A model generated the notes under the pieces. The model searched no databases. It had not been told where the DNA came from and saw only the letters and a program-made list of their open reading frames with translations. From positions 1-35,220 of the forward strand of contig JASJBV010000003.1 in assembly GCA_030066335.1 (NCBI GenBank): a DNA stretch of 35,220 bases, given 5' to 3'. Positions 1-35,220 of this stretch are shown piece after piece. Numbering within the stretch: position 1 is the first letter of the stretch; every line of letters begins with the position of its first letter. The DNA comes from Gammaproteobacteria bacterium. Its GTDB lineage: Bacteria; Pseudomonadota; Gammaproteobacteria; GCA-001735895. A program made the position numbers and the translations under genes.

Positions 1-199
1 CCTGCAACGTAATTATGCAGAGCTTTGTTATTATTTTGACGGCGAATGGTAATTCATTAATAAGCTTATTGCTATCTTTTATTAGATGCAGCCCCGAGCT
101 AACGATACTGATCGTTTATTTCCACAAATAGCCCCTAACATGTTGATTTTTATTTGATTTTATATCGACCAGGGACAGATTAGTGGCCTATTGAAATGT

Positions 200-2206
200 T
201 TAAGCTTCGGCCAGGTAATGATTATTCTTGAGGATTTCGATCTGGTCCCTGATCCGAGCGGCTTCTTCAAATTCCAGGTTGCCGGCATGTTCATACATGC
301 GGTCTTCCAGGGTCTTTAATTTAGCCTTTAACTCCTTGCCGGACAGCGCATGGAATTCCGGCTTGTCCTCGGCTACCCGCAACTGTCCGGTATTCGGTAA
401 CCGGGCCTGTCCCAACTCCATCACATCACTGATCTGCTTGACGATACCCTTGGGCACGATATCGTGTTCCTCATTGTACGCGATCTGCTTGTCACGCCGG
501 CGCTGGGTCTCATCCATCGCCCGTTGCATCGAACCGGTGACATGGTCCGCATACAGAATCGCCTTACCATTGACGTTACGCGCGGCGCGGCCGATGGTCT
601 GGATCAACGAACGATCGGAGCGCAGGAAACCCTCCTTGTCCGCATCGAGGATCGCCACCAGCGAGACCTCGGGCATATCCAGCCCCTCCCGCAGCAGGTT
701 GATCCCAACCAGCACATCGAATTCACCGAGACGCAGGTCACGGATGATTTCCATCCGTTCGACGGTATCGATATCGGAGTGCAGGTATCGCACCCGCACC
801 AGGTGCTCGGCCAGGTACCCGGTCAGGTCCTCGGCCATGCGCTTGGTCAGGGTGGTGACCAGCACCCGTTCACCCTGCTCTACCCGCAGGTTTATCTCCG
901 ACAACAGATCATCGACCTGGCTCAGCGCCGGTTTGACTTCCACCACCGGGTCGACCAGGCCGGTCGGACGGACCACCTGCTCCGCCACCGCCGAGCTGTG
1001 CTTGCCCTCGTAATCCCCCGGGGTGGCCGACACGAACACGGTTTGCGGTGACATGGCTTCGAATTCCTCGAATCGCAGCGGCCGGTTATCCAGCGCCGAC
1101 GGCAGGCGAAATCCATATTCCACCAGGGTCTCCTTGCGCGACCGGTCGCCACGATACATACCACCGATCTGCGGGACCGTGACATGACTTTCATCGATAA
1201 ACAGCAGGCAATCATCGGGCAGGTAGTCGAACAGGGTCGGTGGCGGTTCACCCTCTTGCCGTCCCGACAGGTAGCGCGAATAGTTCTCGATACCACTGCA
1301 ATAGCCGAGCTCGATCATCATTTCCATGTCGTAGTTGACCCGCTGCTCCAGGCGTTGCAGCTCGACCAGTTTATCCAGCTCCTTGAGCCGGGCTAGGCGT
1401 TCATCCAGCTCCAGCTTGATCTGGTCCACTGCCTCGAGGATGGTGTCGCGCGGGGTCACGTAATGGGTCTTGGGGTAAACCGTGACCCGCTGCACCCGCT
1501 TGAGGACCTCCCCGGTCAACGGGTCGAAGAAACTGAGCTGTTCGACCTCGTTGTCAAATAACTCGACGCGTACCGCCTCGCGTTCGGAATCGGCCGGATG
1601 GATATCGATGACATCGCCGCGTACCCGGTAGGTACCGCGCTTGAGCTCGATGTCGTTGCGGGTGTACTGCAGTTCCGCCAGGCGGCGCAGGATACTGCGC
1701 TGATCGATCTGGTCGCCGATCACCACGTGTAGCAGCATCTTCAGGTAGGATTCCGGATCGCCCAGGCCGTAGATCGCCGATACCGAGGCGACGATAACCG
1801 TATCGTGCCGCTCGAACAGCGACTTGGTCGCCGACAATCGCATCTGTTCGATATGATCGTTGATCGACGCATCCTTCTCGATAAAGGTATCGGATGCCGG
1901 TACATAGGCTTCCGGCTGGTAGTAATCGTAGTAGGATACGAAGTACTGTACCGAGTTGCACGGGAAAAATTCCTTCATCTCGCCATACAACTGCGCGGCC
2001 AGGGTCTTGTTGTGCGCCATGATGATCGCCGGGCGCTGTAACTCAGCGATGACGTTGGCGATGGTAAAGGTTTTACCGGAGCCGGTTACCCCGAGCAGGG
2101 TCTGATGCAATAAACCGGAATTGATCCCATCCACCAGTTCCTCGATGGCCTGGGGTTGATCGCCTGCAGGTTGATAATCGGTTGCCAGTTCGAATGCTTT
2201 TGCCAT
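200..2206 (-). CDS. uvrB: UvrABC excinuclease subunit B
   Basis: UvrB is the damage-verifying DNA helicase-like subunit of cytoplasmic nucleotide excision repair; it is loaded by UvrA and recruits UvrC. The 668-aa length is normal for the family. Visible motifs are the Walker A loop GVTGSGKT (about residues 39-46), the Tyr-rich beta-hairpin [10 protein letters not shown] (about 92-101) that clamps the damaged strand, the DESH Walker B box (about 337-340), the helicase motif QTIGRAARN, and a C-terminal UVR helix pair ([12 protein letters not shown]) that contacts UvrC. The ATG at 2206 gives the expected N-terminus, although the ribosome binding site is weak. The gene diverges from the aminotransferase with about 116 nt between them. 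No canonical CTGT-N8-ACAG LexA box was found there, so SOS control is not supported by sequence. Identity is very secure. Confidence 0.98.
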
Positions 2207-2322
2207 GCTGGAGCTCGTACAAGAAAAAATTTCAAAACTACCATGTTAAACGCTTTACAGCGGGAAATCAGCCAGTATCCTAAGGGCTATCTCCCATCAC
2301 CCGTCGATACAGGAAAAACGCC

Positions 2323-3513
2323 TTGTTTAACGATCTCTCAGACCGCGTTAACGCGATTAAACCATCACCCACGCTGGCCGTGACTACCCTTGCCAATCAG
2401 CTGCGCGCCCAGGGCCGCGATGTTATCGGCCTCGGCGCCGGCGAACCGGATTTCGATACCCCTGAACATATCAAGCAGGCCGCAATCCAGGCGATCCACA
2501 ACGGCCAGACGAAGTATACCGCGGTCGATGGTACCGCCGAGTTGAAGCAGGCGATCATCGATAAGTTCGCCCGTGACAATGACTTCCACTACCAGCCGGA
2601 ACAGGTGCTGGTTTCCTGTGGTGGCAAACAGTCTTTTTACAACCTGTGCCAGGCGCTGTTGAATAAAGGTGACGAAGTCATCATCCCGGCCCCCTACTGG
2701 GTGTCGTACCCGGACATGGTGATCCTGGCCGATGGCAAACCGGTCATCATCGAGACCGGGCTCAAGGACCAGTTCAAGATCACGCCCGACAGCCTGCAAC
2801 AGGCGATTACCGCGAACACCCGCATGCTGGTCATCAACAGCCCGTCCAATCCCACCGGTGTTGCCTACAGCCGGGCAGAGCTGGCGGCGATTGGCGAGGT
2901 ACTGTTACAGCATCCCGAGATCCTGGTCGTCACCGATGACATGTACGAACACATCATCTGGAACGACGAGGGCTTCGTTAACATTCTCAATGCCTGTCCG
3001 GACCTGGGTGATCGCTGCATGGTATTGAACGGCGTATCCAAGGCCTACTCGATGACCGGTTGGCGTATCGGCTATGCGGCGGGTAATGCCGACATCATCA
3101 AGGCGATGAAAAAAATCCAGTCGCAGAGCACTTCCAACCCGACCTCTATTTCGCAGGCGGCCTCGGTAGAGGCGCTTAACGGTCACCAGGCCTGTATTCA
3201 GACCATGCTCAAGGCCTTCAAGGAACGCCATGACTACGTGGTGGAGACCTTGAACTCGATCCCGCATATCGAGTGCATGCCCTCCGACGGGACCTTTTAC
3301 AGTTTCCCCAACATCCAGTCGTTCATCGATAGCCGCAACGGTATCAACAATGACGTGGAAGCCGCCAACCTGTTGCTGGAACAGGTCGGGGTTGCCGTGG
3401 TGCCAGGCTCCGCTTTCGGTGCCGAGGGCTATATGCGACTTTCTTTCGCCACCTCGATGCAAAACCTGGAAAATGCGCTACAAAGAATACGCGAGGTTTT
3501 TGCCGCAGATTGA
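2323..3513 (+). CDS. Class I PLP-dependent aminotransferase (aspartate aminotransferase type)
   Basis: This 396-aa cytoplasmic fold-type I aminotransferase most resembles the I-gamma aspartate (or aspartate/prephenate) aminotransferases that exchange amino groups between aspartate and 2-oxoglutarate. Visible signatures are GLGAGEPDFDTP near the N-terminus, the SPSNPTG loop (Asn about 176), and the PLP-binding lysine in SKAYSMTGWRIGY (about K240), with the following Arg (about 248) expected to hold the cofactor phosphate. The start is a TTG at 2323: an AGGAAAA ribosome binding site at 2311 sits 8 nt upstream and the protein begins MFNDLSDRV as expected. The next gene on this strand is tRNA-Asn, 76 nt downstream. 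Substrate specificity among aspartate, aromatic and prephenate acceptors cannot be settled from sequence alone. Confidence 0.93.
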   Translation: MFNDLSDRVNAIKPSPTLAVTTLANQLRAQGRDVIGLGAGEPDFDTPEHIKQAAIQAIHNGQTKYTAVDGTAELKQAIIDKFARDNDFHYQPEQVLVSCGGKQSFYNLCQALLNKGDEVIIPAPYWVSYPDMVILADGKPVIIETGLKDQFKITPDSLQQAITANTRMLVINSPSNPTGVAYSRAELAAIGEVLLQHPEILVVTDDMYEHIIWNDEGFVNILNACPDLGDRCMVLNGVSKAYSMTGWRIGYAAGNADIIKAMKKIQSQSTSNPTSISQAASVEALNGHQACIQTMLKAFKERHDYVVETLNSIPHIECMPSDGTFYSFPNIQSFIDSRNGINNDVEAANLLLEQVGVAVVPGSAFGAEGYMRLSFATSMQNLENALQRIREVFAAD

Positions 3514-3547
3514 TTAAAAAAACCTGCAAAATTCGCGTTGGTGACTA

Positions 3548-3576
3548 TTGCCGAGCAGGCATGAATCCATTACCAT
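3548..3576 (+). promoter_or_regulatory. Candidate sigma-70 promoter of tRNA-Asn
   Basis: TTGCCG (3548-3553) and TACCAT (3571-3576) are separated by 17 nt. They are followed by a G+C-rich stretch (ACGCGCCC) just before the tRNA, like the discriminators of stringently controlled stable-RNA promoters. The predicted start lies a few nucleotides before the mature 5' end. This is inferred from pattern only. Confidence 0.45.
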
Positions 3577-3589
3577 ACGCGCCCACTAT

Positions 3590-3665
3590 TCCCCGGTAGC
3601 TCAGTTGGTAGAGCAAATGACTGTTAATCATTGGGTCGCTGGTTCGAGCCCGGCCCGGGGAGCCA
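3590..3665 (+). tRNA. tRNA-Asn (anticodon GTT)
   Basis: The 76-nt sequence folds as a full cloverleaf. The 7-bp acceptor stem is TCCCCGG/CCGGGGA, the D-arm reads GCTC-AGTTGGTA-GAGC, the anticodon stem is AATGA/TCATT around loop CTGTTAA with anticodon GTT, and the T-arm holds GGTTCGAGCCC. The CCA end is encoded after the discriminator G. It closely matches enterobacterial tRNA-Asn. A run of T follows within 5 nt, but there is no clear hairpin terminator. No integrase or duplicated 3' end was seen that would mark an integration site. Confidence 0.98.
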
Positions 3666-3980
3666 CTTTTCTTTCCCCTGGATTGTCCCTCAGCGTTGAT
3701 CCGAGAAAATCGATAATTTCCTGATCGATAATCTATATCATCTGCCCGATCCGGCCATCCCGGCTGGATCTCCGTATTTAGTGACCAATGTCACAAAATT
3801 CATCCCGAGCGGCATGGTAAAGCCGATTAATCCAACTATGCTTTTATCAGGCTCCAGGGATAATTCCTACAGTTTGTAGTCGCTGTGAGGATTGTCCAGA
3901 GGCCCCTGGTTGAATTGAAAAGCACGTGTTTGAGCGGTTAATCGTGCTAACTAAACATATCTGTATCTACTGCTGCCGCC
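3666..3980 (+). promoter_or_regulatory. 315-nt leader between tRNA-Asn and the DUF1631 gene
   Basis: No coding sequence is supported here. It holds TCGATAAT twice (about 3708 and 3725), an imperfect hairpin GATCC-G-GCC/GGC-T-GGATC (3748-3770), and a 56-nt element closed by CCAGGG (3854-3859) and CCCTGG (3904-3909) with an inner CTACA/TGTAG hairpin (3867-3879). A weak promoter-like TTGAAA lies at about 3917. The 56-nt element could be a folded leader, but it matches no riboswitch I know. Confidence 0.3.
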
Positions 3981-6461
3981 ATGTCATCACAGCAAAACTC
4001 CAATAACGTCATCGCTTTTTCCGGTAATACCATGCTTTATGAATCGGTCAAACGTTTTGCCTTGAAGGGGCTTAACGACCTGATCCGCGTATTGATGGAA
4101 AACATCGATGATGCCCTGTTCGAACTCAGCGAAAAGGTCGGTAGCGACCGTGAGCGCAACATGTATTTCGACGCCATGCGTCAGATTCGCCTGCAACGTC
4201 AATCGATCGAGGAAGCCTTCGATGCCGGCATGAACCAACGCTTTGCTGATTTCCTCGCGCGCCGGGCAGCAGGCGAAAAACGACAGCAAGCGGAACCCAC
4301 CCTGGATGAAATGAAGCTGGTCGATCAGGATACAATGGAGGGTAAGCTCGCGATCGATAACATGATCAGCAAGGCCCGGCCCCAGTTCGAGGACGACCTG
4401 TTTGCCGTTGCCGAGCGCTTGCGTACTATCCTGCAGCGCAAATCTATCGACGAAGATGTCAATCCACTGGATCCCAAGGCGATTTGCGAATGCTTTCACC
4501 TGGCTTGCGAAGACAAGGACCTGGAAATCCATGTCCAGTTGATCTTCTACAAGATGTTCGACCGTTTCGTGTTGAGCCAACTGAGCGGATTTTACCGGGA
4601 AATGAACGATTATTTCGTCAAGAAAGGCGTGCTGCCCGAGTTCGAAGCATCCAAGGAGCGGATGAAACATAGCACCAAGTTCATGGCCAAGCGGATTGCC
4701 GAGCACGAAACGGAAGCCCCTCCAAGTGAACAGCAAGCAGTCGATAGCACTCCTGCTGGAGCGCCCACGGGCCAACCAGCTGAGGGTGGATTACTCGGCA
4801 TGCTGCAACAGGCCCTGGGCCAGGCCGCGGTAACTTCGACTGGAGTGATTACCGGACAGCATCCGGTGGTTACCTCGGATGGATCAGGCCAGAGCGTGGC
4901 CGGGGCCAGCGGCGGTTCGATAACTGGCGGAGTCAATCAGGCTTCGGTTGTAGCCCTGGCCGGTTTGCAACATGCGGTATTGCAGCAGGCCTCACCGGCG
5001 ATCAGCACCGACCCATCGGTGCAGAAGACCGAGATGAATCAGCAGTTGCTGCAATTCAAGCAGGAACATGCCGCGGATATCGATCAGGACAGTACCCAAC
5101 TGATTGATATCGTCACCATGCTGTTCGATATTTTCTTCGACGACGACGCCCTGCCCGATCCGATAAAGGTATTGATCGGCCGCTTGCAGATACCAATCCT
5201 CAAGGTGGCGATGATCGATAGCGGCTTTTTCAACAAGAAAAAGCATCCGGCAAGACAATTCCTCGACACGCTCTCGCAGGCCGCACTGGGCTGGAGCAAG
5301 GAACCGCAGCGCGAGATCAGGCTGGTCGAAAAAATCGAACAACTGGTGGAGTTTTTACTCACCGAGTTCGACCAGGATATCGCGGTCTTCACCCAGGCCT
5401 GTCAGGAGTTGGAAGCTTTTCTCGAGCAGGAAAATGCCAAGGCCGATGCGGAGCTGGAGGAGATTCAACAACAGGAACAGGATCGCGAACAACAGATCGA
5501 AAAGGCCCAGCAAACAGCCTATGCATTCATCCAGAAGATGCTGGGCAAGGGAGACTTTGAATTTCCGGTGATCGATTTTCTTGAGGGGGTCTGGCGCACC
5601 GTATTGATCAATACCCTGCTCAGCACCAGCGAGGATTCGCGCCACTGGCATAACCTGAAGCGCATCACGACCACCCTGATCTGGTCCCTGATTCCCAAGA
5701 AAAGCGAGAAACAACGCCTTAAGTTATTGAAGGCATTACCGGCATTACTGCGCGCATTGTCCAGGGCGATGGAGCTCAACCAGGTCAATCAGACCGTGTG
5801 CGATGAAGTGTTCCAGATGCTGGTTATCCAGCACGCCCAGGTCGTCAAAGAAACCAGTAAGAACCTGGCTGAGCGGAGGGCTAGAAAGTCGGCTGCTGCA
5901 GAATCTCAGCATGAGCAATTGCCAGACGTGATGCTGGATGCTAACGATGAGGGTCAGGCACTGGATTTTGAATTCACCGACGCAGACTCCGGTGACATCG
6001 TGGTACAACCAGATAAGCTGGATGTCGAAGCCCAGACCGAATCTATTGAAACCATTACCGCAGCATCATTACCTGAAGTCGTCAGCGATCTCGACTCCTT
6101 CTCCCAGGAAGTCAAGGATGGAGAAGTGCAGATCAGTGAGGATATTGTCATTTACGGCGATGCCGTCATGCAACAGGCAAAGGATTTCGCGCGTGACGGT
6201 CTGGACGAGCAGGCTCGCGAATTGAATATTGGAGACTGGATTACGTTTAAATCTGCCGGCAGTAAACCGGTCAACGCCAAGCTGTCCTGGAAAAGCAACG
6301 TTACCGGCAAGTATATCTTCGTCGATCGGCATGGCGCCAAAACCAGGGAAATGACGGTCACCGACCTGATCGCAGAATTTCGCAATGGCAACGCGCAAAT
6401 GATGAAATCGATTTCAGTGTTCGATCGCGCAATAAACTCGCTATCCAAGGCCGTTCAATAG
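3981..6461 (+). CDS. DUF1631 family protein
   Basis: This large 826-aa protein has no signal peptide or clear membrane segment, so it is probably cytoplasmic. It matches my recollection of the DUF1631 family in Gammaproteobacteria: a long helical N-terminal part, a Gly/Ser/Ala-rich linker at about residues 255-345, a second helical block with a Glu/Gln-rich coiled coil (about 490-525), an acidic linker (about 640-720), and a C-terminal segment of about 100 residues (NIGDWITFKSAG onward). That last segment looks like the PilZ-like beta-barrel ending reported for this family. I see no clear RxxxR...D/NxSxxG c-di-GMP-binding motif in it. The function is unknown; a regulatory role is only a guess. 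It begins at an ATG after a 315-nt leader, has no obvious strong ribosome binding site, and converges with the YceI gene. Confidence 0.8.
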   Translation: MSSQQNSNNVIAFSGNTMLYESVKRFALKGLNDLIRVLMENIDDALFELSEKVGSDRERNMYFDAMRQIRLQRQSIEEAFDAGMNQRFADFLARRAAGEKRQQAEPTLDEMKLVDQDTMEGKLAIDNMISKARPQFEDDLFAVAERLRTILQRKSIDEDVNPLDPKAICECFHLACEDKDLEIHVQLIFYKMFDRFVLSQLSGFYREMNDYFVKKGVLPEFEASKERMKHSTKFMAKRIAEHETEAPPSEQQAVDSTPAGAPTGQPAEGGLLGMLQQALGQAAVTSTGVITGQHPVVTSDGSGQSVAGASGGSITGGVNQASVVALAGLQHAVLQQASPAISTDPSVQKTEMNQQLLQFKQEHAADIDQDSTQLIDIVTMLFDIFFDDDALPDPIKVLIGRLQIPILKVAMIDSGFFNKKKHPARQFLDTLSQAALGWSKEPQREIRLVEKIEQLVEFLLTEFDQDIAVFTQACQELEAFLEQENAKADAELEEIQQQEQDREQQIEKAQQTAYAFIQKMLGKGDFEFPVIDFLEGVWRTVLINTLLSTSEDSRHWHNLKRITTTLIWSLIPKKSEKQRLKLLKALPALLRALSRAMELNQVNQTVCDEVFQMLVIQHAQVVKETSKNLAERRARKSAAAESQHEQLPDVMLDANDEGQALDFEFTDADSGDIVVQPDKLDVEAQTESIETITAASLPEVVSDLDSFSQEVKDGEVQISEDIVIYGDAVMQQAKDFARDGLDEQARELNIGDWITFKSAGSKPVNAKLSWKSNVTGKYIFVDRHGAKTREMTVTDLIAEFRNGNAQMMKSISVFDRAINSLSKAVQ

Positions 6462-6480
6462 ACCCTAGCTGAACAGTCCT

Positions 6481-6527
6481 GGCCTGGGAAAGCAGGTTTC
6501 CTTATCTGGGCGAAACCATCCCAGGCC
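6481..6527. terminator. Two-tier hairpin between convergent genes
   Basis: A perfect 9-bp outer stem GGCCTGGGA/TCCCAGGCC (6481-6489 and 6519-6527) encloses a 6-bp inner stem GGTTTC/GAAACC (6495-6500 and 6512-6517). It lies between the stop codons of the DUF1631 gene (+) and the YceI gene (-), where a shared terminator would be expected. Neither side has a clear T-tract, so intrinsic termination is uncertain. Confidence 0.4.
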
Positions 6528-6548
6528 TGACGTTCACCTGTTTGGTCG

Positions 6549-7121
6549 CTAGATCCGTATACCTTCGATCGACAGGATGATCTCTACCTTCTCCGAGGCT
6601 GGGCCCAGGTTCTTGTCGACCCCGAAATCCGAGCGGTTGATCTCTGCGGTACCGGAGAAACCGGAGCGATAACCACCCCAGGGATCCTTGCCCTCACCTA
6701 TTTTCTCGATATTGATGGCGATCGGCTTGGTCACCCCGTGCAGGGTCAGGTTGCCGTAAAGCATGCCCCCGCTGTCACCGCTGGGACGATACTGGGTACT
6801 GGTAAAACGAATTTCCGGGTATTTGTCGGTGTTGAGAAAATCATCACTGCGCAAGTGCTTATCACGTTCGGCGTGATTGCTGTCAAGACTGGCGGCCTGG
6901 ATGACTACCGAGGCTTTGGCGGCTTCCGGGTTATTCTGGTCATAACTGTATTCCCCGCTGAAATCATTGAACTGGCCATACAACCAGCTGAAGCCGAGAT
7001 GTTGAATACGAAATTGAATAAAGGCATGCATGCCCTTGGTGTCGATCTTGTAATCTGCCGCACTGACTAATGGACTGAAAATGATCAGGCCGGCCAGGGC
7101 CACTAGTTTGAACGATTTCAT
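6549..7121 (-). CDS. YceI family periplasmic lipocalin-like protein
   Basis: This is a 190-aa secreted protein. Residues 1-21 form a typical Sec signal peptide (MKSFKLVALAG...LVSA, cut before ADYKID). The mature part has YceI-family features: YKIDTKGMHAFIQFRIQHLGFSWLYGQF near the start, then SLDSNHAERDKHLRSDDFLNTDKYPEI, and a C-terminal SDFGV. YceI proteins are beta-barrels that bind long isoprenoid or lipid chains in the periplasm; the exact ligand here is unknown. It lies 24 nt downstream of the cytochrome b561 gene on the same strand, a frequent YceI pairing that suggests a shared role in periplasmic or quinone redox balance. It is probably co-transcribed with it. Confidence 0.93.
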   Translation of the reverse strand: MKSFKLVALAGLIIFSPLVSAADYKIDTKGMHAFIQFRIQHLGFSWLYGQFNDFSGEYSYDQNNPEAAKASVVIQAASLDSNHAERDKHLRSDDFLNTDKYPEIRFTSTQYRPSGDSGGMLYGNLTLHGVTKPIAINIEKIGEGKDPWGGYRSGFSGTAEINRSDFGVDKNLGPASEKVEIILSIEGIRI

Positions 7122-7145
7122 GGATCTCTCCTCCGATGGTGTTGG

Positions 7146-7697
7146 TCAGGGTTTACGCAAACCCAGCATGCGTTTCAGGGTTTTATCCTTGTTGATAAAA
7201 TGATGATGTAAGGCCGCAGCAGCATGCATCAAGGCCAACACCAAAAAAACATTGGCGAGAATCTCATGTAAATCGCCGGCCAACTCACCCCGCTCGGCAT
7301 TTTCCGGCAACAGCGCCGGCAGCGTGAACATCTGAAACACCTCTATGCCCTTGCCTTTGGCGGTGGAGATCAGGTAGCCGCTGATGAACAACAGCAACAC
7401 CAGCAGGTAAAACAGGTTATGGGCGATATGGGCCAGCCGATTTTGCAGCTGCTTGTCAGTGAGCTCGGCGGGTCGTGACTGCAGCCGGTTCCAGGCGAAA
7501 CGGAGCAGCATCAGACCAACCAGCAGAATGCCGCTGGCTCTGTGGATATCCGGAGCACGGTTATACCAGGGATTATAATAGTCCAGGTCGACCATCCAAT
7601 CCCCCAGCAGGTACATGGTGATGAGTAACACGGCCATCGACCAGTGCAGCAGGATCGATACCCAGCCATAGGACTGATCACTGTTTAACGCTGACAT
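7146..7697 (-). CDS. Cytochrome b561 (CybB type)
   Basis: This 183-aa integral inner-membrane protein has four hydrophobic helices. The likely haem ligands are His18 (LLHWS), His52 (DIHRASG), His144 (GDLHEIL) and His158 (LMHAAA), the spacing expected for the bacterial di-haem b561 family that passes electrons between the quinone pool and periplasmic partners. An additional His cluster (HHHF) follows the last helix. It is the first gene of a two-gene unit with the YceI gene. Its promoter should lie in the 143-nt gap to the divergent DUF2237 gene, where I could not pick out convincing -35/-10 boxes. The electron partner is not identifiable from sequence. Confidence 0.92.
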   Translation of the reverse strand: MSALNSDQSYGWVSILLHWSMAVLLITMYLLGDWMVDLDYYNPWYNRAPDIHRASGILLVGLMLLRFAWNRLQSRPAELTDKQLQNRLAHIAHNLFYLLVLLLFISGYLISTAKGKGIEVFQMFTLPALLPENAERGELAGDLHEILANVFLVLALMHAAAALHHHFINKDKTLKRMLGLRKP

Positions 7698-7840
7698 GCT
7701 TGGGTCCAGATCTGCCGTTTGTCGTTTTCCGGGTCGGAAACGATATTTGAGCGCATAAATTTGATTGATTCAACAGAATGGGAACAAATTGAGGAATAAA
7801 ATGCCAAATTCAAGGATTACAGGAATCGAGCGAATTCAGC

Positions 7841-8221
7841 GTGATAGAGCACAAAAATGTACTTGGCAGCGATCTGCTGGACTGTAGCCTGGCGCCGAAA
7901 ACCGGGTTCTTTCGCGATGGCAGTTGTCGTACCGATGATCAGGACCGGGGACTGCATACGGTCTGCGCCATCGTCAGCGATGAGTTTTTACAATTCTCCA
8001 AGGCTCAAGGCAATGACCTGATCACGCCAATCCCGCAATTCGATTTCCCCGGTCTCAAGCCAGGTGACCGCTGGTGCCTGTGCGCCAGTCGCTGGAAACA
8101 AGCCCAGCTGGCTGGCGTTGCCCCACAGGTGGTTCTGGAAGCCACGCATGCCAACACCCTTGAAATCGTCGATCTGGATACCTTGTTGATGTACGCAGTG
8201 GATATCCCCACGAATGCCTAG
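7841..8221 (+). CDS. DUF2237 family protein
   Basis: This 126-aa soluble protein is recognisable as DUF2237 from the motifs TGFFRDGSCRT, GLHTVCA, FLQFSKAQGNDL, FPGLKPGDRWCLCASRW and VVLEATHANTL. It covers essentially the whole domain and carries conserved cysteines (GSC, VCA, WCLC). The function of the family is unknown; the Cys/His pattern allows metal or redox chemistry but does not prove it. The start is GTG at 7841; no in-frame ATG lies just upstream and the ribosome binding site is poor, so the exact start is less certain than the gene. Its stop is 10 nt before the chosen ATG of the LON-domain gene, so the two are probably one transcript. Confidence 0.85.
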   Translation: MIEHKNVLGSDLLDCSLAPKTGFFRDGSCRTDDQDRGLHTVCAIVSDEFLQFSKAQGNDLITPIPQFDFPGLKPGDRWCLCASRWKQAQLAGVAPQVVLEATHANTLEIVDLDTLLMYAVDIPTNA

Positions 8222-8231
8222 GAGTCATATC

Positions 8232-8879
8232 ATGCCCACACATACACCCTTCATGCAAAACATCGAACAGCTGCCGGAAACCCTGCCAATTTTCCCGCTG
8301 GCCAATGCCGTGGTGCTGCCCGGCGGCCTGTTGCCGTTGAATATCTTCGAGCCTCGCTATCTGAACATGACCCAGGACGCGATGGAAACCCATCACCTGA
8401 TCGGCATGATCCAACCGCGGGATGACAGCAATGAACCGGACTTATTCCAGGTCGGCTGTGCCGGCCGCATCACCCGCTACCAGGAAACCTATGATGGCCG
8501 CCTGGAAATCGTCCTCACCGGACTCATCCGCTTCCGCGTCATGGAGGAGTTGAGCACGACCCGTGGCTACCGCTTGATTAAACCTGAATGGTCTGATTAC
8601 ATTCCCGATTTGAATGAAGTCGTCGAACCGGACGAACAGGACAAATCAGAGTTTAATACCGCGTTGAGATCCTACCTGGATAACAACAAGCTGGAAGCGG
8701 ACTGGAGCATGATCGAAAAGCTCAATAGCGAACAATTGACCAACTCGCTGGTCGGCCTGCTGCCACTGAGCGATACCGACAAACAGATGCTGATCGAAAC
8801 CGATACCCTGGCCCATCGCCTGCGGGCCTTTACCGCCATTCTCGAGGGCGATAACCAGCTGCCCAACGTTCAACACTGA
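8232..8879 (+). CDS. LON substrate-binding-domain protein (stand-alone)
   Basis: This 215-aa protein corresponds to the N-terminal substrate-recognition domain of Lon protease and has neither an AAA+ nor a peptidase domain. The signature is LPIFPLANAVVLPGGLLPLNIFEPRY at the start, then the LIGMIQPRD and VGCAGRITRYQE strands of the beta-fold and a helical C-terminus. Such stand-alone LON proteins are common in Proteobacteria and of unproven function, possibly adaptor or chaperone-like. The ORF track starts at 8214, but I prefer ATG 8232 because AGGAG at 8220-8224 lies 7 nt before it and the alternative overlaps the DUF2237 stop. It forms a pair with the DUF2237 gene. Confidence 0.9.
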   Translation: MPTHTPFMQNIEQLPETLPIFPLANAVVLPGGLLPLNIFEPRYLNMTQDAMETHHLIGMIQPRDDSNEPDLFQVGCAGRITRYQETYDGRLEIVLTGLIRFRVMEELSTTRGYRLIKPEWSDYIPDLNEVVEPDEQDKSEFNTALRSYLDNNKLEADWSMIEKLNSEQLTNSLVGLLPLSDTDKQMLIETDTLAHRLRAFTAILEGDNQLPNVQH

Positions 8880-9004
8880 GCTGGATGATCCACAGTACTG
8901 CCTGCGATCATCGGCAGTAGTCATTCCGGCCTGGATAAAAAGGCGCTAGCCAGCGCCGCCCGCTAACACACCACTGGGTGCTCGATGCCAGTTATACTTC
9001 AATC

Positions 9005-9499
9005 ATGATTAATCCACGTATATTGTTGCTACCCCTGCTGTCTCTGCTGGTCATTGGCTGTGCCTCAACCCCGGTGTTCGACACCCGGCAGGTCGATACC
9101 GGCCTGACCCCGCAACAAGTGATCGATACACCGTCAGCCAACATCGGTGACCCGGTGTTGTGGGGCGGCATCATTCTAAATACCCGAAATCTTGGCGCAG
9201 ACAGCCTGGTCGAGGTGCTGGCTTTTCCGCTGGATAGCGCGCAACGACCGAAGACCGGCACCCGGGCTCTGGGAAGATTCATGATCCGCTATCAGGGCTT
9301 GCTGGAGCCCACGGCCTACAGCCAGGGGCGCAGACTGACCGTGCTGGGTGAGATCAAGGAAATCCAACAGCTTCGGGATGGCGACAGTGATTCTCCGCAG
9401 CCGGTCGTGCTATCCCAACAACTGCAACTGTGGCCAGCACAGGATGACTACAGGAGGGGCGGCTTTCAATTTGGCATTGGCATCAGCATTCATAACTGA
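9005..9499 (+). CDS. Slp family outer-membrane lipoprotein
   Basis: This is a lipoprotein of about 164 aa. From the ATG at 9005 the protein begins with a hydrophobic signal and a lipobox VIGC, so Cys is the lipidated first residue of the mature form. The body matches the Slp (starvation-inducible lipoprotein) family: IGDPVLWGGIILNTRN, EVLAFPLDSAQRP, GRFMIRYQG.LEP, YSQGRRLTVLGEI. With Ala after the Cys, sorting to the outer membrane is expected. The track begins nine codons earlier at a GTG, which would put a polar stretch before the signal peptide, so I moved the start. No good ribosome binding site is visible. The role in the cell envelope is not known in detail. Confidence 0.9.
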   Translation: MINPRILLLPLLSLLVIGCASTPVFDTRQVDTGLTPQQVIDTPSANIGDPVLWGGIILNTRNLGADSLVEVLAFPLDSAQRPKTGTRALGRFMIRYQGLLEPTAYSQGRRLTVLGEIKEIQQLRDGDSDSPQPVVLSQQLQLWPAQDDYRRGGFQFGIGISIHN

Positions 9500-9627
9500 A
9501 CCAAACCGCTCGCGCGATAACTAACCACCATGGTGCAGCCTGGCCTGATCTGTGACTGGGAGGCCCATTTCGCGTTCGTCTTTGTTATGCTTGTGCTCAA
9601 TCGCCATGCACCTGGTGCCGTAGACTC

Positions 9628-10479
9628 ATGCTGCAGAAATCCACGATTCGTCTTGGCCTGATGATGTTAATGCTGTTGCTGCTCACAGGCTGCGCTGTCA
9701 AGTTCATCTACAACCAGCTCGACTGGCTGATACCCTGGTATCTGGACGATTATGTAACGCTCGATCCAGTCCAGGCCGTGCAGTTTGATGCCGAACTCGA
9801 AAACTACCTGCGCTGGCATCGTACCCAACAATTGCCGGAATATGCGGACTTTCTGCAATGGGTGGCGCAGGCAAGCGAAGATGGGTTCGATCGGCAGGAG
9901 GTCGACCAGATCCAACTTCGCTCTCAGGCCTTTGCCGATATCCTGTTCCGTCGACTCGGACCGTCGATGGTTGAATTGCTACAGCAGCTGACGGATGAAC
10001 AGATCGAGGAAATGTATGTCAATTTCGCCGCGGAGAATGCAGAATTCCGGGAAAAATATATCGAGCAGAAAGTGATCAAGCAGCGCTACAAACGGGCCAA
10101 GGATATCCGCAGATTCATCGAACGCTGGACCGGACCGCTGGATGATGATCAACGTCAATTGATCCGGGAGTGGTCACAGGATTATCAATTGATGGGGGCT
10201 GAATTCATTCAATCACGTGTCGACTGGCAGGCACGTCTCAAGCTGGCACTGCAAAAACGTGACAACGAAAGCGAATTCGAAGCGGCCGTACTCGAAATTT
10301 TTGCCCAGCGTCGGATGGGGCGAACTGACAGCTACTGGAATAAGTTTGAGTTCAACCAGCAACTGATCAAGCAACTATACCTCGATATCGATCAATCCCT
10401 GAGCGAATCACAACGCCAGCGCTCGATCGGTAAACTCAACGCCTATGCGCAGGACTTCAGGGAACTGGCCGCCCAATAA
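9628..10479 (+). CDS. DUF6279 family lipoprotein
   Basis: This 283-aa lipoprotein has a signal peptide ending in the lipobox LLTGC. It matches the DUF6279 pattern, with KFIYNQLDWLIPWYLDDYV immediately after the Cys followed by alpha-helical segments rich in charged residues (YLRWHRTQQLPEYADFL; QRYKRAKDIRRFIERW). Members are widespread in Gammaproteobacteria and have no assigned function. It is probably an outer-membrane lipoprotein facing the periplasm. It stands alone, 128 nt after the Slp gene, and is not clearly in an operon. I see nothing odd in it. Confidence 0.88.
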   Translation: MLQKSTIRLGLMMLMLLLLTGCAVKFIYNQLDWLIPWYLDDYVTLDPVQAVQFDAELENYLRWHRTQQLPEYADFLQWVAQASEDGFDRQEVDQIQLRSQAFADILFRRLGPSMVELLQQLTDEQIEEMYVNFAAENAEFREKYIEQKVIKQRYKRAKDIRRFIERWTGPLDDDQRQLIREWSQDYQLMGAEFIQSRVDWQARLKLALQKRDNESEFEAAVLEIFAQRRMGRTDSYWNKFEFNQQLIKQLYLDIDQSLSESQRQRSIGKLNAYAQDFRELAAQ

Positions 10480-10547
10480 GGCATCATCCGGCAGTAATCC
10501 AGCGCTTTCCCCTCAAGTTATCTAGACATTACATGGACACCATTTTG

Positions 10548-10580
10548 GGTCAACAGGCACCATAATGGCGCCTGCAGACC
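10548..10580. repeat. 33-nt imperfect inverted repeat
   Basis: Paired blocks are GGTC/GACC (10548-10551 and 10577-10580), CAGGC/GCCTG (10554-10558 and 10570-10574) and CCA/TGG around a TAA loop, with only AA/CA and A/C mismatches between them. It lies between the DUF6279 and fasciclin genes. It could be a hairpin at the end of the DUF6279 transcript or an operator; there is no T-tract. Confidence 0.4.
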
Positions 10581-10701
10581 TGGTCATAACCTATTGCTAT
10601 CTATATCTATAGCATCATAGAGAGAATTAATTATTTTGCCCGTTGAAAACACTTACAATGGCAATACTTAACTTATGTCTAAGACAAACAATGGAACATA
10701 C

Positions 10702-11496
10702 ATGAAAACTCTACTCGCAACCCTGATCTCTACCGCCCTCGTGGTACCCACTGCCGCCCTTGCCGGCCATTGCTCTTCCAAGGCCTATGGCAAGCACCAC
10801 GGCTATTCAAAATCCGGTGCCCATCATCCACATGCCTATGGTGCTCATTATGACTACATGAAGAGAAAGCATCATGCCAAGATGAAGCATCACAAAATGA
10901 TGAAGAAGCATCATCCCAAGTACTACCAGAAGTATCCAACGGGTGGCTACAAGTCCGCGTCACCCCATTCCCAAGGAGGCGATATGTACTACCTTCACTT
11001 ACCCAAGCAAGGCGAAACTGATAATCTGACGTCCATCCCTGCTCCACAGGAGATTGCCCAGGCTCCGGCCGCCGAGACCGAAAATGCCGTTTTGGCTAAT
11101 ATCGTCAACACCGCAGCCGAGGCTGGTCAGTTCAACACCCTGATCGAAGCGGTCAAGGCAGCAGGTCTCGAGGAGACCCTGACCGGCCCTGGTCCTTTCA
11201 CGGTATTTGCACCGACCGACGAGGCCTTTTCCCGTTTGCCGGAGAGTATCCTCAAGGCATTGACCGAAGACAGCCAGGCCCTGGCTGACCTGCTGACTGC
11301 TCACGTTGTGCCGGGCCGTGTGACCGCCGCTGATGCGATGGGCCTGAACAGCGCCAAGAGTGTCCAGGGCTCGGAGCTGGCCATCGATTCATCAGACGGT
11401 GTATCGATCAACGGGGCCAAAGTTATTTCGACCGACATCGAAGCCAGCAATGGCATCATCCACGTCATCGATAGCGTCATCTTCCCGCAATCATAA
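10702..11496 (+). CDS. Secreted fasciclin-domain protein with His/Lys-rich N-terminal region
   Basis: From the ATG at 10702 this is a 264-aa protein with a signal peptide (MKTLLATLIS...AALA, about 21 residues), a basic His/Lys/Tyr-rich stretch (about 22-100) and one fasciclin (FAS1) domain (about 128-264). The domain shows VNTAAEAGQFNTLIEAVKAAGL, the GPFTVFAPTDEAFS H1 motif and the GIIHVIDSVIFP ending. FAS1 domains usually mediate adhesion or protein contacts outside the cytoplasm. The first 60 mature residues carry 13 His in clusters such as HHAKMKHHK, which is unusual and suggests metal or polyanion binding (inference). The track starts nine codons earlier at 10675, before a polar stretch; I prefer the start that puts the signal peptide first. 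It is followed by a strong terminator. Confidence 0.9.
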   Translation: MKTLLATLISTALVVPTAALAGHCSSKAYGKHHGYSKSGAHHPHAYGAHYDYMKRKHHAKMKHHKMMKKHHPKYYQKYPTGGYKSASPHSQGGDMYYLHLPKQGETDNLTSIPAPQEIAQAPAAETENAVLANIVNTAAEAGQFNTLIEAVKAAGLEETLTGPGPFTVFAPTDEAFSRLPESILKALTEDSQALADLLTAHVVPGRVTAADAMGLNSAKSVQGSELAIDSSDGVSINGAKVISTDIEASNGIIHVIDSVIFPQS

Positions 11497-11523
11497 TCAA
11501 ACACTCTATTAATTCATCAACCC

Positions 11524-11550
11524 GACCCGGCTCTGCCGGGTCATTTTATT
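11524..11550 (+). terminator. Rho-independent terminator after the fasciclin gene
   Basis: An 8-bp perfect stem GACCCGGC/GCCGGGTC (11524-11531 and 11535-11542) with loop TCT is followed by ATTTTATT. It sits 28 nt after the stop codon, so the fasciclin gene and the copper-protein gene are probably separate transcripts. Confidence 0.85.
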
Positions 11551-11569
11551 AAGCACTTAGGAGATACAT

Positions 11570-12250
11570 ATGTTTCGTCAACCAATCTTTAAAACAGGGA
11601 GAATTATTGGTATTACCCTGGCCACATTGACCCTAAGCCTGCCCGGCCACGCCTATGATTATGGCAGTAGCTACGGCGGTTATGACAATCGCAGCGGTGG
11701 CGGCATGGGTATGGGTTCAGGCTCTGGCTCAGGCAGCGGTATGGGCATGGGTTCAGGTTCGCGCTCCGGTTATTATGACCGTCGTGGTTATGGTTCGGGT
11801 TACGATTACCAGCGCCCGCAACGACCACCGATGCGACCCTATGGCTACCAACGTCCACCACGCGAGCAGATGCGCCCTTATGGTTATCAGCGCCCACCGC
11901 GTGAACCGATGCGCCCTTATGGTGGCTATCGTCAGGCACCCATGACGCCACCGGCCGCGGCTACCCCGGCACCATCTGCGCCGGCAGAAGCGGCAGCAGG
12001 TGAAGTGACGCTGAATATTCAGGGTATGGCGTTCCAGCCGGCAAGCATGACGGTCAAGGCCGGTTCCACCGTCACCTGGGTCAATAACGATAGTGCCCCG
12101 CACACCGTGACCAGTACCGATGGCGGCCCACTGGCATCAGGTACCCTGAATCGAGGCAGCAGCTACAGCGTAACTCTCGATCAGCCCGGCACCTACAACT
12201 ACGTATGTAAGTTTCACCCGCGCATGCGCGCGAGCATCGTCGTCCAGTAA
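11570..12250 (+). CDS. Secreted cupredoxin (plastocyanin-like) with Gly/Ser- and Arg/Pro-rich repeats
   Basis: This 226-aa secreted protein has three parts: a signal peptide (about 1-28, ending GHA), a low-complexity region of Gly/Met/Ser followed by Tyr/Arg/Pro repeats (about 29-125), an Ala/Pro linker, and a cupredoxin domain (about 144-226). The type-1 copper ligands all appear present: His178 (APHTVT) and Cys213, His216 and Met219 (VCKFHPRM). It is therefore expected to bind copper and carry single electrons in the periplasm or at the cell surface. The start at ATG 11570 has a good AGGAG site 7 nt upstream. Its own terminator follows. The repeat region is not typical of electron-carrier cupredoxins and may anchor the protein to the cell surface or another polymer (inference). 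Confidence 0.92.
   Translation: MFRQPIFKTGRIIGITLATLTLSLPGHAYDYGSSYGGYDNRSGGGMGMGSGSGSGSGMGMGSGSRSGYYDRRGYGSGYDYQRPQRPPMRPYGYQRPPREQMRPYGYQRPPREPMRPYGGYRQAPMTPPAAATPAPSAPAEAAAGEVTLNIQGMAFQPASMTVKAGSTVTWVNNDSAPHTVTSTDGGPLASGTLNRGSSYSVTLDQPGTYNYVCKFHPRMRASIVVQ
11831..11944 (+). repeat. 39-nt in-frame tandem repeat (MRPYGYQRPPREx)
   Basis: Units start at 11831, 11870 and 11909 (the third shortened and diverged). Each encodes MRPYGYQRPPRE plus Q or P. Being a multiple of three, the repeat keeps the frame and could expand or contract by slippage. It lies inside the cupredoxin gene and is not a CRISPR array. Confidence 0.85.
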
Positions 12251-12254
12251 CGAC

Positions 12255-12286
12255 AAGGCCGGGATGCATCTGCATCCCGGCCTTTT
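12255..12286 (+). terminator. Rho-independent terminator after the cupredoxin gene
   Basis: A near-perfect palindrome with arms AAGGCCGGGATGCA and TGCATCCCGGCCTT lies 4 nt after the stop codon and ends in TTTT. It separates the cupredoxin gene from the convergent DJ-1 family gene. On the minus strand the following tract is weaker. Confidence 0.9.
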
Positions 12287-12319
12287 ACTTCTGCCGCTGA
12301 ATTCTCAGCCCAGTAATAG

Positions 12320-12982
12320 TTACAACAGCTTAATGACCGCTTGCGCCGCGCTGCCGCTTGACTGCGGATTCTGCCCGGTAATCAATTTACCGTCGACGAC
12401 CACGTTATCGGCCCAATCATCAGCTTCGACAAACTCGGCACCGAGTTCACGCAAGCGGGTCTGCAGCAGGAATGGCATCAGCTGATCCAACTCAACCGCA
12501 CGTTCTTCAGAATCGGTAAAAGCAGTCACCTTACGGCCCTTGACCAGCGCGGAACCGTCCGCCAGCATCGCCCCGACCAGACAGGCCGGTCCATGACATA
12601 CCGACGCGACGACCTTATCGTTCTCAAAAAACTCAACCACGATACGTTGCACCTGTGGGTTATCCGGCAGGTCGAACATGGTGCCATGGCCACCGGGGAA
12701 AAACAGCGCAGCATAATCATCGGCGCTAATCGTTGCATCCAGTTTGCGCGCATCTTTCAGCGCTGACCTGGCGGCCTCGTTTTCCGCCGTCGCCTGATAG
12801 TCCTCGAGGCTGCGTTGATCGATCGGCGTGGCTCCGCCTTTGGGACTGGCTACCGTGATCGCGTAACCCTGTTGTTGAAACAGGCCGAAGGGCACGGCGA
12901 ATTCTTCAAACCATAGACCTGTCGCGTGATCCTGGTCGATCTCGTCATGACTGGTCACTAGCATTAAAATCTGTTTGCTCAT
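12320..12982 (-). CDS. DJ-1/PfpI family protein (Hsp31-like)
   Basis: This 220-aa cytoplasmic protein has the class-I amidotransferase-like fold. The nucleophile elbow is ASVCHGPA with Cys129 followed by His130, and the region WFEEFAVPF (Glu26/27) matches the acidic residue that activates the Cys in Hsp31-type members. FFPGGHGTMFDL and DNVVVDGKLITGQNPQS are also family signatures. Related proteins act as glyoxalase III, protein or nucleotide deglycases, or holding chaperones; which applies here cannot be told. The start at ATG 12982 fits the family N-terminus. The sirtuin gene lies 82 nt upstream on the same strand and may share a transcript. Confidence 0.92.
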   Translation of the reverse strand: MSKQILMLVTSHDEIDQDHATGLWFEEFAVPFGLFQQQGYAITVASPKGGATPIDQRSLEDYQATAENEAARSALKDARKLDATISADDYAALFFPGGHGTMFDLPDNPQVQRIVVEFFENDKVVASVCHGPACLVGAMLADGSALVKGRKVTAFTDSEERAVELDQLMPFLLQTRLRELGAEFVEADDWADNVVVDGKLITGQNPQSSGSAAQAVIKLL

Positions 12983-13064
12983 TTAAATCTCTTTGGCGAT
13001 TGACTGACTGTATTAATGTGTGCCTCGATCGCAACTAATCAAGAGATTGCCGATGGCAGAATGG

Positions 13065-13910
13065 TCAATTAACCAGCCCATGCAGCAGACTGGTTAAAAC
13101 CGGGCCACAGGGTTCCCTGAGCTGCAACTGGAACAGTTCATCGGCACGGGTTTGGCCGAGGTTGATCGATGCGACCGGCTTGCCCTGCTCCGCGGCACCA
13201 CGCACGAACCGGAAACCGGAATAAACCTGCAGCGATGATCCAATGACCAGCAAGGCATCGGCCTGCTGCAGCGCATCGAGGCTGCGCTCGACCCGGGCAC
13301 GGGGTACATTTTCGCCGAAGAACACCACGTTGGGTTTCAATACGCCGCCACAATCGGCGCAGCGCGGAATAACCATCGACGCAAAATCAAAATCCTCCAA
13401 CAACGCATCACCGTCCGGCGCGTGCCTGACCGATACACCGGTCAACGCCGGGTTGGCCCTGAGCAGCGCCTGCTGTAACTGTTGTCGCGGGATGACTGCC
13501 TGACAATCGAGACACACGACCTCGTGCAATCGGCCATGCAGATCGATGACATTTTCATGACCGGCCTGGCGATGCAGCTGGTCTACATTCTGGGTAATCA
13601 GGGTATCGACATAACCGTGACTCTCCAACTCGGCCAGGGCCTGATGGGCCTCATTCGGCTGGGCCTGGACAAACCGCGGCCAGCCGAGGGCGGACCTGGC
13701 CCAATAGCGTTGGCGGGCGTCATGGCTGCCACTGAATTCGGCAAAAGTCATCGGCTGCTGCTGTTTCCACGCCCCATTTTCGTCGCGGTAATCGGGGATC
13801 CCGGACGCAGTGCTGATACCGGCACCGGTCAATACCAGTAACCTGGGGTGGTCTTCGATAAAATGATGCAATTCGGTGATCACGTCTGGCCTCAGGTCAA
13901 CATTGTTCAA
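13065..13910 (-). CDS. NAD-dependent protein deacylase, Sir2 family (sirtuin)
   Basis: This 281-aa sirtuin removes acyl groups from protein lysines using NAD+. All core motifs are present: GAGIST (29-34), GIPDYRD (37-43), QNVDQLH (107-113), the catalytic His in LHGR (about 125), and a zinc site from CLDC (133/136) and CADC (184/187). GSSLQVYSG and SINLGQT complete the Rossmann fold. The spacing and motifs resemble the class II (SIRT4-like) group; I do not see the class III Ala-Tyr-Arg desuccinylase pattern clearly. No dedicated acyltransferase lies beside it. Confidence 0.95.
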   Translation of the reverse strand: MNNVDLRPDVITELHHFIEDHPRLLVLTGAGISTASGIPDYRDENGAWKQQQPMTFAEFSGSHDARQRYWARSALGWPRFVQAQPNEAHQALAELESHGYVDTLITQNVDQLHRQAGHENVIDLHGRLHEVVCLDCQAVIPRQQLQQALLRANPALTGVSVRHAPDGDALLEDFDFASMVIPRCADCGGVLKPNVVFFGENVPRARVERSLDALQQADALLVIGSSLQVYSGFRFVRGAAEQGKPVASINLGQTRADELFQLQLREPCGPVLTSLLHGLVN

Positions 13911-14077
13911 CCGTAGTTACTAAGCAATCGATCAAGACTGCAATGAAAAGTTCGCGTCCACTGAACAATTATTCAGCTGATTTAACAAGGTTTGAATTTA
14001 GCATGATCCTGCAAGTTTTACTGGAGTTCACACCCTTGCCCGATTAATCTAATCACCATATAAAACAGGGAAGCGCC

Positions 14078-15448
14078 ATGAATCCAAGAGATGTAAAAAC
14101 CATCGATGACGCGCGGCGTATCGTAGAACTGCGCAACCTGAGTCATGTCAAGGTCGGGCTGTTTGACAACGACGGTGTCATGCGGGGCAAGTATATGAGC
14201 CGGGAGAAGTTTTTTTCCTCGCTGGAAAAAGGCTTCGCGTTTTGCGACGTAGTGCTCGGCTGGGACGTCAAGGACCAGCTCTATGACAATGTCAGCTATA
14301 CCGGCTGGCATACCGGTTACCCGGACGCACCGGTGCGGATCCTGGCGGAGAGCTGTCGCGAAATCCCCTTCGAAGGCGACATGCTGTTATTCATTGCCGA
14401 GTTTGCCGAGCATGCGCAATCCGTATGTCCGCGCGCTACCCTGCGCCGGGTGATCGAGCGGGCCGAGGCCATGGGTTTTACTCCCCATGCCGCTTTGGAA
14501 TACGAATATTTCCTGTTCGATGAAACGCCGGACAGTATCCGCGACAAGCAGTTCAAGGACCTGAAGCCGATGACCCCCGGCTGGTTTGGCTATTCGATGC
14601 TGCGTAATTCGACCCATGCCGAGCTCTATCACGAGATCCTCAATATGGCGGAGGTGATGGATTTTCCGTTGGAAGGTATCCATACCGAGACCGGTCCCGG
14701 CGTGCTGGAAACCGCGATTACGGTCGATCATGCCGCCGCTGCCGCGGACAAGGCCGCATTGTTCAAAACCTTCATCAAGGTGCTGGCCCAGCGCCATGGC
14801 CTGATGGCGACCTTCATGGCCAAATGGTCTAACGACTATCCCGGCCAAAGCGGGCATATCCACATGTCCCTGCGCTACCGGGATAACGATCGCTCCGCGT
14901 TCTACGATGCGAACAAGGAGCATCAGATCAGTGATATCCAGCGCCACTTTCTTGCCGGCCAGCAAAAACTGATGCCGGAATTCCTGGCCATGGTCGCTCC
15001 AACCATCAACAGCTACTCGCGCATGGTTCCGGGGTTCTGGGCGCCGACGGATGCCACCTGGGGGGTGGAAAACCGTACCACCGCGCTGCGCGTGATCAGC
15101 GGCGGTGAGAAATCGCAACGGATCGAATATCGCCTGGGTTCCGCGGATGCCAATCCTTACCTGACCACCGCCGCCGCGCTGGCCAGTGGCTTGTATGGCA
15201 TCGAACAGGCATGGGAGCCGGAACCGGCAATCACCGGCAATGCCTACGAGCAAGCGCAACCCGAGCACCTGGCCTTGCCGACCAGCTTATGGTCAGCCGC
15301 GCAGGCATTGAAAGCTTCCGCGGCTGCCCGCGACTGTTTCGGTGATACCTTTGTTGAACATTTCGCTGCGTCCCGGGAATGGGAAGAACGAGAATTTCGC
15401 AAACATATTACCGACTGGGAACTGGAACGTTATTTTGAAATCATCTGA
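14078..15448 (+). CDS. Glutamine synthetase-like gamma-glutamyl-amine ligase
   Basis: This 456-aa cytoplasmic enzyme belongs to the glutamine synthetase family but looks like the ligase subgroup (PuuA/IpuC/GlnA4-like) that joins glutamate to an amine using ATP. Conserved elements are LEYEYFLF, the HTETGPGVLE metal-binding stretch, GHIHMSL, NSYSRMVPGFWAP, WGVENRT and RIEYRLGSADANPYL. The adenylylation-site motif of GlnA-I is absent, and the NH4+-assimilation context (ntrBC, glnK) is missing. It opens a four-gene run with an aldehyde dehydrogenase, an iron alcohol dehydrogenase and a class-I amidotransferase, which suggests that it primes an amino alcohol for oxidation (inference). A weak ribosome binding site (AGGGA) lies a few nt before the ATG. 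True glutamine synthesis cannot be excluded. Confidence 0.88.
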   Translation: MNPRDVKTIDDARRIVELRNLSHVKVGLFDNDGVMRGKYMSREKFFSSLEKGFAFCDVVLGWDVKDQLYDNVSYTGWHTGYPDAPVRILAESCREIPFEGDMLLFIAEFAEHAQSVCPRATLRRVIERAEAMGFTPHAALEYEYFLFDETPDSIRDKQFKDLKPMTPGWFGYSMLRNSTHAELYHEILNMAEVMDFPLEGIHTETGPGVLETAITVDHAAAAADKAALFKTFIKVLAQRHGLMATFMAKWSNDYPGQSGHIHMSLRYRDNDRSAFYDANKEHQISDIQRHFLAGQQKLMPEFLAMVAPTINSYSRMVPGFWAPTDATWGVENRTTALRVISGGEKSQRIEYRLGSADANPYLTTAAALASGLYGIEQAWEPEPAITGNAYEQAQPEHLALPTSLWSAAQALKASAAARDCFGDTFVEHFAASREWEEREFRKHITDWELERYFEII

Positions 15449-15513
15449 CTGGAGTCATTATTCGACAACAAACCGTCGCTAAGCTTAGCCGGTTACAACC
15501 GCCTGGAATCCAT

Positions 15514-16905
15514 ATGTCCCAACGTCTCACCACGATTAGCCCGGTCGATAACTCGATTTACCTGGAACGCGAGCTAGCCGGCAACGATGAAATCCAGCAG
15601 GCACTGGCACTGGCGCGCCAGGCCCAACAACAATGGAAATCCACCAATCTGTCACAAAGACAGGAACTGTGCAGCAAGGCGGTCGATTATTTTGTCCAAC
15701 ACAAGCAGGCCATTGCCGAGGAAATCACCTGGCAGATGGGCCGCCCCATCCGCTATGCCGCAATCGAAGTCAACGGTCTGGAAGAACGCGCACGGACCAT
15801 GATCGAACTCGCCGAACAGGGACTGCAACCGGTACAGATCGAACCCAAACCGGGGTTCCAGCGCTGGATTCAACACGAACCGCTGGGCACCATCTTCGTC
15901 ATCGCGCCGTGGAACTATCCTTACCTGACCGCGGTGAATGCGATCATCCCGGCTTTACTGGCCGGTAATGCGGTGATCCTCAAACACTCGGCGCAAACGC
16001 CGTTGGCTGCCGAGCGCTTTGCCGAGGCCTTCGCCGCGGCCGGCTTGCCGACGGGGGTGTTTCAATATTTACACCTGTCACACCAGGATACCGAACAGGT
16101 CATCAAGGACCAGTACATCGATTATGTGGCTTTCACCGGCTCGGTGTCCGGTGGTGAGATGGTGGAAAAAGCGGTGGCCGGTCGCTTTATCGGTACCGGG
16201 CTTGAACTCGGCGGCAAGGACCCGGCCTACATCCGTGCCGATGCCGATCTAACCCAGGCGGTGGATACGGTGATGGATGGAGCCTTCTTCAACAGCGGGC
16301 AAAGTTGTTGTGGTATCGAACGCATTTATGTCCACGAACAGATTTACGATGAATTTTTAGCCAGCGCGATTGACTGGGTCAGGCAGCTTAAACTGGGTCG
16401 CCCCGATGATAAGGCCACGACCCTGGGGCCATTGGTCAGGGCCAGTGCCGCCGATTTCGTGCGCAGCCAGATTGCCGAAGCAATCGACAAAGGGGCCGAG
16501 GTCCATATCGATGAAAGCGACTTCGCCATGAGCCAGCCGGGCACGCCCTACCTGGCTCCACAACTGCTAACCGCGGTCGATCATAGTATGCAGATCATGA
16601 CCGAGGAGACCTTCGGCCCGGTGGTCGGAGTCCAGAAAGTGGCATCCGATGAAGAAGCCATCGGGCTAATGAATGACAGCATCTATGGCCTGACCGCGGC
16701 CATCTTCACCAGCGATATCGACATCGGCGTCAGCCTGGGGCATCAGCTTGACACTGGCACTTTTTTCATCAACCGCTGCGATTACCTGGACCCCGACCTG
16801 GCCTGGTGCGGGATCAAGCATTCCGGCCACGGCTGTACCCTGTCGGTGCTGGGTTATGAATACCTGACCCGGCCCAAGTCGTTCCACATCAAACAGACGA
16901 ACTGA
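15514..16905 (+). CDS. NAD(P)-dependent aldehyde dehydrogenase
   Basis: This 463-aa member of the aldehyde dehydrogenase superfamily oxidises an aldehyde to a carboxylate. Its active-site residues are intact: Asn134 (APWNYPY), Lys157 (ILKHSA), Glu231 (GLELGGKDP) and the nucleophile Cys265 in NSGQSCCGIER. EETFGPV and the NRCDYLDPDLAWCGIKHSG ending fit succinate-semialdehyde or gamma-glutamyl-aminoaldehyde types. It starts at ATG 15514, 65 nt after the ligase, and ends 12 nt before the alcohol dehydrogenase. In the proposed pathway it would oxidise the gamma-glutamyl-amino aldehyde to the gamma-glutamyl-amino acid, the step PuuC performs for putrescine. The substrate is not provable from sequence. 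Confidence 0.93.
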   Translation: MSQRLTTISPVDNSIYLERELAGNDEIQQALALARQAQQQWKSTNLSQRQELCSKAVDYFVQHKQAIAEEITWQMGRPIRYAAIEVNGLEERARTMIELAEQGLQPVQIEPKPGFQRWIQHEPLGTIFVIAPWNYPYLTAVNAIIPALLAGNAVILKHSAQTPLAAERFAEAFAAAGLPTGVFQYLHLSHQDTEQVIKDQYIDYVAFTGSVSGGEMVEKAVAGRFIGTGLELGGKDPAYIRADADLTQAVDTVMDGAFFNSGQSCCGIERIYVHEQIYDEFLASAIDWVRQLKLGRPDDKATTLGPLVRASAADFVRSQIAEAIDKGAEVHIDESDFAMSQPGTPYLAPQLLTAVDHSMQIMTEETFGPVVGVQKVASDEEAIGLMNDSIYGLTAAIFTSDIDIGVSLGHQLDTGTFFINRCDYLDPDLAWCGIKHSGHGCTLSVLGYEYLTRPKSFHIKQTN

Positions 16906-16917
16906 GAGGACATTAGC

Positions 16918-18078
16918 TTGAACTTGACTGCCAACTGGAATTATCCAACCAACATCCGGGTCGGTGCAGGACGTTATACCGAGCTTGCCGATCTATGTCG
17001 AAAAATGGGGATCAAGTCACCGATGATCGTGACCGATCCGGGATTGGCCGAGATGCCGATGCTAGGTAAGGTGACCAGCCAGATCCGGATCTCCGGTCTG
17101 AACTGTGGCTGTTTTTTCGATATCCAGTCCAATCCCACCGGGGATAATGTCGAACAGGGAGTGACCTTCTTCCATGACAACCTACACGATGGTATCGTCG
17201 CCATCGGCGGCGGTTCGACCATAGATGCTGCCAAGGCCATTGCCTTGATGGTCGGCCAGCAACGCCCGATCTGGGATTTTGAAGATGTCGGCGAAAACTG
17301 GACCCGGGTCAATACCGCGGGTATAGCCCCGGTCATCGCGTTACCGACGACTGCCGGCACCGGTTCCGAGGTGGGACGGGCATCGGTGATTACCGATACC
17401 GACCAGCGGGTGAAGAAAATTATCTTTCATCCCAACATGTTACCGCAACAAGTCATCCTCGATCCCGAGTTGACCGTGGACCTGCCACCGGCGCTGACCG
17501 CCGCCACCGGCATGGATGCACTGTCGCATAACCTCGAGGCATTCTGCTCCCCTTTCTATCATCCACTGGCCGATGGTATTGCGGTTGAAGGTATCCGCCT
17601 GGTCCAGCAGTACCTGCCTCGCGCCTTCCATGATGGCCAGGATATCGAGGCCAGGACCCAGATGCTGGTCTGCTCCAGCATGGGTGCCACCGCGTTTCAG
17701 AAGGGCCTGGGCGCTATGCATGCGCTGGCCCATCCTCTCGGGGCGCTTTATAATGCTCATCATGGCACCCTGAATGCAATTCTGATGCCCTACGTATTAC
17801 AGGCAAACCTCGGCGTAATCGAAGACCGCCTGACCCGGCTGGCTCGCTTTCTGGACCTTGCCCAACCCGGTGCCGAGGGATTTATCCAGTGGGTGTTGCA
17901 ACTGCGTGAAGAATTAAACATTCCCGCCAGCCTTGCTGCGATAGGTATCGATGATAAGGATGCCGATCTTGTCGCGCAGATGGCGACCGAGGATCCATCC
18001 GCGGCTGGCAACCCAATAGATTTCAGCATCGATCAATACCGCCAACTATTCCTCGATGCTATTGATGGAAGGCTTTAG
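16918..18078 (+). CDS. Iron-containing (type III) alcohol dehydrogenase
   Basis: This 386-aa NAD(P)-linked dehydrogenase has the type III signature. The nucleotide-binding segment is AIGGGSTIDAAKAIA (about 95-109), followed by ALPTTAGTGSEV. The metal ligands are Asp200 and His204 (GMDALSHNLEAF), His268 (GAMHALAHPLG) and His282 (YNAHHGTLNA), matching the FucO pattern, so a primary alcohol dehydrogenase is likely. The start is TTG at 16918 with a strong GAGAGGA site 7 nt upstream. It follows the aldehyde dehydrogenase by 12 nt and precedes the amidotransferase by 5 nt. In the proposed route it would oxidise the alcohol of a gamma-glutamyl-amino alcohol, taking the place of the oxidase PuuB in the putrescine pathway. 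Confidence 0.93.
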   Translation: MNLTANWNYPTNIRVGAGRYTELADLCRKMGIKSPMIVTDPGLAEMPMLGKVTSQIRISGLNCGCFFDIQSNPTGDNVEQGVTFFHDNLHDGIVAIGGGSTIDAAKAIALMVGQQRPIWDFEDVGENWTRVNTAGIAPVIALPTTAGTGSEVGRASVITDTDQRVKKIIFHPNMLPQQVILDPELTVDLPPALTAATGMDALSHNLEAFCSPFYHPLADGIAVEGIRLVQQYLPRAFHDGQDIEARTQMLVCSSMGATAFQKGLGAMHALAHPLGALYNAHHGTLNAILMPYVLQANLGVIEDRLTRLARFLDLAQPGAEGFIQWVLQLREELNIPASLAAIGIDDKDADLVAQMATEDPSAAGNPIDFSIDQYRQLFLDAIDGRL

Positions 18079-18083
18079 TCATC

Positions 18084-18788
18084 ATGAAGGTTGCTATCTT
18101 ACTCTGTGACCAGGTAAAGGAAGAATATCAGGAACGGTTCGGCCTTTACCAGGATATGATCGCGAGCATGTTGGCACCTTTTTTCGATGAGCTGGAGATC
18201 AGTACATTCAATTGCCACCTCGGAGAAATACCCGATGACCTTCATGCCTTTGATTTTTACATATCCAGCGGCAGTCGTAGTAGTGTGTATGACGACGAGC
18301 CGTGGATCGGTGAATTGATCGAATTCGTTCAACTACTAAATCGACATCAAAAAAAGTTTATCGGTATATGTTTCGGTCATCAACTGATAGGTATCGCATT
18401 GGATGGCAAAGTCGAGCAATCGGACAAGGGCTGGGGGATAGGTATCGCAACCAAGCAAATGTTAACCCATAGCGATTGGATGACGGAGAAACCACAACAA
18501 TTGAAGCTGTTGGTCAGTCACCAGGACCAGGTCATCGAATTACCCCCGGAAGCTGAAATCGTCGCCGGCAGTGATTTCTGCCCCCATTTCATGGTGCAAT
18601 GGAATCCGCATTTCTTCAGTGTGCAGGGGCACCCGGAGTGGTCGCCAGATTATGCTCACAGGTTGATCCACGATCGACGTGATCAGTACCCTGAGGCGAC
18701 CTTCAACCAGGCCCTGGAATCGTTTATCGAGGAAACAGATAATCTTGTTTTCAGTCAATGGATCAGGCAATTCATTGACCAGGATTAA
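18084..18788 (+). CDS. Class I glutamine amidotransferase-like hydrolase
   Basis: This 234-aa protein has the GATase-1 fold with a full catalytic triad: Cys96 (GICFGHQLIG), and His183 and Glu185 (QGHPEWSPDY). It lacks any synthetase partner domain, so despite resemblance to the GMP synthase glutaminase part it is probably a free-standing hydrolase. With the three genes before it, the likely role is releasing glutamate from a gamma-glutamyl-amino acid, like PuuD (inference by analogy; PuuD belongs to the related C26 group). It begins 5 nt after the alcohol dehydrogenase and ends the cassette; 110 nt separate it from the photolyase-family pair. The alternative is a generic gamma-glutamyl peptidase of unknown substrate. 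Confidence 0.88.
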   Translation: MKVAILLCDQVKEEYQERFGLYQDMIASMLAPFFDELEISTFNCHLGEIPDDLHAFDFYISSGSRSSVYDDEPWIGELIEFVQLLNRHQKKFIGICFGHQLIGIALDGKVEQSDKGWGIGIATKQMLTHSDWMTEKPQQLKLLVSHQDQVIELPPEAEIVAGSDFCPHFMVQWNPHFFSVQGHPEWSPDYAHRLIHDRRDQYPEATFNQALESFIEETDNLVFSQWIRQFIDQD

Positions 18789-18898
18789 AGCGCTGTTATC
18801 TGCGCGTAAAAATATTTATCTGTCGGGGATATTCTGGGCACAAATCCAGTCTAAAAACCATTCTTGAGCTACCCTTCCACGACCGCAACTACCCAGCC

Positions 18899-20011
18899 AT
18901 GCCTGAGCATCACGACACCGGATTCGATACCCGCTACCAGCGGATCCTGGACCAGATTGACAGGGTCAAACCGGTCAGCTACGGCAAGACCCGTAATTTT
19001 GCCGATGGCGCGGTCACCCGCCTATCGCCGTACATCTCACGCGGAGTGATCTCGACCCGGATGGTCCTCGATAGCATCCTGCAACAGGACCTGCCTTACT
19101 ACGCGAGCGAGAAGCTGATCCAGGAACTGGCCTGGCGCGATTACTGGCAACAGGTTTGGATCGCCAGGGGCGACGACATCGATGAGGATTTAAAACAGCC
19201 GCAAGCGGATGTCGCCCATCACCAGATGCCGCTGGCGCTGGATCAGGCAACCACCGGTATCGACGCGATCGATGCGGCAATCGAGGAGCTCTACCAGACC
19301 GGTTATATGCATAACCACATGCGGATGTATGTCGCCTCCGTCGCCTGCAATATCGCCAGAAGTCACTGGCGGATGCCGGCGCGATGGATGTATTTCCATC
19401 TGCTGGACGGCGACTGGGCAAGCAATGCACTGAGCTGGCAATGGGTGGCGGGCAGTAACGCCAACAAAAAATACTTTGCCAACCAGGGCAACATCAACAA
19501 GTATTTTTACTCCGAGCAGAAAGGCTCTTTCCTCGATCGCGACTATCCCGAACTGGTATCGATGTCGATCCCAGCAGTCCTCCGCGACAAGCTAGAGCAA
19601 TCGCTGAGCTGCGAGTTACCGGTGACTAAACCACCCGTACTCTCTCCGCAGTTACCCACGCTAATCTACAACTACTACAACCTGGATCCGGCCTGGCGCC
19701 GGGATGAGCCGGCCAATCGCATCCTGTTGCTGGAACCCTCAGTCTTCAACAGGTTTCCGATTGCGGCGAAGAATATCGATTTCATGCTGAAACTGGCCGA
19801 CAACATCCCGGGTATCCAGCTGTTCTGTGGCGAGTTCGCTGAATTACAGGGCCTGCTTCAAGCCGGGACTGTGTACTACAAGGAACATCCACTTAATCAG
19901 CATTATCGAGGCCACGAGGAACCACGTGACTGGATGTTCCAGGTCGAGGGTTACTACCCGTCATTCTTTGCGTTCTGGAAACGCTGCAAAAAGGAGATCA
20001 AGTCATGGTAG
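18899..20011 (+). CDS. Photolyase/cryptochrome-family FAD-binding protein lacking the N-terminal antenna domain
   Basis: This 370-aa protein begins directly with a photolyase FAD-binding domain (about residues 30-215). It retains canonical flavin contacts: [11 protein letters not shown], the [11 protein letters not shown] helix, and [16 protein letters not shown], in which Asn177, Trp180 and Trp182 line up by eye with E. coli PhrB N378, W382 and W384. The usual N-terminal alpha/beta antenna domain is absent. Instead an extra C-terminal module of about 100 residues ([18 protein letters not shown] onward, ending [13 protein letters not shown]) follows a linker. It looks alpha/beta in pattern and may be a displaced Rossmann-like domain (inference). 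No ribosome binding site is obvious at the ATG. Its end overlaps the next gene by 7 nt. Whether it repairs DNA or senses light is unknown. Confidence 0.88.
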
Positions 20012-21480
20012 ATGAAGCGATCAATATCGTCTGGCTGAAACGTGATCTGCGGACCCAGGACCATGCGCCACTGGATGCCGCCGAGCAGGCCGGCCTGCCC
20101 TACCTGATCGTGTACCTGTTCGAGCCGGAGCTTATGCGACATGCGGATATGTCCGAGCGTCACCGCCAGTTCATCTTTCATTCGATCCGGGATATGAACC
20201 ACAGATTTGCGGATTACGGCCGGCGGGTGGACATCTTTCACGCCGATGCTGCCGAGGTTTTCCAGTACCTGATCGATCGCCTGGCGATCCACCGTGTATT
20301 CTCCCATCGTGAGACCGGGGTCCGCCTGACCTGGGAGCGGGACAAGCGGATCAAAAAAATATTGGCGGAAAATGCGATCGATTGGATCGAATTCAAACGT
20401 GACGGTATCGAACGTGGCATCGGTGACCGCGATGGCTGGGATGCCGCCTGGTTCAACACCATGCGCCAACCGCTGACCGAGAACCATTTCAGCACTAACA
20501 GCCTGGCCGAGCTGGAGCACCCTTATCCGCTGCCAGCCGCATTGACCGCCAGCCTCGACAGCTACCCCACGCAATTTCAGCCGCCGGGTGAAACCCATGC
20601 CTGGCAATACCTGACCTCGTTCACGGACGGGCGCGGCAGCAGCTATCATCTTGATATCTCCAAGCCGGAGCAAAGCCGTCGATCCTGTGGACGTCTGTCG
20701 CCCTATCTGGCCTGGGGCAATCTGAGTATCCGCCAGGCCTATCAGCACATTAAATTCCATCCGGATTATGGCAACAACAAACGGGCCTTTAGCGGAATCC
20801 TCACCCGCCTTAAATGGCACTGCCACTTTATCCAGAAATTTGAAGTGGAATGTGAATACGAAACGCATTGCATCAACCGCGGGTATGAGTCACTTGAACA
20901 CGAGCATAACCCGCAACATATCCAGGCCTGGCAGACGGGGCATACCGGTTTGCCGCTGGTGGATGCATGCATGCGCTGTCTGCAGCACACCGGCTGGATC
21001 AACTTTCGGATGCGGGCGATGCTGGTTTCCTTTTTCTGTCATCACCTCGACCAGGACTGGCGCAGCGGGGTTTATCATCTGGCCAACCTGTTCCTCGATT
21101 ACGAGCCCGGCATCCACTATCCGCAGTTCCAGATGCAGGCCGGGACCACCGGCATCAATACCGTGCGCATGTATAATCCAGTCAAACAATCCAGGGACCA
21201 TGATCCGGAAGGCCAGTTCATCAGGCAATGGGTGCCAGAGTTACAAGCGGTACCGTTGGAATTCATTCATGAACCCTGGTTGATGAGCGAATTCGACCAG
21301 ACTTGCTGCGGAGTGATCCTGGGGAAAGACTATCCTCTACCCATTATCGATCATGTAGAGAACGCCAAACTTGCGCGCAAGAAGATCTGGGGACATCGAA
21401 GAAATGAGCTGGTCAAGACGGAACGCGAGCGGATTCTGCACACCCACACGCGCAATAGCCCACGCAAGGCACAGGCATAA
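20005..21480 (+). CDS. Photolyase/cryptochrome-family protein with altered flavin pocket
   Basis: This is a 491-aa full-length family member: an N-terminal photolyase alpha/beta domain ([20 protein letters not shown], about 5-135) and a C-terminal FAD-binding domain (about 230-440) with [35 protein letters not shown] and FIRQWVPEL. The segment that should align with E. coli PhrB NNGGWQW reads HYPQFQM: by eye no Trp stands at the W382 or W384 position and no Asn at N378. The electron-transfer route and flavin chemistry may therefore differ from classical photolyases. I believe similar sequences occur in marine bacteria. It starts inside the previous gene with an AAGGAG site, so the two are translationally coupled. 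Confidence 0.9.
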
Positions 21481-21522
21481 GCCTGAGGTCGTCAATTTAC
21501 TTGGTTAATTTGGTTTAACTCG

Positions 21523-21675
21523 ATGAAAAAACAACAGCTGCCAAGCAAGACCTGCCCGGTTTGCCAGCGCCCCTTTAGCTGGCGTAAGAAATGGCAACGC
21601 GACTGGGATTCGGTGGTCTATTGCAGCGAGCGGTGCCGGCGCAACAAAACGTCCCGGCCATCGGTGATAAGCTGA
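21523..21675 (+). CDS. DUF2256 small zinc-finger-like protein
   Basis: This 50-aa gene is too short for the ORF track. The protein contains [14 protein letters not shown] and, after WDSVVYC, a second Cys pair (YCSERCRRN). This matches the DUF2256 family, with the four Cys in a CxxC...CxxxC arrangement expected to bind one zinc. The family has no known function but, as I recall, is often found next to photolyase-family genes, as here (43 nt after the second one). The start is ATG 21523 in MKKQQLPSK. No strong ribosome binding site is visible. It is the last + strand gene before the convergent rhodopsin operon. Confidence 0.85.
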
Positions 21676-21704
21676 AACCAGTCGTTGGGTTTAACTAAGG
21701 GTCG

Positions 21705-22709
21705 CTACAGGGTCTGCCCATGAACAATAATACGACCCGAGCAAAAGCGGGCGATCCTCAGCGCCCTGGCCATCGTCTCGAAATGCGCCACCACCGCCTG
21801 GGTCGATTGCATCGCTGCCTGCAGCACCGGACCAGCCTGACCCACCAGGTTCGCGCCCAGCGCCATCGCCTTGGCCGCATCCAGGCCATGCCGGATACCA
21901 CCGGAGGCGATTAACGCCAGCTCGGGAAACTCAGATCTTATTGCCATAATTGCGCGGGGAGTCGAGATACCCCAGTCGGCAAAGATTTCTCCCAGGTCCT
22001 GCAGTTGCGGGTCTCGGGCCCGTTGACCCTCAACCCGACTGAAACTGGTACCGCCGCGGCCGGCAACATCGATCGCCTGGACCCCGGCATCGATCAGCTT
22101 CCGCGCGACGCTGACGGAAATCCCCATCCCCACTTCCTTGGCGATGACCGGCACCGATAACCGCGCTGCAATCTGTTCCAGCCGGGACAGGATATTACCC
22201 CAGTCGGTATCACCGTTTTCCTGCAGCGCCTCCTGCAATGGGTTGAAGTGAATGATCAGGCCGTCGGCCTCGATCATATCGATGGCTTGTTGGATTTCGG
22301 CCAGGCCGAAGTCTTGTTGCAGCTGGGCCGCACCGATGTTGGAAAATAGCGGGACGCCGGGGGCATATTGGCGCAGGCGGCGATTCAGGCCGCTATGGGC
22401 CGGAGATTCAAGTGCTACCCGCTGTGAACCTACCCCCATGGCGATACCCAGCTGTTGTGCCGCCTCGGCCAGATGTAGATTGATGGTCTCGGCCCGACGT
22501 GGGCCACCGGTCATCGAGCTGATTAAAAACGGTAGTTTCAGTTGATGTTGCAGAAATTCGGTGGTGAGCTCTATATCCGCCAGGTTCTGCTCCGGTAAAG
22601 CATTATGTTCGAGCTCGATCGCATCGAATGCGTTGACCGGTTTCACATCCTGTTGCTGGGCCAATACCAGGTCGATGTGATCTATCTTGCGTTGGAGGAT
22701 TTCATTCAT
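21705..22709 (-). CDS. fni: Type 2 (FMN-dependent) isopentenyl-diphosphate delta-isomerase
   Basis: This 334-aa enzyme interconverts IPP and DMAPP with reduced FMN, supplying DMAPP for GGPP synthesis. Family features include RKIDHIDLVL at the start, FLISSMTGGP, AMGVGSQRVALE, VIAKEVGMGIS, VDVAGRGGTSF-like sequence (AIDVAGRGGTSFSRVE) and IASGGIRHGLDAAKAMALGANLVG, all parts of a flavin TIM barrel. It is the last gene of the rhodopsin/retinal operon and its start overlaps the end of blh by 8 nt. Placement of idi within proteorhodopsin clusters is known from marine bacteria and increases isoprenoid flow into retinal. It is type 2 rather than the Nudix type 1. Confidence 0.96.
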   Translation of the reverse strand: MNEILQRKIDHIDLVLAQQQDVKPVNAFDAIELEHNALPEQNLADIELTTEFLQHQLKLPFLISSMTGGPRRAETINLHLAEAAQQLGIAMGVGSQRVALESPAHSGLNRRLRQYAPGVPLFSNIGAAQLQQDFGLAEIQQAIDMIEADGLIIHFNPLQEALQENGDTDWGNILSRLEQIAARLSVPVIAKEVGMGISVSVARKLIDAGVQAIDVAGRGGTSFSRVEGQRARDPQLQDLGEIFADWGISTPRAIMAIRSEFPELALIASGGIRHGLDAAKAMALGANLVGQAGPVLQAAMQSTQAVVAHFETMARALRIARFCSGRIIVHGQTL

Positions 22710-23592
22710 GGCTGAGCTCCCTGGATTGGAGTCGTTGGATCATTTCAATCAGAATCATGTGGGGTACGGTTAATACTATCAGGCCAACGAAGATGATTTG
22801 CAACAGGGTCTGTGACCAGTCCTGCCCTGCCAGCAGTTGGAAGCTGAGCCAACCCAGGATGACGGTCAAGCCGGTCAGGCCGGCAGCCGTGGTCAAAACC
22901 GTCAGCGGTTTTTCCCTGCGTGCAATCGACAGCAGGTGGCGGGGGCTGTGCTGCAGACAGAAATAGACCATAAAAAATACCAGCGGTGGTAACAACATCG
23001 CGGCTAACACGATAAACAGGATCTCGAGGCTGGCATGGATATCCCTGCGTACGAGCTGCAGCACACTGCTGACCAACAAAACCAGGACCAGTGGCCATAG
23101 CTGAGCTGTGATCGTAACCAGCCCGGCGGCATCGTCGGCATTCACCAGGTTGCTGTAGATGGTCTGGACATCGACCGGATGAAACAGGCTGGGCAGTACA
23201 ATCAGGGCGAGCGCCACACCCAGTCGGTTGATCAAACCAAGCTGGTGGCGCCAGTCATTGGCAAAGTGCCAGACTGATAACAACAGGAACAGGCTGAAGG
23301 TTAAACTGCTCGCCCACAACCATAAACCGAGCGTCAGCGCGGCAATCAACAGGTAAACCGCAAGAAACCTGGCTAACTCTACCCCATCGCGCCACAAGCC
23401 ATGCCGATAGGCAACGATCGGATCAAGTGCACCATGCGGTAAGCCCAGCAGGACCACCAGAACAGTCAGTATGACGAGCTGCCATTGCATCGAGAGACTG
23501 ACGCCAGACAGGAACAAACTGATCACCACCAGCGTGGACAGGAAAAACAACCATTGCTGGAGTCGATAGGCCACGCTAGCCCCGGTGGACAT
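22702..23592 (-). CDS. blh: Beta-carotene 15,15'-dioxygenase, Brp/Blh family
   Basis: This 296-aa polytopic inner-membrane enzyme has about seven to eight hydrophobic segments and cleaves beta-carotene centrally with O2 to give two retinals. Likely iron ligands are His53 (GLPHGALDP), His109 (SVWHFANDW), and His215 and His219 (LQHSPRH); His278 (TVPHMILIE) is also conserved in the family. The ATG at 23592 lies inside the crtY end (17-nt overlap), and its stop overlaps fni. It provides the rhodopsin chromophore, so its presence next to crtY and the opsin makes a retinal-producing pathway nearly certain. Confidence 0.96.
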   Translation of the reverse strand: MSTGASVAYRLQQWLFFLSTLVVISLFLSGVSLSMQWQLVILTVLVVLLGLPHGALDPIVAYRHGLWRDGVELARFLAVYLLIAALTLGLWLWASSLTFSLFLLLSVWHFANDWRHQLGLINRLGVALALIVLPSLFHPVDVQTIYSNLVNADDAAGLVTITAQLWPLVLVLLVSSVLQLVRRDIHASLEILFIVLAAMLLPPLVFFMVYFCLQHSPRHLLSIARREKPLTVLTTAAGLTGLTVILGWLSFQLLAGQDWSQTLLQIIFVGLIVLTVPHMILIEMIQRLQSRELSHE

Positions 23593-24766
23593 GGTCCGCT
23601 GGCAGCTTGGGATTACGCAATCTGGCCGGGTTAAGCTGTTTGATAAAAGGCCAGGCCGGCAGCGCCAGAACCACCGCGAGCATATCCTTTAACCTGGGTT
23701 GGTCGGTCAAGAAACGTACCAGAGCGGCTGGTTCGACCTTTTCCGCCAACGCCATGAAGAAGTCGGGGGCCAGTTCCGGATGATGCCGAATGACCCGCAG
23801 GAAAAACTGGTCCATTAAACCGAGCAATGCCGGTTCGGCTGGTTGCGCAATGATGCGATCCTGTTCCAACAGTTGATCCGCACATTGCCGCGACCAGTTC
23901 TGGATTCTGCGAAAGGCATAGCCGGTGGCGGCCCGGATCGCTCCGCCGCCACTACCAGCCCTGATCCAGTTCGGCGGCAGTGTGTCGGCTGCAGGTTCGA
24001 GCCCCATCGGGATCACACCCTGCTCCCGCCGCACGATCTGGTAATCGGCGCCGCGACTGTAACGCTTCAACGCTTGCTCGAGGTCTGCATCGAGCTGGCG
24101 GATGGCAGCACGATCGCGGCAGAAACGGGTACTCTCAATCAGGATATGATTGGATGACATGGGTAAGATGTAGTTGAACTTGAAGCCGAATTCATCGCTT
24201 GCCATATCCTCCATCAGGCCAACCTGATCAGACTTGACCAGGGCCTGCTCGCTGCGTATCTCAACCCCGATGAAGGCCTGTAACAGGGTTGACCTGGCAT
24301 GATCGTCAGTGGTCGGTGGCCGGGTATCTATGACCTTATCGGCGATAATATCTCCATTCAGGGTTTGCAGCCTAAAACTGCCATCCAGCGGTTCGATGGT
24401 CTTGACCTGGTCTCCCTTGCGTAATTCAACCCGGTCATTAGGGCCGATCAGGTTCAACGCATGCTGATAGAAATTGACCGCGGGTATGCAGTGATAAGAC
24501 CAGCCCTCGCCCGGTTCATGCAAATGTTGCTGTCCCTGTGACGAGAAGCTCCATTGCCGCCACTGCCGCTTGACCAGCGCTCGCTCTGACCCGATATTCT
24601 GGGACCAGAAACACCAGGTGCGATCGTTTGCATAACCCGTTCTGGGCTCGATGATAACGGTCCTGGGCAGGCTGGTCTGATCAGCACTGCGCTTGATCAG
24701 GTCACGGGCCAGGGATAGACCCGCGCAACCGCCACCGATGATCGCCAGGTCATAATGCTGGCTCAT
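23576..24766 (-). CDS. crtY: Lycopene beta-cyclase
   Basis: This 396-aa flavoprotein of the CrtY type forms the two beta-rings of beta-carotene from lycopene. The N-terminal dinucleotide-binding fold is DLAIIGGGCAGLSLARDL, followed by RTWCFW, and further cyclase-like motifs are YILPMSSNHILIESTRF and GAIRAATGYAFRRIQ. Length and motifs fit proteobacterial CrtY. It starts at ATG 24766, whose A is the last base of the crtB stop (TGATG overlap), and runs into blh. It is probably membrane-associated. No hydroxylase (crtZ) or ketolase (crtW) follows, so beta-carotene appears to be the end product before cleavage. Confidence 0.96.
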   Translation of the reverse strand: MSQHYDLAIIGGGCAGLSLARDLIKRSADQTSLPRTVIIEPRTGYANDRTWCFWSQNIGSERALVKRQWRQWSFSSQGQQHLHEPGEGWSYHCIPAVNFYQHALNLIGPNDRVELRKGDQVKTIEPLDGSFRLQTLNGDIIADKVIDTRPPTTDDHARSTLLQAFIGVEIRSEQALVKSDQVGLMEDMASDEFGFKFNYILPMSSNHILIESTRFCRDRAAIRQLDADLEQALKRYSRGADYQIVRREQGVIPMGLEPAADTLPPNWIRAGSGGGAIRAATGYAFRRIQNWSRQCADQLLEQDRIIAQPAEPALLGLMDQFFLRVIRHHPELAPDFFMALAEKVEPAALVRFLTDQPRLKDMLAVVLALPAWPFIKQLNPARLRNPKLPADHVHRG

Positions 24767-25731
24767 CAGCGACTGGGTTCCGTCAGGTAGCTGCCCGGTA
24801 AACCACGAAGCGGACGGTGTAATCTTTGATCATGCCTGGCTAGTTTAACGTGGAATCGCGGACGACTGCAGAATTCGAATATGGTTTTCGCGGCGATAAT
24901 AAATTTTGCCCGCCGGCTGACCTGGGCGCGACCAAGCCAGGTGGCATAGCCTTTGCCGGCCAATTGATGACCGATCGCACGGTAAACCCTGGCCGCGACC
25001 AGAATCGCAATCCGAGCTCGCCACGGCAGGTAGGCCAGACCCTGCTCACCGGACTTATAATAACGTTCGGCCTCGTCGAGTAAAGCCTTGACCCCAGTGG
25101 TCAGATCTTCACGGTGCCAGACGTCGGCATTCGCAATCAGTTTCGGCGACAGGTTGCCGACGATGTTCTCCGGCAAATAACGCCGTTGATTTCTCGCATC
25201 CTCGGCGACATCCCGGGCGATGTTGGTCAATTGCATCGCAATACCAAGATCTATCGCATGCTTGTGTGCCCGTGGGTCTCTGACCCCGAGTACATCGCAC
25301 ATCAACAGGCCAACGGTACCCGCCACCCGGTAGCAGTAGCGCTTCAACTGGGCTGAATCCTTGATCCTGACCGTATCAAGATCTGACAACAAACCCTGGA
25401 TCAATTGGGTCACCGGTGCCATGTTGATCCGGTGTTCCTGCGCCAGGGCGAGAAAATCATTGACCACCGGATCGAAGCTGACAGCGGACTGTAATTCATT
25501 ATAGATCTGTAATAACCGGCGAAATGAGTCCGCACCATCCGCGGAGGAATCCGCGAGGTCATCCAGGTAGCGACAGAAGCTGTACAGTCGAGCACAGGCC
25601 TGTAGTTGAGAAGCGGCCAACAGACGCCCGGCAAAATGAAAACTTTTTCCATGCGTCTCCAACACCCCTACCGCCCGGTTGAGCGGCAGGGGTTGCAGGG
25701 ATTTTACTTCGAGGGCTATGGGTAAGGTCAT
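24766..25731 (-). CDS. crtB: 15-cis-phytoene synthase
   Basis: This 321-aa enzyme condenses two GGPP to phytoene, the first carotenoid-specific step. The two Asp-rich Mg-diphosphate motifs are visible: YLDDLAD (Asp57, 58, 61) and NIARDVAEDARNQRRYLP. SFHFAGRLL at the start and QLTNIARDV are family hallmarks. The gene overlaps crtI by 4 nt (ATGA) and crtY by 1 nt, showing tight translational coupling. A basic C-terminal tail (RRAKFIIAAKT...HVKLARHDQRL) could aid membrane binding. Nothing is missing relative to bacterial CrtB. Confidence 0.97.
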   Translation of the reverse strand: MTLPIALEVKSLQPLPLNRAVGVLETHGKSFHFAGRLLAASQLQACARLYSFCRYLDDLADSSADGADSFRRLLQIYNELQSAVSFDPVVNDFLALAQEHRINMAPVTQLIQGLLSDLDTVRIKDSAQLKRYCYRVAGTVGLLMCDVLGVRDPRAHKHAIDLGIAMQLTNIARDVAEDARNQRRYLPENIVGNLSPKLIANADVWHREDLTTGVKALLDEAERYYKSGEQGLAYLPWRARIAILVAARVYRAIGHQLAGKGYATWLGRAQVSRRAKFIIAAKTIFEFCSRPRFHVKLARHDQRLHRPLRGLPGSYLTEPSR

Positions 25732-27221
25732 GCGGCTGCCTCCTCGTGAATAGGTTGGTTGGGTAACAGGTTTTCCAGCACCTTGGCCGAAGACAGCACC
25801 CCGGGAATACCCGCTCCGGGATGAGTACCGGCACCGACCAGGTAAAGGTTTTCCGGTCCCTCGGCGCGATTATGAAAACGGAACCAGGCGGACTGGCGGA
25901 ACAATGGAGCCACCGAGAAACCAGCCCCGTGTTCGCTCAGGTAATCCTTGGCAAAATCCTCTGGGGTCATGAAGAATTCGCTGGTTATGTGCTGATCGAG
26001 GTCGGGCAGGATCGTCGCCGCCAGGGCGTCGACAATTCTTTGCTGCAACAGGGGGCCTTCACGTTGCCAGTCGATGTTGGCTTTCAGATTGGGCACCGGG
26101 GCCAGTACATAAAATGAATCACAGCCCTTCGGGGCAAATGACGGATCGGTTGCGGTCGGCCGGTGCAGATACAAAGAGAAATCCTTGGGCAATTCAGTGC
26201 CGTGGAAAATATCACGCAATAACTCCCGGTAACGATGTCCCATCCAGATGGTATGATGCGCTACATCCGGATACTGACGGGTGCTGCCGAAATAGAGCAC
26301 GAATAATCCCATCGAAAACTGCGAATGCTTGTGCTTCAGCCCAACCAGGCCACGCTGGTGACGCCGGTCGAGCATGTGCTGGTAAAGGTAGGCCGGATCG
26401 ACGTTGGAAACCACCGTGTCAGCGGCTATCTGCTCACCACTGTCAAGCTCGATACCCGCAGCCCGACCGTTTTTCACCAGCACCCGCGATACCGTCTGCT
26501 GCAGATTGATATCTATCCCCTGCTCACGCATCAACCGTTCCAGCGCATCGACGATAGCACCGGTGCCGCCCATCGCGAAGTGGATACCCCACTCTCGCTC
26601 GAGATAGTGGATCAGGCCATAGATGCTGGTGGTGTCGAAGGGATTACCACCCACCAACAACGGTTGGATGGAAAAAGCCTGGCGCAGCTGCGGATCTTGC
26701 AGATTACCGCTGACCAGGTCCCACACCGATTGCTGGCAATTCAGCCGCAGCAGGTTCGGTACCTGTTTGATCATGCTCGAGACCGAGTGGAATGGCTGAT
26801 CGGATAACTGGGTGAATCCGACATCGAATATGCGACGCGATTGCTCGAGCAAATTTTGATAGCCGGCCACATCAGCAGGATTGAATTTTCTGATCTCGTT
26901 GAGGGTGTCCTCGACACTGCCGCCATAATCAAAGGTGGCTCCGTCACTGAACCAGAAACGGTACCAGGGTGACAGCGGCACAAAATCGACATAGTCCTCG
27001 CGACGACGGCCGAACAAGGCAAACAACTCATCGAACAGGAACGGGGCAGTAATTACGGTAGGCCCGGCATCATGGCGAAAACCGTCGCGTTCAAATACCT
27101 GTGCCCTGCCGCCGAGACGGGAACAACGATCATAGATAGCTACATCATAACCACGAGCCCGCAGGCGCAAGGCCGCAGCAATCCCGCCAAAACCACCACC
27201 TATAACGACTGCTTCAGGCAT
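25728..27221 (-). CDS. crtI: Phytoene desaturase (lycopene-forming, CrtI type)
   Basis: This 497-aa FAD enzyme carries out the successive desaturations of phytoene to lycopene. It has the N-terminal FAD-binding GGGFGGIAAALRLRARG (about 8-24), the DAGPTVITAPFLFDELF stretch, and the C-terminal GAGTHPGAGIPGVLSSAKV that completes the FAD site. The length is standard. Its start overlaps crtE by 8 nt and its end overlaps crtB by 4 nt. Membrane-peripheral action is expected. It acts between crtB and crtY in this operon; four-step desaturation is inferred from the presence of a bicyclic beta-cyclase downstream. Confidence 0.97.
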   Translation of the reverse strand: MPEAVVIGGGFGGIAAALRLRARGYDVAIYDRCSRLGGRAQVFERDGFRHDAGPTVITAPFLFDELFALFGRRREDYVDFVPLSPWYRFWFSDGATFDYGGSVEDTLNEIRKFNPADVAGYQNLLEQSRRIFDVGFTQLSDQPFHSVSSMIKQVPNLLRLNCQQSVWDLVSGNLQDPQLRQAFSIQPLLVGGNPFDTTSIYGLIHYLEREWGIHFAMGGTGAIVDALERLMREQGIDINLQQTVSRVLVKNGRAAGIELDSGEQIAADTVVSNVDPAYLYQHMLDRRHQRGLVGLKHKHSQFSMGLFVLYFGSTRQYPDVAHHTIWMGHRYRELLRDIFHGTELPKDFSLYLHRPTATDPSFAPKGCDSFYVLAPVPNLKANIDWQREGPLLQQRIVDALAATILPDLDQHITSEFFMTPEDFAKDYLSEHGAGFSVAPLFRQSAWFRFHNRAEGPENLYLVGAGTHPGAGIPGVLSSAKVLENLLPNQPIHEEAAA

Positions 27222-28176
27222 CGATGATCACCTTGAGCTTACCCAGTAATTGCTCGGCAAGCTCATCGAGCAGATAGCCGCATTGATTGGGTAACTTGTT
27301 GGCGAGTGACGTGGCCAGATGCAGGTAGTTGCGCGCCATGTTGGCGGCGACGTCCCGGGCCTGATCTTCACCCACTTCCAGCTCCAGGGCGAGTACGATG
27401 TTGGCGATGGCGCCCTGCTGCCGATCTTCATCTCGATCGGCGATGTCATCGATGATCTGGTAACCGGTACCAAAGGCGCGCGCGGCGTCCCTGGCAAATG
27501 GAACAAAATCCTGGTATCCAGCAGCCACCAACGGCAATTCCAGTCCCAACGCAAACAAAGGGCCGGACTTGGCACGCGCGACCTCCAGGCACAGCTTGGA
27601 GTCAAGCTGATCGATATCATACTGACCAACGTCATAGGCCTGGCCATGCAGGGTTTGCGCGACTGCGCCGTGTAAACGCCGGATCAACTCGGGTATCGCA
27701 TCGACTCTACTGACATCAGCGATGCCGGCAAAGGCTGCGGTGATCAACAGGTCGGTCAAACCCAGCGCGGTGTTGATACCAAAACCGCTCCAAACGGTCG
27801 GCTGACCTCGCCTACTATGGGCGAAGTCCTGTAAATCATCCTGCACCAGCGATGCGTTGTGCAGTAACTCGACACCGACAGCGATTGCCAATGCATCTTC
27901 CCGGCTTAAGCCGAGGGCATAACCGGCAGTTAGAGCGAGTTTACATCGGGTGCGGCCACCACCGGCTGCCAGGTGATAACGTAAGGCTTTGAGTAGAACA
28001 TCATTGTGGGCTGGCTCGGCACAGAGACGATACATCTGTTGTTCGACGAGATCGACATCCTGCAGCCAGGTTTGCAGGGTATGTTGTAATTGATTGCCGA
28101 AATGCTTGGCAGCGGTATCAATATTGACAGGGAGTAAGGGCTGAGTCATAAGGTTAAAGCCGGCCGGTGTCCTCAC
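27214..28176 (-). CDS. crtE: Geranylgeranyl diphosphate synthase
   Basis: This 320-aa trans-prenyltransferase builds GGPP for carotenoids. Its first Asp-rich motif is DDLQD (113-117) followed by RRGQPTVW, and the second is DDIAD (242-246). The usual GKRLRP near the start reads GGGRTRCKL. The start is debatable. GTG 28176 has a strong GAGGAG site 7 nt upstream (28184-28189) and is my choice; ATG 28149, nine codons later, has none. The GTG lies within a perfect 9-bp hairpin (see separate entry). Only 17 nt separate it from the rhodopsin stop codon, so the two are cotranscribed and probably coupled. Confidence 0.95.
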   Translation of the reverse strand: MRTPAGFNLMTQPLLPVNIDTAAKHFGNQLQHTLQTWLQDVDLVEQQMYRLCAEPAHNDVLLKALRYHLAAGGGRTRCKLALTAGYALGLSREDALAIAVGVELLHNASLVQDDLQDFAHSRRGQPTVWSGFGINTALGLTDLLITAAFAGIADVSRVDAIPELIRRLHGAVAQTLHGQAYDVGQYDIDQLDSKLCLEVARAKSGPLFALGLELPLVAAGYQDFVPFARDAARAFGTGYQIIDDIADRDEDRQQGAIANIVLALELEVGEDQARDVAANMARNYLHLATSLANKLPNQCGYLLDELAEQLLGKLKVIIDA

Positions 28177-28182
28177 CGGCCG
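28161..28182 (-). promoter_or_regulatory. Hairpin at the rhodopsin/crtE junction that includes the crtE start codon
   Basis: On the mRNA sense the 9-bp arms are CGGCCGGTG and CACCGGCCG with loop AGGA. The GTG start codon of crtE is the last three bases of the 5' arm, and the ribosome binding site is just outside. The stem is very G+C-rich. It is not followed by a strong U-tract, so it looks more like a translation brake or mRNA-processing barrier than a terminator (inference). Confidence 0.6.
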
Positions 28183-28193
28183 ACTCCTCGGGG

Positions 28194-28949
28194 TTAGGCA
28201 GCTTCCTTGGCCGCGTCAGCTTCTGATTTGCGTACCGCGATCATGTAGATCAGTACCCCGAATACCGCCTTGGCGACGATGTCAGCAATGGTGTAGCCGA
28301 CTTGCACCGCGGTTTCGGCAGCGCCTCCGACCAGACCAATCATCGGGAACACGAATACCACCGGGTAAAAGGACCAGGACAGTACGGTCAGCCAGCGAGC
28401 CTTGTTAACCAGGCCGCGGACGCTCTCAGGTTGCGATGCAATAGAGTCGCGCAAGCCGACAAAAAGTTCGTAAACGATCCACAGGAAAGGAATCATTGCC
28501 AGGGTCCACCACAACCAGCGGGTACCGGCTACGTCTGAAATCTCGCCTGGGTAACCCAGAATGACCATGATCGCGGCCAGCAGACCCAGACGCAGTGATT
28601 TGCTGTAGGTCTCGTCCTTGGACAGACGCATAACCAGGATCAATTCGATCAGCAGTAACGGCACGGTCAGCAGCCAGTCGACATAGCGATAGGCGTCGTT
28701 GAAGGCGATCCCGGTCTGGACCAGCTCACCGTTGATGACGTCGTAGCTGGCATCCCAGCTTTCATAAATACGCAGGTAGTGGTAAAGCGCGATGAAGGTT
28801 ACCAGTCCGGTAATGGTCAACGCAGTTTTGTAGTGCTTGGAAACCTGGCCTCGTCCGAGCCAGAAGAAGATGGTGGCCGCAGCCATGGTAGCGATAGATA
28901 ACGAAAAAAAGTTCGCTACCAGGTCATATTGAAAAGCAGTTATGGTCAT
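28194..28949 (-). CDS. Proteorhodopsin, green-absorbing-type light-driven proton pump
   Basis: This 251-aa inner-membrane protein has seven transmembrane helices and binds retinal at Lys227 (DIVAKAVFG). On helix C, Asp91 (RYVDWLLT), Thr95 and Glu102 form the DTE motif of outward H+ pumps, with acceptor Asp and donor Glu. His57 (LYHYLRI) can pair with the Asp. Leu99 occupies the GPR-105 tuning position, predicting green absorption. The sequence resembles the xanthorhodopsin-like branch (GYPGEISD, TRWLWW), but Trp148 replaces the Gly that opens the carotenoid-antenna site. I start at ATG 28949, not 29003: GAGAGGA at 28958-28964 lies 8 nt upstream, and the 18 extra residues are polar and lack a ribosome binding site. 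It is the first gene of the retinal operon. Confidence 0.98.
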   Translation of the reverse strand: MTITAFQYDLVANFFSLSIATMAAATIFFWLGRGQVSKHYKTALTITGLVTFIALYHYLRIYESWDASYDVINGELVQTGIAFNDAYRYVDWLLTVPLLLIELILVMRLSKDETYSKSLRLGLLAAIMVILGYPGEISDVAGTRWLWWTLAMIPFLWIVYELFVGLRDSIASQPESVRGLVNKARWLTVLSWSFYPVVFVFPMIGLVGGAAETAVQVGYTIADIVAKAVFGVLIYMIAVRKSEADAAKEAA

Positions 28950-29045
28950 ATTGTAAATCCTCTCTTCGTTTATGGACAGCTCATGCGAGCCGATCTCCGT
29001 CATTGTTGAAGGTCAGAATGACCAACCCCTCGGCGATCGTTAAAT

Positions 29046-29062
29046 AGACAAAAGCTGTACAA
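29046..29062 (-). promoter_or_regulatory. Operator-like element copy 2 (TTGTACA-TTGTCT, 11-bp step)
   Basis: On the minus strand it reads TTGTACAGCTTTTGTCT, matching copy 1 at 15 of 17 positions but in opposite orientation. Its two TTGT(A/C)C-like half-sites are 11 bp apart. It would lie in the rhodopsin mRNA leader if the candidate promoter is right. Confidence 0.5.
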
Positions 29063-29092
29063 ACTACGATCGAAAAACCCAAAACTACTAAG

Positions 29093-29120
29093 ATATTAAG
29101 ACTTGTACAACTTTTGTCCT
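29093..29120 (-). promoter_or_regulatory. Candidate rhodopsin operon promoter
   Basis: On the minus strand, -35-like AGGACA (29115-29120) and -10-like TAATAT (29093-29098) are separated by 16 nt. The match is moderate, but copy 1 of the operator-like element covers the -35 and spacer, which supports a controlled promoter here. The start would be near 29085. Confidence 0.4.
29103..29119 (+). promoter_or_regulatory. Operator-like element copy 1 (TTGTACA-TTGTCC, 11-bp step)
   Basis: The top strand reads TTGTACAACTTTTGTCC, with two half-sites starting at 29103 and 29114, one helical turn apart. CarH/LitR-type MerR regulators bind direct repeats with such spacing near the -35 region. That is family knowledge; assignment here is inference, since no regulator gene is in view. 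Confidence 0.5.
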
Positions 29121-29507
29121 GAACGAAATATATCAATTAATTAACATAAATCAAGAAGAAAATGACAAATTGTCCAAAATATATCTGGACAATATCTTGA
29201 CATTTGGTGTTTTGGCCGTGGTTTAGCTAGTTTGTCCAGGAACCCAGATCATGCCCAAAGTTACAGCATGGTCACAAATGAAGGTGTTTGGGCGGAAAAG
29301 ATTTGGCAGACGCTGAATCAATTAACGGGTGACCAGGTCAAGATTTCACTGGGCTTCCCTGGCCAGGCATGGCGAGGAGGCAAATGATTTTATCTGCACG
29401 AGATATAGATAAGAAATTATACTCATGACTAGGCTGATATCAGCTTTCTAACTCTAAGTCACAGCGTTAAGATTAAGTTACAGAAACACCTTAGGCGGAG
29501 ATAAAGC

Positions 29508-29990
29508 ATGAGCATCGATACTGAAAACCTTTCACACAACCTGGTCATATTCCTGGCCCATCATGGCATCGCCTATGACATCGTCCACCACCATCATGCC
29601 GACAGCAGTGTTAACGTTGCCCAGGCTGCACATATTCCGCTGGAAAAAATGATCAAATCGGTGGTCCTGGCGGATGACGATGGTTATGTGATGGCCCTGG
29701 TTTCGGCCGACCACCACGTCAATATTGCTGCCCTGAACCACCTGCTCCATCGTAAACTCAATCTGGCCAGCGATGATGACATCGCCCGCTTATTCAGTGA
29801 TTGTGAGGACGGAGCCATTCCCCCCATAGGCGAGGCCTACGGGATCGATGTCGTGGTCGACCAGGGGCTGGACCAGCAGCATGATGTCTACATCGAGGCG
29901 GGCAATCATGACGACCTGTTGCATTTAAAAGGTGATTCATTTCGCAAGCTGATGAAACATGCTCAGCATGCTCACATCGGTAAGCACTAA
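29508..29990 (+). CDS. YbaK/EbsC (prolyl-tRNA editing-like) domain protein
   Basis: This 160-aa cytoplasmic protein has the YbaK/aaRS-associated fold, whose members hydrolyse mis-charged aminoacyl-tRNA (for example Cys- or Ala-tRNA-Pro). Conserved features are the region around the probable catalytic Lys50 (LEKMIKSVVLAD), the VSADHHVNIAALN strand, and a C-terminal GDSFRKLM. The N-terminal third is His-rich (HHHHAD). A good GGCGGAG ribosome binding site precedes ATG 29508. It diverges from the rhodopsin operon and converges with lhr. Which tRNA it edits cannot be deduced. Confidence 0.88.
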   Translation: MSIDTENLSHNLVIFLAHHGIAYDIVHHHHADSSVNVAQAAHIPLEKMIKSVVLADDDGYVMALVSADHHVNIAALNHLLHRKLNLASDDDIARLFSDCEDGAIPPIGEAYGIDVVVDQGLDQQHDVYIEAGNHDDLLHLKGDSFRKLMKHAQHAHIGKH

Positions 29991-30039
29991 GCTGCGGCGA
30001 AATCAGTCTCGACCACGGGCTTGTGGCGCCGGGGCCTGC

Positions 30040-33000
30040 TCAGATTAACCGACCCGATGGAGGTTTGTGATAGGACGCTGGATGCGGTTTACGTGTCAGC
30101 AAGTTCTTGAGCTGCCAGTGCTCGCTGACCGGAATGCGTTCATCGATACGGATATCACCGTTCTGGTCGGTGGCGATCGGCTTGCCATTCCGATACAGGA
30201 TACGGTGACGGGTCTGCGCCGCGATACGTTTCCCCGGGGTGATGATACCGGTCAGGTTGAGCGGATCGGCACTGCTGATTGCAATCATCTGTTCGCTATC
30301 CTGTTGTTTGCGGGTTTTGCGCAACTGGGTCACCGCCTCCGGCAGGGCGAACTGTTCCCCGGCAAAACCCTGGACAAAGCGGCCGCCGCGGATTTCCCCG
30401 CGCGCTTCGAGGCGGCGGTATACATACAGCAGGTCGCGCCAGGTCGGCAGGCCACTCTCACGTTCCAGTAGCTTGCGGAAGACCACGCCATAACGTGACA
30501 ACAGGCTACGGGCGATGTGTTCCACTCGTTCGTGCTCATCCTCGCTGGCTACCGAGGGTCTCAGCAACGACCAGCGGCCACCCGCGGCCAGCGGGGTTTG
30601 CAGCACCGCGCGCCGATGACGTTTTTGTTTCTGCTGTTGCGGTGCGATCAGCGCACGCAGGCCCTGGAACTGGTCGGAGTTGACCAGGCCCCAGGCGACC
30701 AGCTCACCGAGCGCCTGTTCGAGCTGGGTTTTGAGTAACCCGCTCTGTTGCTGCAGGTCTTCAAAGAAACTGGCGCCCCATTGATGCAACAGCTTCAGCA
30801 CCTTGCTCGCCGCGGAGCTGAGGCCGGCGGGCTCATTGATCTCACTCTGACACCAATACATCAGATGCGGCCGGTAGATGAAGGCGATGGGGGTGGTCCT
30901 GATCGCCGGGTTCTTGCGTTTGTTGTCCTTTTCCGCTGGTGCCTGCAGGCGCAGCCAGGCCAGTTTGCCGGAACCGCTGAGTTCATCCAGTTGGTTGCTG
31001 AAATAGGGTTGTAACCGCGTCGGCAGGATATCGCTCTCCCAGCTACCAGCCGGCAGACTGAAGCCCTCGAGCTGCAGCATCACCCGTTCCAGTGCCGCTA
31101 CCCCCTCGGCCGGTTCTTCCAGGCCCTGCCACTTGAACAGGAACTGCATGAAGACAGCCGGGCTGACCGGTTCCACCTCGCTGCGTAATTGTTTTAACGT
31201 GTAGCGATGAATCCTTGCCAACAGCCCGCGCTCACACCATTGCCGGTCACTGACCGCTGGGTCGAATTGGCCCTGGATAACGAAACCTTCCTGTTCGAGG
31301 GCGGCCAGGGCCTGGCTGACCTCGCTCTGCGCACGGCCGATCGGCATCGCCAATTGTTCGAGGGTGACCGGTCCCAGGCCTTCGAGCCGACTGCGCACAA
31401 TCTCCTGCAATGCCAGTTCTGTGGTCTCGCTTTCATTACTGGGTAATGGCTCGAGCGGTGGTGACAGCTGGGTATCGGGCAATAGCCGCCGCATCGCAGC
31501 GAGCCTCTCCGCGGCCACCCATAGCAGGCGGCCATCAGTAGCCTGCAGTCGTCCGGCGCGACCCGCCTGTTGCAGTTCAGCCAGGCATTGCTGCCAACGT
31601 TCCAGTTCGCCGGGCACGATTTCGTTTTCAGCGATGAAGCCGAGGATCGTCAGGGCATCATGCAGTTCGTCGGCATTGCGCGCTTGTGGCCAGGCCTCCT
31701 GTCTGACCCGCGTAATCGCCTCCGGATTCAGCCGCCCCATGTCGGCCGCGGTTTGCGGATCCATACCGCGCCGTTGCTGCACCGCCAATGCGCGCCGCTC
31801 CTCGGCCGGGGTATCATCGAGGAAAGCATAGGGACGGGCATTGAGAATTTCGTGCGCCATCGGCGACGGCGTCGGCAGGTCACGGCTGATGACTTCGATC
31901 GTTTGTTGCTGGATGCCATCCAGCACCTGTTTCAGGCCATCGATGTCCATCAGTTCATGCAGGCAATCCGATAATACCTGGTTGACCAGCGGATGATCCG
32001 GTACTTCGCGTTCGCCCTGGATATTCTCGAAACAGGCCAGCTGATCCGGGAACACCAGCGCCACCAGGTCTTCCGCATCGTTGCGCTGGAACGGCGCCGG
32101 TACCTTCTTGCCGGCCCGGAAACGCGGGACCGCCAGCGCGATATTGGTCACCCAGCGCCAGCGCGCGGGGAACATCGGGGCATCGAGCAAGGCTTGCACC
32201 AGCACCTGCTCGACTGTGTCGGATTTCAGATAAGCGGCCGGTTCCTCCAAGGGAAAACTGTGGGTAGGACCCAACGACAGGATCAGGTTGTCCTCGTTGG
32301 CCGCGGCCTGTAGTTCGAAATTGAACCGCCGGCAAAAGCGCTTGCGCAGGGCCAGGCCCCAGGCCTTGTTGACCCGCGAGCCAAACGGCGCGTGGATCAC
32401 AAAATGCATGTCACCGGTTTCATCGAAGAAGCGTTCGAACACGATCTGTTGCTGGCTGGGGATGACGCCCAGCATGGCCTTGGTCGAGGCCAGGTATTCG
32501 AGCAGCTGTGAGGCGGCGAGTGGATCCAGCTTGAGATCCTGCAACAGGTAATCATTGACCGCCTGCTGGCCCTGCTCCAATAAGCGGTCGATCTTGACCC
32601 GCAACCTCGACACCGCCTGCGACAATTCATCACTGCGTCCCGGTGCCTCGCCAAACCAGAACGGAATACTCGGCGGCTGGCCATGAGCATCCTCGACAAA
32701 CACCCTGCCCTGTTCGATCTTGAGCATCTTGTACGAGGTGTTGCCGAGCTGAAAGATATCACCGGGCATGCTCTCGAAGGCAAAATCCTCGTTGAGGGTA
32801 CCGACGAACAGGCCCTCCGGCTGCATGATCACGTCGTAATCGAATTGATCGGGGATCGCCCCGCCATTGGTGATCGAGGTCAGGCGGGCACCACGCCGGG
32901 CCCGCAACACGCCGTTGACTGCATCCCGATGCAGATAAGCACCGCGCCGTCCCCGCCGGGTATGAAACCCGTCCGCCAGCATCCGCGTGACATCGGTGAA

Positions 33001-34344
33001 CTGCTTGAAGCTCAACTCCCGGTAAGGCCAGGCCGACTTGCAACATTGATATAGCGCCTGTTCCGACCATTCACGATTGGCCACCTCGGCGATAATCTGC
33101 TGGGCCAGCACATCTAGTGGAAACTCCGGCACCGGGATCCGGTCCAGCTCCTCGCGCTGAATCGCGTCAAGCATCGCCACGCATTCGACCAGGTCATCCC
33201 GGCTCAAGGGGAACAGGCGCGCTTTCGGGACCCCGGTCAGTTGGTGACCGGAACGCCCAGCGCGCTGGAGGAAGGTGGAGATTGCATGCGGTGAACCCAT
33301 CTGGCACACCAGGTCGATGTCGCCGATATCTATCCCCAGTTCCAGCGAGGCGGTAGCCACCAGCGCGCGCAACTGCCCTGACTTGAGGCGTTGCTCGGCA
33401 TCCAGCCGGTGTTCCTTGGCCAGGCTGCCATGATGCGAGGTCACCGCGTCTTCACCCAGCTTTTCCGCCAGTGCCGCCGCGGCGCGTTCCGCCAGGCGTC
33501 GGGTATTGACGAAGATCAGGGTGGTGCGGTGCTGCTCTATCAGCTGTTCCAGGCGCCGGTAGATTTCATCCCAGGCCTCGTTGGCCATGATCGCTTCCAG
33601 CGGGGAACCGGTCATTTCAATCGCCAGGTCGCGTTTGCGCACATGCCCGGTATCGATGATCCGGCACTGCCTTGGCTGCTGGTCATCATGCTGCCCGGAC
33701 AGGTAAGCCGCCATATCCCCGATCGGTTTCTGGGTCGCCGAGATACCGATCCGAACCGGCGGTTTTTCGCACAATTGCTCGAGGCGTTCCAGGCTCAGGG
33801 TCAGGTGGGCGCCGCGCTTGTTGCCGGCCAATGCATGAAGTTCATCCACGATCACGCTGCGCACGGTGCTGAGGACCTGGCGACCGGATTCCGAGGTCAG
33901 CAGGATGAACAAGGATTCCGGGGTCGTCACCAGGATGTGCGGCGGCATTCGCTTCATCAGGTTGCGCTCGGCCTGCGGGGTATCACCGGTACGCACCTGG
34001 GACCGGATCGGCACATCGGGATAGCCATTCTCGAGCAAGGCATCGCGGATGCCATTCAGGGGCAGTTCCAGGTTTTTGTGGATATCGTTGGACAGGGCCT
34101 TCAGCGGCGACACGTACAATACATAGGTTTCATCGGCGAGGGGGAATTGCAGGCCATCATGCACCAGTTGATCGATCGCGGCGAGGAAGCCAGCCAGGGT
34201 TTTACCGGAACCGGTGGGGGCGGCGATCAGGGTGTGGGAACCGGACTGGATCGCCGGCCAGGCCTGCGCCTGGACATCCGATGGGCCGTCAAAATGACGT
34301 TCGAACCAATCTTTGACCGCGGGATGAAACTGGTAGGTTTGCAT
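30040..34344 (-). CDS. lhr: Large helicase-related protein Lhr
   Basis: This 1434-aa superfamily-2 helicase corresponds to full-length bacterial Lhr, which moves 3'-5' on DNA, unwinds RNA:DNA hybrids and has been linked to DNA repair. The N-terminal core has Walker A APTGSGKT (42-49), a DELH-type box in VDELHALAGNKRG, SATQKP (motif III), and the second RecA fold with LVATASLELGIDIGDIDLV and FLQRAGRSGH (motif VI). A winged-helix and beta-barrel region follow (about 430-850), then a long C-terminal domain of several hundred residues typical of the long Lhr form. It is slightly shorter than the E. coli protein (about 1538 aa), with no obvious break. The start at ATG 34344 has a poor ribosome binding site. 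Confidence 0.95.
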   Translation of the reverse strand: MQTYQFHPAVKDWFERHFDGPSDVQAQAWPAIQSGSHTLIAAPTGSGKTLAGFLAAIDQLVHDGLQFPLADETYVLYVSPLKALSNDIHKNLELPLNGIRDALLENGYPDVPIRSQVRTGDTPQAERNLMKRMPPHILVTTPESLFILLTSESGRQVLSTVRSVIVDELHALAGNKRGAHLTLSLERLEQLCEKPPVRIGISATQKPIGDMAAYLSGQHDDQQPRQCRIIDTGHVRKRDLAIEMTGSPLEAIMANEAWDEIYRRLEQLIEQHRTTLIFVNTRRLAERAAAALAEKLGEDAVTSHHGSLAKEHRLDAEQRLKSGQLRALVATASLELGIDIGDIDLVCQMGSPHAISTFLQRAGRSGHQLTGVPKARLFPLSRDDLVECVAMLDAIQREELDRIPVPEFPLDVLAQQIIAEVANREWSEQALYQCCKSAWPYRELSFKQFTDVTRMLADGFHTRRGRRGAYLHRDAVNGVLRARRGARLTSITNGGAIPDQFDYDVIMQPEGLFVGTLNEDFAFESMPGDIFQLGNTSYKMLKIEQGRVFVEDAHGQPPSIPFWFGEAPGRSDELSQAVSRLRVKIDRLLEQGQQAVNDYLLQDLKLDPLAASQLLEYLASTKAMLGVIPSQQQIVFERFFDETGDMHFVIHAPFGSRVNKAWGLALRKRFCRRFNFELQAAANEDNLILSLGPTHSFPLEEPAAYLKSDTVEQVLVQALLDAPMFPARWRWVTNIALAVPRFRAGKKVPAPFQRNDAEDLVALVFPDQLACFENIQGEREVPDHPLVNQVLSDCLHELMDIDGLKQVLDGIQQQTIEVISRDLPTPSPMAHEILNARPYAFLDDTPAEERRALAVQQRRGMDPQTAADMGRLNPEAITRVRQEAWPQARNADELHDALTILGFIAENEIVPGELERWQQCLAELQQAGRAGRLQATDGRLLWVAAERLAAMRRLLPDTQLSPPLEPLPSNESETTELALQEIVRSRLEGLGPVTLEQLAMPIGRAQSEVSQALAALEQEGFVIQGQFDPAVSDRQWCERGLLARIHRYTLKQLRSEVEPVSPAVFMQFLFKWQGLEEPAEGVAALERVMLQLEGFSLPAGSWESDILPTRLQPYFSNQLDELSGSGKLAWLRLQAPAEKDNKRKNPAIRTTPIAFIYRPHLMYWCQSEINEPAGLSSAASKVLKLLHQWGASFFEDLQQQSGLLKTQLEQALGELVAWGLVNSDQFQGLRALIAPQQQKQKRHRRAVLQTPLAAGGRWSLLRPSVASEDEHERVEHIARSLLSRYGVVFRKLLERESGLPTWRDLLYVYRRLEARGEIRGGRFVQGFAGEQFALPEAVTQLRKTRKQQDSEQMIAISSADPLNLTGIITPGKRIAAQTRHRILYRNGKPIATDQNGDIRIDERIPVSEHWQLKNLLTRKPHPASYHKPPSGRLI

Positions 34345-34457
34345 CCTGGCATGATACCCGTTTTAGCGGCCTTGTCACCAAATAAATGAGAACAAAATAA
34401 GAACTTTTATGCTTCGGTCAGAACCCAGGGCGCAAGTTGTTGAGGCCTATTCTGTTT

Positions 34458-34472
34458 GTTAACCGGGTTAAC
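34458..34472. repeat. 15-bp palindrome GTTAACC-G-GGTTAAC
   Basis: A perfect 7-bp inverted repeat around one G lies between lhr and the unrecognised edge gene, both on the minus strand. Its size suits a dimeric regulator operator. No strong promoter is evident beside it. Confidence 0.4.
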
Positions 34473-34503
34473 GGCTGCTTGCTTGTCGCAAATCGATGCT
34501 GAA

Positions 34504-35220
34504 CTAGAGATTAGTAGATTCATTATCGATAACTGAGTTGGGTGAATAGTAAAACTGTCCCTTCTTCTTCATGTAGTTTTTTACCTTGCTCTGGTCGAGA
34601 CCGTCATACCTCTTGAAATACAGGTAACTGTCATGCTCCAACGGAATAGCCTGTTGTTCAATCGGCTCTACTTCCTGCAGGCTATAATCGAGGTCAAATT
34701 TAAACAGGTGATAATAACCATTGTGAGAACTCTGCTCATAGACCAGGACTTTATTCTCTGGATAGATTTCAATGGCAATCACTTCATGATCAAGCCTGTG
34801 CTCAAGGCTTTTGATCAATCTCTCTACCTCGACAGGTGCTGCCACAGGTTGATCTGATCTGGATACAAAATGATTCCCGCTCCAAACAAAATAATCCCGG
34901 TCTAACAGTCCTTCCCCGTGGTTTAATTTAGCGACTGGTATACCCTCTGCCGCATCAATTGACAGCTTTCCTCGTAACTGAATTAATTGCTTGGCTTGTT
35001 GATGAAACTTTACCTGGACCAGACCACGGTCTTCCAGTAATCGAAATGCCTGGATCTTTGTTTCAGGCTGCTCCTGTGCATCAGACTGCAAGATAATAAG
35101 TTTTGCCCGGTTGGCGAATAAATTCTCGGTGCGAATGGTCGGATGTGATACCGGCATACCCTTTAGCCTGAGCTTGTGTTTTAACCTTAGCTGGCTGGCC
35201 TGCTGTTGCAATATGTTCAA
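34504..35220 (-). CDS. Unrecognised protein, probably 5'-truncated by the window edge
   Basis: At least 238 aa are encoded; the frame is open to the window's right edge, and the first listed codon is TTG at the very end, so the true start probably lies beyond. I do not recognise the family. The product is soluble, charged and without a membrane helix in the visible part, and contains LSIDAAEGIPVAKLNHGEG, VIAIEIYPENKVLVYEQSS and a Lys-rich, Tyr-containing tail (NYMKKKGQFYYSPNS). The DNA seems richer in A+T than lhr, which may hint at a different history. It lies upstream of lhr on the same strand, separated by 159 nt. Confidence 0.65.
   Translation of the reverse strand: MNILQQQASQLRLKHKLRLKGMPVSHPTIRTENLFANRAKLIILQSDAQEQPETKIQAFRLLEDRGLVQVKFHQQAKQLIQLRGKLSIDAAEGIPVAKLNHGEGLLDRDYFVWSGNHFVSRSDQPVAAPVEVERLIKSLEHRLDHEVIAIEIYPENKVLVYEQSSHNGYYHLFKFDLDYSLQEVEPIEQQAIPLEHDSYLYFKRYDGLDQSKVKNYMKKKGQFYYSPNSVIDNESTNL

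Follow-up and report, generated by a model that had tools for sequence, protein, structure and literature searches.

Tandem 11-bp repeats upstream of a rhodopsin–retinal operon and a candidate B12-independent LitR/CarH-type regulator

Introduction

CarH regulators recognize operators composed of 11-bp tandem direct repeats with a TnnACA core, located over promoter elements of carotenoid operons, and the Cystobacter protein has been reported to sit as a dimer on two such repeats (PMC9304148). In these proteins, also known as class I LitR (Thermus, Bacillus megaterium, Myxococcus), a MerR-type helix–turn–helix (HTH) is combined with a B12-binding helix bundle and a Rossmann domain with a His motif. 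Relatives that do not depend on B12 have also been described. CarA of Myxococcus, a CarH paralogue, acts on a carotenoid promoter (PMC9304148); its C-terminal half remains CarH-like, and the antirepressor CarS frees it. In the dark, the class II LitR proteins PplR1 and PmlR2 of Pseudomonas hold light-inducible genes repressed (PMC9758184). Class III LitR, known chiefly from Burkholderia, has a C-terminus that does not resemble the B12 domain (PMC9758184) and is described as using another chromophore (PMC6739363). The light switching of rhodopsin genes in heterotrophic bacteria is poorly known, and our searches of the open literature returned no report of a LitR/CarH-type regulator, class III LitR included, controlling a rhodopsin operon.

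The locus described here shares the tandem 11-bp layout with the CarH systems, but its predicted target is a rhodopsin–retinal operon and its half-site is TTGTMHA [M, A or C; H, not G; i.e. TTGT(A/C)(A/C/T)A], in which the TnnACA core is present only in TTGTACA halves. The candidate regulator, a MerR protein designated L004, has the HTH in common with CarH but no recognizable B12-binding bundle or Rossmann domain with its His motif, and its C-terminal half likewise differs from that of CarA. With the class III LitR of Burkholderia multivorans it shares the pairing of a CarH-like HTH and a C-terminus unrelated to B12 domains. Class II LitR sites [T(G/A)TACA-N12-TGTA(C/T)A] have a period of 18, whereas the rhodopsin and L004 sites have one of 11; it is a different MerR protein of the same genome, L003, encoded beside a RudS gene, that resembles class II LitR.

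Results

The rhodopsin–retinal operon

The window, i.e. the whole 35,220-nt stretch of DNA analysed, is one contig (C165) of a draft genome of 3.04 Mb in 230 contigs that is 82 % complete. Its retinal operon lies on the minus strand and is headed by a gene for a 251 aa rhodopsin (28194..28949; PF01036, E-value 6e-42) in which, read by eye, the D-T-E pattern is as in proton-pumping proteorhodopsins. The genes that follow specify a polyprenyl (GGPP-type) synthase (27214..28152; PF00348), the phytoene desaturase CrtI (25728..27221; TIGR02734 above cut-off), the phytoene synthase CrtB (24766..25731; PF00494), a lycopene cyclase (23576..24766; PF05834), the retinal-making beta-carotene 15,15'-dioxygenase Blh (22702..23592; TIGR03753 above cut-off, PF15461) and a type 2 isopentenyl-diphosphate isomerase (21705..22709; TIGR02151 above cut-off). 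Just downstream, on the opposite strand, are two adjoining cryptochrome/photolyase-family genes (18899–21480), one (370 aa) limited to the FAD-binding half and the other (491 aa) full-length; no strong repeat site was found before them.

Direct repeats in the gap upstream of rhodopsin

Within the 558-bp gap upstream of the rhodopsin gene (28950–29507) we identified three direct repeats of TTGTMHA with a period of 11 and at most one mismatch, each predicted operator consisting of two half-sites in tandem, 11 bp apart. Site 1 (TTGTACAGCTTTTGTCTA; 29045..29062, minus strand) is the closest to rhodopsin and a perfect match to TTGTMHANNNTTTGTMYA. Site 2 (TTGTACAACTTTTGTCCT; 29103..29120, plus strand) is in the opposite orientation to site 1 and has one mismatch to the pattern and a weight-matrix score of 14.1, and site 3 (ATGTCAAGATATTGTCCA; 29186..29203, minus strand) has the top score of the window, 19.8. 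A first-pass annotation of this DNA had described the first two as an inverted pair of operators, TTGTACAACTTTTGTCC (29103–29119, plus strand) and TTGTACAGCTTTTGTCT (29062–29046, minus strand), identical at 15 of 17 positions. Its coordinates and letters are correct and two opposed sites do lie ∼40 bp apart, but each of them is itself a tandem direct repeat. The further half-sites that it listed, GACAAATTGTC at 29164–29174, the inverted pair ATTGTCCA...TGGACAAT at 29169–29193 and a copy at 29232–29238, were all found as described, except that one arm of the inverted pair is part of the third direct repeat, which had been overlooked. Read directly, a plus-strand TTGTCCA at 29170..29176 is inverted relative to the distal half of site 3, and another at 29232..29238 (plus strand) is isolated, with no partner at 11 bp.

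A candidate rhodopsin promoter, TTGATT-N16-TATATT (29127..29154, minus strand), is located between sites 2 and 3; it comes from a consensus scan and is weak, as the scan returned two promoters for the region against 1.5 expected. On the rhodopsin strand, the inverted pair at 29193–29169 (minus strand) also scores weakly as a terminator-like hairpin, with 10 pairs of which three are G-C (0.5 expected by chance). Downstream of the plus-strand half-site at 29232, a small open frame of 21 codons (29251–29316) shows no sign of being a gene.

These repeats were compared with chance expectation. Half-sites in the simpler form TTGTMC, as originally proposed, occur seven times on the two strands of the gap against a mean of 0.6, a count that none of 2000 dinucleotide shuffles reached; TTGTMHA is the better form, and its period-11 repeats with at most one mismatch number three against a mean of 0.009, again with no shuffle of 2000 reaching the observed value. 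With a weight matrix whose training sites came exclusively from other genomes, the three repeats ranked first, second and fourth among 70,406 window positions. The word TTGTACA by itself is common (three in the window, 1.75 expected), and matches to the loose pattern TTGTMCNNNNNTTGTMC at one mismatch carry no information alone because many of those in this genome fall within genes. We conclude that the repeats in the gap are real and very probably operators.

Further sites in the genome

Perfect matches to TTGTMHANNNTTTGTMYA number four in the 3.04-Mb genome, one upstream of rhodopsin, two of L004 and one of a HiPIP/DUF2805 gene group; none was found in six rhodopsin-less genomes of the same genus. 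The region upstream of L004 contains TTGTCTAGGTTTTGTATA and TTGTCAAGCTTTTGTATAAT, the latter overlapping a −10-like box, and its arrangement of a TTGTCCA...TTGGACAAT pair followed by TTGACATTTG resembles 29169–29205 of the window. The HiPIP–DUF2805 operons of this species and of a sister species (genome G037) are orthologous, and both have a repeat site. Within the window, the third-best matrix match (GTGTCCATGTAATGTCTA; 10523..10540, minus strand) is a probable further site before a fasciclin gene (10675–11496) and a cupredoxin gene (11570–12250); the sister species has TTGTCCAATAATTGTCCA before its fasciclin gene. In a sister genus only a palindrome-like sequence, TTGTATACAATTTGTATA, recurs, in three genomes (L225, L226 and L227), and is probably another site.

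MerR proteins of the genome and the L004 family

A genome search identified three MerR proteins in the assembly. L002 is short (122 aa). L003 (281 aa) has an MlrA/CarH-like HTH and helical domain, and its gene overlaps a RudS-type (TudS–DUF1722) gene, with TGTACA-type half-sites upstream (L003:883-2674; contig C158 of this genome, G000). The positional match of L003 in the sister species retains a B12 domain and a His motif, both of which are lacking from L003. L004 (317 aa; L004:989-1939, contig C35) has a CarH-like HTH and shares an operon with a DUF4149 gene. By Pfam, no B12 domain is recognizable in L003 or L004. The first-pass annotation had tentatively attributed control to a CarH/LitR-type protein encoded elsewhere, and L004, on another contig and with the same sites upstream, fits that description. 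The B12 dependence that it also proposed found no support here: no MerR protein with a B12 domain is present in the 82 % complete assembly, where the only B12-binding domain found belongs to a radical-SAM-like protein. As the assembly is incomplete, a B12-type CarH could be missing from it.

A profile of the L004 family matched CarH (5c8d) with an E-value of 3.5e-15 across the HTH, which among PDB entries is nearest to CarH and CarA. In hhalign, the alignment of the family with CarH-like proteins was confined to the HTH (99 %), and the C-terminus of L004 could not be aligned with them. Thirty-three members of this widespread family have the CarH-type HTH, a receiver-like alpha/beta domain (modelled) and then a helical region in which (L004 numbering) C255, C257, C278 and H289 are invariant and H260 is nearly so (CECPxHL...FExYSxxC...H), a pattern that suggests binding of a metal, an Fe-S cluster or another cofactor. 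An AlphaFold model of one homologue (L029), built from three sequences, was of middling quality (pLDDT 67), and Foldseek gave TM-scores of 0.22–0.28 to CarH and, by target, 0.71 to the KdpE receiver; given the low CarH scores and the quality of the model, we attach meaning to the HTH and the receiver-like middle domain alone. In Burkholderia and Caballeronia there are full-length homologues with 31–35 % identity and the same Cys/His motif, whose neighbours include photolyase, fasciclin, folE, SDR and ECF sigma genes. Since the family extends to these genera in such surroundings (photolyase, folE and ECF sigma genes), and by comparison with the published description of class III, it is probably class III LitR. 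Gammaproteobacterial members also lie near photolyase-related and HiPIP genes (by eye unless Pfam is cited).

Conservation of sites and linkage to rhodopsin

Comparison with related rhodopsin-bearing genomes, proposed as a check by the first-pass annotation, revealed conserved sites before rhodopsin both in the sister species and in more distant genomes. The sister-species rhodopsin (L028) is 91 % identical, and the site nearest to the gene, TTGTACAAGGTTTGTCTA, is in the same place as site 1; the gap has diverged apart from the sites, with the CAGGACAAA part of site 2 also kept. That genome additionally has perfect or one-mismatch sites before its HiPIP–DUF2805 genes and between its DUF4149 and fasciclin genes. 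In the L029 genome (rhodopsin 78 % identical) a gene of the L004 family is divergent from and adjoins rhodopsin, with the site TTGTCTACGTTTTGTCTA, and L060 has the same layout with the site ATGTCCTAGTTTTGTATAAT. Elsewhere, an L004-family gene directly follows blh (L063), DUF4149, which adjoins L004 in the present genome, is divergent from rhodopsin (L040), and the closest relative of L004 (L164) has TTGTCAAGGTTTTGTATAATACA upstream at nearly the same position as the site before L004. One perfect site, on contig C4 of the L029 genome, was discarded as it lies inside a coding frame.

Upstream of L004-family genes, period-11 repeats with at most one mismatch numbered 13 (in 10 of 21 loci) against 0–4 at other spacings, and upstream of 74 rhodopsin genes there were six against at most two. 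Nine of 50 rhodopsin genomes have a full-length L004-family member; a site precedes rhodopsin in three of these nine and in one of the 41 without the family (Fisher P=0.016, relatedness not corrected), and this co-occurrence carries modest weight. In the other six genomes with the family no site was found before rhodopsin at the stringency used, and by eye none was obvious in four distant rhodopsin promoters (L030, L031, L034 and L035), in two of which (L030 and L034) a sigma-factor-like frame lies upstream of rhodopsin instead.

Discussion

Sites that are conserved and shared with L004, together with the genomic linkage, are what we observed; the following model for regulation of the retinal operon is a proposal. 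We consider it probable, although well short of certain, that the repeats serve as operators for a MerR protein of LitR/CarH type without a B12 domain, most likely L004, which would keep the operon repressed until a light or photo-oxidative signal is received. L004 is the likely switch for the pump because the same 11-base repeats precede its own gene. By analogy with Cystobacter CarH, two subunits, most likely a dimer, would bind the two tandem 11-bp repeats of a site. As the candidate promoter (29154–29127) is between sites 2 and 3, the three sites in their two orientations would flank it when occupied and could block or loop it, turning the rhodopsin–retinal operon off. Through the same sites L004 would control its own gene together with the DUF4149 and CIA30 genes. 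The signal, probably sensed via the conserved CECPxH...C...H C-terminal domain, would release the regulator, leading to joint induction of the retinal operon and the HiPIP/DUF2805, fasciclin/cupredoxin and L004 genes as one light-stress regulon. Dark repression, with release by light or photo-oxidative stress, is our inference from the family to which the regulator belongs, the position of a site on the −10-like box of L004 and the photoprotective genes nearby; alternatively, the regulator may activate rather than repress the rhodopsin operon.

The main observation at odds with L004 as the regulator is that the sister species retains the sites while no L004 was found in its genome (86 % complete), which encodes a B12-type CarH. 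Either L004 is missing from that bin, or CarH-family members with different sensors can serve the same operators. In a rival explanation, the one put forward by the first-pass annotation, the photoreceptor that binds the sites would be a B12-dependent CarH, absent from our incomplete assembly and encoded by the sister species. The sister-species protein combines the motif GEYHEFG with domains of the B12-binding_2 and B12-binding types, a one-mismatch site adjoins its gene, the sites before rhodopsin are kept in that genome, and the 11-bp tandem design with TnnACA is that of CarH operators (PMC9304148). We nevertheless regard this explanation as unlikely: the present assembly has no MerR protein bearing a B12 domain, the perfect site is absent from four rhodopsin-less members of the genus that have a CarH-like protein, the second repeats are mostly TTGTMTA or TTGTCCA rather than TnnACA, and near 80 rhodopsin loci we found L004-type genes and no CarH-type gene.

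Slightly less likely still is regulation by L003, a class II LitR-like protein encoded beside a RudS gene, with the CarH/MlrA-like HTH and helical domain and an operon that has TGTACA-type half-sites; RudS genes are often part of light-responsive operons (PMC11417400). The half-sites upstream of L003, however, are 19 bp apart rather than 11, no strong matrix site is found there, and no such gene was found near rhodopsin in other genomes. We disfavour, as improbable, the reading of the repeats as promoter elements of an alternative (ECF) sigma factor. The −10-box-like TTGTATAAT in several sites and the ECF sigma genes near the Burkholderia and Caballeronia homologues would agree with it, but one motif makes up both halves, a spacing of 11 bp is too close for −35 and −10 elements, and a single gap contains sites in either orientation. 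That a short AT-rich word clustered by chance, common as TTGTACA is on its own, is refuted by the shuffles, the top ranking in an independent matrix and the retention of the repeats in an otherwise diverged sister-species gap.

Returning to control by L004, a broader and more tentative proposal, which we hold at somewhat less than even chances, is that a branch of the CarH/LitR family that does not depend on B12, having a receiver-like middle domain and a helical domain of invariant Cys/His residues that binds a cofactor, switches proteorhodopsin–retinal operons in several proteobacterial lineages, coupling the pump to a photolyase/photo-oxidative stress regulon. These findings draw attention to a sensor domain whose Cys/His pattern is invariant and for which no Pfam model exists, and provide a named candidate regulator, an operator sequence and a small predicted regulon for cultured relatives.
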